Source: Thermoleophilia bacterium (GTDB lineage Bacteria > Actinomycetota > Thermoleophilia > Solirubrobacterales > 70-9). Taken from it: DNA of 64,000 nucleotides. Shown here in pieces: positions 1 to 64,000 of the stretch. The stretch is from contig JAENWT010000016.1 in assembly GCA_016650125.1 (NCBI GenBank), positions 1-64,000 on the forward strand. The letters run 5' to 3'. The notes beneath the pieces were generated by a model. The model had not been told where the DNA came from and did no database searches. It saw only the letters and a program-made list of their open reading frames with translations. The position numbers and the translations under genes were made by a program. Position 1 is the stretch's first letter. Every line of letters begins with the position of its first letter.

Positions 1-106
1 CGAGGGCTCACCAAGGTGGGCTACCGCGGGGGCGGGCAAAATCGGAATCAGGAGAACGAGCCTTCAGATTTTTGCCCTCTCTCCGCTATCACGGCTTTGC
101 ATAAGG

Positions 107-136
107 CACCGAATTTGCCTTCGGGCAAATCCGGTG
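107..136. terminator. stem-loop with UUCG tetraloop upstream of groES
   Basis: Two 13-nt arms (107-119 and 124-136) pair with one A/C mismatch and enclose TTCG closed by a C-G pair, the extra-stable UUCG tetraloop. No clear U-run follows. It may end a transcript entering from the left edge or shape the leader before groES. The rest of 1-224 shows no convincing gene; reading frames there have no recognisable product. Confidence 0.4.
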
Positions 137-224
137 TTTGCCGCAGTGGGCGGCCGCAGCGACATCGCACGGGCTGGGCCTAAGCTGACCGGATGCCCCG
201 ACCCTGTATCGTTCCTTTGAGTTC

Positions 225-249
225 TGGCACTCTAAGTACCAGAGTGCCA
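225..249 (+). promoter_or_regulatory. CIRCE operator (HrcA site)
   Basis: TGGCACTC (225-232), a 9-nt spacer, then GAGTGCCA (242-249) form the arrangement of the CIRCE element (GCACTC-N9-GAGTGC core), 38 nt upstream of the groES start. CIRCE is bound by the heat-shock repressor HrcA. hrcA itself is not in this window, so HrcA control is inferred from the site. Confidence 0.88.
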
Positions 250-287
250 ATAAACACTTACTGAACACATGACAACGGAGGTATCGA

Positions 288-575
288 ATGAAGCTGAAGC
301 CCCTCGGGGACAGGCTGATCGTCAAGCCGGTTGAGGAAGAACAGACCACTGAAAGTGGCATCTTTCTTCCCGAAACGGCCAAGGAGAAGCCCCAGAAGGG
401 AACAGTTGTGGCCGCCGGAGATGGCGCCATTGCTGAAGACGGAACCCGCCGCCCGCTCGACGTGAGCGAAGGCGACGAGGTCCTCTACTCCAAGTACGGC
501 GGGACTGACATCACGGTAGAGGGCGACGAACTGCTCGTCCTGCGTGAGTCGGACATCCTCGCCAAGATCCAGTAA
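288..575 (+). CDS. groES: co-chaperonin GroES (Hsp10)
   Basis: A 95-residue protein, the normal length for the family, opening MKLKPLGDRLIVKP and carrying the mobile-loop region with SGIFLPE (about residues 23-29) that docks on GroEL. As a heptameric lid it closes the GroEL folding chamber in the cytoplasm. A good ribosome site (GGAGG) lies before the ATG. It is 33 nt upstream of groEL in the same direction and behind a CIRCE operator, so the two are almost certainly one heat-inducible operon. Sequence and context agree, and no alternative identity is plausible. Confidence 0.98.
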   Translation: MKLKPLGDRLIVKPVEEEQTTESGIFLPETAKEKPQKGTVVAAGDGAIAEDGTRRPLDVSEGDEVLYSKYGGTDITVEGDELLVLRESDILAKIQ

Positions 576-608
576 CCCCCAAAACCCGCCTTTCAGGAGG
601 TACGAAAC

Positions 609-2246
609 ATGGCTCATAAAGAGCTGAAGTTCGCAGAAGAAGCACGGGGGGCCCTGCAGGCCGGCGTAGACGCCGTCGCCAACGCAGTCAAGGTCACCCT
701 CGGTCCCAAGGGCCGATACGTAGTACTCGACAAGAAGTTCGGCGCTCCGACCATCACCAACGACGGTGTCACCATCGCTCGTGAGATCGAGGTCGAAGAC
801 GTGTTCGAGAACCAGGGCGCCCAGCTCGTTCGTGAAGTCGCGACCGCGACCAACGACGTTGCCGGTGACGGAACAACCACCGCCACCCTGCTCGCCCAGA
901 TCATCGTCCGCCAGGGCCTGAAGAACGTCGCCGCCGGAGCAAATCCGCTGGCGCTTCGCCGTGGCATCGAGAAGGCCGTCGACGTAGTAGTCGAGGACCT
1001 CCGCGATAAGCAGTCAGCGGAGATCAACGGCAAGGAGCAGATCGCTCGCGTGGCCGCCATTTCGGCAGCTGACGACGAGATCGGCAACATCATCGCCGAC
1101 GCCATCGAGAAGGTCGGCAAGGACGGCGTGGTCAACGTCGAAGAAGGCCAGACCTTCGGCATGGAACTCGAGTTCACCGAGGGCATGCAGTTCGACAAGG
1201 GCTACATCTCGCCCTACATGGTCACCGACCAGGATCGGATGGAGGCTGTTCTCGAAGAGCCGTACGTCCTGATCGCCAACCAGAAGATCGGTTCCGTCCG
1301 CGACGTGCTGCCCGTGCTGGAGCAGGTCATGCAGGGCGGCAAGCCCTTGCTGATCGTCGCCGAGGATGTCGAAGGCGAATGCCTCGCGACCCTCGTCGTC
1401 AACAAGCTGCGTGGCACCTTCACCGGTGTTGCGGTCAAGGCGCCGGGATTCGGCGACCGCCGCAAGCGCATGCTCGAGGACATCGGCATCCTGACCGGTG
1501 GTGAAGTGATCACCGAAGAGATGGGCCTCAAGCTGGAGAACACCCAGCTGACCCAGCTCGGCCAGGCTCGCCGCGTAGTCGTCTCCAAGGACACGACCAC
1601 GATCATCGACGGCAACGGTGAAGGTGAAGCCATCAAGGGTCGGATCAAGCAGATCAAGTCGGAAATCGAGAACACCGATTCCGAGTTCGACCGCGAGAAG
1701 CTCCAGGAGCGTCTCGCCAAGCTGGCCGGCGGCGTTGCCGTGGTCAAGGTCGGAGCTGCAACCGAGACCGAGATGAAAGAGAAGAAGCACCGCGTCGAAG
1801 ACGCCCTGCAGGCGGCCCGTGCGGCGCTGGAAGAGGGAATCGTCCCCGGCGGCGGAGTTGCTCTGCTGAACGCTCAGGAAGGTCTCGACGTCGATTCGTT
1901 CGATGACGCCGACGAGCGCACCGGTGCGCAGATCATCTACCGCGCCCTCGAAGAGCCGGTCCGGCAGATTGCCGAGAACTCGGGTCTCGAAGGTTCGGTC
2001 GTGGTCAACGCGGTCCGTGCCATGAAGACCGGTGAAGGCCTCAACGCCGCCACCGGTGAGTACGGCGACATGGTCAAGGCCGGAGTGCTCGACCCGACCG
2101 TCGTCACGCGCTCTGCCCTGCAGAACGCGGCGTCGATCGCGAAGAACATCCTCGTGACCGAGGCGATCATCGCCGAGCCCGCCGAAGAAGGCGGAGGCGG
2201 CATGCCCGCGATGCCCGACATGGGCGGAATGGGCGGCATGATGTAA
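609..2246 (+). CDS. groEL: 60-kDa chaperonin GroEL (Hsp60)
   Basis: This 545-residue chaperonin begins [20 protein letters not shown] and contains the ATP-binding [12 protein letters not shown] segment near residue 85, the equatorial TLGPKGR motif near residue 30, and the C-terminal GGM-rich tail ([16 protein letters not shown]) that lines the cavity floor. It assembles as a tetradecamer and folds proteins with GroES using ATP. AGGAGG stands 7-12 nt before the ATG. Length and tail are those of a full functional GroEL rather than the His-tailed GroEL1 paralogue found in many actinobacteria. It is followed by two stem-loops. Confidence 0.98.
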
Positions 2247-2250
2247 GGGG

Positions 2251-2284
2251 ACCGGTTGCCTGCGGCTCGCCGCAGGCAACCGGT
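2251..2284 (+). terminator. perfect stem-loop after groEL
   Basis: A 15-bp perfect inverted repeat (2251-2265 with 2270-2284) around a CTCG loop begins 4 nt after the groEL stop. It lacks a T-run, as is common in high-GC actinobacteria. It probably terminates or stabilises the groESL message. Confidence 0.7.
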
Positions 2285-2315
2285 CAATGGGATTGGTCTG
2301 AAAAGGACCCCCCTT

Positions 2316-2343
2316 GAAAGGCCCGGGTTATCCCGGGCCTTTC
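2316..2343. terminator. bidirectional terminator between groEL and the PucR-type gene
   Basis: GAAAGGCCCGGG (2316-2327) and CCCGGGCCTTTC (2332-2343) pair perfectly over 12 bp around a TTAT loop. The outer A/T pairs give short A- and T-tracts on both strands, and the hairpin lies between two converging genes, so it can serve both. Confidence 0.75.
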
Positions 2344-2416
2344 CCTTCCTTGGCCTGAATCGAGCCTTCCGCGGAACCCCCGGTTCTTCGACCAGGGCGA
2401 AGCACCGGCCTGGAGG

Positions 2417-3595
2417 CTACCCCCGTTTGGGTTCCGACCCTGGCCGGCGATCTCTGGTCGTGGACACCGCTTCGTTCTCTATCAAGGCAAGGCGTTGCAG
2501 GGCCCACCAGACCTCGACGATGCAGCGCACCTCGTTGAGATCGCAGCCGACCAGCTCTTCGAAGCGGTTCAGTCGGTGGCGGAGGGTGTTGCGGTGGATA
2601 AAGAGGGCCTCGGCAGTCCGGTCCGAACTGGTCCCGTTCTCCAGCCACACGGCGATCGTCCGGAGCAGATCCTCACCGAAGCGGCCGGCAACCTTTAGGG
2701 GCCCCACGTAGCGATCGATCAGGTGGTCGCCGATCTCGTGCTCCTCGACGACCGCCGCGGTGAGGCCGAGATCGTCGAACCGGTGGACACCTGGCAGGCC
2801 GAGGGTAGAAGCGACTTCCAGGTTCCGCGAGGCGATCCGGAACGAATACGCGGCTTCCTCCAGCCGAACGGCCGGTCCCACTCCGACGATCGCGTCGGCT
2901 GCCGAGTGCGGCTCAGCGGTCAGAACTCCAACCGTATCTCCGCCGAACAGTGCAAGCAGAGCACTGGGATCGCCACCGCGGAGCGCCCTTTCGACCCGCC
3001 AGCCCTCGACTCCCCCGCGGGCTCTGACCAGCACGTACTTGAGAGTCGGATCAAGCCCGTAGAGTGACGCCTCACTTCGCAGCATGGCCGGATCGATGTT
3101 CCCGGCAACCAGAGCCCGAACGAATTCTGCCCGGCGCTCGTGACTTCGCTGATTGATCTCGATGTCGACCCGCCGGTGGGCCCGGGCGATGACGACCATC
3201 AGTTCGTCGGCCCACTGCCGCAACCGTTCGGAACCGGCGAGCATCTGGTCCGCCGCCAGATCGTGTTGCTCCGCGAGCACGATGAAGTAGGCCCACGCCG
3301 TTTCGGCACCGAGTCGGTACGCGACCAGCAGCGCGTCGACACCGACTCCCTGCCGCGCCCGCCCTTCGGCCAGCCGCTCGGTAGCTTCGAGTTCCTCCTC
3401 GGTCGGTTGGCGATTCTCGACCAACGCGGATATGGCGCTGTGGATGTTCTGTTCTATGCCGGGCAGCAGTTCCGCGTCCGGCAGGGCCGCGTAGTCCGGA
3501 GAGACGCTTCGGAATCGATCGAGGATCGAACGAGCCAAGGCCGGTGCGTCCGCATCAACATCGCCGAGTATCTGGTTCAGTTCCTGGAACATCAT
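2417..3595 (-). CDS. PucR/CdaR-family transcriptional regulator
   Basis: A regulator of about 392 residues. The N-terminal half is a helical sensor-like region (residues ~10-150, rich in Glu/Ala/Arg, resembling the RsbR-type N-domain found in this family). The centre looks like the GGDEF-like module, and the end (~320-385) is the family's helix-turn-helix, visible as TAEALFIHRNTLRHRLNRFEEL. Members act as cytoplasmic regulators of catabolic or stress genes; the target is unknown. The ATG at 3595 is chosen over a TTG at 3610 because a palindrome (3594-3611) overlaps the start. It converges on groEL. Low-level alternatives would only change the effector, not the family. Confidence 0.85.
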   Translation of the reverse strand: MMFQELNQILGDVDADAPALARSILDRFRSVSPDYAALPDAELLPGIEQNIHSAISALVENRQPTEEELEATERLAEGRARQGVGVDALLVAYRLGAETAWAYFIVLAEQHDLAADQMLAGSERLRQWADELMVVIARAHRRVDIEINQRSHERRAEFVRALVAGNIDPAMLRSEASLYGLDPTLKYVLVRARGGVEGWRVERALRGGDPSALLALFGGDTVGVLTAEPHSAADAIVGVGPAVRLEEAAYSFRIASRNLEVASTLGLPGVHRFDDLGLTAAVVEEHEIGDHLIDRYVGPLKVAGRFGEDLLRTIAVWLENGTSSDRTAEALFIHRNTLRHRLNRFEELVGCDLNEVRCIVEVWWALQRLALIENEAVSTTRDRRPGSEPKRG

Positions 3596-3611
3596 TGGGC
3601 GTCTGCCCAAT
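3594..3611. promoter_or_regulatory. palindrome overlapping the PucR-type start (putative autoregulatory operator)
   Basis: ATTGGGC (3594-3600), GTCT, GCCCAAT (3605-3611) is a perfect 7-bp inverted repeat adjoining the start codon of the minus-strand regulator. A TATATT-like -10 lies just upstream on that strand (3611-3616). Autoregulation is inference from position only. Confidence 0.4.
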
Positions 3612-3701
3612 ATAGACCAGAGTCTTGTTGAGCATTCGTCCGTTGTCCCAAGCCCTCACTCCGCCTACGATTACCGCAATCAATAGTTTGGAGGAGGCAG
3701 G

Positions 3702-6700
3702 GTGAGGCAGGGCAAGTGGGTATTCGGGTTGCGGCACCGGTTGGGTCTTTTCTTCGGGCTGTTCATCGGCTTGGCCGTCCCCTTGGTGATCGCCGCCGCG
3801 CTGGCCGGTGATGCTCGTGCGTCTGCCTCGCATTGGAGCTTCGAGGCGAACGGCAAGCCGGACCTGCAGGGGTGGAAGCTGGTCTCGGATCCGGCAGAGG
3901 CCGGTCCGGTGCTGGTCACCCGGACCGATCCCCTGATTGAACCGATCAACCCGGAAGGCCACTCGTACGTTACTTCCGCACAGGCGACCAATGGTGGTAC
4001 CGACGATGGCGGGAGTGCCTCCGACACCCGGACGATGGCCCTCGTATCGCCCGAGTTCAAGCTCACGCACCGCTATGTCTCGTTTCTCGCAAGGGGCACG
4101 TGGAGCGACTTCGGCGATCGCGGCCAGGGAACTTCGGTCTCGGTCTGCGCGCCCGACGCCGCTCAGCCCTACGGCTGCGCCAAGCTCGTAACGACCGCGA
4201 TCGACGGTGTGGACGATGCCTTCAAGTACCGGATTGTCGATCTTCACGGACACCTCGGCAAGCGGGTCTTCTTTCTCGTCAACGACACGTCCACGACCCG
4301 GCGAATGATGGTTGACGACGTGCGGGCAAACGGACCGACCATGCCGATGAACCTGAACGTCGAACCGGCCGCGAAGGGATACCGATTGAGCTGGGATGCT
4401 TCGACTGATACCCGACCGGTCGACCGCTACCAAGTCCTCCGAGCCACTTCGCAGGAGGGGCCGTGGGAGCTCATCGGGTCCAGTGGATCAGGCGGTACCC
4501 GGGGCTCCGGGCCCACCTTCATCGATCGCAACGCACCCGCCTCCCGCACCTTCTTCTACCGAGTCAGGGCGATCGCCCGCGACGGCTCCAAATCGGAGGC
4601 GAACCTGGGAGTCGGTCGCCGCCATCCGGGCCTGTTCGCCAAAGGCAAGACCCACGTCTATGCCGGTGCCGACCTCACCGCGATCGAATTCCCGGTGGGC
4701 GGGAACGGGGCCGGTGGAATCCGTCACTTCGGGACCGGTGAACGCAACCAGTCGTGGATCTTCAATACCTACGGCCTTCAGCCCCCGCGCTACACGAGCA
4801 TGGTCCCGAACAGCTTCTTCGCCATCCGGGCGAAGCGCGCCGGAAAACCCGCGGTCGTCCGGGCTCTTCAGACCAGGCCGGTCGGTTCGTTCAGAAAAAT
4901 GAAGTCACTCACCTTCACCGGCGAGTATCCATTGGCCTCGTACCGGTTCGAGGACCCGGCTTTACCGGTGAAGGTGACCGAAGGGGTCAGCAGCCCGATG
5001 ATCCCGGCGAAGATGAAGGATTCGGCGGTCCCGACGGCCCTCTATGAGTTCCGCCTGCGCAATACGAGCTCCAGGCCGGTCCGTGCTTCGATTCTCGCGA
5101 CCCAGCAGAACGCCGTCGGATTCGATGGTGAGGGTGAGATCGGCGGACCAACGGGCCGGGAATTCGAGGGGTACGGCAGCAATCGCAACCGCGTCGAGCG
5201 GGTGTCGGGCCGGACCCGGCTGTCGATGACCGGAGATGAAGGGAGCATGGCGCTGTCGATGTGGGGTGGTGGGGTCACCGGGACGTCCACCTGGGACACC
5301 GGGAAATCACTCCAGGGAGATTTCCGGGCGAAGGGATCAGTGACCGGTCAGACCGAAGCGGCCAGTTCGGCCGACGGCGTCACGGTCGACGGAGCTCTGG
5401 CGCGGTCGGTGCGGCTCGGGCCGGGTCAGACCAAGGTGGTCAGGGTCGCCCTCAGCTGGAACATTCCGGGAGCCTCCCGCATTTTCGGGGGAGGGGGGAT
5501 GAAGTACTCGAGCTGGTGGCGCGATGCGGACGCTGTCGACAACTACATCGCCGCAAACCGCAGTCGACTGGAGCGGCAAACCCGGCGCTATCACGACACC
5601 TTTTATGAATCGAATCTCCCGCGCTACGTGCTGGACCGGATAACCGGGAACTCCGCTACTTTGCGGTCTCCCACGATGTTCTGGGCCGACAACGACTTCT
5701 TCGGCGGGTGGGAGGGTCTTGGTTGCTGCTGGAACATGCCGACCCACGTCTGGCACTACGCTCAGACCCCCGCCCGACTCTGGCCGCAGATCGGGCGGAA
5801 GTTCGAGGCCCAGTGGATGAAGTCGACCCAGCCCGACGGGATGATCCCGTACCGGTACAACACTCCCGAGTACGCGATCGACGGCCAGCTCGGGGTAGTT
5901 CTCAGTGCCTACCGGGACCATTTGTCGTCGTCCGACAACTCCTGGCTGGACGAACGCTGGCCGGCGATCAAGTCGTGGATCGAATACTCGATCGCCAAGA
6001 ACGACGCCGATCGCGATGGGGTCCTCGAAGGTGCGGAGCTCACAACCCTCGACTTTCCCCAGGACATCAACAACACCTGGCTCGGCAGCCTCTATCTGGC
6101 GGCCCTCAAGGCTTCGGCCCGGATGGCGGCGTTGACCAATGACCCCGATGCGGCCGATTATGCGGCGATCTTCACGTCGGGACGAGTGAAGCAGGCCGAA
6201 CAGCTCTGGCGCGGTGACCACTTTGCCCAGAATCCGAACGCGAACCTGCCCGCCATGTCGCAGGCGAATGCCGTCGACATCGACATGTTGCTCGGACAAT
6301 GGTGGGCTTCGCAACTGGGACTCGGCGACATCTACCGCCCGACTCAGATGAAGAGGGCGATGGGCACCCTCTACCGCGACAACTTCCACCAGTCCTTCCT
6401 CGGTCCGAATCCATTCGAGAGTTACTACGTGACGGCTCGACACTCCCGTTTCTTCGTCGACCTCGCTGACGGTGGAATGATTGCCGACAGTTGGCCCGAC
6501 GGCGGTGAACCGGCCCGCAAGACGCCTTATAGCGGGGAGGTGTGGGCAGGACGCGAGTATTCCGCGGCGGCGACGATGATCGGCCTGGGGAGGGTGCGCC
6601 AGGGACTCAAGCTGGTCGAAGCCGTGAGTTCGCGCTACGACGGCCGCCTGCGTGACGAACCGCCCATTTACTCCGGCGGAAACGTGTGGCTTGAATCCTG

Positions 6701-7166
6701 CGGCGCGGGCGATGGGGCCGGCAACCCGTTCGGCGACGTCGAGTGTGGCAAATGGTACGGCCGCTCCCTGTCAAGTTGGTCGCTGCTCACGGCGCTCCAA
6801 GGCCTGTCCTTTGACGGACCGGCGGGCCGGCTCGGTTTCGCACCCCGGTTCAAGCCGGCGAAGCACCGCTCGTTTTTCACTGCCGGCAAGGCGTCGGGAC
6901 TCTTCTCGCAAGTCCGGAGCGGCCAGAACCAGTCCGAAACGATCAAGGTCGCCTTCGGCAGTTTGCACTTGAGGGAGCTGGAGTTCCGGCTTGCGGGAGG
7001 TAAACGGGTTCGAAACGTGCAGATCTCGGTCGGCAAGAAGCGGATCCACCGTTACGCCGTACGGCGGATGGGAAGCCGGATAAGACTCGAACTGCGTGGG
7101 GAGCTGACCGTCAAGGCGGGGCAGCGGCTGCGCGCCAATATCAAGATCATAGGAGGCCAGCGTTGA
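3702..7166 (+). CDS. secreted GH116-like glycoside hydrolase (GBA2/DUF608 type) with FN3 domain
   Basis: A 1154-residue exported enzyme. Residues ~10-42 form a signal peptide. A beta-rich module follows, then an FN3 domain (~213-300), the GH116 N-domain (~325-620, with EFPVGGNGAGGIRHFG) and the alpha/alpha-barrel catalytic part (~640-1060). Glu671 in GGWEG aligns with the GH116 nucleophile, and Asp784 in TTLDFP probably with the acid/base. The family contains beta-glucosidases, beta-xylosidases and bile-acid glucosylceramidases, so glucoside cleavage outside the cell is expected but the substrate is open. The start is GTG with a strong GGAGGAGG site. The next gene begins inside its stop codon, so the two products are likely made together. 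Confidence 0.82.
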   Translation: MRQGKWVFGLRHRLGLFFGLFIGLAVPLVIAAALAGDARASASHWSFEANGKPDLQGWKLVSDPAEAGPVLVTRTDPLIEPINPEGHSYVTSAQATNGGTDDGGSASDTRTMALVSPEFKLTHRYVSFLARGTWSDFGDRGQGTSVSVCAPDAAQPYGCAKLVTTAIDGVDDAFKYRIVDLHGHLGKRVFFLVNDTSTTRRMMVDDVRANGPTMPMNLNVEPAAKGYRLSWDASTDTRPVDRYQVLRATSQEGPWELIGSSGSGGTRGSGPTFIDRNAPASRTFFYRVRAIARDGSKSEANLGVGRRHPGLFAKGKTHVYAGADLTAIEFPVGGNGAGGIRHFGTGERNQSWIFNTYGLQPPRYTSMVPNSFFAIRAKRAGKPAVVRALQTRPVGSFRKMKSLTFTGEYPLASYRFEDPALPVKVTEGVSSPMIPAKMKDSAVPTALYEFRLRNTSSRPVRASILATQQNAVGFDGEGEIGGPTGREFEGYGSNRNRVERVSGRTRLSMTGDEGSMALSMWGGGVTGTSTWDTGKSLQGDFRAKGSVTGQTEAASSADGVTVDGALARSVRLGPGQTKVVRVALSWNIPGASRIFGGGGMKYSSWWRDADAVDNYIAANRSRLERQTRRYHDTFYESNLPRYVLDRITGNSATLRSPTMFWADNDFFGGWEGLGCCWNMPTHVWHYAQTPARLWPQIGRKFEAQWMKSTQPDGMIPYRYNTPEYAIDGQLGVVLSAYRDHLSSSDNSWLDERWPAIKSWIEYSIAKNDADRDGVLEGAELTTLDFPQDINNTWLGSLYLAALKASARMAALTNDPDAADYAAIFTSGRVKQAEQLWRGDHFAQNPNANLPAMSQANAVDIDMLLGQWWASQLGLGDIYRPTQMKRAMGTLYRDNFHQSFLGPNPFESYYVTARHSRFFVDLADGGMIADSWPDGGEPARKTPYSGEVWAGREYSAAATMIGLGRVRQGLKLVEAVSSRYDGRLRDEPPIYSGGNVWLESCGAGDGAGNPFGDVECGKWYGRSLSSWSLLTALQGLSFDGPAGRLGFAPRFKPAKHRSFFTAGKASGLFSQVRSGQNQSETIKVAFGSLHLRELEFRLAGGKRVRNVQISVGKKRIHRYAVRRMGSRIRLELRGELTVKAGQRLRANIKIIGGQR

Positions 7167-9616
7167 GCAGCAATTTGGATAGAGAAAGTCTTTTGCGGTC
7201 GAGTGCCCTGGCGCTGGCGACCCTGATGCTCGTCCTGGTGGGCTCGGTCGGCCCGGCGTCAGCGGCGGCACCGGACAAGACACCGTCGGTGACCGTACGG
7301 ACCACCGAGGGCGGGGTTCCCCGGATCCTTGCGAACGGGTGGCGTGGCCTCGGCTACGGCTACGGCTTCGAGACGGCCAGGCACAACATCTGCACGACCG
7401 CGGACGCCTACCTGACGGTCCGTGGCCAGCGCTCGAGATTCCTCGGACCGGAGAAGACCTGGTTCTTCAGCGGCAACGGGATGACCTACACGAACCTTCA
7501 AGCCGACTTCTTCTTCAAGCGGATGATCGTCGAGAAACAGGCAGAGAAGCTTTTGCGGCAGAAGGCCCCGCGGGGACCGAAACCACAAGTCCGACGGATC
7601 GTCAAGGGCTACGTCCAGGGGTACAACCGCTATCTGAAGCGGGTCGGTGTGAACCGGATCCCCGACCGTACCTGTCGAGGGGAAAAATGGGTACGCCCGA
7701 TCCGCCGGATCGACGTCTACCGCCGTTTCCTCGAGCTCGGGACCATGGCTAGTTCGGGGGTCGCGATCGATGGTCTGGTGGACGTGACCCCACCCGGGGC
7801 GCCGGTTCCGGCAGCCGCGACCGCTGCGAAGGCGAATCCTGACGCCCGGGATTTGGAGCGGATTGCCGAAACCCGTCCCCAAATCGGATCGAACGCCATC
7901 GCTCTGGGTCGGAAGGCGACTTCGACCGGCAAGGGGATGATGATGGGCAATTCCCATTTCCCGTGGGGAGGTTCGGAGCGTTGGTTCCAGTCCCAGCTCA
8001 CGATTCCCGGCAAGATCAACGTCAGTGGAGTCAGCCTCTACGGCGTCCCCCTGATCCTGATCGGGCACACGGCCAAGATGGCGTGGAGCCACACCGTCTC
8101 GCCCGGTTTCCGTTTCGTACCGATCGTGGAGAAGCTGGTGCCCGGCGACCCCACCTCCTATTACGTCGACGGCCAACCCCGCCAGATGCGAAAGACCACC
8201 GTGACCGTTGAGGTCAAGGCCGACGACGGCACGATCACACCGGAGACCAGAACCTTCTACTCGACGATCCATGGTCCGATCACGAATTCCCTCCAGGGAC
8301 AGAAGCTGTTCGCCTGGTCAGATTCGACGGCCTACGCCCTGGGCGACGCGAACGCCGGCAATCTCCGGCTGGTCAACTTCTTCTTCGACATGAACCGTGC
8401 CCAGACGACCCGCGGAGTGATGCGAGCGCTGCGCACCAATCAGGGCGTTCCGTGGGTGAGTACCCTCGCCTCCGATGCCAGGGGCAATGCGCTCTACGCC
8501 GATATTTCGGTCGTGCCGAACCTCCCCGATGACATGGTCGAGCGGTGCAATACCGGCCTCGGTTTCGTCAGCCTTCCGCAGTTGGGACTCCCGGTGATCG
8601 ATGGGTCGAAGTCCGAATGCGACCTTCAGAAGGCTCCGGGCGCGGTCGTTCGCGGGATTCTCCCGCCCGACCAATTGCCCTACGAGATCCGAAAGGACTA
8701 CGTCGAGAACTCGAACGACAGCCACTGGCTCGTCAATCCGAAGCAGCCGCTCGAGGGCTTTGCCGGGATCCTCGGAAGGGAACGCAGCTGGATCGGCCTC
8801 CGGGCCCGCAACGGCCTCACCCAGATTCAGGAACGGCTTGCCGGAACCGATGGCAAGCGCGGTAAACGTTTCAATCTCGCCCAACTCTGGGCGACCGTGT
8901 TCGACAACAAGGTGTTTCGTGCCGAAATGATCCAGGACCCGCTGGTCGCGTATTGCAATGAACATCCGGTGATCGACCCCGGCGACGGGATCGGTCCGGT
9001 CGATGTCTCCGAAGCGTGTCCGATCCTGGCCGCGTGGAACCTGCGGGATGACCTCGATGCTCCCGGAGCGGTTCTCTTCCGCCGAATCGCCCCGAGACTC
9101 GACGGTTCAACCTGGGTGAAGCCGTTCGATGTGAATGATCCGGTGGGAACGCCGTCCGGCCTCAACCAGGGAAGTCCGTCGGTCGGTAAGGCCCTGGCGC
9201 TGGCGGTCAATGATCTCCGAACTTCGGGCATGCCGCTCGATGCCACGTTACGCCGGTACCAGTACGTGGTTCGCCGTGGCAAACGGATCCCGATCGGTGG
9301 CGGGGACGGTGAAAGCGCGGGTACGTTCAACGTGATCGGCTCACCCTGGGTGCCCGGATCCGGGTTTACCGACATTCGCGGCGGTACCAGTTTCACGTTT
9401 GCCGCTTCGCTGAACGGTTCCAACTGTCCGCGAGTCCGGACGATCCTCGCCTACTCACAGGCGGCGACGAACGAGCGGTCTCCGTACTTCGCGGATCAGA
9501 CGAAATTGTTCTCGAAGAAGAAGTGGCTGATGGACCGGTTCTGTCTCGGGCAGCAGTTGCGGTCGCCCGCGCTGAAAGTGACGAACTTCCACGGTGGCGC
9601 GAGCTGGTCCCCTTAG
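7163..9616 (+). CDS. secreted penicillin-acylase-family Ntn hydrolase (amide/acyl-HSL/lipid acylase)
   Basis: An 817-residue precursor with a signal peptide (~13-34), a short alpha chain and a beta chain starting at Ser243 in QIGSNAIALG. That is the N-terminal nucleophile position of penicillin G acylases, aculeacin A acylase and PvdQ/QuiP homoserine-lactone acylases. PGFRFVPIVEKL and the MMGNSHFPW segment also fit the family. Maturation by self-cleavage before Ser243 is expected. The start is TTG, overlapping the stop of the GH116-like gene (TTGA), so translation is coupled. The substrate cannot be read from sequence; together with a glucosylceramidase-like partner, an N-acylated glycolipid is an attractive guess. 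Confidence 0.88.
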   Translation: MSSNLDRESLLRSSALALATLMLVLVGSVGPASAAAPDKTPSVTVRTTEGGVPRILANGWRGLGYGYGFETARHNICTTADAYLTVRGQRSRFLGPEKTWFFSGNGMTYTNLQADFFFKRMIVEKQAEKLLRQKAPRGPKPQVRRIVKGYVQGYNRYLKRVGVNRIPDRTCRGEKWVRPIRRIDVYRRFLELGTMASSGVAIDGLVDVTPPGAPVPAAATAAKANPDARDLERIAETRPQIGSNAIALGRKATSTGKGMMMGNSHFPWGGSERWFQSQLTIPGKINVSGVSLYGVPLILIGHTAKMAWSHTVSPGFRFVPIVEKLVPGDPTSYYVDGQPRQMRKTTVTVEVKADDGTITPETRTFYSTIHGPITNSLQGQKLFAWSDSTAYALGDANAGNLRLVNFFFDMNRAQTTRGVMRALRTNQGVPWVSTLASDARGNALYADISVVPNLPDDMVERCNTGLGFVSLPQLGLPVIDGSKSECDLQKAPGAVVRGILPPDQLPYEIRKDYVENSNDSHWLVNPKQPLEGFAGILGRERSWIGLRARNGLTQIQERLAGTDGKRGKRFNLAQLWATVFDNKVFRAEMIQDPLVAYCNEHPVIDPGDGIGPVDVSEACPILAAWNLRDDLDAPGAVLFRRIAPRLDGSTWVKPFDVNDPVGTPSGLNQGSPSVGKALALAVNDLRTSGMPLDATLRRYQYVVRRGKRIPIGGGDGESAGTFNVIGSPWVPGSGFTDIRGGTSFTFAASLNGSNCPRVRTILAYSQAATNERSPYFADQTKLFSKKKWLMDRFCLGQQLRSPALKVTNFHGGASWSP

Positions 9617-9915
9617 CCGAGGTCATCGGGACGGAGACCGCCGCGCCGCCGGTCGCCAGGCTGCTCGGTCCCTTCGACCCCGTGCTCCACGGCTGGGCCT
9701 CACGCGAGTTCCTGATTCCCTCCGCGCGGGAGCGGGCCGTGGTCACGACCAACGGGATCTTCCGGCCGACCATTTTGGCCGGCGGACAGGTCAAGGGCGT
9801 CTGGAAGATGCCGGGTGGCAAGGTCGATCTCGACCCTTTCGGGCGCCTTGATGCCCGGGAAGCCGGGGTGCTTGAATCCGACGTCGCCGATCTGATCCGG
9901 TTTCTCGCCGGGTAG
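9604..9915 (+). pseudogene. 3' remnant of an AlkZ/YcaQ-like winged-helix (HTH_42) protein
   Basis: From about 9604 to a TAG at 9915, in a different frame from the acylase, about 100 codons read as the C-terminal end of the AlkZ/YcaQ winged-helix family: LLGPFDPVLHGW, then REFLIP, then NGIFRPTILAGGQVKGVW. Family members are about 350-400 residues and include DNA glycosylases for crosslinks. The N-terminal three quarters are absent, the homology starting where the acylase gene stops. No ribosome site or start suits a free-standing protein. I take it as a truncated remnant left by a deletion. Confidence 0.65.
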
Positions 9916-9942
9916 GACCCGGCGCCGGCGGTGGTGGCTCAG

Positions 9943-9958
9943 CCCGGTGTCTACCGGG
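9943..9958. terminator. short hairpin between convergent genes
   Basis: CCCGGT (9943-9948), GTCT, ACCGGG (9953-9958): a 6-bp perfect stem just before the stop of the minus-strand GH26-like gene. Weak, without T-run. Confidence 0.35.
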
Positions 9959-9960
9959 AT

Positions 9961-11010
9961 CTAGCGCCGGGCGTGCCCGTAGGCGAACGGCGCGAAGCGG
10001 CCGTTCTTCAGCTTGTTGCGCATGACCCGGATCGCTTCAGGGTAGAAGTCCGGGTTGTAGGGGTCCGAGTCACCGAATCCCCGGTAGTAGGCGAGCATCC
10101 GCACGCGGGGTCGCCGGTTCACCCAGTGAAACATCTTGCGCACGAAGTTGACGTCGTCCGCACCGGTGACGCCCCACTCGGTGATCGCGACCGGCTTGTC
10201 CCGCCAGGGACGACCGCGCATGAACTTGTTGAGGTCTCCCCAGTAGGGATAGTCCGAGTAGCAATCGGTTCCGGCCCAGTCGACGAAGTACTTTCCCGGC
10301 CAGTAGTTGCCGGGCCAGTTGCCGCGAACCTTCGGTGAGCCCGCGGGCAGTGGGCTCCAGACCATCGAAACCGGTGCCTCAGGCATCCGGACCGGCTGTT
10401 TGGCTGCGCCCCACTGGACGTGCCGCATGCGAAGCCTGCGCAGGAGCCGGTTGATCGCCACCGTCTTCCGGCCTCCCCGCACGATCACCGCGATCCTTTG
10501 AAAGGCCTTGCGATACCAGTAGGTGGTGTGCTCGCCGCCGCGCTTCGAACCGTCGCAATAGACAGCCGAGTAGGCGTTCAGACAGCGGTTGGGCTCGCCG
10601 AGCGGCCGGATGAAGGCGCGCAGGTCCTTCTCGGCGAAGAACCGGTTCATCTTCCACAGGTACGGGTCGCCGGCGCCGGTCGCGATCTCCTGCGGCGTGA
10701 TCAGCTCCTCCTGGGTTTCGTCGTCGGCAGTCGAGATGTGGAGCATCGGCGTGACCCGGGCGTTACTCCAGCGCCTGTAGGCGAGGTCGAGGCCGTTTCC
10801 CCACGGGTGGAACGTCTGAAGCACCGCCGGGTGCTTGCCCGCTGCCTCGGCGAAGTTCTGGAATCCCTCGAGGGTGCCGTTGTCGCTGACGCCGGTCAGG
10901 ACCTTGCCCTTGGGTGGACCGAAAATCGCTGCCCGGGACGGCCCTGCCGAAAGCAGCACCAGAAACAAAACGAGGGTGGCCGGGACGAGCCGGGCTGGAT
11001 TCGGCTTCAC
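9961..11010 (-). CDS. secreted GH26-like clan GH-A glycoside hydrolase
   Basis: 349 residues with a signal peptide (~8-27). The (beta/alpha)8-barrel signposts of GH26 are present: RPLGEPNR with Glu139 at the acid/base position, MVWSPLPAGSP, YWPGKYFVDWAGTDCY, and AITEWG with Glu278 as nucleophile. GH26 enzymes are mostly endo-beta-mannanases, but the usual HE(M/P)NG motif is altered here to GEPNR, so specificity is uncertain. A close paralogue lies on the same strand at 22692-23756. The start is GTG. It may remodel the cell's own or environmental polysaccharide. Confidence 0.72.
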   Translation of the reverse strand: MKPNPARLVPATLVLFLVLLSAGPSRAAIFGPPKGKVLTGVSDNGTLEGFQNFAEAAGKHPAVLQTFHPWGNGLDLAYRRWSNARVTPMLHISTADDETQEELITPQEIATGAGDPYLWKMNRFFAEKDLRAFIRPLGEPNRCLNAYSAVYCDGSKRGGEHTTYWYRKAFQRIAVIVRGGRKTVAINRLLRRLRMRHVQWGAAKQPVRMPEAPVSMVWSPLPAGSPKVRGNWPGNYWPGKYFVDWAGTDCYSDYPYWGDLNKFMRGRPWRDKPVAITEWGVTGADDVNFVRKMFHWVNRRPRVRMLAYYRGFGDSDPYNPDFYPEAIRVMRNKLKNGRFAPFAYGHARR

Positions 11011-11053
11011 ATCGACTACCTTCGTAACAAGGGGGCCTTGCCCTCGTTGCGGT

Positions 11054-11938
11054 TCAGCCGGGCTGGGAAAGAACGTCCGCCATGCGCACCGGGGTGACCC
11101 CCAGCGATTCGACGTCGGCGGTGCCTTGACTCGTGGTCATCGAGACCCGCATCAGTTCGGCTTCCTGCCAGGTTGCGAAGACCGCTTCCTTGAAGATCCG
11201 GTGGAGGGTGCCGAGGCCCAGGTGGACCACCGGAAGCGGCACGTGCCAGAGGCGACGCGGCCTTCCGGCGAGCTGGCCGACCAGGATCGACATCTGCGAG
11301 TAGGTCAGGGTCTCCGGTCCGGCCAGGTCGAACGATTCTTCGGCCGGTTTCTCGAGCGAGGCCATCACCGCGCGGGCGACGTCGTCGGCCCAGATCGGCT
11401 GGTAGGTCGAGTTGCCGTCGCCCGAGATCGGGATCATCGGCAGGAAGGAGAGACGGCGCAGCAAAGTGATCCACGGATCGGAGTTGTCGAAGACGATCGA
11501 CGGCCGGAAGATCGTGGTCTCGAGGTCCGACTTCATGACCGCCTGCTCGGCGATCCATTTTGCCCGGAAGAAACGCGTGCGCTGCACGGCCGAGGCGTTC
11601 AGGGCGCTGAAGAAGACGAAGCGCTTGACCCCGGCCTTCTCGGCCGCTTCGAGCAGCCGGACGGTCGCCAGGCCGTTCAGTTCCTCGACCCGGTATGGCG
11701 GCTGGTCGCGGATTGAAGCCGCCAGGTGGATCACCGTGTCGACTCCGCGCATCGCCTGCCGCAGCAGGTACGGGTCGGAGAGCTCGCGCAGGTCGCCCAT
11801 GGTGATCTGGACGTTGACCCGCTGGTCGCCGAGCCGTCTTGGCTCCCGGACCAGGCAGCGCACCTGCTCTCCGGACTCGAGCAGCCGCGGCAAAAGGCGC
11901 GAGCCGATGGAGCCGGTCGCGCCGGTGAGAAGTATCAA
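11054..11938 (-). CDS. NAD(P)-binding atypical SDR (NDUFA9/NmrA-like)
   Basis: 294 residues opening MILLTGATGSIGSRLL, the GxxGxxG dinucleotide-binding turn of extended or atypical short-chain dehydrogenases. There follow CLVREPRR (basic residues typical of NADP preference), GVDTVIHLAA and VKRFVFFSA. It lacks a canonical YxxxK, as in NDUFA9- or NmrA-type members that bind the cofactor for a regulatory or unknown purpose. The chosen start is TTG at 11938, since the Rossmann strand begins at once; no ATG fits. It is followed 43 nt downstream by the GH26-like gene on the same strand. Confidence 0.8.
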   Translation of the reverse strand: MILLTGATGSIGSRLLPRLLESGEQVRCLVREPRRLGDQRVNVQITMGDLRELSDPYLLRQAMRGVDTVIHLAASIRDQPPYRVEELNGLATVRLLEAAEKAGVKRFVFFSALNASAVQRTRFFRAKWIAEQAVMKSDLETTIFRPSIVFDNSDPWITLLRRLSFLPMIPISGDGNSTYQPIWADDVARAVMASLEKPAEESFDLAGPETLTYSQMSILVGQLAGRPRRLWHVPLPVVHLGLGTLHRIFKEAVFATWQEAELMRVSMTTSQGTADVESLGVTPVRMADVLSQPG

Positions 11939-12042
11939 GTGGAATCCGTCGGTCGGGACTGCATGGTCACCATTGTATGGGGCGGCCAGGCCCCGCCCGC
12001 GGGACGGACGCCCACCTGACCGAGGCTCTAAGATGCGTGGCC

Positions 12043-12303
12043 ATGAGCTACGTCATCGCCGAACCATGCATTGGTACCAAGGACAATTCGTGTGTCGAAG
12101 TGTGTCCCGTGGATTGCATCCACCCGACACCCGACGAACCGGATTACGAGAAGGTCGAGATGCTCTTCATCGACCCCGACGAGTGCATCGACTGCGATGC
12201 CTGCGTCGAGGCTTGTCCGGTTGACGCGTGTTTCGCCGAGGACCAGCTGCCCGCCGAGTGGGCCAGCTACACCGAGAAGAACGCCGAGTACTTCAAGAAC
12301 TGA
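12043..12303 (+). CDS. fdxA: 7Fe ferredoxin (3Fe-4S/4Fe-4S), FdxA type
   Basis: An 86-residue ferredoxin beginning MSYVIAEPCIGTKDNSC. The first cluster motif is the extended C-x7-C-x3-C-x3-C arrangement and the second is the CIDCDACVEACPVD type, the pattern of actinobacterial FdxA with one 3Fe-4S and one 4Fe-4S cluster. It carries single electrons in the cytoplasm, for example to nitrogen or sulfur assimilation or to P450 enzymes. The upstream in-frame extension to 11977 is rejected because the conserved N-terminus starts at 12043. It stands alone between two minus-strand genes. Confidence 0.95.
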   Translation: MSYVIAEPCIGTKDNSCVEVCPVDCIHPTPDEPDYEKVEMLFIDPDECIDCDACVEACPVDACFAEDQLPAEWASYTEKNAEYFKN

Positions 12304-12358
12304 GCGGCCCGAGGGCCAGTCAGCTCCGATCGACCGGCACTAAAGGCCGGCCGTCTGC

Positions 12359-13501
12359 TCAGGGCTTGCCGCGGGTGAACCGGACGAACTGGTTCCAGGC
12401 CGGCTTCGCCACCAGCTTGTTTTTCTTGCGGTAGGCGAAAAGCCCGATCGTGTAACAGAAACTGCAGTTGACTCCGTTCGGATCGGTGTCCTGCCATGCG
12501 AACCAGTAGACGTTCTTCAGCTTGAGCTTGTGCCGGTCGGTGACCAGATACCTGAAGGCGGACTTCAGCTGGTCGGCCTGGGCGCCCTTGCTGCCCTTCA
12601 GGAACGAGTTGGTCGCGGGTCCTGAACCCCAGCCGATCTCGGTGATCTGGAGCGCCTTCTTCTTGTATCCGGCCTTGACCGCCGCGTGGCGGAAATCGCG
12701 CATGATCTCCTTCAGGGTCGCCGTGTCGGCGGCGTATGGATGGAGCGCGATCGAATCGACGCTGCGATTCAGCGAATGCTTTGCAACCAGCTTGATGAAC
12801 CTGTCCGCTTCCACCGCCTGGCGCTCCGAACCCTTGGGTCGGGCGAAGAGGCCGGACACCACGACTTCGGCCTTGGCGTCGTTCTTGTGGATGACCTTGG
12901 CCGAGGAGTCGAGCAGTTTGCCGTACTCGGCCGGGTCCACCGGGGTCGCGAAGTAATGGAAGTTCACTTCGTTCCAGATCTGCCATTCGCGGACCGGGGT
13001 GTACGGCAGGCTCTTCGGGGCGGTATCCCAGAAATCGCCGTGGCTCCCGTAGCGCTCGACAGCGGCCTTGACGAACTTGCGCCACTTCTTGAGCTGATGG
13101 CGGCTGTCGACCGGCAGGTTGGTGGAGCGCTTGGTCAGCCACGAGGGGCTCGCATAGAGGGTAGGCATCACGCGCACGCCTTCCCGGGCGGCAACCTTGA
13201 TGGTCGAATCGAGTCCGTTCCAGTCGAACTGCTTGGCGTTCACGGCCTGGACTGTGGACCATGGCACGGGGGCCCGAAGCGACTTCACCTTGCCTCGGTG
13301 CATACGCTTGGTATCGAGGCGGCTGATGCCTTCCTGGGGCACGATTCCGAGGAAGCCCTCGGGCACCTTGGGCACCGCTTTGGCCGGGGGCGCGATCGCT
13401 GCTGTGGCCAGAAGGCTGAAAGCAATCAGGAGAGCGCCCAAGAGGGAGATCCGGGTGAGGGGGAGTCGGAAAGGGGAGGGTGTCATTTTTCTCGAATTCA
13501 T
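12359..13501 (-). CDS. secreted clan GH-A glycoside hydrolase (GH39/GH5/GH42-like)
   Basis: About 380 residues. A signal peptide (~10-42 from the ATG at 13501) precedes a (beta/alpha)8 barrel. REWQIWNEVNF supplies the acid/base Glu (~178) and ITEIGWGSG the nucleophile Glu (~288), the spacing expected of clan GH-A, closest by eye to GH39-type or bacterial endo-glycosidase-like proteins. A CSFC pair near the end could form a disulfide. The substrate is unknown. An upstream in-frame extension to 13549 is possible but adds a non-signal-like stretch. It lies near several other exported hydrolases. Confidence 0.7.
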   Translation of the reverse strand: MNSRKMTPSPFRLPLTRISLLGALLIAFSLLATAAIAPPAKAVPKVPEGFLGIVPQEGISRLDTKRMHRGKVKSLRAPVPWSTVQAVNAKQFDWNGLDSTIKVAAREGVRVMPTLYASPSWLTKRSTNLPVDSRHQLKKWRKFVKAAVERYGSHGDFWDTAPKSLPYTPVREWQIWNEVNFHYFATPVDPAEYGKLLDSSAKVIHKNDAKAEVVVSGLFARPKGSERQAVEADRFIKLVAKHSLNRSVDSIALHPYAADTATLKEIMRDFRHAAVKAGYKKKALQITEIGWGSGPATNSFLKGSKGAQADQLKSAFRYLVTDRHKLKLKNVYWFAWQDTDPNGVNCSFCYTIGLFAYRKKNKLVAKPAWNQFVRFTRGKP

Positions 13502-13570
13502 TTGTAGTAGCCGAAACAGGACTCGACCCGCATCGTTGCGGTCGTGCACCTTGTCAGATATGCGGATCCT

Positions 13571-14728
13571 TTACTGCAGGACCGGCAGCTCGCGAGCGTT
13601 GGCTCCGAGCTTGGGTGGTGCCGGCGCCGCGGCGGGCACTTCCTGGAGCATCGGCAGCTCGCGTGGCGACATCGCCGCGATGCGCTTGGCGATTTCGATG
13701 ATCGCGGCTCCGGCCGGGGACTCGGGCCGCTCGATTACCAGCGGCCGGCCAACGTCGGCATGCTCACGCAGTTCTTCGGAAAGCGGGATCGTGCCGAGCA
13801 GCGGCACTCCGATGTCGTCGGCCAGCAGCTGGCCACCGCCTTCGCCGAAGATCGAGAAGGTCTCACCGTCCGGCGTGGTGAAGCCGGACATGTTCTCGAT
13901 GACGCCCATGATCTCGAGGTCGACCTTGTTCGCCATCTCGGCCGAGCGGCGGGCGACCGACTGGGCCGCGGGCTGGGGCGTGGTCACGATCGCCAGCTTG
14001 GCCTGGGGCAGTAGCTGGGCCAGGGTCATGGCAATGTCGCCGGTTCCGGGCGGCAGGTCGAGCAGAAGGTAGTCGAGCTCGCCCCAGGCGACGTCCTCGA
14101 GGAACTGCTGGATCGCCTTGTGGAGCATCGGGCCGCGCCAGACGACGGCGGAGTTGTCCTCGACGAAGTAGCCGATCGACATCGTCTTCACGCCCGAAGG
14201 CGCTTCCGGCGGCAGGATCTTCCGCTCGCCGTTGACATCGGGCTTGACGTCGATTCCCAGCATGCGCGGGATCGAGTAGCCGTAGACGTCGCAGTCGAGG
14301 GCGCCGGCCTTGAGGCCCTGGGCCTGGAGCGCGGCGGCGAGGTTGGAGGTCATCGTCGATTTGCCGACGCCGCCCTTGCCGGAAGCGACGCAGATCACGT
14401 TGTTGACCTGGGCGAGAGCGCCCTGGGGCAGCTTGCCGCGGCCGAGGGTCTGCTGGAGGGCGCCCTTCTCTTCGTCGGAGAGGACGTCGAAGCCGACGCC
14501 GACCTTGGTCACGCCTTCGATTGAGCTGACCTGGGTGGTCACAGCGTCCTGGAAATGGGAGCGGATCGGGCAGCCGGCCGTGGTCAGGGAGACGGTGACA
14601 TCGATCTGGCCATCAGGCTTGATGTCGATCGAACGGACCATGCCGAGCTCGACGATGTTCCGCCGGAGTTCGGGGTCGATTACAGCGGTGAGCTTCTCGG
14701 TTACCTGTGCTTCGGAGGGGAGGGACAT
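13571..14728 (-). CDS. mrp: Mrp/ApbC-type Fe-S cluster carrier ATPase
   Basis: 385 residues: an N-terminal MIP18/DUF59 domain (~5-85, with TTAGCPI) followed by a P-loop NTPase with the deviant Walker A GKGGVGKST at 117-125 and LLLDLPPGTGD. Mrp/NBP35 proteins carry Fe-S clusters to apoproteins in the cytoplasm. The CxxC usually found after ENMS is missing (ENMSGFTTPDGE), which I recall as common in actinobacterial Mrp, so this is probably not a defect. It lies alone between an exported hydrolase and divergently read Ig-like genes. Confidence 0.93.
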   Translation of the reverse strand: MSLPSEAQVTEKLTAVIDPELRRNIVELGMVRSIDIKPDGQIDVTVSLTTAGCPIRSHFQDAVTTQVSSIEGVTKVGVGFDVLSDEEKGALQQTLGRGKLPQGALAQVNNVICVASGKGGVGKSTMTSNLAAALQAQGLKAGALDCDVYGYSIPRMLGIDVKPDVNGERKILPPEAPSGVKTMSIGYFVEDNSAVVWRGPMLHKAIQQFLEDVAWGELDYLLLDLPPGTGDIAMTLAQLLPQAKLAIVTTPQPAAQSVARRSAEMANKVDLEIMGVIENMSGFTTPDGETFSIFGEGGGQLLADDIGVPLLGTIPLSEELREHADVGRPLVIERPESPAGAAIIEIAKRIAAMSPRELPMLQEVPAAAPAPPKLGANARELPVLQ

Positions 14729-14810
14729 GCCTCAATTCTGGCATACGGGGGGAGAGATTCCCCGATCCGGCTCCTTAGGCAGTCAGATGCCACTACCCGA
14801 GGAGTCGAAG

Positions 14811-16994
14811 ATGCGCCGAAAGACAGCCGTCATCCTTTCGCTGGTCCTGTTCTGTGCGGCCGGTTTCGCGGCTCCTGGAGGCGGTCTGGCCGCGCGCTTC
14901 ACCGTGACCCAATGCGGCTGGCACGTCGGCCATGACGCCTCGTGGGCCGACACCAGTGCCGGCAAGTTCACCCGCAGCTCATTCTGCCAGCCGCCGGCTT
15001 CGGCCGATTCGTTCGATGGTGTCCACCTGAACAGTGAAACCAGGGCCTCGGCCGACGTCGTCGCCGGCACCCGGTATGCCCGCTGGCGCTGGCAGGCACC
15101 GGCCGGCACCGGGATCGTGACAATTCACGGCCAGCGCTGGCAGGTGCTGAAGGACGGCTTCCAGCACCGGATCGGTTCGGCCACCACGAACGGCACCTTC
15201 GATCCGTTTCTCGATCTGGATGAGACGGATCTCGTCAAGAGGGACTTCGCGGCTTCGTTCTCTCCTTTTGCTTCCGCAGTCGAATCCCGGCTGCGCTGCG
15301 GCAAGGCCGAAGACAAGTTCTGCTCGGCCGGGCAGGGATCGCTGGCCGGGGTCCGTGGACTGACCATCACGGTCGACGATTCGCAGATGCCGGCCACTTC
15401 GATCAGCGGCCGGCTGACCGGCAGCGCCTGGCTGCGCGGTCCACAGGCCCTGAGCTTCTCTTCGGCCGACGTCGGGTCGGGGCTGCGTTACGGCCAGACC
15501 CTGGTCGACGGGTCGGTCCGGGCCCAGACCGAGCATTCCTGCGGCAAAGAACTGATCGCCGGGCAGTGGCGCGGCACCCGGATGCGGCCCTGCTCTCTCT
15601 CGGCCGGCGGCAGTCACAGCATCTCCACATCGAGCCTCAGCGACGGCCCGCACCGGATGCGGCAATGCGCGATCGATTTCGCCGGCAACAGCGGCTGTCT
15701 GGCTGACCGGACAATTCACACCGACAACACGGCTCCGGCCGCGCCCCGGCAGTTGAGCGTGGCCGGCGGCGAAGAGTGGCGGCGGAGCAACGGCTTCGAC
15801 CTGTCCTGGCAGAACCCGGACCAGGGGGTTGCGGCCCCGATCGTGGTCTCGCGTTACCGGGTCATCGGGGCCGGCCGCTTCGACTCGGGGCCGGTATCAG
15901 TGCTCGGCTCGGGGGCTCTCCAGCGTGTGCTTGTTCCGGCGGCTGGTGAATACCGGGTGTCGGTCTGGCTGATCGACGCGGCCGGCAACGAGAACCCTGC
16001 CGCGGTCGCCGATACGACGGTCAGGCTCGATGACGTCGCGCCTTCGGCCTACTTCCTCGAACCTGACGCCGACCGGCCGGAGCACCTGCGTGTCCCGGTC
16101 TCCGACTACCACTCGGGCGTGGCCGGTGGCACCATCTCCTACCGGCAACAGGGCAGCGGCTCGTGGCATCGATTGGCGACCGAATACGGCGCCGGGGGCC
16201 AAGTGCTCGAGGCCGATTTTCCTTCCGAGGACGTTTCTCCCGGCATCTATGAATTCGAAGCTCGCATTCTCGACCGGGCCGGCAACGGTTTCGTGACCGG
16301 TCGGCGCGGCAACGGTTCCCCGCTGACCCTGCGGGCGCCGCTGAAGGACACGACCTCGCTCACGGCCAGACTGCGCTGGAAGCGCCGCAGCGGGCTGGCA
16401 CTCAAGATCCCCTATGGCGAGACGGCCCGGATCAGCGGCCGGCTGACCGGAAATGGCGGTCAGGCTCTTGTCGGACAGCGGATCCGGGTGGTTCAGGCAC
16501 CGGCCTTCGGCGCCCGCGCGGCCGGATCGACTATCTGGGCGACAACCGGCCGTGACGGATACTTCTCGGCCGTATTGTCGCGCGGCACCACACGTCGGAT
16601 CTCGGTCGGGTTCGTTGGCAGCCCGCGGCTGATGGCGGCGAACGCCGGACCGCTCGAGCTGAGGGTCAAAGGCTCGCTCTCCCTTCGGGCGGCGCCGCGG
16701 CAACTGAAGACCGGCCAGAAGCTCCGGCTGAGTGGCCGGGTTCAGTCGCGGTGGGCCCGGCGTCCCGGACGGGGGAGCCTGGTCGCGATCCAGTACCTCG
16801 AGCAGGCGTCCGGCAAGTGGCGCCCGGTGCTGGTGACCAGGGCCGGGCCGCACGGCAACTTTCAAGCCGGTTACCGCTTCCGGTACATCACGGGCTCGGC
16901 CCGGATCCACTTACGTGCGGTTCTTTTGCCATCGCAGTTCTTCCCGTTCGATTCGGCGGCTTCGAAGGCGATCAAGGTCGAGGTGGAGGGATGA
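14811..16994 (+). CDS. large secreted Ig/FN3-like repeat protein
   Basis: 727 residues with an ideal signal peptide (MRRKTAVILSLVLFCAAGFA). The remainder is beta-rich: a Cys-containing N-domain (~25-190), then Ig/FN3-like segments marked by TDNTAPAAPRQLSV, RLDDVAPSAYF and arginine-rich strands near the end. GAGGAG sits 7 nt before the ATG at 14811, so the long upstream open frame is not used. It overlaps the next, similar gene by ATGA. No catalytic motif is seen; a cell-surface or matrix role is likely. The family name is unknown to me, though such proteins are common in soil Thermoleophilia. Confidence 0.75.
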   Translation: MRRKTAVILSLVLFCAAGFAAPGGGLAARFTVTQCGWHVGHDASWADTSAGKFTRSSFCQPPASADSFDGVHLNSETRASADVVAGTRYARWRWQAPAGTGIVTIHGQRWQVLKDGFQHRIGSATTNGTFDPFLDLDETDLVKRDFAASFSPFASAVESRLRCGKAEDKFCSAGQGSLAGVRGLTITVDDSQMPATSISGRLTGSAWLRGPQALSFSSADVGSGLRYGQTLVDGSVRAQTEHSCGKELIAGQWRGTRMRPCSLSAGGSHSISTSSLSDGPHRMRQCAIDFAGNSGCLADRTIHTDNTAPAAPRQLSVAGGEEWRRSNGFDLSWQNPDQGVAAPIVVSRYRVIGAGRFDSGPVSVLGSGALQRVLVPAAGEYRVSVWLIDAAGNENPAAVADTTVRLDDVAPSAYFLEPDADRPEHLRVPVSDYHSGVAGGTISYRQQGSGSWHRLATEYGAGGQVLEADFPSEDVSPGIYEFEARILDRAGNGFVTGRRGNGSPLTLRAPLKDTTSLTARLRWKRRSGLALKIPYGETARISGRLTGNGGQALVGQRIRVVQAPAFGARAAGSTIWATTGRDGYFSAVLSRGTTRRISVGFVGSPRLMAANAGPLELRVKGSLSLRAAPRQLKTGQKLRLSGRVQSRWARRPGRGSLVAIQYLEQASGKWRPVLVTRAGPHGNFQAGYRFRYITGSARIHLRAVLLPSQFFPFDSAASKAIKVEVEG

Positions 16995-17971
16995 AACGGC
17001 GAATTGTCATCGCACTCGCCCTGGTGATCGGCCTGGCCGGTTACATCTGGGCGGCACCTCCCGCCGGAGCAGCCGGCTACACGGTCAAGACCTGCCAGTC
17101 GGTCTCTGGCGCGGGGGTCGGCCCGGTGCCGCTCAACGTCAGTACGGGTGGCTTCGCGGCCGAAACCGGCTGTCATCTCGGATCCGGCGGCCAGATCGGC
17201 TATCGGCTCCAGCCGGTCAACCAGGGATCGGGACAGCGGGCGAGCCGCGAGCAGTGGGCCGGTCTCCAGTGGCCGGTCCCGTCCGGGGTCAGCCTGTCGC
17301 GGGCATGGGCGGAGCTGGGCGGCACGTCCGAGAACGGATCGGGTTCAGGCTTTGGCACCAATACCGAGCCGTGGATGTTCCGGACCTTTGGACTCGGCTT
17401 CAGCGGCATCAACCTCTTCGCGGCCCGCTTCTCGGTGCCCAACAATTCGAACTGGTTCAGACCTTCCGATGCTCCCGGTCTCTACGGCTGGTACTGGGGC
17501 AACGAGTCCGGCGGGCTCGGCACGCCGGCCCAATGGGACGGCGGCCGGCCCTATTCCTTCGACCAAGCGACCGGGCTCTTCAGCGAGACCCTGTTTTCCG
17601 GGTGGGCGACTTCACAGATCGGCGCGACCGGGGTCGCTCCGGCGCTCACGGACGAGGTGCCGGAGGGCCCCTACTCGGCCTACCGCGTGGAGCTGCGCTG
17701 CGCCGAAGCCCACTGCGAGTCCGAGGGCTTCACCTTCGTGCAGCTTCAGCACCTGAACCTCGTCATGAACGACCCGCAGCCGCCGACCGGGGTGACCGCC
17801 CAGCCCGAGGCCGGCGTGGCCGGAAGTCCCGGGGCACGGCTGCTCGCCGGTGAATGGCTGAGCGGCGGACGGGTGCCGGTCAAGTGGAACGCCACCGACG
17901 CGGGCACCGGCATTTCCGGGGCGCGGCTGGTGGTCTCCCCGGGACCGACTGGAACCCTCACCGGGGGGTGA
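16991..17971 (+). CDS. 5' part of a frameshifted secreted Ig-like protein
   Basis: 326 residues with a signal peptide (MKRRIVIALALVIGLAGYIW) and an N-domain resembling that of the preceding gene (YTVKTCQSV), then the start of an Ig-like region (PQPPTGVTAQPEAG). It ends abruptly at TGA 17969-17971 directly after a run of six G (17963-17968). The neighbouring frame continues the same protein (VTCAGG...). One more G would join the two into a product of about 850 residues. This is a real disruption, a sequencing error in the homopolymer, or slippage during expression. The start overlaps the upstream stop (ATGA). Confidence 0.75.
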   Translation: MKRRIVIALALVIGLAGYIWAAPPAGAAGYTVKTCQSVSGAGVGPVPLNVSTGGFAAETGCHLGSGGQIGYRLQPVNQGSGQRASREQWAGLQWPVPSGVSLSRAWAELGGTSENGSGSGFGTNTEPWMFRTFGLGFSGINLFAARFSVPNNSNWFRPSDAPGLYGWYWGNESGGLGTPAQWDGGRPYSFDQATGLFSETLFSGWATSQIGATGVAPALTDEVPEGPYSAYRVELRCAEAHCESEGFTFVQLQHLNLVMNDPQPPTGVTAQPEAGVAGSPGARLLAGEWLSGGRVPVKWNATDAGTGISGARLVVSPGPTGTLTGG

Positions 17972-19545
17972 CCTGTGCCGGCGGCCGGCCCGGCCAGGTC
18001 CGGACCTCTTTCCAGCCTTGCCCGGCCTCCGGCTCCGGCACGATCAGCCTTGACCTGGGGCAGGCCCCGCAGGGCCAAAGCACGGTCACGGCCTGTGCTG
18101 AAGATGGCGTGGCCCAGCGCACCTGCAGTGCCGGCATCAACGTGCGGCGGGACTCGATCGCTCCGGTGATCGACGCGCCCGGCATGAAACTGACCCGGGG
18201 CGGCGGGCCGGGCTTCACGCTCAGCCTCGCCAACCCGGATGTATCGGGAATCGCCGCGGGCTCGGTCTCGCCGCAGGCCGGACTGACTTTCACGGTCGAG
18301 AAGCGGGTCGGATCCGAGTTCGAGAACGTGGTTGCTTCCCGGACCGTCGACGTCTCGGCGCAGGGTGCGGCCCCGGTGATTTTGGTTTCAGGTATCGGGC
18401 TCGAAGGCGATGGCCTCTACCGGGTCTGCGCCCGGCTGCGGGATGCGGCCGGCAACTCTCCGGCGGGTCTCGCCTGTACGAACCTGACCGTCGACGATGC
18501 CTTGCCCGATACGACGATCGTCTCCGGTCCGTCCTCGATGACCGGGGACCCGGTCGCCCCCTTCGTCTACACCTCGGACCGGCCGGCCGACTCTGGTTAC
18601 GAATGCCGCATCGACGACGGTGACTGGACCGGCTGTCCCCGGCCCTCGGCTGTCGATCCGTTCGAAGTGGTTTTGCCGAACGATGGCACCGCTGACGGCG
18701 AGCACGTCTTCGAGGTCCGCGCCTGGCTGCCGTCTGGCACCAGCGGTGGCGGACGGCGGGTCGACCCGACCCCGGCCGGGTGGCGCTGGACGCTAGACTC
18801 GACCCCGCCGGACACAGAGATCGTCTCCGGTCCGCCACCGGTGGCTTCGGAGAACGTCACTTTCACCTTCCGTTCGAACGAGCCGGGGACCTTCGAGTGC
18901 CAGATCGAGGGTGACACCTGGACCCCTTGCACCTCGCCGCGGAGTTACGTCGGTCTCGCGGCCGGCGATCATATTTTCCGCGTGCGGGCGATCGACCGGG
19001 TGGGTCTGGTCGACCCGACTCCGGCCGAGCGTGAGTTCACGGTTGTCCCGACCCCTCCGGTGGTCGAAGTCGTCGAGAAGCCGGTGCTCGTCCCCGTGCC
19101 ATCGCGAAAGTACTGCGCCTTGACCGGCTTCACGATCCGGCCGGTCTCCCACGGTATCCAGGCGACCATCAGCGCTTCGCGCTATTCCCGGTTCGTTCGG
19201 ATCCAGTTCTTCCGGGACACGCCGGCGGTCCGCCGGATCCTCGACCAGGGGACCTACCGGGAGCTGCGAATGCACACCCCGACCGGACCGGTCCTGACCC
19301 TGAAGCGCAAGGCGGTCCGCAACCAGCGCCGCGCCTATTCCTTCCCCGAGGTCAACCTGAGGACGATCCCCGAGTGGTACCGCTTCCGTGGTCAGAGCCT
19401 GATCGCGGTGCCGCGGGTCTCCAACGAGTGGAACCGCTGCGTGGTCCGTTACCGGCAGCAGCTGAAGCGAGACGTCACCGAGATTCCCCTGTGGAAGGGG
19501 CGCTGGGGCATCGATGGCCGCTACCGCCTGAAGCGCCAACCCTGA
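17968..19545 (+). CDS. 3' part of the frameshifted secreted Ig-like protein
   Basis: About 525 residues continuing the preceding frame without a signal peptide of its own. Successive Ig-like modules are marked by VRRDSIAPVIDAPG, NLTVDDALPDTTIVSGPSS, WTLDSTPPDTEIVSGPPP and a basic C-terminal domain with paired Cys. The TPPDT-I-SGP pattern is that of bacterial Ig-like repeats in exported adhesin-type proteins. A GTG at 17968 overlaps the upstream stop and could restart translation, but an exported beta protein without signal peptide would be of little use, which favours a single split gene. A strong terminator follows at 19555. Confidence 0.7.
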   Translation: MTCAGGRPGQVRTSFQPCPASGSGTISLDLGQAPQGQSTVTACAEDGVAQRTCSAGINVRRDSIAPVIDAPGMKLTRGGGPGFTLSLANPDVSGIAAGSVSPQAGLTFTVEKRVGSEFENVVASRTVDVSAQGAAPVILVSGIGLEGDGLYRVCARLRDAAGNSPAGLACTNLTVDDALPDTTIVSGPSSMTGDPVAPFVYTSDRPADSGYECRIDDGDWTGCPRPSAVDPFEVVLPNDGTADGEHVFEVRAWLPSGTSGGGRRVDPTPAGWRWTLDSTPPDTEIVSGPPPVASENVTFTFRSNEPGTFECQIEGDTWTPCTSPRSYVGLAAGDHIFRVRAIDRVGLVDPTPAEREFTVVPTPPVVEVVEKPVLVPVPSRKYCALTGFTIRPVSHGIQATISASRYSRFVRIQFFRDTPAVRRILDQGTYRELRMHTPTGPVLTLKRKAVRNQRRAYSFPEVNLRTIPEWYRFRGQSLIAVPRVSNEWNRCVVRYRQQLKRDVTEIPLWKGRWGIDGRYRLKRQP

Positions 19546-19554
19546 AAGGGAAAA

Positions 19555-19593
19555 TCACAGACCGGCCCGGCCAGAAGCCGGGCCGGTCTGTGA
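19555..19593. terminator. strong bidirectional stem-loop
   Basis: TCACAGACCGGCCCGG (19555-19570) pairs perfectly over 16 bp with 19578-19593 around a 7-nt loop. It lies 9 nt past the Ig-like stop and 9 nt past the stop of the small minus-strand gene, so it can end both converging transcripts. Confidence 0.85.
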
Positions 19594-19602
19594 GGCGGTG
19601 AC

Positions 19603-19737
19603 CTAGAGTCCGAAGACCCCGATCAGCACGGGTAGCGCAATCGCTGTCCCGGCGATACCACCGGCCACGTAGGCCAACACGGCGCTGACGCCGGTCGGTT
19701 CCACCACGGGGTTCACTACTTGTGAGTTCAGATCCAT
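19603..19737 (-). CDS. 44-residue membrane peptide under a c-di-AMP riboswitch
   Basis: A short gene starting ATG at 19737 with a near-ideal ribosome site (AAGGAGG, 19744-19750) 6 nt before it. The product begins MDLNSQVVNPVVEPTGVSAV and continues as a single hydrophobic segment (~19-44: glycine/alanine/valine rich, no charge), ending at the lipid-like tail VFGL. It is the only gene between the riboswitch and the terminator, so it must be what the riboswitch controls unless the RNA itself acts. I do not recognise a family. A small membrane regulator of an osmotic or cell-wall process would fit c-di-AMP control, but that is speculation. Confidence 0.75.
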   Translation of the reverse strand: MDLNSQVVNPVVEPTGVSAVLAYVAGGIAGTAIALPVLIGVFGL

Positions 19738-19751
19738 TTGGTACCTCCTTC

Positions 19752-19905
19752 TTCGTAAGGCCTACGGGGTTAGCTGACGGGCTCGCGCTGAAGAAGCTGC
19801 GCTACGGACAAAAGCTGTCCGATTCGCCCCCGGAATCCAACTGCAGGCGGATTCCAATGGGTCCCCCGATCCGGCACATGAAGAACCGGATTCGGCAGTG
19901 TCTGA
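19752..19905 (-). promoter_or_regulatory. cyclic di-AMP riboswitch (ydaO-yuaA type)
   Basis: Read on the minus strand, this stretch shows the conserved blocks of the ydaO c-di-AMP aptamer in order: GCCGAATCCGG (19896-19886), CGGGGGACCCA, GGGGGCGAATCGG, a variable hairpin, then GAGCCCGTCAGCTAACCCCG and TAGGC. Those blocks are known to form the two ligand pockets and the pseudoknot. The 3' end lies directly before the AAGGAGG ribosome site of the 44-residue gene, so control may act on translation or by early termination. In other actinobacteria such elements precede cell-wall hydrolase (rpf) and transport genes. Confidence 0.92.
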
Positions 19906-19966
19906 ACAAAATCGATACTAGAGAGTCGAAGTGCCATACATCCGACACACGTCACACAACTCCGGT

Positions 19967-20347
19967 TTATGGCCCGAACTTCTCGTTACACCTGACCAGG
20001 CGGTTGATGTTCTGGTTCGAGTTCTGAACGCATTTCAGGAGCCGCTGCTGATTGAAGCCCGCGACGTTCGTCTTGCCGTTGCTGGTGATCACGACCGACT
20101 TGGTCTTGCCCGGGTGGTTCGCCTGATTCAGGGCCTGGTTCATCTGCTTCATCGCGTTCTTGTACGACTCGTCGTTCTGAACGTTGAAGCTATCGGTGAT
20201 GTTGTTGCTGAAATCGCTGGCGCTCCTGATGCCGACCTCGGTCGTGTGCAGCACCGGTTTGATGATGAACAGGTAGACCAGCGCCAGAGTCGCGAACAGG
20301 ACCACCAGGCGGACTACGGTGTTCACAAGCGTTCCCCCGAAGTTCAT
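19967..20347 (-). CDS. small membrane-anchored protein of unknown function
   Basis: 126 residues: one N-terminal transmembrane helix (~8-30, VVRLVVLFATLALVYLFIIK), then an outward or inward soluble part rich in Asn, Gln and Lys with two Cys near the end (CVQNSN, RCNEKF) that could form a disulfide if outside. No family is recognised. It is divergent from the acyl-CoA dehydrogenase gene, with only 49 nt between starts, and its transcript would lead into the riboswitch region. Asparagine/glutamine richness is unlike the neighbouring enzymes. Confidence 0.6.
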   Translation of the reverse strand: MNFGGTLVNTVVRLVVLFATLALVYLFIIKPVLHTTEVGIRSASDFSNNITDSFNVQNDESYKNAMKQMNQALNQANHPGKTKSVVITSNGKTNVAGFNQQRLLKCVQNSNQNINRLVRCNEKFGP

Positions 20348-20396
20348 GGCCGTAACCCTACCGTCCCGTTCTGTCGGCGGTCATAATGGGTTCAAG

Positions 20397-21554
20397 GTGA
20401 AACCAGACGACTTTCTCGAAATAGACCGGCTGCTCTCCGACGAAGACCGACTGATCAAGGAGACGGTCGCCCGCTACGTCAACGAGAAGTACCTGCCCGG
20501 CGTCAACGAGCACTTCGAGCAGGGCACCTTCGACACTTCGGTGCCGAAGGCTCTCGGTGACCTCAACGTGCTCGGCATGCACCTCGAGGGCTACGGCTGT
20601 GCCGGGTCCAGCGCCATCGCTTACGGCATCGCCTGCATGGAGCTCGATGCCGGCGACAGCTCCCTGCGCTCGTTCTGCTCGGTTCAGGGATCTCTGGCGA
20701 TGTTCGCGATCTGGAAGTGGGGCAGCGAAGAGCAGAAAGAGAACTGGCTGCCGGACATGGCCGCCGGCCGGAAGATCGGCTGCTTCGGCCTGACCGAGCC
20801 CGATTCCGGCTCCGATCCGTCCAGCATGCGGACCAATGCGAGGCGTGACGGTGACGACTGGATCCTGAACGGCGCCAAGATGTGGATCACCTCGGGCTCG
20901 ATCAGCGACGTCGCCGTCGTCTGGGCCCGCACGGACGATGGCGTTCAGGGCTTCCTGGTCGAACCGGGGATGGAGGGCTTTACACGCCCCGACATGCACG
21001 GCAAGCTTTCTTTGCGTGCCTCGGTCACCTCCGAGCTGATCTTCGATGACGTGTCAGTCCCCGATTCAAACCGCTTGCCGGGGGTCCAGTCGCTGCGCGG
21101 ACCGCTCAGCTGTCTCAACGAGGCCCGTTACGGGATCGTCTGGGGGGTGGTCGGTGTCGCCCGCGCCTGCTTCGAAGCCGCGCTCGGCTACTCGCTGACC
21201 CGCGAGCAGTTCGGCAAGCCGATCGCTTCTTTCCAGCTGACCCAGGCCAAGCTTGCCGACATGGCGGCCGGGGTCAACCAGGGGTATCTGTTGGCGCTCC
21301 GGCTGGGGCAGCTCAAGGACGAAGGCGAGCTCACCACCGAGCAGATCAGCATGGGCAAGCGCCAGAACGTGCGCATGGCCAGGGAGGTCGCTTCAACCGC
21401 CCGGGGCGTTCTGGGAGCCAACGGCGTCACCCTCGAATACCCGGTGATGCGTCACGCGAACAACCTCGAGTCGGTCTTCACCTACGAAGGCACGGACGAG
21501 ATCCACACGCTTTCCGTAGGCAAGGCGCTCACCGGAATCTCCGCTTTCACCTAG
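20397..21554 (+). CDS. acyl-CoA dehydrogenase, glutaryl-CoA dehydrogenase-like
   Basis: 385 residues with the FAD-dependent acyl-CoA dehydrogenase fold: FGLTEPDSGSDPSSMRT and WITSGSISDVAVVWA for flavin and substrate contacts, LTREQFGKPIASFQLTQAKL in the C-terminal helical domain, and YEGTDEIHTL with the catalytic Glu. Early YGIACMELDAGDSSLRS resembles glutaryl-CoA dehydrogenases, which oxidise and decarboxylate glutaryl-CoA, but simple acyl-CoA oxidation is equally possible. The GTG at 20397 is preferred since it matches the usual family N-terminus (VKPDDFLEIDRLL); the frame is open further upstream. It feeds electrons to ETF. Confidence 0.88.
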   Translation: MKPDDFLEIDRLLSDEDRLIKETVARYVNEKYLPGVNEHFEQGTFDTSVPKALGDLNVLGMHLEGYGCAGSSAIAYGIACMELDAGDSSLRSFCSVQGSLAMFAIWKWGSEEQKENWLPDMAAGRKIGCFGLTEPDSGSDPSSMRTNARRDGDDWILNGAKMWITSGSISDVAVVWARTDDGVQGFLVEPGMEGFTRPDMHGKLSLRASVTSELIFDDVSVPDSNRLPGVQSLRGPLSCLNEARYGIVWGVVGVARACFEAALGYSLTREQFGKPIASFQLTQAKLADMAAGVNQGYLLALRLGQLKDEGELTTEQISMGKRQNVRMAREVASTARGVLGANGVTLEYPVMRHANNLESVFTYEGTDEIHTLSVGKALTGISAFT

Positions 21555-21596
21555 CCGGTATCCCTGCCCCAGCCTGTAAATTGCAGGACAACAATG

Positions 21597-21617
21597 TAGT
21601 GGGTAGAATAACCACTA
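21597..21617. promoter_or_regulatory. inverted repeat and -10 box at the start of the nucleotidyltransferase module
   Basis: TAGTGG (21597-21602), nine bases, CCACTA (21612-21617). The spacer holds TAGAAT (21604-21609), a good -10 hexamer, 7 nt before the ATG at 21617. The transcript would be nearly leaderless and the palindrome is well placed as an autoregulatory operator. Confidence 0.5.
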
Positions 21618-22096
21618 TGGCTTTTGTTGTTTCAAAACCCAATGGAACCTGGGAAGTACGCGAATCCCGGCGGTCACCGGCCGGACCGAGAAGCAGGACG
21701 CTCGCGACCTTCCATGAGTTCACTCCTGAGATCGCCGACCAGGTTGCCGACAGGAGTTCGAAGCCAGTCGACAACGACGACATTCGAAGCAAGGTCGTCC
21801 GGGCCGGCGCTCCGGTCAGAGATTCCGAAGTTGAACACGCGGCCAAGACGCTCTTGCGGCAGATGTCGCTCGGCCAAAAGCCACGACGGGCATTGGCGCG
21901 ACTGATTGCCGACAGTCTTCCTGAGGTTCGCGGCTCCACCGTCAGCCATGAGGCGGAACGGATGAAGCTCTGGGTCGGCGCATCGATGGGTGAGCGCAGT
22001 GAGGCATTGATCGACTTGCTTGGACTCGGTGATGCGCTGCCGCCCGTGAAGCGTCGGGACGCGACGATATTTCCCAGGATTGAGTCAAGTGGCTGA
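21617..22096 (+). CDS. unknown protein, putative antitoxin partner of the following nucleotidyltransferase
   Basis: 159 residues, charged, no membrane segment. It begins MAFVVSKPNGTWEVRES, with a helical middle rich in Arg/Ala (about 80-125). No family is recognised. The next gene starts inside its end (GTG at 22089, stop 22094-22096), and the module is preceded by a palindrome overlapping the -10, the layout of toxin-antitoxin operons in which the first gene encodes the antitoxin and repressor. The role is inferred only from this context. The ATG at 21617 is favoured because the -10 lies just before it. Confidence 0.6.
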   Translation: MAFVVSKPNGTWEVRESRRSPAGPRSRTLATFHEFTPEIADQVADRSSKPVDNDDIRSKVVRAGAPVRDSEVEHAAKTLLRQMSLGQKPRRALARLIADSLPEVRGSTVSHEAERMKLWVGASMGERSEALIDLLGLGDALPPVKRRDATIFPRIESSG

Positions 22097-22649
22097 TGCT
22101 CCCGAACCGACTTTGGTCCAGAAGGTGTCCCTGGCTCATCAGGCGCTGAAGGACGCGGGGATCAAGCACGCCTTTGGAGGTGCCCTCGCCCTTGCGTACT
22201 ACGGCGAGCCTCGCGTTACCATCGATATCGACCTGAACGTCTTCGTCGGGGTCGATCAGATCGAAATGGTCCTTGCCGCGTTTGCACCCCTGGGAGCCGA
22301 CGAAAAGGTGGACCGGGCTTCGGCAGAGAGGGACGAGCAGGTTCGAATCTGGTGGGGTCGAAACCCCGTTGATCTCTTCTTTTCGTATGACCCGTTCCAC
22401 GATGCGATGGAGGAGGCAGCCCGGTGGGTCACTTTTGACGAAGGGAAGATTCCAATCCTTTCGCCAGAGCATTTGATCGTCTGCAAGGTGGTTTTCGACC
22501 GACCCAAGGACTGGGTGGATATCGAGCAGATGCTTCTCGGGGAGGCGATTCTCGACGAGAGCGAGATCTCCGGATGGCTGAAACGAATCCTCGTGGCCGA
22601 TGACTCCCGGCTGACGAGGATGATCGAACTCTGGAAGCGAGTCAGGTAG
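22089..22649 (+). CDS. minimal nucleotidyltransferase (AbiEii/MNT-like), putative toxin
   Basis: About 186 residues. FGGALALAYYGEPR followed by TIDIDLNVFV gives the G-[GS]...D-x-D core of the DNA-polymerase-beta-like nucleotidyltransferase fold, with a third acidic residue likely in NPVDLFFSYD. Toxins of this class (AbiEii, MenT) add nucleotides to tRNA or modify proteins, and pair with an antitoxin gene just upstream, as here. The GTG at 22089 has AGGA 10 nt before it; a TTG at 22080 is an alternative. A housekeeping nucleotidyltransferase is possible but less likely given the operon form. Confidence 0.72.
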   Translation: MADAPEPTLVQKVSLAHQALKDAGIKHAFGGALALAYYGEPRVTIDIDLNVFVGVDQIEMVLAAFAPLGADEKVDRASAERDEQVRIWWGRNPVDLFFSYDPFHDAMEEAARWVTFDEGKIPILSPEHLIVCKVVFDRPKDWVDIEQMLLGEAILDESEISGWLKRILVADDSRLTRMIELWKRVR

Positions 22650-22672
22650 CCGACCGGTGGCCGACCGCTCTG

Positions 22673-22687
22673 GGCCCCTCTGGGGCC
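22673..22687. terminator. short GC hairpin between convergent genes
   Basis: GGCCCC (22673-22678), TCT, GGGGCC (22682-22687), between the nucleotidyltransferase and the minus-strand GH26-like gene. Six base pairs; weak evidence. Confidence 0.35.
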
Positions 22688-22691
22688 TGGC

Positions 22692-23756
22692 CTACCTCGG
22701 GTACTTTTTCGCGAAGCGAGGGAAGTCCGGGCTGTCGAGGTGCCTCTTCAGGGTCTTGCGGCCCTTCGGGAAGTTCTGGATGCGGAAGGCGTTCGAGGTG
22801 CCGAAGTCCTGGTAATAGATCAGCATGTCCACTTTTTTGCGGTTGCGCTGGAACTTGAAGATGCGCTTGACGAAGCCCGGCCCGTCAGTGCCCCAGAGGC
22901 CCCATTCGGTCAGTGCCATCGGCTTGTTCTTGCCGAGTGACCACTTCGCGTAGAACTTCCTGAGGTCGTCCCAGTTGTTGTACTTGTTGTAGAAGTCGGT
23001 GCCGACCCAGTCGACCCAATCCTTGCCCGGCCAGTAATGCCCGGGGGTGTTGTTCGAGATGGTCGGTGACCCGGCGGGCAACGGGCTCCAGACGAAGGCG
23101 ACCGGCGCGGTCGGCAAGCGGCGCGGCAGCTTGCCCTTCTTGCGCCGCTTCTGGACCTTGGGCAGGCCGATCTTGTGGAGGTCGTGGTTGATCGTGCCGC
23201 GCTTCTCGCCGCCCTTGACGATGATCGCGATCCGGCGGAAGGCCTGCTTGTACCAGTTGAAGGCGTAAGAGCCGCCGCGCACGTTGCCCGAGCAGTCGAC
23301 GCCGGCGTAGGCATTCAGGCACCGGTTCGGTTCGCCGAGCGGGCGGATGTAAGCGCGGATCTTCTTGCGGTCGAGCGACCGGTTGAGCCGAAGCAGGTAG
23401 TCGTCGCCGCGGCCCTTGGCGATCTGGCGCGGTGTGATCAGCTCGGTGCCGTCGTCGGCACGGGTCGTGATGTGGAGCATCGGCCGGGCCCGCACGGCCT
23501 TCCAGCGCGGCATCGCCAGATGAAGGCTGTTGCCCCAGGGGTGGAAGGTCTGGATCACCGCGGGATGCTTGCCGACCGACCGCGCGAAGTCACGGAAGTC
23601 GCTGGCTTCGCCGGTGTCGGTGACCCCGAAATAGGTCTTGTTGCCGGGCGGTGTGAGGCTCTTGGCCCCCGAGTTCGTAGGCGCCAGCAACAGGACCAGG
23701 AGGGTCATGCAGAGCAGTGAAGGAAGCGAGAATTTGAAGAATCGGGCTAGGGGCAT
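22692..23756 (-). CDS. secreted GH26-like glycoside hydrolase, paralogue of 9961-11010
   Basis: 354 residues from the ATG at 23756, with a signal peptide (~5-30). It shares almost every landmark with the copy at 10-11 kb: QTFHPWGNSLHLA, IRPLGEPNRCLNAY (acid/base Glu142), FVWSPLPAGSP, HYWPGKDWVDWVGTDFY and MALTEWG (nucleophile Glu284). Both carry the GEPNR variant instead of HE-x-N-G, so the change is a subfamily trait rather than damage. Glycan substrate unknown, mannan-type backbones being the family norm. A basic patch (KVQKRRKKGKLPRR) near 200 is peculiar to this copy. Confidence 0.72.
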   Translation of the reverse strand: MPLARFFKFSLPSLLCMTLLVLLLAPTNSGAKSLTPPGNKTYFGVTDTGEASDFRDFARSVGKHPAVIQTFHPWGNSLHLAMPRWKAVRARPMLHITTRADDGTELITPRQIAKGRGDDYLLRLNRSLDRKKIRAYIRPLGEPNRCLNAYAGVDCSGNVRGGSYAFNWYKQAFRRIAIIVKGGEKRGTINHDLHKIGLPKVQKRRKKGKLPRRLPTAPVAFVWSPLPAGSPTISNNTPGHYWPGKDWVDWVGTDFYNKYNNWDDLRKFYAKWSLGKNKPMALTEWGLWGTDGPGFVKRIFKFQRNRKKVDMLIYYQDFGTSNAFRIQNFPKGRKTLKRHLDSPDFPRFAKKYPR

Positions 23757-24023
23757 CACTTGAGGCAACCGCCGAAACGGCCGACTGTTGCGCTACGTCG
23801 AGGATAGGTAACCCCTTGATCGGACCCGGCACCACCGCTGAGGATGCAAGATGTCGTACATCCGGCAGGTTTCCGAACGGCGTCGGCTTGCCTTTCCCCG
23901 GCAGTTCCGGAGCGCTAAGTTTTCCCTACTGAACGCGCGACCAGAAGGCGAAGCTGCTCGGCTGAGGGGCCGCCGGAAGCTGTTCCCGGATTGCCGGCCC
24001 GGGCGGGTCGGCAATATATGGGT

Positions 24024-24350
24024 ATGGAGCCGCTCACCGAAACAGAATTCGAGGCGATGGTCGCCGACGCGATCGACAACCTGCCGGACCAGTTCCGGGA
24101 GGCGATCGAGAAGGTGCCGGTCGTGATCTCCGATCTCGGCCGGGACCATCACGCCTACGGCATGTATTACGGCGACGGCATCGCCCGCGACAACTACGAA
24201 GACCGCATCGTGATCTACCGCGACACGCTGACCCGCGACTTCGGCCATGACCGTGACCTGCTCGCGGCCCAGGTCGAGCGCACGGTGCGCCACGAGCTCG
24301 GCCATCACCTCGGCTTCAAGGAAACCGGCGTGCGGGACCTCGGCCTCTGA
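24024..24350 (+). CDS. minimal zinc metallopeptidase family protein (HExxH)
   Basis: 108 residues beginning MEPLTETEFEAMVADAIDNLP. Near the C-terminus RHELGHHLGF supplies HExxH plus a following His, and RIVIYRDTLTRDF precedes it, as in the small actinobacterial zincin-like family (formerly DUF1025). These proteins are short, without signal peptide, and their substrates are not established to my knowledge. ATG 24024 and 24018 (MGM) are equally supported by the sequence. No ribosome site is visible, and the TATATG nearby suggests a leaderless message. Confidence 0.85.
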   Translation: MEPLTETEFEAMVADAIDNLPDQFREAIEKVPVVISDLGRDHHAYGMYYGDGIARDNYEDRIVIYRDTLTRDFGHDRDLLAAQVERTVRHELGHHLGFKETGVRDLGL

Positions 24351-24370
24351 GCCCTGTGTAGGGTCAGGCC

Positions 24371-24829
24371 ATGTCCACAGCAACGCTGAATACAAACACC
24401 GGGACCATCAAGGTCGAGTTCTTTGACGAGGACGCGCCGAAGACGGTCGAGAACTTCCGCAAGCTTTCCGCCGACGGCTTCTACGACGGCCTGATCTTCC
24501 ACCGTGTCATCAAGGACTTCATGGTCCAGGGCGGCTGCCCGACGGGTACGGGAACCGGAGATGCCGGCTACAAGTTCGACGACGAGTTCAACGACCACAA
24601 GATCGTGCGCGGTGCGCTCGCCATGGCCAACGCCGGCCCCAATACCAACGGCTCACAGTTCTTCATCGTCACCACCCCCGCCGCCGATTGGCTCGATGGC
24701 AAGCACACAGTCTTCGGTGAGATCACCGAAGGCATGGACGTGGTCGACACGATCGAGGCCTCGGACACCGACGGCCGCGACAAGCCGGTCGAGCCGAAGA
24801 TCATCGAAAGCGTCACGCTCAGCGACTAG
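24371..24829 (+). CDS. ppiA: cyclophilin-type peptidyl-prolyl cis-trans isomerase
   Basis: 152 residues, cytoplasmic (no signal). Motifs: [13 protein letters not shown] (catalytic Arg and Phe), [22 protein letters not shown]. It speeds prolyl isomerisation during folding. It closely follows the small metallopeptidase (20 nt) and its last codons overlap tail to tail by 4 nt with the minus-strand FMN oxidase gene. Confidence 0.95.
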
Positions 24830-25998
24830 GGGGCTTCGAACAGTGCTTCGCGGTTGAGTTCGGCTGGTGAATTGAACCCGGAGAGCGCCATCGCGAGGTC
24901 GAAGTCGGCGAGGGTGTGCCTGAGCACCTTCTCGACGCCGGCCTCGCCTTCGAGCGCCAGGCCCCAGATGTAAGGACGGCCGAGCAGCACCGCGTCAGCG
25001 CCCAGGGCGATCGCCTTGAGGATGTCCGAACCGGTGCGGATGCCGCTGTCGAAGAGGATCGGGATCTTGCCGTTGACCGCGTCGGCGACCACCGGCAGCG
25101 CGTCGAGACTGGCCACGGCGCCATCGACCTGACGACCGCCGTGGTTGGAGACGACGATACCGTCGACCCCGATCGAGATCGCCTCACGGGCGTCGTCGGG
25201 ATGCTGGATGCCTTTGATCAGGATCGGAAGTGAAGTGTGGTCTCGCAGCCAGTTGATCCGGTCCCAGGTCAGCGAAGGATTGACGTAACTCCCGATGTAG
25301 TGGCCGGTGGCCATGCCCGGATCCTCCTCCGGCGTCTTCTCGAGGCCGGCGCGGAAAGCCGGGTCGGAGAAGAAGTTGGCGACGCCGACCTGGTTGATGA
25401 ACGGCAGCCAGGCCTGCTGGAGGTCGCGCGTCTTCCAGCCGGGGATGAAGGTGTCGACCGTGATCACGATCGCCTTGTAGCCCGCGGCTTCGGCGCGGCG
25501 CACCATCGAGGCGGTGATCTCGTCGTCGTTGGTCCAGTAGAGCTGGAACCAGCGTTCGCCGTCACCGTTCGCGGCGGCGATGTCCTCGAGCGTCGTGTCG
25601 GCCGCGGTGCTGGTGATCCAGGGAAGGCCGACCCTGGCGGCGGCGCGGGCCGAGCCGCTCTCGCCGTCTTCGTGGGCCACGGTCTGGATGCCGATCGGCG
25701 CCAGCATCACGGGCGCGACCATCTTCGTGCCGAGGACCTCAGTCTCCATGTTGCGCTGGCTGACGTCGCGCAGCATGCGCGGCACGATCTGCCAGCGGTC
25801 GAAAGCCTCGCGGTTGTACCGGATCGTGTTCTCCGAGCCGGCGCCGGCCGCGATGTAGCCGGAGGAACGGTCCTCCATCGCCTCGGTGGCGGCAGCTTCG
25901 AGCGCGCCGGCCTCGAGCGGGATGCTCGGCAACTCATTGCCGAGTCCCTTGAAGTAGATCTCCTTGAACAGATCCCCGTGCTTCGGTTCCTGGCTCAC
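24826..25998 (-). CDS. FMN-dependent alpha-hydroxy-acid oxidase, lactate 2-monooxygenase-like
   Basis: 390 residues of the glycolate oxidase/lactate oxidase TIM-barrel family. Landmarks: [11 protein letters not shown] near the [39 protein letters not shown] (flavin Lys), [11 protein letters not shown] with the catalytic His and Arg, and [27 protein letters not shown] for the phosphate. The extended N-terminal part fits lactate 2-monooxygenase, which turns L-lactate into acetate, but an L-lactate oxidase or dehydrogenase cannot be excluded. The start overlaps the stop of the potassium-channel gene read in the same direction, so the two are cotranscribed. Confidence 0.88.
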
Positions 25999-27110
25999 GT
26001 CATCGCCTCCGCTCGTGCGATCGTTTCTTCCTTGGCCTTGATGTAGATGACCTTGTCGTTCGGCTCGAGCGGCTGGCAGCGCGCGTCGCCCGGTCGCATC
26101 ACGGTGTCGCCGCGGACTACGGCGATCGCGGTCTCGCTGTGGTCCGCGTCGATCGGCTCGCCGTGCGTCTTGATGACCCGTTCCTCGATGTCCAGTCCGT
26201 CACCGAAGGTCAGAAGGTCGTTGATTATGCGCGCGGCCTCTGGCGCCTCGGCGGCCATGCCGAGGATGCGACCGGCCGAGCTCGAAGAGACGATCACTTC
26301 GTCGGCCCCCGAGTTCTTCAGCAGTTCGACGTTGACTTCTTCCCGGCAGGAAACGACGATCGTCGCTTTCGGGGCGAGCTCGTTGACCCGGAGGACGGTG
26401 AGCACCGATTGCTCGTCGGAACCCATCGCGATGATCACCGTGGAGGCCTCTTTGACATCGGCTGCCTTGAGGATGTCCTGGTCGTAGGCCGAGCCGAGGA
26501 TCCCGTTCACGTTGAGCGCGTTGGCCGCCTCGAGTGCCGCTTCGTCTTTGTCGATAGCAACCGCCTGGCAGTCGTCGTTGTGGTTGCGCAGGTACTCGAG
26601 AGCGGAGCGCCCCTTGATGCCGAAGCCACAGACGACGATGTGATCTTTCAATTCTCTCTCCCAGCGATTGCGGCGGATGATGAGTTTCGACCGGTCGGCC
26701 AGCACCTGCAGCGTAGTTCCTACCAGCAGGATCAGGAAGAGGACCCGCAACGGGGTAATCACCACGGTCGTGACCAGCCGGGACCACTGGGTCGCGGGGA
26801 CGATGTCGCCGTAGCCCGTAGTCGTGATCGTTACCGTCGAGTAATAGAGCGCGTCAATGAAGGTGAGCGGGCCGTCGCCGTGCGCGTCGTAATAACCGTC
26901 GCGGCCGATGTAGGTGATCATCGTGACCAGCAGGAGCAGGCCGATCGCCAGCATGACCCGCTTCGCGATCGCCCGCAACGGGTTCTGGCCGACGCTCACG
27001 AACCGGTACTTCTCGAGCGGGACTTCCCTCGGATCTGGTTTTCTGAATCGTCCGGCCAACGCCGCCATTGTAGAGGCGAAGGCTTCGTTAAAAGGGAACA
27101 AGTCGCCCAT
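25995..27110 (-). CDS. potassium channel with RCK (TrkA-N/TrkA-C) gating domain
   Basis: 371 residues. Two transmembrane helices (~48-68 and ~110-135) flank a pore helix with the selectivity filter TTTGYGD at 96-102. A cytoplasmic RCK Rossmann domain follows (IVVCGFGIKGRSALEYL, ~152-275), then a TrkA-C domain (~285-365). This is the MthK/Kch architecture; ligand gating by a nucleotide or Ca2+ is typical. RCK_C domains in other bacteria bind c-di-AMP, relevant because a c-di-AMP riboswitch lies in this window, though binding here is unproven. It is divergent from mutA with 29 nt between starts. The ATG at 27068 is a possible shorter start. Confidence 0.9.
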   Translation of the reverse strand: MGDLFPFNEAFASTMAALAGRFRKPDPREVPLEKYRFVSVGQNPLRAIAKRVMLAIGLLLLVTMITYIGRDGYYDAHGDGPLTFIDALYYSTVTITTTGYGDIVPATQWSRLVTTVVITPLRVLFLILLVGTTLQVLADRSKLIIRRNRWERELKDHIVVCGFGIKGRSALEYLRNHNDDCQAVAIDKDEAALEAANALNVNGILGSAYDQDILKAADVKEASTVIIAMGSDEQSVLTVLRVNELAPKATIVVSCREEVNVELLKNSGADEVIVSSSSAGRILGMAAEAPEAARIINDLLTFGDGLDIEERVIKTHGEPIDADHSETAIAVVRGDTVMRPGDARCQPLEPNDKVIYIKAKEETIARAEAMT

Positions 27111-27139
27111 ATCGCCGTGCCAGATACCCTTATGGGTCG

Positions 27140-27517
27140 ATGCCCGGTCCCGAAAAAGACAACTTCACCGACGGTTTTGCGACGGTCACTTATCAAGAGT
27201 GGGCCGAGGCGGCGACCAAGGGTGACGACGATTCCACGCTGCGCACCGTGCTGGAAGACGGCATCGACGCCAAGTGGCTCTACACGCGGGAGGACGGGCT
27301 TGCCCCCGATCCGGCCGGCCTGCCGAACGAGGCACCGTTCGTGCGTGGCACCAGGGCCGGGCGCCACTGGCAGATCCGCCAGGAGCAGGCGCACCCCGAC
27401 CGGAAGGTCGCCAACACCGAGATCCTCGAAGACCTGAACGGCGGGGTCACCGAAATAACGCTTCGTTTCGACCGCGCGGCCCGCTTCGCCGCGGTGCCCG
27501 GCACCCCCGAGTTCTAG
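27140..27517 (+). CDS. mutA: methylmalonyl-CoA mutase small subunit, N-terminal piece (ends at amber codon)
   Basis: 125 residues opening MPGPEKDNFTDGFATVTYQEW, with the interface segment DDSTLRTVLEDGIDAKWLY of the mutase small chain. The frame is closed by TAG at 27515-27517, after which the same frame reads on as conserved mutA sequence (ALRGRDGTQISTLDDL). GAG, one base from TAG, would be an ordinary residue there. So one nonsense change, or a base-call error, splits mutA. The small subunit pairs with MutB and does not itself bind the catalytic cobalamin. Confidence 0.8.
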   Translation: MPGPEKDNFTDGFATVTYQEWAEAATKGDDDSTLRTVLEDGIDAKWLYTREDGLAPDPAGLPNEAPFVRGTRAGRHWQIRQEQAHPDRKVANTEILEDLNGGVTEITLRFDRAARFAAVPGTPEF

Positions 27518-27571
27518 GCCCTGCGCGGCCGCGACGGCACCCAGATCTCCACCCTCGACGACCTCAGCCAG

Positions 27572-29220
27572 GTGCTCGACGGCGTCTACCTCGACATGGC
27601 CGGCATCGCGCTCGACGCCGGCGCCGCGACCCTGCCCGCCGCGGCGCTCCTGGCCGCCCAGTGGCGCGAGAACGGGATTCAGTCCGACCAGGCGATCGGC
27701 TCCTTCCGCGCCGACCCGCTCGGCGTCCTGGCCCGGGAGGGCGAGCTCGCCTTCTCGCCGGAAGAAGGCCTCGCCCGCGCCGCCAACCTCGCCCTGGAAA
27801 CCAGCCGCACCTTCAGCAAGGTTCGGGCGCTCGGGGTCGATACAAATCCTTACGTCGACGCCGGGGCCGGCACCGCCTGGGAGCTCGGGATCGCGATCGC
27901 CACCGGGGTCGAGCACCTGCGTGCCGGTCTTGAGACCGGCCTGTCGGCTGAAGCCGCCGCCGCCCAGATCGAGTTCAACCTCGCGGTCGGCGCCGACCAG
28001 TTCCTCGAGATGGCGAAGTTCCGCGCGATCCGGCGCCTCTGGGCACGGGTTCTGGAGGAATGCGGCGTGCCTGCCGCCGGACGCCACTCGGCGACCTACG
28101 GCCAGACCAGCGCCCGCATGATCACCGAGGTCGATCCCTGGGTGAATCTGCTGCGGGTCACCACCGCCGCCTTCGCCGCCGGAACGGGTGGCGCCGATGG
28201 GGTCACGGTGACGCCGTTCGACCGCCGGATCGGCGAGCCCGGCAGCCTCGGTCGCCGCATGGCCCGCAACACCCAGATCGTTCTGCAGGACGAATCCTCT
28301 CTCGGCCGGATCGCCGACCCCGCGGCCGGCTCCTGGTACGTCGAGGTCCTGACCGACGAGGTCGCGCAGGCAGGATGGAACCGCTTCACCGAGCTCGAAG
28401 CCGAAGGTGGCGCGCTCGCCTGCCTGCGCTCGGGCCTGATCGCGAACGCCCTGGCTGACCTCGCCGACCAGCGTCAGGACGAGCTGGTCCACCGGGTCCG
28501 CGTCATGACCGGAATCAACGAATTCCCGCTGCTCGGAGACGATGGCACGGAGCCGGAGACCTTCGCGGCTGAGGCCCTCGGCAAGATCGACGCCGCCCGT
28601 CTGGCCGAGCGACCGGCCCTGAACGGACTCGACGAGCTGCGCGATGTCGCACCGGACAAACGCCTCGAAAAGGCGACCGCACTCGCTTCATCCGGCGCCC
28701 GGATCGACGAGATCGCCGAGGCGCTGAACGCCGGCACTTCGGGCACCTTTTCGCAGCCGAAGCTGAACCCGCGTCCCGACGCGGCACCGTTCGAGCACCT
28801 GCGCGACGCCGCACGCGCGTACGAAGCGGCCGGCAACGACCGCCCGCAGATCTACCTCGCCTGCATGGGCACGGTCGCGCAGCACGTCGCCCTTGCCAAC
28901 TGGGCCAAGAGCTTCTTCGAAGTGGCCGGAATCGAGACCGTGCCGAGCGGCAGTCTCGACGGTAATTCCGATCAGGCGGACACCTTCAAGGCGGGCGGCT
29001 TCGACGTTGCTGCCGTCTGCGCCAGCAAGCGCGAGTCCCCCGCGCACGTCGCTGATCTGGTCAGCAAACTTCGTGAAGCCGGTGCCGAGTACGTCTACAT
29101 GATCAATTCGACCCCGGAGCTGAACGAAGCGGCCGCCGCCGACGAGGTCGTGAAGAACGGCGTCAACATGCTGGACGTGCTGGTCCCGGCGCTCAGCCGC
29201 CTCGGCGTGGAGGTGCCGGC

Positions 29221-29224
<4 letters not shown>
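27572..29224 (+). CDS. mutA: methylmalonyl-CoA mutase small subunit, main piece after the amber codon
   Basis: 550 residues from a GTG at 27572 (conserved sequence already runs from 27518). It contains the TIM-barrel half ([26 protein letters not shown], split here as barrel strands around residues 130-155; [20 protein letters not shown] near 170) and a C-terminal flavodoxin-like half without the DxHxxG cobalamin motif, as normal for MutA. A truncated product starting here would lack the N-terminal subunit-contact arm. It overlaps mutB by ATGA. If the TAG is real, read-through or reinitiation would be needed for the heterodimer. Confidence 0.82.
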
Positions 29225-31451
<2,227 letters not shown>

Positions 31452-31452
<1 letters not shown>

Positions 31453-32450
31453 TGTCGGAGCGCTCCCCGGTCGAAGAACTGATGGAGGGCGTGATCGGCG
31501 GCGACCGCGGCGCGCTCTCGCGGGCGATCACGCTGGCGGAATCTCGCCGCCCGGACGACCAGGCGCGGGCCCAGGAACTGATTGCCGGCATTCTGCCGAA
31601 GACCGGCAAGGCGCGGCGGGTCGGAATCACCGGCGTGCCCGGCGCCGGCAAGTCGACCATGATCGAGTCGCTCGGCCTCTGGCTGATTGAGCAGGGCCAC
31701 CGCGTCGCGGTGCTGGTGATCGATCCTTCGAGCTCTCGCACCGGCGGCAGCATCCTCGGCGACAAGACCCGGATGCAGGGGCTCAGCATGAACCAGGACG
31801 CTTACATCCGGCCTTCGCCCTCGGGCGGTGTGCTCGGCGGTGTGGCCCGGAAAACTCGCGAGGCGATGTTGCTCTGCGAAGCCGCCGGTTACGACGTGAT
31901 CCTGGTTGAATCGGTCGGCGTGGGGCAGTCCGAGGCCGAGCTGGCCGAACTTGTCGATTCGCTCTGCCTGCTGCTCGTGCCCGGCGCCGGCGATGAACTC
32001 CAGGGCATCAAGCGCGGCATCATGGAATTGGCCGACCTGGTCGTCGTCAACAAGGCCGACGGCGACCGCATCCCGCTGGCCAAGCGCGCCCGCGGCGACT
32101 ACCGCCAGGCCCTGCGCATGCTGCCGCCTTCGACTCCCGGCTGGGAGACCCCGGTCCTGATCGCCTCGGCCACCGAGAAGACCGGCCTGACCGAGCTCTG
32201 GCAGACGATCGAAGAGCACCGCGCTCTGCTCGAAGAGAGCGGCCAGCTCCAGGAACGGCGCCTGCGGCAGCAGCTGCGCTGGCTGAACTCGATGATCGAA
32301 GAGGCGGTGCTGACCGAATTCCACGCCCGCCCCGGCGTCGAGGAAGCGATCGCGGAGGCGGAGAAGGACGTGGTCGAAGAGAAGATCACGGTGCCCCAGG
32401 CCACTTCCTTGGTGATCGAGGCGGCCGGGCTGAAGCCTCCTTCTTCATAA
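31452..32450 (+). CDS. meaB: MeaB/ArgK-type GTPase chaperone of methylmalonyl-CoA mutase
   Basis: 332 residues with Walker A GVPGAGKST (~60-68), IDPSSSRTGGSILGDKTRM, VESVGVGQSE (Walker B/switch) and NKADGDR (guanine specificity). MeaB proteins gate cofactor loading and protect the mutase from inactivation using GTP hydrolysis. Last gene of the mutA-mutB-meaB operon, one-base overlap with mutB. The old name ArgK (periplasmic-binding-protein kinase) is historical. Confidence 0.95.
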
Positions 32451-32471
32451 CAAAGTTGAGTCATACCTAAA
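32451..32471. promoter_or_regulatory. putative DtxR/MntR-type operator before the multicopper oxidase-ZIP operon
   Basis: The 21 bases from 32451 (core GTTGAG then ACCTAAA) match 15 of 21 positions of the site at 36688-36708, which overlaps the start of a DtxR/MntR-family gene and itself resembles the actinobacterial iron box. It lies 18 nt before the oxidase start. A second symmetry, CATACCT (32462-32468) with AGGTATG (32485-32491), spans the start. Regulation is inferred from shared sequence. Confidence 0.5.
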
Positions 32472-32488
32472 TCTGATTTACTACAGGT

Positions 32489-33586
32489 ATGAAACCGACG
32501 GAACCCGAATCGGGTGAGCCCGAGGGTTCTTCGGGCGCGCTGACCCGCAGGAACCTTCTTCGCAAGGCCGGCCTGACCGCCGCGGTCGGCGGGGCCGGCG
32601 CCGTGCTCGGCACCCGGTCGGCCTCGGCCATGGCCGAGGGTGGCCAGATGGGCCAGATGAGTTCCGCCGAGATGATCGCGATGCACGGCGTCAACCACGG
32701 CGGCCCGACCTTCCGCGCGGGCACCATGGTCGACAACTCCTTCAACGGCTTCGACCCGACCGAGACTCTCCGCGACTTCAACTGGGGTAAGACCAGCAAG
32801 CTGCCGAACGGGCAGACCCTTCGTGAATGGGAGGTCAACGCGGTCGACAGGGAGATCGAGGTCGCCCCCGGCGTCAAGTTCCCGGCCTGGACTTTCAACG
32901 GCCGGATACCCGGACCCACCCTGCGGGCCAAGGAAGGCGAACGGCTTCGCATCAACTTCGGCAACGGCTCGGCCCACCCGCACACGATGCACTTCCACGG
33001 CATCCACCCGGCCGACATGGACGGCCTCGCCGGACTCGGCGCCGGCCTGATCCAGCCCGGCCAAGGCACTTCTTACGAATTCGAGGCCGAGCCTTTCGGC
33101 CTGCATCTCTTCCATTGCCACGCCGAGCCGCTGGCCGAGCACATCGCCCGTGGCATGTACGGCACGATCATCATCGAACCGAAAGCCGGGCGCCCGAAGG
33201 CGGACGAGATGGTCATGGTCCAGGGCGGCTACAACACGAACTTCGACGGCCTCGGCAACCAGCTCTATTTCGTCAACGGCATCCCCTTCTGTTACATGCA
33301 CATCCCGGTCAAGGTGAAGCGCAATCAGCTGGTCCGGCTCTACCTGACCAACCTGCTCGAGTACGACCCGATCAACTCGTTCCACCTGCACGGCAACTTC
33401 TTCGACTACTACCCGACCGGCACCCGGCTGGAGCCTTCCGAGTTCACCGACATCATCAGTCAGGTGCAGGGCCAGCGCGGCATCCTCGAGATGCGATTCC
33501 CGCACGCCGGCAAGTACATGTTCCACGCCCACAAGACCGAGTTCGCCGAGCTTGGCTGGATGGGCTTTTTCGAGGTCGAGGAATGA
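32489..33586 (+). CDS. Tat-exported NirK-like two-domain multicopper oxidase
   Basis: 365 residues with a twin-arginine signal (LTRRNLLRKAG, ~18-28, then a hydrophobic run ending SASA). Domain 1 has HPHTMHFHG and FHCHAEPLAEHIARGM, giving His, Cys, His and Met of a type-1 copper plus trinuclear or type-2 ligands. Domain 2 has NSFHLHGNFF and MFHAHKTEFAELGWMG, aligning with the interdomain copper His of NirK. It may act as a nitrite reductase-like, laccase-like or metal oxidase outside the membrane. It overlaps the ZIP gene by ATGA and lies behind a possible metalloregulator site, favouring metal handling. Confidence 0.85.
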   Translation: MKPTEPESGEPEGSSGALTRRNLLRKAGLTAAVGGAGAVLGTRSASAMAEGGQMGQMSSAEMIAMHGVNHGGPTFRAGTMVDNSFNGFDPTETLRDFNWGKTSKLPNGQTLREWEVNAVDREIEVAPGVKFPAWTFNGRIPGPTLRAKEGERLRINFGNGSAHPHTMHFHGIHPADMDGLAGLGAGLIQPGQGTSYEFEAEPFGLHLFHCHAEPLAEHIARGMYGTIIIEPKAGRPKADEMVMVQGGYNTNFDGLGNQLYFVNGIPFCYMHIPVKVKRNQLVRLYLTNLLEYDPINSFHLHGNFFDYYPTGTRLEPSEFTDIISQVQGQRGILEMRFPHAGKYMFHAHKTEFAELGWMGFFEVEE

Positions 33587-34767
33587 ACGAAGGCCGCTTC
33601 AGCCAGACGCCCGTCTGGGTGCTCGCCCTCGGCGTGCTCGCGGTCGTGGCCGCCGCGCTGTTCGCGATCGGCTCCTTCGGCGGGGACACCCTGCCCGAGC
33701 GGAATGGCCCACCGATCGAAGACCTGCGCGTCGAGAAGACCGTGCTCGACCCGGGGAAGATCCACCTCACTTTGCGCAACGCCGGACCGGATGCGGTCAC
33801 GGTCGCCCAGGCCACGGTCAATGACACCTACGTGAATCTCTCCGGCGGCGAGGCGCCCCTCGGCCGCCTCGGCAACGAGACGCTGACCCTGGATTACCCT
33901 TGGATCGAGGGCAACCCCTACGAGATCGGGCTGCTGACCTCGACCGGCGTCGTGATCCCGCACACGATCGATGCCGCGGTGGAAACGCCCGAGGCCGGTG
34001 GCAACTTCCTGATGTCGATGATCCTGATCGGGCTCTACGTCGGCGTGATCCCGGTGACGCTCGGCATGCTCGCGCTGCCGGTGCTGCGCCGCGGTGGCCG
34101 TCGCTGGACCTCGGGCCTGATCGCCTTTACGGTCGGTCTGCTCGGATTCCTGGCGATCGACGGCACGCTCGAAGCCCTCGACCTGAGCGCCGCCGGCTCG
34201 GGCGTGTTCGGCGGCGACGCGGTCGTCTTCCTCGGTGCCGGCCTCACCTTCCTCCTGCTGGCCGGGATCGACTCGTACATGAAGGGCCGGCGAACGAAAT
34301 CCGCGGCCGCCGGCGCTTCCGGCTGGCAGCTCGCGCTGATGGTGGCGATCGGAATCGGCCTCCACAACTTCGGTGAAGGCCTCGCGATCGGCTCCGCCTA
34401 TTCGGTCGGCGAGCTGGCCCTCGGCACCTTTCTGATCATCGGCTTCGCCATCCACAACACGACCGAGGGCCTGGCGATCGTCGCGCCTCTCGCCACGGAG
34501 AAACCCCGGGTCAGGGCCCTGCTCGGCCTCGGGCTCATCGCCGGTGGCCCGGCGGTCGCCGGTGCGCTGGTCGGCGGCTCGGTCTCCAGCAACGAGATTG
34601 CCGCTGCGCTTATCGGCGTCGGCGTCGGGGCGATCCTCCAGGTCATCGTCCAGCTGGTCCCGTCGATGAAGGACGAAGACGGAAGAACGTTCACCCCGGT
34701 CTCCTCGGCAGCAATAGGAGCCGGAGCCCTGGCCCTCTACCTGACGGGCCTCCTCGTAACGGTCTAA
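33583..34767 (+). CDS. ZIP-family metal transporter with an N-terminal extracytoplasmic beta domain
   Basis: 394 residues. After one N-terminal helix (~10-30) comes a beta-rich soluble domain of about 100 residues (LRVEKTVLDPGKIHLTLRNAGPD onward, shown here only by its start at ~46), then the ZIP membrane core with HNFGEG and HNTTEG, the paired metal-site motifs of helices IV and V. ZIP proteins import Zn, Fe or Mn. The extra outer domain is unusual for ZIP and could dock the multicopper oxidase encoded just upstream (ATGA overlap). Metal identity unknown; the DtxR/MntR-like site suggests Fe or Mn. Confidence 0.88.
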   Translation: MNEGRFSQTPVWVLALGVLAVVAAALFAIGSFGGDTLPERNGPPIEDLRVEKTVLDPGKIHLTLRNAGPDAVTVAQATVNDTYVNLSGGEAPLGRLGNETLTLDYPWIEGNPYEIGLLTSTGVVIPHTIDAAVETPEAGGNFLMSMILIGLYVGVIPVTLGMLALPVLRRGGRRWTSGLIAFTVGLLGFLAIDGTLEALDLSAAGSGVFGGDAVVFLGAGLTFLLLAGIDSYMKGRRTKSAAAGASGWQLALMVAIGIGLHNFGEGLAIGSAYSVGELALGTFLIIGFAIHNTTEGLAIVAPLATEKPRVRALLGLGLIAGGPAVAGALVGGSVSSNEIAAALIGVGVGAILQVIVQLVPSMKDEDGRTFTPVSSAAIGAGALALYLTGLLVTV

Positions 34768-34773
34768 AGAGTT

Positions 34774-34878
34774 TCTGGCCGCGGTTTACGTTGCTCACGA
34801 TAGGAGACCCCGGCCAGAGCGCGAGACCCCGGCCAGAGAGCGCGCACACTGGCACCCAGGTCACTCTGGCCGCGGTTT
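34774..34878. repeat. cluster of short direct and inverted repeats
   Basis: TCTGGCCGCGGTTT occurs at 34774-34787 and again at 34865-34878. Between them GAGACCCCGGCCAGAG is present twice in tandem (34804-34819, 34823-34838). The CTGGCC and GGCCAG cores are inverted relative to one another, so hairpins can form. This fills the gap between the ZIP gene and the YceH-type gene; a terminator or a protein-binding array are both possible. Confidence 0.6.
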
Positions 34879-34933
34879 CCTATCCATGTCACGGGAAATC
34901 GTTGCCAGAGTGGCCTCGCGGTAGGCTGCGGCC

Positions 34934-35653
34934 ATGATCGGACCGACCGATGAGGAGATGCGGGTGCTCGGCTGCCTGGTCGAGAAGCAGCGGACCACGC
35001 CCGACCACTATCCGCTGACCCTCAACGCGCTGGTAAACGCCTGCAACCAGTCGACCAACCGCGATCCGGTGGTCGCTTACGACGAAGCGACAGTCCGCCG
35101 AGCGCTCGGCGAGCTCGGCCGGCGGCGCTGGATCCGTTCGGCCTCCGGCCACAGCAGCCGCGTGCCGAAGTACCGCCAGTTGATCGACACCGAGCTCAAG
35201 CTGGACGAGGACCAGATCTCGGTCCTCGCGGTGCTGATGTTGCGAGGTGCCCAGACGCCGGGCGAGCTCAAAGCAAGAACCGACCGGCTCTTCGCCTTCC
35301 ACGACCTGGCCGCGATCCAGACCACGCTCGACGCCCTGATCTCCCGCGGCCTGGCCGAGCGGCTGCGGCGGCGCCCCGGCCAGAAGGAGGAGCGTTATCG
35401 GCAGCTGGCCGGCGGGACCGAAGCCGATCAGGCCGGAGACGAGCCGGTCGGGGAAGTTCAGGCCGGTGACGAACCGGCCGCCACAGCCACCGGCGAAGAA
35501 GTCCCGCAGTCGGTGGTCGCCGCGCAATTCGCACCGGAGCCGCTGCCGGTCCCGGCTGACACGCCGGAGACGGAGCGCATCGAAAAGCTCGAGCGCGAGG
35601 TTGCCGAACTGCGCCGCGAACTCGAGAACCTGAAGGACCAGCTCGGCGCCTGA
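34934..35653 (+). CDS. YceH/DUF480-family winged-helix protein
   Basis: 239 residues opening MIGPTDEEMRVLGCLVEKQR, then YPLTLNALVNACNQSTNRDPV, the strongly conserved start of YceH (two winged-helix domains, residues ~3-160). A Pro/Ala/Glu-rich linker and a C-terminal coiled coil (~205-239, IEKLEREVAELRRELENL) follow, as in many members. The biochemical role is not established. Independent transcription is likely, given the repeat-rich gap upstream. Confidence 0.9.
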   Translation: MIGPTDEEMRVLGCLVEKQRTTPDHYPLTLNALVNACNQSTNRDPVVAYDEATVRRALGELGRRRWIRSASGHSSRVPKYRQLIDTELKLDEDQISVLAVLMLRGAQTPGELKARTDRLFAFHDLAAIQTTLDALISRGLAERLRRRPGQKEERYRQLAGGTEADQAGDEPVGEVQAGDEPAATATGEEVPQSVVAAQFAPEPLPVPADTPETERIEKLEREVAELRRELENLKDQLGA

Positions 35654-35717
35654 CTTCGGTCTTTAGACCGCGGCGACTGCGGGTACAACCTCTGTAGAAC
35701 ACCGAGAAAGGATCAAA

Positions 35718-35963
35718 ATGCCCGATCAGGACGTAACAGATCACATCGAGAGTCTCGTCGCCGAGGAGCATTCCCTGCTCGCGAAGGCGCAGGCTGACTC
35801 CGGCCTGAATGGCGATGAGCACGCGCGACTGAAGGAGGTCCAGGTGGACCTCGACCGCTACTGGGACATGCTGCGCCAGCGCCGTTCGATGCGCGAGACC
35901 GGCGGAGATCCGACAGACGCCGAACTCCGGGACGCGAACACGGTCGAAAACTACGAAGGCTGA
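35718..35963 (+). CDS. DUF2630 family protein
   Basis: 81 residues with LVAEEHSLL and the LDRYWDMLRQRRSMRETGGDP block that defines this small, helical actinobacterial family, ending VENYEG. A ribosome site (GAAAGGA) precedes the ATG. Function unknown. It converges on the metalloregulator gene with 18 nt between the stops. Confidence 0.88.
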   Translation: MPDQDVTDHIESLVAEEHSLLAKAQADSGLNGDEHARLKEVQVDLDRYWDMLRQRRSMRETGGDPTDAELRDANTVENYEG

Positions 35964-35981
35964 CTGCTTGGTTAGAGGGAG

Positions 35982-36689
35982 TCAGGCGAGCGGCACGACC
36001 CGCATCGCCTTGGCCAGGGTGAGGCCGAGCACATGGGTGTCGCCGGCGATCAGGATCGAGATCGGCCCGTCGAACGGCTGGCGCTGGACCAGCTCGAAGT
36101 CGTCACCGACAGCGATGCCGCATTGGGAAAGGTAGGCGAGCATCTCCGGATTCGAGTCCGAGACCCGCACGAAGCGGCCCCGGTCACCCGGCGCCAGCGT
36201 GGCCAGGTTCTCGGTCGCGGTCTCCTCCATGCTGAGGTCGCGGTCGGGGATCGGGTCGCCGTGCGGATCGAAGGCGGGGTCGCCGAGCTTGACCGAGATC
36301 AGCTCGGTCAGGTCTTCGGACAGGGCATGCTCGAGCACTTCGGCCTCGTCGTGGACACGTTCCCACGGCACGTCCAGCACCTCGGCCAGGAAAAGTTCCA
36401 GCAGGCGGTGGCGTCGCAGCACACCGAGTGCGACGCGTGTTCCTTCGGCCGTCAGACGCACCCCGTGGTACGGAACACGCTCGACCAGGCCGGCTTCGTC
36501 GAGCTTCTTGATCATCGCCGAGACCGAGCCCGCCTTGACCCCGAGCTTCTCCGCGAGGTTGTTGGTCGAGGCCGTCTCCGGACCCCAGCCGGTCAGCGAA
36601 TAGATCGCCTTGGCGTAGTCCTCGACCGCAGCGGACGCGATCGCCGGACCGGCCGAACCAGCGTCATGCTCTGTCGGTGTCTCTGACAC
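35982..36689 (-). CDS. DtxR/MntR-family metal-dependent repressor
   Basis: 235 residues. N-terminal winged helix (~25-85: NNLAEKLGVKAGSVSAMIKK, LVERVPYHGVRLTAEG), metal-binding dimerisation domain with HRLLELFLAEVL and HDEAEVLEHALSEDL (His/Glu ligands, ~95-150), and a FeoA/SH3-like C-domain (~160-235). Such proteins bind Fe2+ or Mn2+ and repress uptake genes. The start is GTG at 36689 and overlaps an iron-box-like sequence (36688-36708), suggesting autoregulation. The oxidase-ZIP operon at 32.5 kb carries a similar site. Whether it senses Fe or Mn is not decided by sequence alone. Confidence 0.92.
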   Translation of the reverse strand: MSETPTEHDAGSAGPAIASAAVEDYAKAIYSLTGWGPETASTNNLAEKLGVKAGSVSAMIKKLDEAGLVERVPYHGVRLTAEGTRVALGVLRRHRLLELFLAEVLDVPWERVHDEAEVLEHALSEDLTELISVKLGDPAFDPHGDPIPDRDLSMEETATENLATLAPGDRGRFVRVSDSNPEMLAYLSQCGIAVGDDFELVQRQPFDGPISILIAGDTHVLGLTLAKAMRVVPLA

Positions 36690-36708
36690 AGGTTGAGCCT
36701 AACCTAAA
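36688..36708. promoter_or_regulatory. iron-box-like operator at the start of the DtxR/MntR gene
   Basis: AGGTT (36690-36694) and AACCT (36701-36705) form an inverted repeat with 6 bases between. Read on the minus strand it is TTAGGTTAGGCTCAACCT, one base longer in the centre than the classical DtxR/IdeR consensus (TTAGGTTAGSCTAACCTAA). It covers the GTG start, so autoregulation is plausible. Confidence 0.55.
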
Positions 36709-38006
36709 CCCGCCTCGGGCTCTTCAGCCGCGGCCCTGATCAGGCGGTCGGCGGCCCATTCGATTCCTTCGGCCATCTGGTCGAGGTCGGTGACCAGTTC
36801 CGGGTCGGCACAGAATCCGAAGCAGAGCCGGTCGCCGACCGAGAGCGCGGCTACACGCAGCGCGTGGCGCTCACCGATCTCGACGATCGAATGGACGGTC
36901 TGGACCGGAGCGTCGAGCACGCTGACCGGGTTGCTCGGTCCGCGCACGTTGGAGACATTGAGGGCGAACCGCCGCGGGTTCGCTTCGAACTTCGAATAGA
37001 AATGGCGCAGCCGCGGTGAGGTGTGGCTGATCCGCCGCAGCAGGGAATCGAGTTCCTCGGCGTCGTGGTCCTGCTTGCGCAGATCGGTCTCGGCCCGGAT
37101 CTCCTGAAGCCGAAGAATCGGGTCGGGTTCGTTCAGCGGCAAAGGCACCGAGAAGAAGGAGTCGCGATTGCCACCGTCGTCGTCACCGTGATGCATGCTG
37201 ACCGGCACCCGGCAGCGGACCGGGCCGAGATGCTGTTCGTGGTGGATCTCCATCCAGTGGCGAATCGCCCCGGCGACGATCGAGAGGACCGAGTCGTTGA
37301 GGGTTGCGTCCGCGGCGCGCTTGCCTGCGTCGTGGAGCTCGCTCAGCGAGATCGTGGCGAAGGCGACCGAGCGCTCGGTGCCGATCTTGCCATCGAAGGG
37401 CGAGGGCCCTGGTTCGCGGGAGAACTCCCGCTCGAAAAGGCTGACCAAGTGACGGTGCCGGCGGGCGTCATCGGTCTGCTTGGCGGCGGCGCGTGCGGCT
37501 GGGGTCGCCGCCGGGGCCGCCGTCTCCTGCCACAGCACTTCACGGGCGAGCCGCATCGCGGTCGTGCCGTCGGCGAGCGCGTGGTGGATCCGCCAGATCA
37601 GGGCGGTGCCGCCGTCCTCGGTGTCGACTACGTCGATCCGCCAGAGAGGGCGGTCGCGGTCGAGCTTCTCGCTGAAGAGGCCGCCCGCGGCAGCCGAAAG
37701 TTCTGCTTCGGTCAGCGGCGCGCCGGCCGGATAGATGACCAGGTGGCGGTCGAGCTCGAAGTCGTCATCGTGGACCCAGGCGGGTGCTCCCGACTCCCCG
37801 CCGAGCTTCCATCGCAATTCAGGAACCGAAAGGATCTTCTCCCCGACCGATTCGAAGAGCCGGTCGAAGTCGACCCCGGGGGACTCCAGCCGGATCACCT
37901 TGCAGGTGTGCCCGACGAGAGTAGGACCCTCGACCTCGAGAATCCGGATGTCCTGCTCCTCAAGTAGTACCGGCGCGTCCACCGGAGGATCGTAGTCTCT
38001 GGTCAA
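36699..38006 (-). CDS. wax ester synthase/diacylglycerol acyltransferase (WS/DGAT)
   Basis: 435 residues with the acyltransferase motif RIHHALADGTTAMRL (HHxxxDG, ~137-150), PVSMHHGDDDGGNRDSFFSVPLP and NVSNVRGPSNPV, all hallmarks of bacterial WS/DGAT. These enzymes join acyl-CoA to fatty alcohols or diacylglycerol, making storage wax esters or triacylglycerol, and are abundant in actinobacteria. The TTG at 38006 is the only start preceding the conserved N-terminus, except an internal GTG at VDAPVLL. It is followed 9 nt later by the metalloregulator on the same strand. Confidence 0.9.
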   Translation of the reverse strand: MTRDYDPPVDAPVLLEEQDIRILEVEGPTLVGHTCKVIRLESPGVDFDRLFESVGEKILSVPELRWKLGGESGAPAWVHDDDFELDRHLVIYPAGAPLTEAELSAAAGGLFSEKLDRDRPLWRIDVVDTEDGGTALIWRIHHALADGTTAMRLAREVLWQETAAPAATPAARAAAKQTDDARRHRHLVSLFEREFSREPGPSPFDGKIGTERSVAFATISLSELHDAGKRAADATLNDSVLSIVAGAIRHWMEIHHEQHLGPVRCRVPVSMHHGDDDGGNRDSFFSVPLPLNEPDPILRLQEIRAETDLRKQDHDAEELDSLLRRISHTSPRLRHFYSKFEANPRRFALNVSNVRGPSNPVSVLDAPVQTVHSIVEIGERHALRVAALSVGDRLCFGFCADPELVTDLDQMAEGIEWAADRLIRAAAEEPEAGLG

Positions 38007-38034
38007 TTCAGGGGCGCTGGTTCATACTCAGCGC

Positions 38035-39882
38035 ATGACCACAACGTTGCCTCGTTCCGAACCGACCTCGCCCGTCCAGGCACTGCTTGAACGCCTTCAT
38101 GACCGCCACGCCGGCAACACCGCCGGTGAGGTCGCGTCCTATATCCCGGAACTCGCCGCGGCCAGTCCCGACTGGTTCGGAATCTCACTGGTCACCGCCG
38201 ACGGCAGCATCTATGAGGTCGGCGAAACGCGGCACGAGTTCACGATCCAGTCGATCTCCAAGCCGCTCACCTACGCGCTGGCACTCGAGGCGATGGGCGA
38301 AGAAGACGTGCGCCGCCACGTCGACGTCGAGCCGAGCGGCGAGGCCTTCAACTCGATCACCTTGCAGCCAGGGACGAATATCCCGCTCAACCCGATGGTC
38401 AACGCCGGGGCGATCGCCACGACTTCGTTGATCAAGCCACTCGGCTTCAAGGAGCCGATCGACCGAATTATCAACGAGTACTCGGCCTTCGCCGGTCGGG
38501 ATCTCGCGGTCGACGAGGCTGTCTTCGAATCCGAGAACAAGACCGGCCACCGCAATCGCGCGATCGCCTACCTGCTGAAGAACGCAAACGTGCTCGACGA
38601 CGAAGTCGAGGACATCGTCGAGACCTACTTCCGCCAGTGCTCGACGCTGGTCAACGGCCGCGACCTCGCCGTGATCGCGGCGACACTCGCATCGACCGGC
38701 GTCAACCCGATCACCAAGGAGCGGGTCCTGCGTGAGGACACCGTTCGCAGCGTGCTGAGCGTCATGGCCAGTTGCGGAATGTACGACGCCGCCGGCGACT
38801 GGCTCTACTCCGTCGGCCTGCCCGCGAAGTCAGGAGTGGCCGGCGGGATCATCGCCGTGCTGCCCGGTCAGCTCGGCATCGCGGTCTACTCGCCGCCGCT
38901 CGACGTCCACGGCAACAGCGTGCGCGGGGTCAAGGTATGCGAGGAACTCTCCGAGGAACTCCACCTCCACGTGATGAGCCCGCAGCGCCGCCCGGCACCG
39001 CCGATCCGGTCAGCCACGACCTGCGCAAACAATCATTCGAAGCACTTGCGACCCGCCGACGAGCACGTGATCCTGCGTGATCACGGCACCGAGGTTCGCG
39101 TAACCGAGCTCCAGGGCGAGATCCTTTTCGCCGCGGGCGAGCTGATCACCAAGGCGGTTCTCGATGACATCGAAGGCGTCAAACTCGCGGTGCTGGATTT
39201 CACGGCGGTCCGCGAGATCGACCCGGTCGTGGTGCCGATCATCAGCCACCTGGTCGATGCGTTCGAGGAGCACGGTGGCGAGATCGTCTTCTCCGGCATG
39301 GCCGGGCATCCGAACTTCAGCGAGACGATCGAGCAGTTGCGGGACGAGTCAGGACTGCCACCGATCCGGACCTTCCGGGATCTGGATCTCGCGCTCGAGT
39401 GGTGCGAGGACGAGCTGATCCGCCATTGGGGTGGCAACGAAGAGAAGGTGGAGATCCCGATCTCCCAGCACGTCGCGACCCAGGACATGGACCAGGAGGA
39501 GATCGAGAAACTCTCCGCTCTGCTCGAGCGCCGCGAGTACCCGGCGGGCACGCGGATCTACGAACAGGTCGGCCACGTCGAAGAGATGCTTTTCGTGGTG
39601 AAGGGCAACATCAACGTGATGGTTGCCGGCAGTGACGGCATGCCGCACCGGCTGACCACGTTCTCCAGCGGCATGACCCTCGGCGAGGTGGCGATGCTGA
39701 GCGAGAGGGTGCGTCTCGGGTACTCGGACGCGGCCGATGAAGTGGTCGCCTGGGCCATGACCCGAACCGACCTCGAAGCATTGCGGGTCAGCGAACCCGC
39801 TCTCGTCTGCACCCTGCTCGAAAATATGATGAAGCTGATCGCGCTCAGGGTCGGGCAGCTGAGCCGGGACCTGGCTCGGTAG
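38035..39882 (+). CDS. glsA: glutaminase A fused to STAS and cyclic-nucleotide-binding-like domains
   Basis: 615 residues. Residues ~10-320 are a beta-lactamase-fold glutaminase (SISKPLTYAL with Ser73 and Lys76 as the SxxK pair, NPMVNAGAIATTSL, SVMASCGMYD, KSGVAGGIIAVLPGQLG) that hydrolyses glutamine to glutamate and ammonia. Then a STAS domain (~342-460, LAVLDFTAVREIDPV) and a cNMP-like jelly roll (~478-600, LFVVKGNINVMV, GEVAMLSERVR). The usual phosphate-binding Arg-[ST]-Ala after GE is not evident, so nucleotide binding is doubtful. The catalytic part is full length; the extra domains probably regulate or localise it. Starts are 29 nt from the divergent WS/DGAT gene. Confidence 0.92.
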   Translation: MTTTLPRSEPTSPVQALLERLHDRHAGNTAGEVASYIPELAAASPDWFGISLVTADGSIYEVGETRHEFTIQSISKPLTYALALEAMGEEDVRRHVDVEPSGEAFNSITLQPGTNIPLNPMVNAGAIATTSLIKPLGFKEPIDRIINEYSAFAGRDLAVDEAVFESENKTGHRNRAIAYLLKNANVLDDEVEDIVETYFRQCSTLVNGRDLAVIAATLASTGVNPITKERVLREDTVRSVLSVMASCGMYDAAGDWLYSVGLPAKSGVAGGIIAVLPGQLGIAVYSPPLDVHGNSVRGVKVCEELSEELHLHVMSPQRRPAPPIRSATTCANNHSKHLRPADEHVILRDHGTEVRVTELQGEILFAAGELITKAVLDDIEGVKLAVLDFTAVREIDPVVVPIISHLVDAFEEHGGEIVFSGMAGHPNFSETIEQLRDESGLPPIRTFRDLDLALEWCEDELIRHWGGNEEKVEIPISQHVATQDMDQEEIEKLSALLERREYPAGTRIYEQVGHVEEMLFVVKGNINVMVAGSDGMPHRLTTFSSGMTLGEVAMLSERVRLGYSDAADEVVAWAMTRTDLEALRVSEPALVCTLLENMMKLIALRVGQLSRDLAR

Positions 39883-40323
39883 ATGGAACCGAAGATCACG
39901 GTTCTGACCCTCGGGGTGCGCGACCTCGCGATCTCGCGGCGCTTCTACGTTGAAGGGCTCGGCTGGGAGCCGCTGGTCGAGGTCCCGGGAGACGTGATCT
40001 TCATCCAGGTCGCAGGCGGCCAGGTGCTGGCGCTCTGGAGCGTCGACGAGCTTGCCCGGGAGGCCGGCAGCATCGGCCATTCGGCCAAGGCGCCTCCGAT
40101 CGCGATCGGCCACAACGTCGATTCAGCCGAAGAGGTCGCCGCGGTGATCAAAGAGGCGGTTGCCGCCGGAGCAACCCTGATCCGGAACGCCGGCGCGACC
40201 GACTGGGGCGGCACCAATGGCTACTTCGCCGACCCCGACGGCTTCCGCTGGGAGGTCGCTCATAACTCCGGTTTCCGGGTGACCGCCGACGGCCGGGTCC
40301 ATATGGGACCGACCAAAGACTAG
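39883..40323 (+). CDS. VOC (glyoxalase/bleomycin-resistance) superfamily protein
   Basis: 146 residues with paired beta-alpha-beta-beta-beta modules: LTLGVRDLAISRRFYVEGLGW and, near the end, WGGTNGYFADPDGFRWEVAHN. Members are metal-dependent lyases, isomerases or dioxygenases, or drug-binding proteins; this one cannot be placed further. The ATG directly abuts the glutaminase stop, so it is translated from the same message. Confidence 0.9.
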   Translation: MEPKITVLTLGVRDLAISRRFYVEGLGWEPLVEVPGDVIFIQVAGGQVLALWSVDELAREAGSIGHSAKAPPIAIGHNVDSAEEVAAVIKEAVAAGATLIRNAGATDWGGTNGYFADPDGFRWEVAHNSGFRVTADGRVHMGPTKD

Positions 40324-40330
40324 TTTCATA

Positions 40331-40364
40331 CGTTCATACGTTTATGCGAATAAACGTATGAACG
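40331..40364. terminator. AT-rich perfect hairpin between convergent genes
   Basis: CGTTCATACGTTTAT (40331-40345), GCGA, ATAAACGTATGAACG (40350-40364): a 15-bp perfect stem 8 nt after the VOC stop. It is strikingly AT-rich for this genome and probably terminates from both sides. Confidence 0.75.
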
Positions 40365-40380
40365 AATAAACGTATGAGGG
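40349..40380. repeat. tandem 16-bp repeat overlapping the hairpin
   Basis: AATAAACGTATGAACG (40349-40364) is followed at once by AATAAACGTATGAGGG (40365-40380); the left arm of the hairpin holds two more inverted CATACGT units. Four copies of the ATACGT/ACGTAT core within 50 bp. Confidence 0.6.
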
Positions 40381-40866
40381 TCAGCCCGGCCTGGGCAGCT
40401 GCTCGGACTTCACGAGCTTCTTCTCCAGCGCCTCGAGGACCTGGACCTGGCCCTTGATCACCCGCTCGCTCGCGGTCGGCACGTCGCACCACTCGGCGTA
40501 GTCAACCTCGGGGACTTCGATCTCCCGGCCTGAGTTCGGCGGCCATTCCAGCGTGAAGGTAATGCTCTTCAGCTTCCCGGGATCGAGTTCGCCTTCGGCC
40601 GCCCAGATGGTGATGCGCTTGCGTTTCGACTGCTCGAAATCGCCGAGTTTGATCAGCTCCGAATCCGGTGGCTCCAGGCCGGTCTCTTCGCGGAACTCCC
40701 GCATCGCGGCTTCGAGCGGCTTCTCGCCGGGGTCGATCTCGCCCTTGGGAATCGACCAGGCGCGTTTGTCCTTCTTCGCCCAGATCGGGCCGCCCATGCG
40801 GGCGATGAAGACCTCGAGCCGCCGGTCACGGATGCGAAATACGAGTAGGCCGGCACTTGTCTTCAT
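40381..40866 (-). CDS. Nudix hydrolase
   Basis: 161 residues with a complete Nudix box, starting at GEIDPGEKPLEAAMREF and ending REETGL (GX5EX7REUXEEXGU), after WSIPKG. Such proteins hydrolyse nucleoside diphosphates linked to other groups with Mg2+. The N-terminus (SAGLLVFRIRDRRLEVFIAR) and the acidic, charged body resemble the predicted NTP-pyrophosphohydrolase (DR2231/YfcD-like) subgroup; the substrate is unknown. It follows ychF on the same strand by 30 nt. Confidence 0.9.
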   Translation of the reverse strand: MKTSAGLLVFRIRDRRLEVFIARMGGPIWAKKDKRAWSIPKGEIDPGEKPLEAAMREFREETGLEPPDSELIKLGDFEQSKRKRITIWAAEGELDPGKLKSITFTLEWPPNSGREIEVPEVDYAEWCDVPTASERVIKGQVQVLEALEKKLVKSEQLPRPG

Positions 40867-40896
40867 CCCGCCAAGGTATCTAGTGTCGGACCTGAA

Positions 40897-41973
40897 TCAA
40901 ACGTTGAAGCGGAAATCGACCACGTCGCCGTCGGCCATGACGTAGTCCTTGCCTTCCATCCGGACCTTGCCGGCGGCCTTGGCCTTGGCCATCGATCCGA
41001 GCTCGACCAGCTCGTCGAAGGAGATGATCTCGGCCTTGATGAAGCCGCGCTGGAAGTCGGTGTGGATCACGCCGGCGGCCTCGGGCGCGGTGGCGCCTTT
41101 GTCGATCGTCCAGGCGCGAGTCTCCTTGGGGCCGGCCGTCAGGTAGGTCTGGAGGCCGAGCGTCTCGAAGCCGACCCGGGCCAGCACGTCCAGTCCGGGC
41201 TCCTCGACGCCGATGTCGGCCAGCATCTCGCGGGCCTCTTCTTCGTCGTCGAGCTCGACCAGTTCGGCCTCGAACTTGGCATCGAGGAAGATCGCCTCGG
41301 CCGGTGCGACCAGTTCACGCAGCTCCGATTTCAGCGTCTCGTCGGCGAGCTCGTCAGCGTCGCAGTTGAAGACATAAAGCAGGCGCTTGGCCGTCATCAG
41401 GTGAAGGTCGTGGAGCGGGGCGGGGTCGAGCCCGGCCTGGAAGATGCCCTTGCCCGATTCGAGCACGGACTGTGCCTCCTCGGCGGCTGCCACCTGCGGC
41501 AGCAGGTCTTTGTCCCGCTTCGAATCCTTCTGGAGTCGTGGCAGCGCGTTCTCGATCGTCTGAAGGTCGGCCAGGATCAGCTCGGTGGAGATCGTCTCGA
41601 TGTCGTTCTTCGGTGAGACCTCACCGTCGACGTGCGTGATGTCGTCGTCGCGGAAGACCCGGGTCACCTGGCAGATCGCGTCCGACTCCCGGATGTTCGA
41701 GAGGAACTTGTTGCCCATCCCTTCGCCTTCCGAGGCACCCTTGACGATGCCGGCGATGTCGACGAACTGGACCGTCGCCGGCAGGATCTTCTCTGACGAG
41801 TAGATCTCGGACAGCTTCGCCAGCCGCGAGTCGGGAACGCCGACCACACCGACGTTCGGCTCGATCGTCGCGAAGGGGTAGTTCGCGGCCAGAACGTCGT
41901 TCTTGGTCAGGGCGTTGAAGAGGGTCGACTTCCCGGCATTGGGAAGCCCCACGATTCCAATAGAGAGGGCCAT
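40897..41973 (-). CDS. ychF: YchF/Obg-like ATPase (OLA1)
   Basis: 358 residues, full length: G1 motif GLPNAGKST (~8-16), [21 protein letters not shown] (switch 2, ~70-90), the coiled-coil insertion and a C-terminal TGS domain ending DFRFNV. YchF belongs to the translation-factor GTPases but prefers ATP, associates with ribosomes and affects oxidative stress responses. Conserved single-copy housekeeping gene. Confidence 0.97.
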
Positions 41974-42066
41974 CAGCCGGACAGGTTACGGGTATCGGAA
42001 TCGCTCCGAAGTCATCGGGGGAGAATTCGGGCCGTCAGGCACTGAGTCAATTGGAAGTGGACTTGT

Positions 42067-42094
42067 GGTAGAGAACTACCGGTAATGGTAGAAT
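42067..42094. promoter_or_regulatory. operator/promoter of the VapBC module
   Basis: GGTAG (42067-42071), CTACC (42076-42080) and GGTAG (42087-42091) alternate in orientation. TAGAAT (42089-42094) is a -10 box only 6 nt before the ATG at 42101, so the transcript would be leaderless and the repeats overlap the promoter, as expected for antitoxin autorepression. Confidence 0.55.
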
Positions 42095-42100
42095 GACTCC

Positions 42101-42355
42101 ATGGCCCTGAACATCAAGAATCCCGAGGCACACAAAATGGCGAAGGAACTGGCTGAACACACGGGCGAATCGATGAGCCAGGCCGTGACTGAAGCGATTC
42201 GGGAAAGGCGCGATCGCGTAGTTGGCAAGAGCAAGGAAGAGCGTTTCGAGGCGATAATGGCGTCCAGCCGCAAGACTGCCGCATTATTGAAGGCAAAAGG
42301 GGTGACCTTGGACCACGCGGAGCTCCTCTACGGTGAGGACGGTCTGCCGAAGTGA
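42101..42355 (+). CDS. VapB-type antitoxin (Rv0623-like)
   Basis: 84 residues: MALNIKNPEAHKMAKELAEHTG followed by SMSQAVTEAIRERRDRV is the ribbon-helix-helix DNA-binding start of the actinobacterial VapB/Rv0623 family, and the tail (LLYGEDGLPK) is the usual toxin-docking end. It binds its own promoter and neutralises the PIN-domain toxin encoded next, whose GTG start overlaps this stop (GTGA). Confidence 0.93.
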   Translation: MALNIKNPEAHKMAKELAEHTGESMSQAVTEAIRERRDRVVGKSKEERFEAIMASSRKTAALLKAKGVTLDHAELLYGEDGLPK

Positions 42356-42744
42356 TCGTCGATACATCAGCGATCGTCGCGATCGTTCAGGGTGAGCCGG
42401 AGGCCGAGAAGTTCGCTGCATTGCTTTTGGAAGCAGAAGATCCGCAAATCTCGGCAGCTAACTATCTGGAAGCCGGGCTCGTCGTCGACAGCGCCGGGGA
42501 TCCGGTTGTGAGCAGGGAACTTGACGTCGTGCTCAAAGGCGCCCAGATGTCAATCGAGCCTTTCTCGGCCAAGCAGGCGGCAGTGGCCAGGCAGGCTTAC
42601 AGGGACTTTGGCAAGGGCAGCGGCCATCCCGCCAATCTTAACTTCGGAGACTGTTTCGCCTACGCACTCGCAAGCGAAACCGGCGAGCCACTGCTCTTCA
42701 AAGGCGACGACTTCACCCACACAGACGTCACCGCGGCGGCCTGA
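42352..42744 (+). CDS. VapC PIN-domain ribonuclease toxin
   Basis: 130 residues with the PIN acidic residues in place: MIVDTSAIVAI (first Asp), SAANYLEAG (Glu), NFGDCFAYALA (Asp) and LLFKGDDF (last Asp). Typical VapC toxins cut tRNA or rRNA. Translation is coupled to the antitoxin by overlap. Complete and apparently intact. Confidence 0.94.
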   Translation: MIVDTSAIVAIVQGEPEAEKFAALLLEAEDPQISAANYLEAGLVVDSAGDPVVSRELDVVLKGAQMSIEPFSAKQAAVARQAYRDFGKGSGHPANLNFGDCFAYALASETGEPLLFKGDDFTHTDVTAAA

Positions 42745-42926
42745 CCCGAGTCGCCCGCGCTACCACGGGGCCGGCAAGCCGCGGAAATGCTCGCTAGCTA
42801 TTTTTTGGGACTCAGGGCTGCTGGGCTTCGATCAGATCGCCGCCCCCGAGTTTCAGTCTGCATCGGACTCGGTCGTACGGGCTGCGGAGTAGCTTGACCC
42901 GGTGCCGCTGACAAGCAGCCACGCTG
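42745..42926. other. 182-bp gap between vapC and the PHP-domain gene
   Basis: No gene recognised. A T-run (TATTTTTTGGG, about 42801) follows GCTCGCTAGC and could be part of a weak terminator for vapC. The end near 42900-42930 carries a partial inverted repeat around CAGCCACGCTG. Confidence 0.4.
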
Positions 42927-45116
42927 CTAGCGCTTCCTTGACTTCTTCAGCTTCAGCTTGATCGTCTTCGACTTGGTCAGTGCCTTGCCGCCGGTCGGGG
43001 TGAACTTGACCTTGACCTTCACCTTGGCCGAGCCCTTCTTCTTCAGCTTCTTGAGCAGCTTGGCTTTCGGCTTCACGTTGAGGCCGACGATCGAATTCTT
43101 CTTCTTGATCTTGACGCTCGCCTTCTTGACGCCGCGGCCGGTGAGGGTGGCGCGGCCGATCGACGGGAACTTGACCTTGATCCGGGCCGTGCCCTTCTTC
43201 TTGTTGAGCTTCACACCCTTGAAGCTGAACTTGTTCGACGGCTTCGGGCAAAGCGATTCGTCGGTCTCACAAGTCGGGGTCGCCGCCTGGTAGGTGAACC
43301 AGATCGGGGTCGAGTAGGCCACGATCAGCGGGTTGACGCCCACCTTGCGGCTCAGCTTGAACGAGTAACGGCCGGAGGCCGAGGTCGAGAAGTCGCCGTA
43401 GGTGAAGTCGTCGCCGACAACCGTGGTTGAATCGACCGAGATGCCGTTCTTCAGGATCTCCAGCGTGTACGGGCCGGGATCGACCGCCGAAGGACCGGCG
43501 TTCTTGACGTTGATCGAGAACTTCAGCTCGTCACTGGTCAGTGAGTCGCCAGGGATCGCGGAGCCGTCGCCGGGCGAGGTTCCGGTGCCGGTCATCTCCA
43601 CGTCGGGGCCGGCCGCACCGTAGAACTTGACGTAGGTGTGGCCGGCGTTGACCGCGTTGGTGATGCCGGTCTGTGAGAGCTGGTTCGCGTAGACCGCGGT
43701 CGCGGCGTAGCCGACCGGTGAATCGAACGGGCCGGTGGCTCCACCGGCCTTGTGGTCGTCACTCGAGCCGACTGCGGCGATGTGGTTGCCCGTGGCCAGC
43801 GCGTGCTCGTAGTAAGCGAGCGTGTCGTTGGTGAAGGGGTTCATCGCGGTCGGTCCCGAGTAGGGGATGCCGGCGGTTCCGGTCTGGATCTCGATCGAGC
43901 TCACCTTCGAGAAGTCGGTGCGCGCATCAGAGTAATTCCAGGCGCAACCGCGGCAGGCGGCCGGTGAGTTCTTGAAGATCGCCGGGTGGTTGATCTGGGC
44001 CATGCCGCCGGCCGCGCGGATCTGTGCGAAGCGGCTCGAGGGATCTTCGGCGCCGCGGACCTGGGTCAGGTTCGCTTCGCTGACATCGGTGAGGTCGCCG
44101 ATGAGTCCGGTGAACTTGTAGATGGTGCTCATGCGGAAGTCGGTGAACACGTTCGTCGAGTTCTGGCTGTTGAAGTGACCGTCGTACGTCGTCATCTCGG
44201 TGCCCGGGATGATCAGCTTGCCGGGGTACTCGGTGTCGTACTTGCCGAGCTGGGTCTGGAGGGCGACGTCGTTGTTGTGGTCGACCAGGGTCAGGAAGTC
44301 GAGGCCGCCGGCGCCGAATCCGAGGTCGAAGGTGTCCTTCATCAGCGCGTTGCCGGGCTCGTTCTCACCGTGAACATGGAAGTCACCGGTGTACCAACCG
44401 GCGGCCGGGTTGGCCGTGTACGGTGTGTAAGGATTCGGGACAAAGTTCCCATCGCTCCACGCGGGGTCGGTCGTGGTGGTTACTCCAACCTTCCAGTCGA
44501 CGCCGGCGGCGAGAGCTGCGTCGATGTAGCCGCCCCCGAGCTCGATCGCCCACTGACCGGCCAGGATGGCCCCCGGCTTGTAGGCCCGTGTGGTGTTGCC
44601 GGGCGTGTACGACTTGCGGTCGGTGTTGCTGGTGCCGTAGACCGCTTTGCTCGTGGGGCCGTTTTCGCCGATTCCGATGATCTTCACGGCGCTGCCGCTC
44701 CAGCCGCGACGCTGGGCCATGGTGAAGTTGCCCGGGTCGGCCGCGTTCGGCCCGTAGACGCCGAGGTCGAGCGTCGTGTTGTCGTTGTCGTTCGGGAAGC
44801 CGGTCAGGCCATCAGGACCCTTGTTGTCGTAGCAGTAGCGAATGCGCAAGCCAGTTGTGTTGGCCAGGACGGTGAACGGAATCTGCATGAACTTGCCGTT
44901 CAGCGTCGGCTTGAAGTTGCCCTTGGTCTCCATCTCGGTTCCGTCGAGCGCCTCGTCGATGGTGTGGCCGGTTGTAACCGGGGTGTCGGGCAGATTGCAG
45001 TCCGCAGCCGACGCCACAGCCGGCACGGCGAAGCAGCCGATCAGCACGGCGACGAGGATGGACAAACGGACGCGGAGTGACGCAGGCAAGAATCCCATTG
45101 CTTTAGTCAACACCAT
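42927..45116 (-). CDS. secreted PHP-domain phosphoesterase with lysine-rich C-terminal domain
   Basis: About 729 residues. A signal peptide (~10-40: SILVAVLIGCFAVPAVASA) is followed by a jelly-roll-like region, then a CehA/McbA-type PHP domain (~240-530) with GDFHVHGE, TLVDHNND, GTEMTTYDGHF, and QINHPAIF metal ligands. A beta domain and an extremely Lys-rich tail (KKASVKIKKK, LLKKLKKKGSAKVKVKVK) follow, a form I associate with Solirubrobacterales exported proteins. It should hydrolyse phosphoesters outside the cell; the basic tail may bind teichoic or nucleic acid polyanions. Start ATG 45116 or 45098; the long upstream extension is not signal-like. Confidence 0.82.
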   Translation of the reverse strand: MVLTKAMGFLPASLRVRLSILVAVLIGCFAVPAVASAADCNLPDTPVTTGHTIDEALDGTEMETKGNFKPTLNGKFMQIPFTVLANTTGLRIRYCYDNKGPDGLTGFPNDNDNTTLDLGVYGPNAADPGNFTMAQRRGWSGSAVKIIGIGENGPTSKAVYGTSNTDRKSYTPGNTTRAYKPGAILAGQWAIELGGGYIDAALAAGVDWKVGVTTTTDPAWSDGNFVPNPYTPYTANPAAGWYTGDFHVHGENEPGNALMKDTFDLGFGAGGLDFLTLVDHNNDVALQTQLGKYDTEYPGKLIIPGTEMTTYDGHFNSQNSTNVFTDFRMSTIYKFTGLIGDLTDVSEANLTQVRGAEDPSSRFAQIRAAGGMAQINHPAIFKNSPAACRGCAWNYSDARTDFSKVSSIEIQTGTAGIPYSGPTAMNPFTNDTLAYYEHALATGNHIAAVGSSDDHKAGGATGPFDSPVGYAATAVYANQLSQTGITNAVNAGHTYVKFYGAAGPDVEMTGTGTSPGDGSAIPGDSLTSDELKFSINVKNAGPSAVDPGPYTLEILKNGISVDSTTVVGDDFTYGDFSTSASGRYSFKLSRKVGVNPLIVAYSTPIWFTYQAATPTCETDESLCPKPSNKFSFKGVKLNKKKGTARIKVKFPSIGRATLTGRGVKKASVKIKKKNSIVGLNVKPKAKLLKKLKKKGSAKVKVKVKFTPTGGKALTKSKTIKLKLKKSRKR

Positions 45117-45257
45117 TTGCGCCCGAAGGATTCGGCTTAGCGCTTGACGACCTTGAAAGGAGGGCGCACCGTCTTCGGCGCGCCGGACCCGGTTGACGTG
45201 GGTCAGCCCGCGGGCGAGGATGCGAAACAGGGACCAGAGCAACGAAAAGAGGCGCAA

Positions 45258-45677
45258 ATGGACAAGCCACTGAATGTGGACGACGTCGAAACGGTCTCGC
45301 TGGAATCGAGCAGCTCCGACGACGCGGCATGGGTCGGCGGGTACTTCGCCTACGGAGGGTCGGGTGCGGAGCAATCGTGCGAGATCACCTTCGCGATCCC
45401 ACCCGGAAAAAGGCTGGGACGCCACTACGACACTGCCGAGGAGACCCAGTTCTTCATCGGTGGCACAGGAGAACTCCTGCTCGACTCAGGTTCGCAACCG
45501 GTCAAGAAGGGCGACTTGATCGTGCTGACGGAAGGAACGATGCACGACCTCCACAACACCGGAACGGAAGACCTGCGGGTGATTGGTTTCTTCGCCAAGC
45601 CGCAAGTCGAGCAGCATTGGAGCGAAGAGACCTGGGGGCCGGACAAAGAAACGGTCACCGGCTCACCCAATCGCTGA
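45258..45677 (+). CDS. cupin-domain protein
   Basis: 139 residues, single small beta-barrel: PPGKRLGRHYDTAEETQFFIGGTGELLLD (shown by its start at ~45) holds His and Glu of cupin motif 1, and GTMHDLHNTGTEDLRVIGF motif 2 with a second His. Such proteins bind a metal and act as dioxygenases, isomerases or sensors; nothing narrower can be said. AAGAGG precedes the ATG. An open extension upstream to 45144 is not supported. It is 32 nt before the O-methyltransferase gene. Confidence 0.85.
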   Translation: MDKPLNVDDVETVSLESSSSDDAAWVGGYFAYGGSGAEQSCEITFAIPPGKRLGRHYDTAEETQFFIGGTGELLLDSGSQPVKKGDLIVLTEGTMHDLHNTGTEDLRVIGFFAKPQVEQHWSEETWGPDKETVTGSPNR

Positions 45678-45709
45678 GGCCGAGGCGGCATAGGCGTTAG
45701 CGTTGACCC

Positions 45710-46360
45710 ATGTCAATCGAGCCGACCCCGATCGACGCCGCCCTCGCGGCCTATATCCAGGCGCACGCGAGTGGCCGCGACGAAGCCCTGAAGAGGGTGG
45801 AAGAGCAGACGGCGGCGATGGGAGCGATCGTGATGATGCAGACCGCACCGGAACAGGCCGCCTTCCTGGAGATGCTGGTGAGGACGGTAGACGCAAGGCT
45901 GGCGCTGGAAGTCGGAACTTTCACCGGTTACGGAGCCATTCGAATCGCCAGAGGTCTGGGGCCTGGTGGCCGACTCATCTGCTTCGAACTCGAGCAGGAG
46001 CGGGCCGACATCGCCCGAGCGAACCTGGACCAGGCGGGAGTGGGCGAGCAGACAGAGATCGTGGTCGGACCGGCGATCGAAGGCATCCGTGCCCTGCCGG
46101 ACGCGGCGGTCGACTTCGTCTACCTCGACGCCGACAAGACCGGCTACCCGGACTACTACGAGGAATTGGTCCCCCGCCTTCGGCCCGGCGGCCTCCTGGC
46201 AATCGACAACGTCTTCATGGGAGGCCGGATACTCGACACCGATCCCGACGAAGGAACGGCGGCCGTCCAGGGTCTGAACGACCGCATCATGGACGACGAA
46301 AGGGTCGATTCAGTGATGCTGGGAATGGCCGACGGGCTGACGCTGGTCCGCCGCAGATAG
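45710..46360 (+). CDS. class I SAM-dependent O-methyltransferase (COG4122 type)
   Basis: 216 residues: LALEVGTFTGYGAIRIARGL is SAM-binding motif I, FELEQERADIA the ribose-binding acid, FVYLDADKTGYPDYYE and AIDNVFMGG carry the catalytic metal/lysine residues of caffeoyl-CoA/catechol-type O-methyltransferases. It presumably methylates a small phenolic or catechol. A diverged second copy of its last 32 codons lies 660 bp downstream (47020-47118) beyond the Phd-PIN module. Confidence 0.92.
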   Translation: MSIEPTPIDAALAAYIQAHASGRDEALKRVEEQTAAMGAIVMMQTAPEQAAFLEMLVRTVDARLALEVGTFTGYGAIRIARGLGPGGRLICFELEQERADIARANLDQAGVGEQTEIVVGPAIEGIRALPDAAVDFVYLDADKTGYPDYYEELVPRLRPGGLLAIDNVFMGGRILDTDPDEGTAAVQGLNDRIMDDERVDSVMLGMADGLTLVRRR

Positions 46361-46370
46361 TCGCCTTCGG

Positions 46371-46751
46371 CTACCAGACGACTTCGACGTCGTACTGCTT
46401 CATTTGCCGGTCGGCGCTCACCAGCGAATGGTCCTCGAGTCTGGCTTGAGCGATCAGCAGTCGGTCAAAAGGATCGCGGTGGTGCCACGGAAGGTGTTCG
46501 ACCAGTGCGGCGTGTTCAGCGGTGATCGGCATCTGGTTGAAGTCCAATTGGGTCAGGGTTTTCGCCCAGTTCGCATCTATTTCGAGCTTCCCCAGCGACC
46601 GCTTGATCGCAATCTCCCAAAAGCTCACTGCGCTGACAGAAATCGAATTCGCCTCGTCGAGAAGGAGTCTTGTGGCACGATCGGAGACCGCACCCCGGTC
46701 ACCCAGGAGAAGCCAAACGACCACATTCGTGTCGAGGAGCAGTCTCGTCAC
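46371..46751 (-). CDS. PIN-domain toxin of a Phd-PIN module
   Basis: 126 residues: LLLDTNVVVWLL (first Asp), SAVSFWEIAIK (Glu), HRDPFDRLLIAQA (Asp) and LVSADRQM (last Asp), the YPxV/COG3744 type of PIN ribonuclease. It is the second gene of a minus-strand operon, starting 4 nt inside the Phd gene. Its stop lies only 10 nt from the O-methyltransferase stop. Confidence 0.93.
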   Translation of the reverse strand: MTRLLLDTNVVVWLLLGDRGAVSDRATRLLLDEANSISVSAVSFWEIAIKRSLGKLEIDANWAKTLTQLDFNQMPITAEHAALVEHLPWHHRDPFDRLLIAQARLEDHSLVSADRQMKQYDVEVVW

Positions 46752-46966
46752 GAAAACGGCTTGAAGTCATCCAGGGGCTGGTCGAATTCGGGCGGAATCG
46801 AACCCTCGAGATCTGCCCAGATCCGCCGTGTGCCTGGAGCAACGGGTGCTCGGACCAGCACGGCGACGGGCTGCTTCCCGCGCCGAATCGTCACGGATTC
46901 CCCAGCTTCGACCCGACGGAGAAGGCGTGAAAGCTGCGTTTTTGCCTCTTGGACTGTGACTTCCAT
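46748..46966 (-). CDS. Phd/YefM-family antitoxin
   Basis: 72 residues: MEVTVQEAKTQLSRLLRRVE then GESVTIRRGKQPVAVLV, the dimerising, DNA-binding N-domain of Phd/YefM. The tail (PPEFDQPLDDFKPF) is a typical PIN-contacting peptide. The message is probably leaderless, since a -10 lies 6 nt before the ATG. Confidence 0.92.
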   Translation of the reverse strand: MEVTVQEAKTQLSRLLRRVEAGESVTIRRGKQPVAVLVRAPVAPGTRRIWADLEGSIPPEFDQPLDDFKPFS

Positions 46967-46972
46967 GGTTAC

Positions 46973-47001
46973 TTTGTACCAGACCAGGTCAACTTGGTCA
47001 A
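46973..47001 (-). promoter_or_regulatory. promoter of the Phd-PIN module (leaderless)
   Basis: On the minus strand TTGACC (47001-46996), 17 bp, TACAAA (46978-46973): near-consensus -35/-10 with ideal spacing, 6 nt before the ATG. A second TTGACC lies 9 bp inside the first, giving a direct repeat for repressor binding. Confidence 0.65.
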
Positions 47002-47019
47002 CCAGACAAATGAACCAGA

Positions 47020-47118
47020 GCGCTACGGGGCTCGTACGACCGGATCATAGAAGCCGAAAGAGTCAGTTCAGTGATGCTGGGAATGGCCGACGGCTTGACA
47101 TTGGTGCTCCGGAAATAG
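47020..47118 (+). pseudogene. duplicated 3' end of an O-methyltransferase gene
   Basis: The 32 codons ending TAG 47116-47118 read ALRGSYDRIIEAERVSSV then MLGMADGLTLVLRK. They match the last 32 codons of the O-methyltransferase at 45710-46360 (AVQGLNDRIMDDERVDSV, MLGMADGLTLVRRR), with DNA similarity plain in SGTGATGCTGGGAATGGCCGAC-like stretches (S marks the one uncertain base). There is an in-frame stop just upstream, so this is only a gene end. It flanks the Phd-PIN module on its far side. Confidence 0.85.
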
Positions 47119-47158
47119 ATGCTGTCGAGCAGAACCAAAAGCTACAAAGGAGCCTCCA

Positions 47159-47395
47159 ATGGATGTGGGAATCACCGATTTGAAGGACAACCTCAGCCAG
47201 CACCTCAAGAGTGTTCGAGAAGGCGATGTGATCACCGTTACCAACCGCGGCAAGCCGATCGCTCGAATCAAACCTGTCGATCACGTGTTGGATCAAATGA
47301 TCGCCGACGGTCGCGTGACGCCGGCGAAGGAACCCACGGTTTCTCTTCCCGAACCCGTGAAGGGGGAAGGATCAATTTTTGATCAGCGGCGGTGA
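47159..47395 (+). CDS. orphan Phd/YefM-family antitoxin
   Basis: 78 residues: MDVGITDLKDNLSQHLKSV and GDVITVTNRGKPIARIKPV are the Phd/YefM N-domain. AAAGGAG precedes the ATG, unlike the leaderless antitoxins nearby. No PIN toxin follows; the next gene, 43 nt on, belongs to another module. The C-terminal tail (PVKGEGSIFDQRR) looks like an intact toxin-binding end, so a toxin may have been lost or act from elsewhere. Confidence 0.88.
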   Translation: MDVGITDLKDNLSQHLKSVREGDVITVTNRGKPIARIKPVDHVLDQMIADGRVTPAKEPTVSLPEPVKGEGSIFDQRR

Positions 47396-47423
47396 TAGCT
47401 AGCCAGTTGGGATGTAATGGCGC

Positions 47424-47429
47424 TACAAT
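47424..47429 (+). promoter_or_regulatory. -10 box of the RHH-MazF module
   Basis: TACAAT, 9 nt before the ATG at 47439, with no ribosome site between. No good -35 is evident at 17 bp. Consistent with a leaderless transcript. Confidence 0.4.
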
Positions 47430-47438
47430 GTAGACACG

Positions 47439-47675
47439 ATGGCTACAGAGACCACCACAATCAGGGTTCCCCGGGAAACGCGTGACCTTTTGGCGCAACA
47501 GGCCAAACAGCGCGGGGAATCGCTTTCGGCCATGTTGACCAAGCTGGCCGAGCGGGAAACCCGCGATGCGATCTTCAAGGCCGAGCGCCAGGCGGTTGTT
47601 GCCGAGAAGAATCGGTCAGAAGTGACCGAGGAGGCCAAGGACTGGGAAGTGGCCACCGGCGATGGATTCGACTGA
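47439..47675 (+). CDS. ribbon-helix-helix antitoxin (MazE-like) of a MazF module
   Basis: 78 residues: [20 protein letters not shown] followed by [14 protein letters not shown] is a CopG/RHH DNA-binding fold; the acidic tail ([15 protein letters not shown]) is a typical MazF-binding end. It overlaps the toxin gene by 14 nt. Confidence 0.88.
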
Positions 47676-48012
47676 ACCATCTCGAGGCGAGATCTGGCTG
47701 ACCTCACTCGGTGCATCCCGCCCCGGAGAGCCAGGCAAGAATCGCCCAGCCGTGATTCTCTCGGTCGACGATCTGTTCACCGGGTCCGACGAGGATCTCG
47801 TCGTCGTGGTTCCGCTGTCGAGCTCGGCGGCGGTCACCCCACTGCGTCCGGTCGTCACTCCTGATGAAGGCGTGGAAGAACAAAGCGTCGCGGTCTGTCG
47901 GGCGGTGCGGGCGGTGGCCAGGCGCCGGCTGATCCGGCGAATCGGAGTTACCGGCCGCGGAACCATCGGTGAGATCGAGCACAGCCTCACATTGATTCTC
48001 GGGCTCGACTGA
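47662..48012 (+). CDS. MazF/PemK-family endoribonuclease toxin
   Basis: 116 residues: [27 protein letters not shown] is the SH3-like start (residues ~8-34) including the loop before the catalytic Arg, then VVVPLSSS and the C-terminal strand with [15 protein letters not shown]. MazF toxins cut single-stranded mRNA or rRNA. Complete; translation coupled to the antitoxin. Confidence 0.92.
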
Positions 48013-48132
48013 CCCGCGCTGACCTGAAAGTTCGCTTCCAATCAAGGTATTTGCGGTTGTCCCGCGTACACGTTGGGTACCACCAAGGAAGTGATTCGTT
48101 CCAGACAGCCGTGGATGGCAGAGCAGGGTCAG

Positions 48133-48846
48133 ATGTACAGAGATCGTGAAAAAGAAACCGACGAGACCGAAGAGATCTCGCTCGAGGACACACAGGAATT
48201 CAACGTCGCCAACTCGGAGGCAGAGACCCGCGAGGAGCGACGGATCGACTTTGACGCCGAGGAGTTCGACGACGGGTCCGATCTCGAAGACGAGTCGGAC
48301 GAGGGTGGACCAGAATTCGAAGATGACGCAGACGACGACTACGTCGAGGACGAGTACTTCGAAGACGAGGTTGACCTCGTCGACCAGGAGACCGAAGAAG
48401 CTGAGCTGCCCGGCACTGGCCGGGAGCCGGAAGAGTCGGTCTCCGGCCACCTGAAGGCAGCGGGAGCGGCTGCGGTCGCCCGGGTTCGCCGGGTCAAGCT
48501 GCCCGAGGTACCGAAACCGAACGTGCCAAAACTCGAGACCGGGTCGATCGTCGGCGTGGTCGCCATCGTCATCGCCGCGCTGGTAGTCGGTGTCGGCGCA
48601 TTCTTCCTCGGCAAGGGAACGGGGGACGACGTCGACACGGCAAGGTTGGAAGGCGCAGCAGCCGGCAAGCAGGCCGGAGCGATCGAGGGTGCGTCGAAGG
48701 GATACGCGGCGGGATTCCAGGAGGGCCGTGACGCCGGGTTCGAGAAGGCTTACATCCCGGCCTACAAACTGAACTACAAACGGGCCTTCGAGCAGGCCGG
48801 CCTTGACGCTCCGGCTGACGACGAGATCGACGTCCCCGACCCATGA
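48133..48846 (+). CDS. acidic single-pass membrane protein with xxxG repeat (first of three)
   Basis: About 237 residues (starts at 48115 or 48073 are possible). A very acidic N-terminal part (Asp/Glu blocks, ~20-110) precedes a transmembrane helix (~160-185, VVAIVIAALVVGVGAFFLG). Then comes a run in which every fourth residue is Gly: LEGAAAGKQAGAIEGASKG and onward YAAGFQEGRDAG. No family recognised. The next two genes, overlapping, encode smaller proteins with a transmembrane helix and the same repeat, so the three products probably assemble together in the membrane. Confidence 0.72.
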   Translation: MYRDREKETDETEEISLEDTQEFNVANSEAETREERRIDFDAEEFDDGSDLEDESDEGGPEFEDDADDDYVEDEYFEDEVDLVDQETEEAELPGTGREPEESVSGHLKAAGAAAVARVRRVKLPEVPKPNVPKLETGSIVGVVAIVIAALVVGVGAFFLGKGTGDDVDTARLEGAAAGKQAGAIEGASKGYAAGFQEGRDAGFEKAYIPAYKLNYKRAFEQAGLDAPADDEIDVPDP

Positions 48847-49334
48847 TTCCGAAGCAGGCCAAACCCTGGCTGCTCGCCGGTGTGCTGGCGGTGGCGGTGG
48901 CAGGCATGGCGGGCTTTGCGCTCGGCTCCAGTTCGGCAACTGACAGCAGTGATGCCGAGATTGCCCGAAACGATGCCTACGAGGTCGCGTACGACCAGAC
49001 CGTCGATGAGGTCGAAGCGATCGCGGAAGGGCAGGGGCTGAAGTCGGGCAAGGCGCGCGGAAGGCGGGCCGGTGTGAAGACCGGAGGCCGGGAAGGTTTC
49101 GACATCGGCGGCGGGATCGCGGGGATAGAGGATGCAAAGGCTGACGCCGGTGCGGCCGCTGCAGAACAGGCTGCCGCCGAGTCCGCGATCGCCGAACGCC
49201 AGGCCAACTGCGGAGCGATTCCCGAGGCGCCAGACATCTGCCCGACGAGCGCCGAGCTGGCCGAGTACCAGGCAGCCGCGGCCGCGGCGATCTTCTATCC
49301 GGCGGAAGGAGGGCCGACGGACGATGAGCAGTGA
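48843..49334 (+). CDS. single-pass membrane protein with xxxG repeat (second of three)
   Basis: 163 residues: N-terminal transmembrane helix (~8-28, WLLAGVLAVAVAGMAGFALG), a short acidic linker, then Gly every fourth residue (GLKSGKARGRRAGVKTGGREG and on to FDIGGG). After that an Ala/Glu helix (~95-125) and a Cys pair (CGAIPEAPDIC) follow. ATGA overlap with the gene before and 11-nt overlap with the gene after make this one translational unit. No homologous family known to me. Confidence 0.72.
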   Translation: MIPKQAKPWLLAGVLAVAVAGMAGFALGSSSATDSSDAEIARNDAYEVAYDQTVDEVEAIAEGQGLKSGKARGRRAGVKTGGREGFDIGGGIAGIEDAKADAGAAAAEQAAAESAIAERQANCGAIPEAPDICPTSAELAEYQAAAAAAIFYPAEGGPTDDEQ

Positions 49335-49746
49335 ACAGCAGGCCAGTCAGAGAAAGAACATCCTCGTCGTGGCCGGCGTCGCGGCGGTCCTGATTGCATT
49401 GGTGGTCGGGCTGACCGTCGGCAGGGGAAATGCCTCCGACGACACGGATCCGGCTTTGACCATGCAGGAGACCATCAAGAGGGCCCACGACGCCACCCTC
49501 GCTGACGTGAGAGATGACATGGAGAAGGTTGGCATCCAGGACGGCACGAAGTCAGGTGCCCGTCAGGGAGGCAGAGCGGGCCGGAGGGCCGGAGAGTCAG
49601 ACGGAGCGGTCGCGGCACAACTACAGATCACAAGCGTCGCCCAGTCGGCAGCAGCCAACGCCCAGTCGGAACTGGACACCATCTCGGCCGCACCTCCCGC
49701 TCCCACCGCGCCGGTGCCGACGACACCCGTTGAACCCGGTCGCTGA
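49324..49746 (+). CDS. single-pass membrane protein with xxxG repeat (third of three)
   Basis: 140 residues: a transmembrane helix (~13-34, ILVVAGVAAVLIALVVGLTVG), a helical acidic stretch, then the four-residue glycine periodicity again (GIQDGTKSGARQGGRAG continuing RRAGESDG) and a Pro/Thr-rich tail. It starts inside the end of the second gene. Repeated layout with divergent sequence suggests ancient duplication. Confidence 0.7.
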   Translation: MSSEQQASQRKNILVVAGVAAVLIALVVGLTVGRGNASDDTDPALTMQETIKRAHDATLADVRDDMEKVGIQDGTKSGARQGGRAGRRAGESDGAVAAQLQITSVAQSAAANAQSELDTISAAPPAPTAPVPTTPVEPGR

Positions 49747-49891
49747 ACCGCTCCAGGATCCGCCGCCACCTTACGTCGAACTGTCGAGCGCATCTCGTTA
49801 CTGACGGGCCTGGTTTTGTGAGCCACACTCTTCGATCGTTGTGGCATGTTCCACTTCAGATTCATTAAGGCCATGTGACTCAGGTCGATTC

Positions 49892-50101
49892 ATGAGGTTC
49901 AGCCGCCACAGCAGGAATCGAGCTCGACTCACGAAGGTCACGACCCATGAGGTGGCCAAGTGCCTTGCAACTTCTGAGCCGATCGGTTCTGACCCAGACG
50001 GAAACCCCCTACACCACATCACGATCCGGGAAATCAGAATCGAAGTAGTGATCGCGCTTGACCGCCCGGGCTTCGTGATTACTCTGTACGAGAGAGACTG
50101 A
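49892..50101 (+). CDS. DUF4258-family protein, RelE-like putative toxin
   Basis: 69 residues: MRFSRHSRNRARLTKVTTHEVAKCL then IREIRIEVVIALDRPGFVITLYERD (given as starts at residues 1 and ~45) fit DUF4258, small beta-rich proteins considered RelE/BrnT-like. The following DUF2283 gene starts inside the stop codon (TGATG). The pair recurs in bacteria in a toxin-antitoxin-like arrangement; activity here is inferred. An upstream in-frame ATG at 49841 is not supported. Confidence 0.65.
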   Translation: MRFSRHSRNRARLTKVTTHEVAKCLATSEPIGSDPDGNPLHHITIREIRIEVVIALDRPGFVITLYERD

Positions 50102-50379
50102 TGAAAGTCGAATACGAAAAAGAAGCGGATCTTCTAGCGATCGAACTCGAGGCAGTCGACGAAGTCGACCACGGCGAGCGGGTCGACGGTGGGGCGATAG
50201 TCCACGTGGTTGACGGCCGACCGGCGATCATCGACGTACCAAGTGCTTCGAAAAGGCTCAAGCTGAAGCTCCGGTCGGTGGCCTCCCGGTATGACCTGGA
50301 TGCCGACGAGCTGATTGCGGGCGCCGACATTGCCTTGGCGAACCCTGATCGTGTTGCAATCTTCGAGCTGCTCAACTGA
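50101..50379 (+). CDS. DUF2283-family protein, putative antitoxin partner
   Basis: 92 residues: MKVEYEKEADLLAIELE and then VVDGRPAIIDVPSASKRL match the DUF2283 beta-hairpin family (typically Y-D-x-E-x-D-x-L-Y/A start, I-DxDxxG...I-E-I). The C-terminal extension with DADELIAGADIALANPD is longer than most. One-base overlap with the DUF4258 gene. Confidence 0.72.
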   Translation: MKVEYEKEADLLAIELEAVDEVDHGERVDGGAIVHVVDGRPAIIDVPSASKRLKLKLRSVASRYDLDADELIAGADIALANPDRVAIFELLN

Positions 50380-50413
50380 AGGCAATTGGTTGAGGAAATG
50401 AAGCGATAGCCCG

Positions 50414-50968
50414 CTACTCGGGTCCGATCGAGGTGCCCCAAAAGAGGTCGTAGTTGACTTCCCATTCGATCTCGGGAAAGGCGACGGCCGGCATCGAGGG
50501 ATCCTCGATAAGGACGTGGGCACTGACCGGGAGGTCGGAGCTGCTTCCCTCGGTCACCTTGCGCCAGTGACACAGGACCCGACCATTCGTGCCAGCCAGG
50601 GAGGCGCGTAGCCCGGGGGAATCCTCATCAAGGCGCTGCGGCAGGTAGCCATATAGCTCCCCGGTCCCGGAGTCGACCGCCACCACGGCACACGAGTCGT
50701 GAGGATTCGTCGGCTCAGAGACGAAGCGAACTGGAGAGCCAGGAAGGAGCGAGCCAGGATTTTCCCGCAGGGTTTGGTGGTGAAAGCGAACCCCGGCGAC
50801 CCGGATGACCCGGAATCCCGAATCGGTTGATTCGAGCAGATCGACATATGGATCGTTAGGTAAAACGACCTCGTGGGGCCAATAGCCGAAAGGCCAGTAG
50901 CTGGTACCAAACCCCGAATTGGGCAGCTGATCCAGAATCTCATTCCTGGTTGGTTTGATGACTCTCAA
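50414..50968 (-). CDS. HIRAN-domain protein
   Basis: About 184 residues. The centre (~55-120) reads as a HIRAN domain: IRVAGVRFHHQT, then PVRFVSEPTNPHDSCAVVAV and LYGYLPQRL. HIRAN modules recognise 3'-OH DNA ends or stalled replication intermediates and occur alone in bacteria. The TTG at 50968 is chosen since GGGAAG stands just before it. The frame is open to 51049. A 17-codon open frame (ATG 51030, MDYESRLRQVLLEIEPE) ends right before this start and may be a leader peptide. It lies among toxin-antitoxin genes, suggesting a DNA-end or defence role. Confidence 0.65.
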   Translation of the reverse strand: MRVIKPTRNEILDQLPNSGFGTSYWPFGYWPHEVVLPNDPYVDLLESTDSGFRVIRVAGVRFHHQTLRENPGSLLPGSPVRFVSEPTNPHDSCAVVAVDSGTGELYGYLPQRLDEDSPGLRASLAGTNGRVLCHWRKVTEGSSSDLPVSAHVLIEDPSMPAVAFPEIEWEVNYDLFWGTSIGPE

Positions 50969-51088
50969 GTCTTCCCTACTCAGGTTCGATCTCGAGAAGG
51001 ACCTGGCGGAGTCGGCTTTCGTAGTCCATGGGGAACAAGTCTGGCGCAAAGGCTGAATCTGACCCCGGCATTCAACCGGAGCTTCCAG

Positions 51089-51484
51089 TCAGGGCGTCAG
51101 CAGTTCAACTTCACACCGGATACCGGGTGCCTTGGTGAACGCCGAGTCGGCCGTCACGAGAGGCGCATCAAGCAGCTCCGCCAGCGCGACATAAGACGCG
51201 TCGTAAATGGACAGGTTGCGCCGGAGCTCCCAGGACCTGGCGAGTAAAGGACGATGGTCATAGCGGAGAACCGGCATGAGGAACACGTCGGCTACTGCCG
51301 ATTGGGCGGCTTCCGGGTCGAGCACTTTCAGCCGCTCGAGCCGTTTGAGTGCGTTGGTGGTTTCAAGATCAATCAGGTGAGGTGCTGCGGAAGTCTCCTC
51401 GTTCAATCGCTCAGTGGCCCGGTCGAAGATTCCACCGGAGTACGCGACGGCGAACAGGAGGACTGAAGCATCAACGACGATCAA
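51089..51484 (-). CDS. VapC PIN-domain toxin (FitAB-like module)
   Basis: 131 residues with VVDASVLLFAVAY (first Asp), HLIDLETTNALKRL (Glu), IYDASYVALAEL (Asp) and LVTADSAF (last Asp): an intact PIN ribonuclease of the actinobacterial VapC type. It starts 4 nt inside the antitoxin gene. Confidence 0.94.
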   Translation of the reverse strand: MIVVDASVLLFAVAYSGGIFDRATERLNEETSAAPHLIDLETTNALKRLERLKVLDPEAAQSAVADVFLMPVLRYDHRPLLARSWELRRNLSIYDASYVALAELLDAPLVTADSAFTKAPGIRCEVELLTP

Positions 51485-51708
51485 TGACTCTCCCGATCAC
51501 CACGGATGATCTCCACGATCTCTGCGGGAGGCAGGTCGATGCGTCGGTTCCGGGCTCGTTCGAAGATTTCCGTCATGACTTCCCGATCGGCAATTTCCTG
51601 GAGTTGGGAGAGCAGGAATTCCTGAAGTGACTGACCGGAGCTCCGGGCCCGCCGCTGCAGGGCCTGGTGGACGTCTTTGGGCACGTGCTTGACCTGGATA
51701 GAGGACAT
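51481..51708 (-). CDS. FitA/VapB-type RHH antitoxin
   Basis: 75 residues: SSIQVKHVPKDVHQALQRRA then GQSLQEFLLSQLQEI is the FitA-like ribbon-helix-helix; the tail (RNRRIDLPPAEIVEIIR) contacts the toxin. The ATG at 51708 is preferred, as a -10 and a palindrome stand directly before it and conserved sequence starts here, not at 51774. Confidence 0.93.
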   Translation of the reverse strand: MSSIQVKHVPKDVHQALQRRARSSGQSLQEFLLSQLQEIADREVMTEIFERARNRRIDLPPAEIVEIIRGDRESH

Positions 51709-51714
51709 GAGTCG

Positions 51715-51734
51715 AATGTAACGCCAAAATGGCG
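51715..51734 (-). promoter_or_regulatory. promoter and operator of the FitA-VapC module
   Basis: TACATT on the minus strand (51720-51715) is a -10 box 6 nt before the ATG, again leaderless. CGCCA, AAA, TGGCG (51722-51734) is a perfect palindrome right behind it. Confidence 0.55.
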
Positions 51735-51984
51735 CCACTTCAACTCGGGTTGGGTGCAGGGGGTTGAAGGCCATGCACCCTCAAGCTCCCGAAGCGTGAA
51801 AACTCTCCCCTCTTTTGTTGCTGTCAGATCTCGAGCGGTGCCAGGTTGGTTCGAATTCGATCGATGCCTTGGCGCCTGGCCCGGACCAACTCGAAATCGG
51901 ATGGACCTGGGTTTCTCTACCGACCTGTTCTGGCGATGGTTTCGTGGAGGGACTGGAGCCTGAGGTGCTTTTCGACAATGCGCG

Positions 51985-52068
51985 GCTGGCGGAACTAATG
52001 TCACCTGGGACCAGGACTTTGCCAAGTTCCCCGATCTGAACTGGAAAGCACCAGCCACGTTGAGTTAG
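51985..52068 (+). pseudogene. C-terminal remnant of a VapC PIN toxin
   Basis: In the frame ending TAG 52066-52068 the DNA reads AGGTNVTWDQDFAKFPDLNW and on to KAPATLS. T-x-D-x-DFA-x-FP-x-L-x-W-x-x-P is the usual C-terminal signature of many actinobacterial VapC toxins, including their last acidic residue. Upstream frames show no matching PIN start, so only the gene end survives. The rest of the 51709-52143 gap holds no recognisable gene. Confidence 0.55.
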
Positions 52069-52143
52069 GGGATAGGCAAGCGATGCAAGTGTCAGTTCAG
52101 GCGCCCTTTCCGCGACTCTCCAAATGGAAACGGAAAGGAACGG

Positions 52144-52650
52144 ATGAACTGGTACGAATTCGACGAGGACGAGGTCATTACCTGCAAATGTGGGTGGTCG
52201 GGAACTTCGAAGGGGAACCTCGAGATCCAGAAGCTCAGCTTCTTCTTTGAATGTCCCGAGTGCAGTCGCGCGCTCGCCGTGTTCGACTACCCGACGGTCG
52301 AACTCACGAAGTCAATGGCTGCATCCGGAAACGAGAAAGCAAAAGGGGAGCTCGAGGGGGCACTGAGGCGCGAGAACTTTCTCGACCGGGCCAAGGTGCA
52401 GGAACTGGCCGGGCCTGAGCAGCTACCGGATCTCGAAGGCGACGATCTCGTCATCGAATGGGACTTCGAGGGCAATGAAGGGAAGAACGGCGATTCGTTC
52501 ACCATCCTCCGTCACGAAGGCAAGGAGATCTGGCGGGAGGTTGCCTACTACGAAGGGATAGATCGTTTCGAGCGGGTCCTCTGGATCCTCCGGGAGAAGT
52601 ACGGCACCCGGATTGCCGAGCTGAGGCCGACTAAGAGCCTATCTCGGTAG
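52144..52650 (+). CDS. unknown protein with a CxC...CxxC zinc-ribbon-like N-terminus
   Basis: 168 residues. ITCKCGW (Cys 14 and 16) and FECPECSRA (Cys about 37 and 40) could bind zinc. The remainder is charged, with a final beta/alpha part (YEGIDRFERVLWILREKYG). GGAAAGGAAC precedes the ATG. No family recognised. The gene's end (LRPTKSLSR, stop 52648-52650) lies within sequence that looks like the end of the neighbouring IS remnant, so the original C-terminus may have been cut and replaced by a few IS-coded residues. Confidence 0.7.
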   Translation: MNWYEFDEDEVITCKCGWSGTSKGNLEIQKLSFFFECPECSRALAVFDYPTVELTKSMAASGNEKAKGELEGALRRENFLDRAKVQELAGPEQLPDLEGDDLVIEWDFEGNEGKNGDSFTILRHEGKEIWREVAYYEGIDRFERVLWILREKYGTRIAELRPTKSLSR

Positions 52651-53085
52651 GCCATCGGTCAATGCAGCTCGCCAAGCAATGACTCCAAAGGCGAGGTGAT
52701 GGAACGCCCGATGGTTCTCGGGCTTCTTCGGCCAGCGGATCAGCAGGCCGCGGTTGCGATTGAGCCATGAGTGGCTGCGCTCGACGACCCAGCGGCGGGC
52801 GATGAAATCAGGGTCGCTGCGCTTGGCCTCGATCTCCTCGCCTCGGGTCCGCAGGTGCAGGGTTAGGTCAAGCTCTGAAGCGATCTCACGGACCTCGGGG
52901 TAGTCGTAGCCTTTGTCGAGGCAGAGCCCCTGCGGAGATTCCCCGGTCGGCTCCGGCCGGGCGATGGGGATCGAATCGATTGTCTGCCTCAGGAGCTTGT
53001 GGTCGTTTCGGTTCGCGCCCGCGGTGGCGAGCCCGACCGGGATCCCCGATGCCTCGGTGAGGAGCGAGCGCTTCGCCCCCTTTTG
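52639..53085 (-). pseudogene. truncated IS5-family (DDE_Tnp_1) transposase
   Basis: 148 codons on the minus strand ending at TAG 52641-52639: QKGAKRSLLTEASGIPVGLA, then LCLDKGYDYPEVR (DDE Asp region) and ARRWVVERSHSWLNRNRGL (Glu in WVVER), ending HHLAFGVIAWRAALTDGLPR. This is the C-terminal half of an IS5/IS427-type transposase. A stop stands two codons before the first Gln, and the N-terminal half is missing. The element is dead. It marks the left border of the lower-GC region. Confidence 0.85.
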
Positions 53086-53162
53086 GCTCTATCTCAACCA
53101 CCAACTCGGCCGACCCAGCCGCTCCCTGATCGATTACACCGCCTAACCGTGGAACTACTCAT

Positions 53163-54218
53163 CTAGGGCGGAGGCGCTGATTGGCCTATTCGGGATGTTG
53201 ACTCCCGAGGAAGAATTCCCGCCGGAATCAGAACCGGATTGGTCTCGGGACTGCCTCCCTCGATTAGACATATGAGGGTGTTGACTGCGGCCCGGCCGAT
53301 CTCTTCCGGGTTTAGCAGGACCGCGGTGAGCGGAGGCGTGGCCCAAGCACTTGCCTCAGAGTCAGTGCATCCGGCAACCAGCAGGTCGCCAGGAACGTCG
53401 ATGGATCGCTCCCTGGCGGCGAGCAGAGCACCAAGAGCCAACTGGTCGAGTGTGGCGTAGATCGCGTCGGGTGGATCGGGGCTGTCGAGCAGCTTCCCGG
53501 CCGCTTGGAAACCGGAACCTTCATTTATCGGCCCTTCCGCAAACACGATCTCGGGGTTCTGTTGGTGGGCATTGCACCATTCTTCGTAAGATTCGACGGC
53601 GTCGCGGGTGTAGGAGGCAATTGGAGGGCTGCTGACCAGTCCGATCTTATTGGCCCCAGATTCGCTTAAATGATTGAGAATCGCCATAGTCGCCTTATGG
53701 TGGTCGTTATCTATCCAGTACCTTGTCGTGCCCTTCTCTTCCTCTCCCGCCCTCCGGCCGGCGGTGACAATTGGTATGCCCATTTCGTCGAGGCTGTCCA
53801 GCAGAGGGTCGTCATCGACCGGATCTACGACTATGGCTCCATCAATCTCGACCTGATCGAACGCAGTAGCGCCATTGGCCGTCGCTCCTTGGACTACGAG
53901 CGCATGTCCGCTCGCTACGGCGGCTCCTGTGGCTGCACTCAGAAGCTGTATGAAGTAGTCGAAATCACCCACCCCAAAGGGAACCTCATCGCTGGCTGAG
54001 ACCGTGATTCCGAGAAGTCCAGTTCTTCCGGAGACCAAGTTTCTTGCGGTCGCATTCGGTCGATATCCAAGTTCGGTCGCGACCTTCACGATGTGTCTTC
54101 TGGTCTCCGTCGAAATCCGCCCCTTTCCGCTAAGAGCGTCGGAGACCGAGGTTGTCGAAACACCCGCAACCTGGGCTACATCCTTGATGCCGACACGGTT
54201 CTTGCGCTTTTCGGCCAT
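53163..54218 (-). CDS. LacI-family transcriptional repressor
   Basis: 351 residues: VGIKDVAQVAGVSTTSVSDAL and LGYRPNATARNLVSGRTG are the LacI helix-turn-helix and hinge (~8-62), followed by a periplasmic-binding-protein-like effector domain (DFDYFIQLLSAATGAAVASG, DGAIVVDPVDDDP, GRAAVNTLICLIEGG). The ATG at 54218 is chosen over 54278; TATATG lies 8 nt upstream. It is divergent from the ureohydrolase operon across two palindromic sites, so it most likely represses that operon until the transported compound or a derivative is present. Confidence 0.95.
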   Translation of the reverse strand: MAEKRKNRVGIKDVAQVAGVSTTSVSDALSGKGRISTETRRHIVKVATELGYRPNATARNLVSGRTGLLGITVSASDEVPFGVGDFDYFIQLLSAATGAAVASGHALVVQGATANGATAFDQVEIDGAIVVDPVDDDPLLDSLDEMGIPIVTAGRRAGEEEKGTTRYWIDNDHHKATMAILNHLSESGANKIGLVSSPPIASYTRDAVESYEEWCNAHQQNPEIVFAEGPINEGSGFQAAGKLLDSPDPPDAIYATLDQLALGALLAARERSIDVPGDLLVAGCTDSEASAWATPPLTAVLLNPEEIGRAAVNTLICLIEGGSPETNPVLIPAGILPRESTSRIGQSAPPP

Positions 54219-54243
54219 GCGGAGAGCATATATGTCGTTGACA

Positions 54244-54261
54244 AGCAGAAACGCTTCTGCT
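54244..54261. promoter_or_regulatory. LacI-type operator O1
   Basis: AGCAGAA, ACGC, TTCTGCT (54244-54261) is a perfect palindrome with the central CG usual for LacI-family sites. It overlaps the lacI-type promoter. Confidence 0.8.
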
Positions 54262-54278
54262 AGAAAATGTGAAATCAA

Positions 54279-54296
54279 AGCAGAAACGCTTCTTCA
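54279..54296. promoter_or_regulatory. LacI-type operator O2
   Basis: AGCAGAAACGCTTCTTCA matches O1 in its first 15 bases; centres are 35 bp apart. It lies toward the ureohydrolase gene (start 54335), so one repressor can control both divergent transcripts. Confidence 0.75.
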
Positions 54297-54334
54297 CAGT
54301 CATCTAAGCCGACGAAACTGAGGTCAAGTAGACA

Positions 54335-55336
54335 ATGGGCCAAACTGGTGTCAACTCAGCGGATGTGAATCAGGACCCGACTATGTGGACCAGCATTCTG
54401 CACGCTGGCCTTAGCAACTCGTTCCTCCGCCTGCCACATGTGGGTCCCAACGCGGAGGCGCTTAAAGCGCACGGCGCCAGGGCCGCGATATACGGGATCC
54501 CTTTCGATGCGACCAACATCAGCCGAACGGGCGCAAACTACGGTCCGCGGGGGATAAGGGACGTCTCCTGTCAGTTCTTGACCTTCAACGCGACTCTCGA
54601 CTTCGATCTGCTGGAAGTCCTTAATCCGGTCGACACGGGCGATGCCGATATTGTCTTGGCAAACGCTGAAAGTACTTTTTCCCGGGCCCAGGATGATTTG
54701 AGCCAGATAATAGACTCGGGAGCTCTTCCGGTGACGCTTGGCGGCGACCATTCAGTCACGATTCCCGCTGTCAGGGCGATATCTTCACGATTCGACGACC
54801 CGGGCCTCGTGCTAGTTGACATGCATCTTGATACTGCCCCGGACGTGGGGGGGGAGCTGCTCAACCACTGCTGTCCGGTCACAAGAGCGGTCGATGCCGG
54901 ATTCGATCCCAAGAAGATCGCCTTGGTCGGCATCTCGGGCTGGATGAATCCGAAAACCGAACTCGCATACTGCGAGGAGCACGGAATCACCGTGATTGGG
55001 CTTGAAGAGATCTGGGAGAACGGGACCAGTTGGGCTTCGGATAAGGCGCGCGAAGTCGCTGGAGCCGGCGACGGGATCTACTTGTCATTCGATGTGGATT
55101 CACTCGATGGCGCTCACGCGCCGGGAACCTGCTGCCCCAGCCCCGGTGGGTTGACAAGCCGTGAGGCGATCGAACTGGTACGGGGCATCTCGAGCGGTGG
55201 ACTGCTCGGTGCCGACGTAGTTGAAGTCGCGCCGAGTCTCGACCCCAGTCCGACAACTGCGTTGATAGGTGGCCGCATCGCTCTGGAGGCGATGGCATTT
55301 CACGCTGGTGCTAGCTTGGGGAGAGGGCGAGCCTGA
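54335..55336 (+). CDS. ureohydrolase (arginase/agmatinase superfamily)
   Basis: 333 residues with all six manganese ligands: His139 in GGDHS, Asp162/His164/Asp166 in VDMHLD, Asp253/Asp255 in SFDVDSLD. The family splits guanidino compounds into an amine and urea. DMHLD for the usual DAHxD and DSLDGAHAPG for D-x-LDP-A-x-APG are atypical, so the substrate may not be agmatine; 4-guanidinobutyrate or another guanidino acid is possible. First gene of the operon; TGAGG 10 nt before the ATG. The next gene follows after 4 nt. Confidence 0.88.
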   Translation: MGQTGVNSADVNQDPTMWTSILHAGLSNSFLRLPHVGPNAEALKAHGARAAIYGIPFDATNISRTGANYGPRGIRDVSCQFLTFNATLDFDLLEVLNPVDTGDADIVLANAESTFSRAQDDLSQIIDSGALPVTLGGDHSVTIPAVRAISSRFDDPGLVLVDMHLDTAPDVGGELLNHCCPVTRAVDAGFDPKKIALVGISGWMNPKTELAYCEEHGITVIGLEEIWENGTSWASDKAREVAGAGDGIYLSFDVDSLDGAHAPGTCCPSPGGLTSREAIELVRGISSGGLLGADVVEVAPSLDPSPTTALIGGRIALEAMAFHAGASLGRGRA

Positions 55337-55340
55337 GAAA

Positions 55341-56144
55341 ATGAAAGCGCTGCTCGCCCAACTGAAACCCGAGCCTGATCCGGAGCAGAACGCCGAACGA
55401 GTCTGCACTTTGATCTCAGACAACGGAGCTCAAGATCTTGCGATTTTTCCGGAACTGTTCCTCAGCGGTTACTCGACGAAACAAATGACCGAGCGCTCTT
55501 TAGATGCCTCCGACCCTGCTTTGCAATCTATTGCCGACGCCTGCGGGCGAAATCAGACCGCCGCCGTAGTAGGCTTTGCCGAGGCAATTGACCGAGAGGC
55601 AGGGGCCTATGGCAACTCGGCTGCCTGCTTCGAAACCGATGGTTCCCTGGCGGCGATCTACCGCAAGACACATCTGTTCGGGCCTTGGGAGAATGCTGCG
55701 TTTTGCCCCGGTGCCGAGCTGAGGTTGGTGCGTCTATCAAACGTCGAGGTCGGTCCGCTGATCTGCTTCGACGCTGAGTTTCCCGAACCTGCAAGAGAGT
55801 TGGCAAGGCACGGAGCGGACCTTTTGGTCACCATCGCCTCGAATATGGAGCCCTATGGCGAGGATCATCTCATCGCGACACGTGCGAGGGCGCTCGACAA
55901 CCGGCGTCACCACCTCTACGTCAACCGGATTGGGAAGGAGTCCGGACATCGATTCGTCGGCAGGAGTCGGGCTATTGCCCCCGATGGCTCTGTGATTGAG
56001 GAATTGGGGGACGACGAAGGCACGATTGAGTTGGAATTTGACCCAGTCGGCGAGCGCCCGGACGAGACGGTTGACTATTTGCGCCTTTCTCGCCCTGATC
56101 TGACCGTTTCGTGTGAAAGCAATAGCAGTGCCGGTGTTCCCTAG
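55341..56144 (+). CDS. nitrilase-superfamily carbon-nitrogen hydrolase
   Basis: 267 residues, with the Glu-Lys-Cys triad: Glu38 in FPELFLSGY, Lys109 in YRKTHLFGPWE, Cys142 in GPLICFDAEFPE. Typical substrates are N-carbamoyl amines (carbamoylputrescine), omega-amides or small aliphatic amides. The ATG at 55341 is used since it abuts the ureohydrolase stop and matches the family start (MKALLAQL). In this operon it could release ammonia from an amide or carbamoyl intermediate. Confidence 0.9.
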   Translation: MKALLAQLKPEPDPEQNAERVCTLISDNGAQDLAIFPELFLSGYSTKQMTERSLDASDPALQSIADACGRNQTAAVVGFAEAIDREAGAYGNSAACFETDGSLAAIYRKTHLFGPWENAAFCPGAELRLVRLSNVEVGPLICFDAEFPEPARELARHGADLLVTIASNMEPYGEDHLIATRARALDNRRHHLYVNRIGKESGHRFVGRSRAIAPDGSVIEELGDDEGTIELEFDPVGERPDETVDYLRLSRPDLTVSCESNSSAGVP

Positions 56145-56182
56145 AACTAGCTCAACGTTAGATCCTACGAAAGGAAATCTTC

Positions 56183-57322
56183 ATGACTACCAATGGAAAT
56201 AATGACGGGATGTCACGTCGGAGATTCATGCAGGTCAATACGGCCGCAGGACTCACTCTTGTGCTTAGCGGAAGTTTGGGCACAGTGCTCCAAGCATGCG
56301 GCGGTTCCAGTGACAGCTCCCAAACGACTTCTCTGACTGCAAAGGAGATTTCCAACGCTTCAGGGACTATTACGGTCTTGACCTTCTCCTTCTACGAGGC
56401 TCCAGCTTTCAATTCTGGACCCGTGACCGCAAAATATGCGGAAATTTCCAGCGGCGATGAGGTCATCGCTAAGGTTCGAAATTCAATGGGTATTGATGTA
56501 ACGGCGACTGGTACAAACGTCGTAGGCCAGCTCCTCGACATTGACGCATTGGATCCGATTGATACTGGCCTTATTGAGAACTACACTGAAATCGACAAAG
56601 ATGTCCGGGAGCAGCCCATCTTCACTCGAAATGGTGACGTCTACGCAGTTCCCATGACCATCACCCCGGGATTCACTGCTTGGAACTCAGATGAAGTGGA
56701 TGAACCCAAAACTGCGGATGGCCTTCTAGATTCCCAGTATCGCGACCGAGTTGGACTGTACGACGATTCCGGAACCGTCATTCAATTCGCTCAGATGCTG
56801 GGTTTCGATATCTATAACTTTACTCTGGAGGACCTGGACTCCGTGAAGGAGTACATGGATCAACTCAAGCCGAACGTAAAGACCATATTTGTATTCGGCG
56901 ATGAAGTTCAGCTATTCGCACGGGACGACATTTCGGTGGCATTTCAGACTTTCGGGTCCCTTCTGACATCGATTCAAGAGAATAACCCGGCCGTCTCAAG
57001 CAACTATTTGGGGTCACTGTCGTTCGTAGACGCTTGGAGCATACCCACAGGCGCAACCACTGCCGCGGGCATGAACTGGATCAATAATACGTTGACGGTT
57101 CGCTCGCAGAAGTCTCTGGTCAAGACCGCCGGTACGTTGCCTACGGTTCCGGGTGCGATCAAACCCGAAGAATATCCGGCTGGTCTTTCTGAACCCTCGC
57201 TTTCGGCACTTCTTAAGGTCGCACCTCCGATACCAAGCGCGCCAGTTGAAGGGGCGGACGAAGGGCTTGTCACCCTTGATGTTCTGCAGAAGACCTGGAG
57301 TGACTACAAGGCATCTTTCTAA
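56183..57322 (+). CDS. ABC importer solute-binding lipoprotein, polyamine (PotD) type
   Basis: 379 residues. The N-terminus has both a twin-arginine motif (SRRRFMQ) and a lipobox (VLQACGG, Cys ~37), so it is exported folded and anchored by lipid outside the membrane. The mature part resembles PotD/PotF binding proteins (TGLIENYTEIDKDVR, VYAVPMTITPGFTAWNSDEV). The codon usage is visibly less GC-rich than in the first half of the window. It should capture the operon's substrate, probably a cationic amine-like molecule. Confidence 0.9.
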   Translation: MTTNGNNDGMSRRRFMQVNTAAGLTLVLSGSLGTVLQACGGSSDSSQTTSLTAKEISNASGTITVLTFSFYEAPAFNSGPVTAKYAEISSGDEVIAKVRNSMGIDVTATGTNVVGQLLDIDALDPIDTGLIENYTEIDKDVREQPIFTRNGDVYAVPMTITPGFTAWNSDEVDEPKTADGLLDSQYRDRVGLYDDSGTVIQFAQMLGFDIYNFTLEDLDSVKEYMDQLKPNVKTIFVFGDEVQLFARDDISVAFQTFGSLLTSIQENNPAVSSNYLGSLSFVDAWSIPTGATTAAGMNWINNTLTVRSQKSLVKTAGTLPTVPGAIKPEEYPAGLSEPSLSALLKVAPPIPSAPVEGADEGLVTLDVLQKTWSDYKASF

Positions 57323-57377
57323 TGAGCTATCGAATGCTCATTTCGAACCCGGAGGCCGTGAGGGTGGACCAGTCTGG

Positions 57378-59111
57378 ATGAGCGCTGGGCTCCTTCGTAA
57401 TCCGATTCATCGCACGAGGGGACTCGTTCCGGCGCTGCCCCTGGTCGCCCTCGTTACCTTGCTCGTAGCCATTCCGGTTGTGCTCCTGGTGACGTACGCG
57501 TTTCGCGAATCGAGTTTCGCCGGCGTGGGTGCTGGGCCTACGCTCGAACAGTTCAAGGAGGTATTCGAATCCAAAGCAGCGGTTAGGCTCATCGTGCGAA
57601 CCGTGGGGATGTCAGTCTTGGTCTCCACAATCGCGTGCGCACTGGCGTTTGTCTTCTCCTACGGCGTCACATTCCGGTTGAAACCTCGTGCAGCAATGAT
57701 TCTCCTCGCGGTAGTGCTCAGCGCCGGCATAGCTTCGTTTCTCGCACGCATTTTTGCCTGGGGCACGATACTTGGGACGAACGGACTCATAAATTCGGCG
57801 CTGATTTACCTAAATGTGATTGAAAAGCCACTTGGCTTCCTGTTCTTTGGGTATTTCGCAACCACAGTCACGATGGTCTATCTGTATTTGCCCGTTGCGT
57901 TACTGATCGTGTATGGGGCGATGAGAAATATCGACCCGAGGTCCATTCAGGCTTCCAATGATCTGGGTGCCGGGAGGTGGCGAACGGCGTTTCGTGTCGT
58001 AGCACCGCAAACGAGAACCGGATTGGTAGCCGCATTCGTTCTGCTTTTGCTAATGACTTCGGCTGATTACATCACGCCTCGATTGGTTGGTGGCACTAGC
58101 GGCCAGATGATCGGAGTGTTGGTCCGGGATCTTGCATTATCGAGTGGAAACACGCCTGCCGCCGCAGCACTCGCAATATCGTATTTAGCGTTGCTTGCAG
58201 TTGCCGTGTGTTGCGGGTTCTTTCTTCTGAAGTTGGTTGCCAAGCTAGCGCACGGAAGAACGCGAATTGTTGATCAATTGTCAGCGTGGTTCGTACTACA
58301 CGGACCGAGCACGTTTACCAGTCGCTCATTCTCTCGCCCGGCCAGTTTCGTTGTGGCCATTTTCCTCATCGTGCCGACGCTGTGCGTTGTTCTCTTCTCG
58401 CTCAACGATTCGAATACTCTCGGTCTGCCGATTCAAGGCTTCACTCTTGAGTGGTACCCGGACATTGTCAACAAGCCCGGCTTCACAGATGCCCTTACGA
58501 ATAGCGTCACGATCGTTCTAGCGGCAGCGCTTCTGGCTCCACTCATCGCGATCCCTTATGCCTTGGTGCTCCAGCGGGCGAAAGGGGTCGGCCGCTATGT
58601 ACTTTGGTCAGTGGCCATTCTTCCGTGGCTGGTCCCGGGTGTGCTCCTGGGCCTAGGATTGCTGATCGCTGCATCCGCAAATAATGTCCAACTTGGCGTG
58701 AATGTCACGATGTTCGTCCACGTTCTCATTGTGGCTCCTATCATGGTTATGGTCGTCTACGTACAGCTGGTTAGTCTGGATCCGAGACTCAGTGAAGCGG
58801 CTCGCGACTTGGGATCGTCAGCGTTCAGGGCTTTTCGAACGGTAATTCTGCCGCTGATTGTGCCCTCAATCTTGGGGGCAATGCTTATAGGAGCGGCGTA
58901 CTCCTTGGACGAAATCCTCGTGACGAGCTTCACGATCGGAAACGAAAGTACGCTCCCCGTGTGGCTGCTTGGCCAAAGCCGACGAGGATTCAATCCCGGC
59001 ATAGATGCATTGGCTGTAATGCTAACTTGCGGCACCATTTCGCTCTTCGTCGCGGCGTTGCTGGTCCAGCGAACACTGTCGACGCGAACGATGGGGGGTG
59101 AAGTGCGATGA
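57378..59111 (+). CDS. fused double permease of the polyamine-type ABC importer (PotB-PotC fusion)
   Basis: 577 residues, about twelve membrane segments in two homologous halves: residues ~20-290 and ~320-570. Each has an EAA-type loop (SIQASNDLGAGRWRTAF at ~195 and LSEAARDLGSSAFRAFRTV at ~472) that contacts the ATPase. PotB and PotC are normally separate; here they form one chain, as in FbpB/ThiP-like fused permeases. The ATG at 57378 precedes the first helix. It overlaps the ATPase gene by ATGA. Confidence 0.9.
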   Translation: MSAGLLRNPIHRTRGLVPALPLVALVTLLVAIPVVLLVTYAFRESSFAGVGAGPTLEQFKEVFESKAAVRLIVRTVGMSVLVSTIACALAFVFSYGVTFRLKPRAAMILLAVVLSAGIASFLARIFAWGTILGTNGLINSALIYLNVIEKPLGFLFFGYFATTVTMVYLYLPVALLIVYGAMRNIDPRSIQASNDLGAGRWRTAFRVVAPQTRTGLVAAFVLLLLMTSADYITPRLVGGTSGQMIGVLVRDLALSSGNTPAAAALAISYLALLAVAVCCGFFLLKLVAKLAHGRTRIVDQLSAWFVLHGPSTFTSRSFSRPASFVVAIFLIVPTLCVVLFSLNDSNTLGLPIQGFTLEWYPDIVNKPGFTDALTNSVTIVLAAALLAPLIAIPYALVLQRAKGVGRYVLWSVAILPWLVPGVLLGLGLLIAASANNVQLGVNVTMFVHVLIVAPIMVMVVYVQLVSLDPRLSEAARDLGSSAFRAFRTVILPLIVPSILGAMLIGAAYSLDEILVTSFTIGNESTLPVWLLGQSRRGFNPGIDALAVMLTCGTISLFVAALLVQRTLSTRTMGGEVR

Positions 59112-60223
59112 GTGACCGTACGTCCAACCTAAGCCCGGGCCTCGACGGCGAAAAGTTCCTTCGGCTCACACGAATTTCGAAGCGGTTTGACCATGAAACT
59201 GTCCTGGAGGGGATTGACCTAGAGATTGAGCCTGGAGAGTTCTTTACGCTCTTGGGCCCTTCAGGCTGCGGCAAGACAACATTGCTGAGGATCATTGGGG
59301 GGTTGGAGAAGGCCGAGGAGGGCGAAGTTGCCCTTGAAGGGCGCAACCTGACCGATACTCCCCCTGAACGACGCCCGTTCAACATGGTCTTTCAAAGCTA
59401 TGCCCTGTTTCCACATATGTCGGTCGGTGAAAATGTCGGATATGGTCTTCGCGCATCAGGTCTGGGCCAGCGTGACATCAGTGTGCGCGTTGAAGAGATG
59501 CTTGAGTTGGTACGGCTTGGTAGCGCTGTAGGAAGATCCGTCCTGGAACTTTCGGGAGGGCAACAGCAGAGGGTGGCTCTAGCTCGCGCTTTGATAAACG
59601 AACCAAAAATCCTGCTCTTGGATGAACCACTGGCTGCACTTGATCTGCAACTTCGGAAGAGCCTCCAAGCTGAGTTGCGTGATATTCAGCGAAGGACTCA
59701 CACGGCGTTTGTCTATGTAACGCATGACCAGGAAGAAGCCTTGTTTCTATCCGATCGAATTGCCCTGATGCAGGCTGGGCAGATCGTGCAAGTCGGCTCT
59801 CCTCGTGACCTTTACGACCTTCCCGTGAACCAATTTGCTGCCACATTCATTGGCGAGACGAATCTGGTCGAATGCGTGCTGGTCGCGCTCGATCATGGTT
59901 CCGCTGAAGTGCAGTTTTCGGGCGGCAGCAAAGGTAAGTTGGCGTTTTCTAGTGATAAGCCAGTTCCTATAGGCAGCCGTCTATTGGCCATGCTCCGCCC
60001 GGAAGTCCTTGAGATCACTAGTCCCGACATCGCTCAATTCAAAGGGGTAATCGAAGACAGTGTATTTCTAGGCCCATACTGGCGTCATGAAATGCGAACT
60101 AACCATGGCGAGCTGTTGAGATTCACTACGCCTAGCACTTCGACCTCCGAAATCGAAGGAATTGGTCTGCGAATCAAAGAGGGATCAGGGGCCGCAATGG
60201 TCGGCGGCGCCGACGCGGACTAA
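59108..60223 (+). CDS. ABC importer ATPase, PotA type
   Basis: 371 residues: Walker A GPSGCGKTT (~53-61), Q-loop FQSYALFPHM, signature LSGGQQQR, Walker B ILLLDEPLAALD, switch THDQEEA, and a C-terminal TOBE domain (~285-360) as in PotA and other sugar/polyamine importers. It powers the fused permease encoded immediately upstream. Confidence 0.95.
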   Translation: MSDRTSNLSPGLDGEKFLRLTRISKRFDHETVLEGIDLEIEPGEFFTLLGPSGCGKTTLLRIIGGLEKAEEGEVALEGRNLTDTPPERRPFNMVFQSYALFPHMSVGENVGYGLRASGLGQRDISVRVEEMLELVRLGSAVGRSVLELSGGQQQRVALARALINEPKILLLDEPLAALDLQLRKSLQAELRDIQRRTHTAFVYVTHDQEEALFLSDRIALMQAGQIVQVGSPRDLYDLPVNQFAATFIGETNLVECVLVALDHGSAEVQFSGGSKGKLAFSSDKPVPIGSRLLAMLRPEVLEITSPDIAQFKGVIEDSVFLGPYWRHEMRTNHGELLRFTTPSTSTSEIEGIGLRIKEGSGAAMVGGADAD

Positions 60224-60458
60224 TTTGATGACTTTGATTTGAGGAACCTCCGTGAATGGAGCCACAGACTTAGCGCAGGCAGATTGCAACAAAACGGAAA
60301 GTACAAATGAACCGAAATAGTTGGAACCCAGGGTGTAAGCAGGCGAGGTCAGGGCGTCTCGCCGGTTCTAGCGAGAATAGACGCTTCGGTGAGGTAGGAA
60401 GTTCACGGAGTGCAAGTATGGTGACCTACGAAGCCGACAACGTTCGGAGCGAAGAATA
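60224..60458 (+). other. 235-bp gap inside the operon
   Basis: No full gene. A 6-bp hairpin GGCGAG (60342-60347) with CTCGCC (60358-60363) is followed by further GC-rich repeats. A 13-codon open frame (ATG 60419, MVTYEADNVRSEE) ends in TAG that overlaps the GTG of the amidase (TAGTG), which could couple translation. An internal promoter here is possible but none is clear. Confidence 0.4.
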
Positions 60459-61883
60459 GTGTCGTCCTTCGACGCTTTCACTCCCGCCAATGAACTTGGT
60501 CGTCAGATACGTAGTCGTGAAGTGACCTGTCGAGAAGTGGTGGAGCTGTTTCTCGAACGAAGCCTTAGGCTTGATCCGGAGCTACACGCATTTCGAACCA
60601 TCGTTGAGGATCGGGCGTTGAACGAAGCCGACGATGCCGATCGCGCAATAGAGCGGGGCGAAAATATAGGCGTCTTGCATGGAATTCCCATCGCTGTCAA
60701 GGATCTCGAGTGGACCGAGGGGATACGAACCACAATGGGTTCTTTGGTGTACCGAGACGATGTTCCGGCAAGCGATTCAATCGCGGTCGAGCGACTCCGG
60801 GAGTCGGGTGCCATAGTCATCGGAAAGACGAATACGTGTGAGTTCGGAATGCAACTTGAATCCACGAATCGCCTTGGACCCGACACTCGCAATCCCTGGG
60901 ATACGTCGAAGTCTTCTGGGGGGTCCTCAGGGGGCTCGGCGGCAGCAATTGCCGCTGGATTTGCTCCTCTCGCTACTGGATCCGATTCGGCTGGATCAAT
61001 TGGTAACCCTTCGGCTCTTTGCGGGGTTGTTGGAATTAAGCCTACTCACGGCCGGATTCCGCTTTGGCCAGACCCTGAAGACTCACACATAATGCTGGAC
61101 ACAGGATGCATTGCTCGTACCGTTGAAGATTGTGCCCTGATGCTGGGTGTGATGGCGGGAGAGGATTCCCGCGATCCGGTTTCGATTCGAGGACCAGCGC
61201 CCGTATACCGGGGCGAGAACTGGAGGAATCTTGAGAAGCTACGAATTGGCATCAGCACGACATTTTCTGGATATCCGGTGGATCAAGAAGTCAGGAAATT
61301 GATTGGCGAGACGGCTGAAGTGTTCAAAGCACTGGGACACGATCTCGTTGAAGCTGAGCCAAAAACTCATAAACCGGTGTACGACATATACATGCCGCTC
61401 TTCCTAGGTGATGTGCACACGGCATTCGACCATCTACTGAGCCAGCGCCCCATGGAGCTAGATCCTGTGACGGTTAGGACCCTTGAAGATGCACGTCGCG
61501 TTACACTTTCGGAGTACGTGCAAGCCCTTCATCGGTTGGCCATCTTCCGCAGGCGCATCGACGAGTACTTCGATCAATATGACTTGCTGATTACACCGAA
61601 CAATCCCGTCCCGGCGTTCGATGCACTCAATCCTCCGAGTCATATTGACGGGCTGCCCGTCACCCAAGATTGGATGCCTCATCTTGCGTTCCTGGCGCCG
61701 TGGAATCTTGCGGGAAATCCATGGATCACAGTTCCGGCCGGCAGATCAAAGAATGACCTCCCGATTGGTGCACTATTAGTTGCCGCAAAGGGCAGGGAGG
61801 ACTTGCTTTTTGCAGCGGCCGCGGCTCTTGAGACGGAGAAGCCATGGATCAACCACGCCTCTCCGTTCGCACCCAATGACTAA
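60459..61883 (+). CDS. amidase-signature family hydrolase (GatA-like)
   Basis: 474 residues with the Ser-cisSer-Lys triad: Lys81 in IAVKD, Ser156 in SGGSSGGSAAA, Ser180 in GSDSAGSIGNPSA; the 75- and 24-residue spacings equal those of fatty acid amide hydrolase. It cleaves carboxamides, the exact one unknown; no gatB/gatC neighbours, so a catabolic amidase rather than Glu-tRNA amidotransferase. The start is GTG with GGAG 9-12 nt upstream. Confidence 0.92.
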   Translation: MSSFDAFTPANELGRQIRSREVTCREVVELFLERSLRLDPELHAFRTIVEDRALNEADDADRAIERGENIGVLHGIPIAVKDLEWTEGIRTTMGSLVYRDDVPASDSIAVERLRESGAIVIGKTNTCEFGMQLESTNRLGPDTRNPWDTSKSSGGSSGGSAAAIAAGFAPLATGSDSAGSIGNPSALCGVVGIKPTHGRIPLWPDPEDSHIMLDTGCIARTVEDCALMLGVMAGEDSRDPVSIRGPAPVYRGENWRNLEKLRIGISTTFSGYPVDQEVRKLIGETAEVFKALGHDLVEAEPKTHKPVYDIYMPLFLGDVHTAFDHLLSQRPMELDPVTVRTLEDARRVTLSEYVQALHRLAIFRRRIDEYFDQYDLLITPNNPVPAFDALNPPSHIDGLPVTQDWMPHLAFLAPWNLAGNPWITVPAGRSKNDLPIGALLVAAKGREDLLFAAAAALETEKPWINHASPFAPND

Positions 61884-61992
61884 AACGATCTGGATCTTCC
61901 GTCTTGATATAGCTAGAAACCATTACTTGGTTGCCGTTCGTGACGCGCCGGGAGTTGAGGTTGAGAAATTATCTACCCACCAAGAGATCTGA
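61876..61992 (+). CDS. possible 38-residue protein overlapping the amidase end
   Basis: ATG at 61876, 8 nt inside the amidase gene, to TGA 61990-61992: MTKTIWIFRLDIARNHYLVA then VRDAPGVEVEKLSTHQEI. The stop-start arrangement and the 6-nt gap to the next gene fit a translationally coupled small gene in an otherwise tightly packed operon. No family is recognised, and chance cannot be excluded. Confidence 0.35.
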   Translation: MTKTIWIFRLDIARNHYLVAVRDAPGVEVEKLSTHQEI

Positions 61993-61998
61993 GGTTCT

Positions 61999-62952
61999 AT
62001 GTATCCCTCCAATAATGCTGACGACCACCGTAGCTTCGAGTCTGATGCGCAATCTTGGTATTACACGAGGAACGTTGCACCCGGGGTTTGGCTGATCGCC
62101 GAGCCCCAACATGTCTATTCATGGCTTGTGGAAGGAAGCGATAGAGCAGTCCTCCTGGATACGGGCATGGGGGTTGTTCCCATACGTCCGGTGGCTGAGA
62201 GCCTGACCGACCGTCCCATCAGCGTTGTCAACACCCACTACCATTTCGATCATATCGGAGGAAATTGGGAGTTCGACGATGTCGCGATTCACGAGATCGG
62301 AGCCCCTCTGATCGAGGAGGCGATCCCGCGCGAGCTGTTCGATGCATATTTGGGCTATGCTCGAAAACAACTCGATGCCGCCGAGACGGCCCGTGCCTTG
62401 GATCATGAGTTCTTATGGATCCTGGGCACCGAATCTGACCCAAGACCGTTTCCTTCCGGATGGGACGAGGCGAGTTGGGACCTCCGACCAACGCGTGCGA
62501 CCCAACTATTGAAGGATGGCGACGCCATAGATCTCGGCGATCGGACTCTAAAGGTCATCCACGCGCCCGGCCACAGCCCCGACGGAATCTGTCTCCTTGA
62601 GGAAAAAACGGGACTCCTGTTCGCCGGTGACAGCTCCAACGCGGGGCCTATATACACCCACTTTCCGGACTCGGACTTGGATCAATTGGTTCGGACGGCT
62701 CACCGCTTGGCTGATCTCGGTGAGGCGGTCAAGGTTGCTTTCTTTTGTCACTACGGGCGCCCTGTTGCTGAGCCAGACTTCTTCGCCGAGGTGGCGGCTG
62801 GCCTCGATCGGCTCGCTGCCAAGGAGGTAGATACGACACCGGCCGTTGACATCATAGGAACGCCGGTCTTGGAGGCGCGATTTGATCATTTCTGGGTGAC
62901 GGTACCTGATCCTGACGCCGAGGCTGCCGTACTTACAGAAAGCACCGAATAG
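61999..62952 (+). CDS. metallo-beta-lactamase-fold hydrolase
   Basis: 317 residues with VNTHYHFDHIGGN (HxHxDH), IHAPGHSPDGICL, and LLFAGDSSNAGP, the zinc ligands of MBL enzymes, plus a C-terminal His (FCHYGRPV). No signal peptide. Members cleave thioesters, lactones, amides or phosphodiesters. In this operon a thioesterase or lactonase step would be reasonable. GAGGTT lies before the ATG. Confidence 0.92.
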   Translation: MYPSNNADDHRSFESDAQSWYYTRNVAPGVWLIAEPQHVYSWLVEGSDRAVLLDTGMGVVPIRPVAESLTDRPISVVNTHYHFDHIGGNWEFDDVAIHEIGAPLIEEAIPRELFDAYLGYARKQLDAAETARALDHEFLWILGTESDPRPFPSGWDEASWDLRPTRATQLLKDGDAIDLGDRTLKVIHAPGHSPDGICLLEEKTGLLFAGDSSNAGPIYTHFPDSDLDQLVRTAHRLADLGEAVKVAFFCHYGRPVAEPDFFAEVAAGLDRLAAKEVDTTPAVDIIGTPVLEARFDHFWVTVPDPDAEAAVLTESTE

Positions 62953-63024
62953 GGCAGCTATTCAGGAGAGGGGGTCCGCGAGCATTCAGGGAGAAGCGTA
63001 AACCTCAGTGGAAAGGCGAATGAA

Positions 63025-64000
63025 ATGTCCGACTCGGAGCACCCAGTATTTCCTGACCGGTCGGCTCAGCCCCGACTGTCTTCGTATGAAGAGGAGTGCA
63101 GCAGATATTCAGTAGATGTCCCGCCCATATTCAATCCCGTGATCGAAGTCGTGGAAAAGTGGGCAGACGAATCACCGGATGACATGGCGCTTGTGTCGCT
63201 CGACGGCACGGGTGAACTGATCGCGGAGCATACGGCGAGTGATCTCGCGGAACTTGCCAGCCGTGCGGCTGGAGCGCTAAGCGCGAGCGGAATTACGAAG
63301 GGTGATCGAGTTCTGATCATGCTTCCAAGAAATCCGGCTTGGTATGCAGCAATGCTCGGGGCGATTCGGATCGGGGCGGTCGTCATGCCAGCTCCGAATC
63401 TGCTCACTCCGAACGACATCGCCTACAGGGTTCAAAGCGGAGAAGCATCCGCCGTCATAACCGACTTTGCGGGTGGGGGAAAGGTTGATTCCATTGAGGA
63501 AGACCTCAGAACCTTGCGACTGCGATTTATGGCTGGCGGGGCCGCCTCTGGAGAATGGCTGGATTTCGACTCGCTGATCGACCAGGCGGACGGCGGGGAA
63601 CTTCCCCCGGAGCCTACAAAGCGTTCCGACCCGATGATGCTGTTCTTTACCAGCGGCACAGTAGGTCTTCCCAAGATGGTTCTTCATCCCGCCTCGTACG
63701 GTCTCGGGCATGTGTCGACCGCCAGGTTCTGGCAGGATCTGCGACCCGGAGACAGGCATTGGACAGTCTCGGACACTGGATGGGCTAAAGCAGCTTGGGG
63801 CGGTCTATTTGGCCAGTGGCATGAACGCGCAACGGTGGTTCAAGTTGCGCTCACCACCCCGACTGCGGATTCGATTCTTTCGATCATCGAGAAAGGCTCG
63901 ATAACTTCGTTCTGCGCGCCGCCGACGCTCTACCGAACTCTAGTCCAAGGCCCGATTACCGATTTTGATCTTTCTCGCCTTCGGCATTGCACAAGCGCTG
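63025..64000 (+). CDS. AMP-dependent acyl-CoA synthetase, partial (runs off the window)
   Basis: The first 325 codons of an adenylate-forming enzyme starting MSDSEHPVFPDRSAQPRLSS. MMLFFTSGTVGLPKMVLH is the P-loop-like ATP motif and SDTGWAKAAWGGLFGQW the acyl-binding part, closest by eye to medium-chain/acetyl-CoA-synthetase-like ligases (ACSM type). It would activate the carboxylic acid left after removal of the nitrogen groups. AAAGG stands before the ATG. The C-terminal domain lies beyond position 64000. Confidence 0.92.
   Translation, partial: MSDSEHPVFPDRSAQPRLSSYEEECSRYSVDVPPIFNPVIEVVEKWADESPDDMALVSLDGTGELIAEHTASDLAELASRAAGALSASGITKGDRVLIMLPRNPAWYAAMLGAIRIGAVVMPAPNLLTPNDIAYRVQSGEASAVITDFAGGGKVDSIEEDLRTLRLRFMAGGAASGEWLDFDSLIDQADGGELPPEPTKRSDPMMLFFTSGTVGLPKMVLHPASYGLGHVSTARFWQDLRPGDRHWTVSDTGWAKAAWGGLFGQWHERATVVQVALTTPTADSILSIIEKGSITSFCAPPTLYRTLVQGPITDFDLSRLRHCTSA

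What the first reader, a model, noticed from the sequence alone, without database searches (positions are those of the whole stretch)
19603..19905. c-di-AMP riboswitch controlling only a 44-residue membrane peptide
The minus strand shows all conserved blocks of a ydaO-type c-di-AMP aptamer (GCCGAATCC, CGGGGGACCCA, GGGGGCGAATC, CCCGTCAGCTAACCCCG). Its 3' end leads straight into AAGGAGG and the ATG of a 44-codon gene ending before a strong terminator. Known actinobacterial targets are cell-wall hydrolases and transporters. A riboswitch whose sole output is a tiny hydrophobic peptide would be a new kind of c-di-AMP effector. The peptide was too short for ordinary gene finding.
Basis: partly seen in the sequence, partly recalled or inferred. 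Interest (0 to 1): 0.88.

Follow-up and report, generated by a model that had tools for sequence, protein, structure and literature searches.

The report
c-di-AMP riboswitch controlling a tiny peptide
In a group of actinobacteria, an RNA switch that senses the messenger c-di-AMP sits directly in front of a conserved 37-48-residue membrane peptide and, in the window's genus, nothing else, adding a kind of target not found in the literature searched to a regulon otherwise made of cell-wall enzymes.

Summary
The minus strand at 19744-19907 is a full-length RF00379 (ydaO/c-di-AMP) aptamer, 80.2 bits against a cut-off of 38. Six bases on, with a strong Shine-Dalgarno (SD), starts a 44-codon ORF (19737-19603), followed by an 18-bp terminator hairpin and a convergent gene.

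The ORF is a real gene. Ten of 18 congeneric genomes carry the same 44-codon peptide directly behind an aptamer, under purifying selection. In five congeners the same site lacks aptamer and peptide together. Other single-helix peptides (37-48 aa) stand in the same place in three other genera of the family. The other five c-di-AMP riboswitches of this genome precede cell-wall enzymes.

The likely mechanism is translational OFF control. A loop-3' pseudoknot, also readable in the crystallised ydaO aptamer and co-varying across about 215 aptamers, overlaps the SD. Low c-di-AMP would release the peptide together with the hydrolases. What the peptide does in the membrane is unknown; a regulatory partner of an envelope protein is my best guess. 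A link to KdpF is not supported.

This is a new variant of a known kind: a known riboswitch class with an unlisted micropeptide target. Ligand binding and translation were not tested.

The parts
19744..19907 (-). c-di-AMP (ydaO/yuaA type) riboswitch aptamer
   Evidence: RF00379, 80.2 bits, E 4.8e-17, full length
19790..19796 (-). loop CUUCUUC, 5' strand of the pseudoknot
   Evidence: pairs perfectly with 19748-19754; the loop/3' pairing co-varies over about 215 related aptamers
19748..19754 (-). GAAGAAG, 3' strand of the pseudoknot, overlapping the SD by 3 bases
19744..19750 (-). Shine-Dalgarno AAGGAGG, 6 bases before the ATG
   Evidence: sequence; GAAGAAGGAGGTA is kept in ten species
19603..19737 (-). 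44-codon gene for a single-helix membrane peptide MDLNSQVVNPVVEPTGVSAVLAYVAGGIAGTAIALPVLIGVFGL
   Evidence: orthologs in ten genomes, all 44 codons; purifying selection; helix 17-42 predicted
19555..19593 (-). intrinsic terminator, 18-bp stem followed by TTTT
   Evidence: hairpins in the same place in orthologous units
19915..19920 (-). candidate -10 box TAGTAT, placing the transcription start about at the first base of the aptamer
   Evidence: sequence; related TANNNT-like boxes at about the same distance in several orthologs; the sigma-70 scan found no full promoter, so inference only

Best explanation
A monocistronic unit (promoter, c-di-AMP aptamer, strong SD, 44-aa membrane peptide, terminator) that belongs to the cell's c-di-AMP cell-wall regulon. 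When c-di-AMP, made by a diadenylate cyclase of the DisA type, is high, the aptamer folds with its loop-3' pseudoknot; the 3' strand of that pseudoknot overlaps the SD, so ribosomes cannot start. When c-di-AMP falls, the pseudoknot opens and the peptide is translated together with the cell-wall hydrolases under sister riboswitches. The peptide inserts as one glycine-rich helix and most likely acts as a small regulatory partner of an envelope protein. Shown by sequence evidence: the unit, its conservation, selection on the peptide, the pseudoknot pairing and its overlap with the SD. Inferred: ligand binding, OFF polarity, translational control here. Guessed: the partner.
For: Aptamer at 80.2 bits. 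The genome holds a diadenylate cyclase, PF02457, 94.9 bits. Ten orthologous 44-codon peptides directly behind aptamers, with differences by codon position 384/261/631 and dN < dS in most pairs; frame score z = 4.0. Aptamer and peptide are absent together from the conserved site between the acyl-CoA dehydrogenase and Ig-like genes in G002, G008, G014, G016 and G017. Same-place 37-48-aa peptides in G019, G026, G033, G035 and G039; a combined profile run over 399 genomes of the class hit otherwise almost only inside long frames; profile-profile probability 76.6 between the genus set and the outside set against about 1 for an unrelated tail-anchored set. Pseudoknot: non-canonical loops pair with their own 3' strand better than with swapped ones, 5.53 against 4.51 bases, best of 500 swaps 4.81; the crystallised ydaO RNA, as printed in PMC5393176, can form the same pairing, CUCCUUCG with CGAAGGAG. 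A related riboswitch in C. glutamicum is a translational OFF switch (PMC9960051). Four of the other five riboswitches of this genome precede genes with Pfam cell-wall matches (one below its cut-off), and the fifth target resembles one of these.
Against: No ligand-binding, transcript or translation data. In the window's aptamer the pseudoknot covers only 3 of the 7 SD bases. In Streptomyces rpfA the same class is reported to act on transcription (PMC10117811). dN is close to or above dS in a few pairs of these very short, divergent sequences. Nothing identifies the peptide's partner. Eight of 18 congeners lack a detectable copy, some perhaps through incomplete assembly, so the peptide is probably dispensable in the genus.
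Confidence: 0.72

Rival explanations
1. The peptide is a small accessory subunit of a potassium or other ion transporter, comparable to KdpF, rather than a cell-wall factor.
For: c-di-AMP governs K+ uptake elsewhere, and a c-di-AMP riboswitch controls kdpFABC with the small KdpF first in the operon (PMC6488665). In G035 a TMEM175-like frame lies convergent to the peptide (named by eye).
Against: KdpA is absent from the window's genome and from 17 of 18 genomes of the genus. No transporter gene is consistently adjacent; neighbours differ between genera. The other riboswitch targets of the genome are cell-wall genes.
Confidence: 0.2
2. The unit is a toxin-like or depolarising hydrophobic peptide, kept silent by c-di-AMP as type I toxins are kept silent by antisense RNA.
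For: A short, single-helix hydrophobic peptide with a strong SD under RNA control, patchily present in the genus.
Against: No known family matched (Pfam, NCBIfam; PHROGs only unnamed families). Conserved chromosomal site and a shared regulator with cell-wall genes; no antisense RNA was looked for beyond Rfam.
Confidence: 0.1
3. A decayed remnant: the signal peptide of a lost riboswitch-controlled hydrolase.
For: Nearly all sister riboswitches precede secreted-looking proteins with N-terminal hydrophobic segments.
Against: Same 44-codon length and sequence-level constraint in ten species; a hairpin directly after the stop; no enzyme remnant; no AxA-type cleavage site or basic n-region visible. 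The longer signal-anchor-like proteins behind aptamers in other families do not match it.
Confidence: 0.04
4. The aptamer acts by transcription attenuation rather than on the SD.
For: Reported for Streptomyces rpfA (PMC10117811) and B. thuringiensis kdp (PMC6488665).
Against: The aptamer ends 6 bases before the ATG, leaving no room for a terminator between aptamer and gene; the scan found only one weak terminator-like site, inside the aptamer.
Confidence: 0.12

Closest known systems
[quoted passage not shown]
   Same: Full-length aptamer above the gathering score, with a loop-3' pairing that is also readable in the crystallised sequence
   Different: Output is a lone 44-aa membrane peptide instead of a hydrolase or transporter
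C. glutamicum nlpC riboswitch (PMC9960051)
   Same: Actinobacterial c-di-AMP riboswitch; translational OFF control supported there, with a proposed CTCC-GGAG pseudoknot at the ribosome binding site
   Different: Target is a cell-wall peptidase; the pairing was only a suggestion there, whereas it co-varies in the present set
kdpFABC riboswitch of B. thuringiensis (PMC6488665)
   Same: A c-di-AMP riboswitch whose first gene encodes a very small membrane protein (KdpF)
   Different: KdpF is in an operon with its transporter; here the peptide stands alone and KdpA is missing. Control there is by transcription termination
rpfA and other hydrolase riboswitches of Streptomyces (PMC10117811)
   Same: Same riboswitch class; the sister riboswitches of this genome have the same type of targets
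   Different: All seven S. coelicolor targets named in that review are cell-wall hydrolases

Membership tests
c-di-AMP riboswitch, RF00379 | Covariance-model score above the gathering threshold over the full model | tested here: met
   80.2 bits against 38, positions 1-134
c-di-AMP riboswitch, RF00379 | Loop-3' pseudoknot of the aptamer | tested here: met
   7 of 7 Watson-Crick pairs in the window; co-variation over about 215 relatives
c-di-AMP riboswitch, RF00379 | Host makes c-di-AMP | tested here: met
   PF02457 diadenylate cyclase, 94.9 bits
c-di-AMP riboswitch, RF00379 | Selective binding of c-di-AMP | not testable with these tools
   Needs in-line probing or calorimetry
Translational OFF riboswitch | SD sequestered in the ligand-bound fold | tested here: inconclusive
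   The pseudoknot strand overlaps 3 of 7 SD bases; no probing
Known actinobacterial c-di-AMP regulon (cell-wall hydrolases) | Target gene encodes a cell-wall enzyme | tested here: not met
   44-aa peptide with no Pfam or NCBIfam family
KdpF | Encoded with KdpA, KdpB and KdpC | tested here: not met
   KdpA absent from the genome
Type I toxin peptide | Toxic on overexpression, silenced by an antisense RNA | not testable with these tools
   No family match; needs an assay

The most novel reading that the evidence does not exclude
A family of stand-alone 37-48-residue membrane micropeptides exists only as the output of c-di-AMP riboswitches and acts as a membrane-embedded regulator that tunes the co-released cell-wall hydrolases, or the envelope machinery they serve, when c-di-AMP falls.
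Probability: 0.4. Interest if true: 0.75.

Novelty: new variant of a known kind. Interest (0 to 1): 0.58.

Why it matters
The c-di-AMP riboswitch targets described for Actinobacteria in the papers read here are almost all cell-wall genes. A conserved micropeptide as the only output would mean that the messenger also controls a small-protein layer of the envelope response, and that such overlooked genes can be found by looking directly behind riboswitches. The same data give comparative evidence that the aptamer's own pseudoknot overlaps or abuts the SD, which makes the open question of how actinobacterial c-di-AMP riboswitches act on translation directly testable.

Tried and rejected
KdpF/KdpFABC partner: KdpA absent. 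Known families for the peptide: none in Pfam or NCBIfam, only unnamed PHROGs at E 0.0013 at best. A PDB profile match to photosystem II repair factor PRF2 (E 6e-4) covers only 26 residues of a glycine-rich helix and is treated as chance. Distant homologs in the class: apart from the known members, hits lay almost all inside much longer frames and were taken as chance. Common origin with the tail-anchored proteins behind aptamers in other families: not supported. Column-wise pair counting of the pseudoknot was dropped because MAFFT did not bring the 3' strands into register; the partner-swap test was used instead. An alignment of mixed orientations was discarded and redone. The papers on the discovery, crystal structure and rpfA mechanism (PMC3830699, PMC4282576, PMC5785216) are not held.

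Full report
What is there. The minus strand at 19907-19744 scores 80.2 bits with the c-di-AMP riboswitch model RF00379 over its full length. The sequence runs straight on into the SD AAGGAGG (19750-19744), six spacer bases and an ATG at 19737. The ORF has 44 codons and ends at 19603. An 18-pair hairpin followed by TTTT lies at 19593-19555, and the next gene, 17854-19545, is convergent. A TAGTAT box at 19920-19915 would put the transcription start at the first base of the aptamer; boxes of similar type occur at about this distance in several orthologs, but the sigma-70 scan found no full promoter, so this is inference.

The small gene is real. A protein search of 101 genomes found ten genomes of the genus, the window's included, with a match from E 1.4e-22 to 2.2e-8 over essentially the whole peptide. 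All ten encode exactly 44 residues and start 38-39 bases after the beginning of the aptamer core CAGCTAACC. Fourteen columns are invariant. Differences by codon position are 384, 261 and 631, and dN is below dS in most pairs. The coding frame scores 7002 against a shuffled mean of 5273, s.d. 436, with none of 1000 shuffles reaching it. Nine of the ten have a stable hairpin directly behind the stop codon; the tenth is cut off by its contig end. Nine related loci were found in named assemblies: MAGs labelled Solirubrobacterales, Thermoleophilia or Actinomycetota.

Aptamer and peptide travel together. In the window's genus the unit sits near an acyl-CoA dehydrogenase gene, with or without a 126-aa membrane-protein gene or an inserted gene between, and faces a convergent Ig-like-domain gene. 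In G002, G008, G014, G016 and G017 these neighbours are present but both aptamer and peptide are missing; in G002 only about 46 bases separate the neighbours.

The association is wider than the genus. In about 215 aptamer loci read from relatives, plus the loci found through the peptide, other short hydrophobic peptides start in the same position: 48 aa in G035 and G039, 40 aa in G019, 37 aa in G033 and 41 aa in G026. Most share a G-x3-G helix with the genus set; hhalign gives probability 76.6, against about 1 for either set with an unrelated tail-anchored set. A combined profile run over 399 genomes of the class recovered members in four genera and otherwise hit almost only inside long frames. 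Common descent of the four groups is likely but not proven. The neighbours differ: a convergent MFS-like frame in G033, a same-strand sulfatase-like frame about 150 bases on in G019, a same-strand frame about 220 bases on in G039 and a convergent TMEM175-like frame in G035 (names by eye). So the claim of a sole output is firm for the window's genus and open for G019 and G039.

The regulon. The genome has six RF00379 hits. Read downstream, the other five precede two RlpA-like proteins (DPBB_1), an M23 peptidase, and two related NlpC/P60-like proteins, one of which gives a sub-threshold Pfam match and the other none. The genome has a diadenylate cyclase. The aptamers of the 101 relatives likewise precede mostly secreted cell-wall proteins, judged by eye, in line with the literature for Actinobacteria (PMC9960051; PMC10117811).

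Mechanism. The loop of the last hairpin before the core reads CUUCUUC (19796-19790) and pairs perfectly with GAAGAAG (19754-19748), whose last three bases are the first three of the SD. In 114 of 215 aptamers the loop contains CUCUUUC and usually faces GAAAGAG; in the other 101 the two sides often change together: CUCCUU/AAGGAG, CUCUUCU/AGAAGAG, CCUUUUC/GAAAAGG, UCACUCG/CGAGUGA and others. For these 101 the longest perfect stem averages 5.53 with the own partner and 4.51 with swapped partners, the best of 500 swaps being 4.81. Swapping does not correct for relatedness. The sequence of the crystallised ydaO aptamer printed in PMC5393176 contains the same pairing, CUCCUUCG with CGAAGGAG, and that paper calls its pseudoknot stable; assigning the pairing to that pseudoknot is my reading. 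In these bacteria the 3' strand of the pseudoknot coincides with or abuts the SD. With the translational OFF behaviour reported for C. glutamicum nlpC, where a similar pseudoknot was suggested, the best reading is that ligand-stabilised folding hides the SD. Transcription attenuation, reported for Streptomyces rpfA, is less likely here because there is no room for a terminator between aptamer and gene.

Function of the peptide. AlphaFold2 gives one helix, residues 17-42, mean pLDDT 79. No Pfam or NCBIfam family matches. A KdpF role in the strict sense is not supported, since KdpA is absent. Release together with hydrolases points to the envelope; a regulatory partner of an envelope protein is the best guess, with an ion-transport accessory and a toxin-like peptide as rivals.

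Verdict. A known riboswitch class with a target type not found in the literature searched here: new variant of a known kind. Limits: no experiment; the main published target tables for this riboswitch are not held here; several genomes are fragmentary MAGs; the survey took the best-scoring hits first, so the frequency of peptide targets is not measured.

Noticed in passing
about 215 RF00379 loci, L001-L036, L067-L166, L191-L270: The loop-3' pseudoknot of the c-di-AMP aptamer co-varies and its 3' strand coincides with or abuts the Shine-Dalgarno sequence, in some cases covering AGGAG entirely.
   Followed up: partly
L084, L088, L117, L142, L144, L250: In other relatives, aptamers precede 73-197-aa proteins with a basic N-terminal part and one hydrophobic segment near the C-terminus (motif RPDRIALWA); in L016 a similar segment is fused to PG-binding- and RlpA-like parts, named by eye.
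   Followed up: partly
window 19967-20347 (-): A 126-aa membrane-anchored protein of no known Pfam family lies just upstream of the aptamer and is weakly conserved (30-44%) in many congeners, also in G002 where the riboswitch unit is missing.
   Followed up: no
L273:7910-8290 (+): A TMEM175-like (potassium channel) frame, named by eye, is convergent with the peptide gene of G035.
   Followed up: no
window 14310-19545 (+): Large secreted-looking proteins in tandem, one with weak bacterial Ig-like matches; the last is unmatched in Pfam and convergent with the peptide gene.
   Followed up: no
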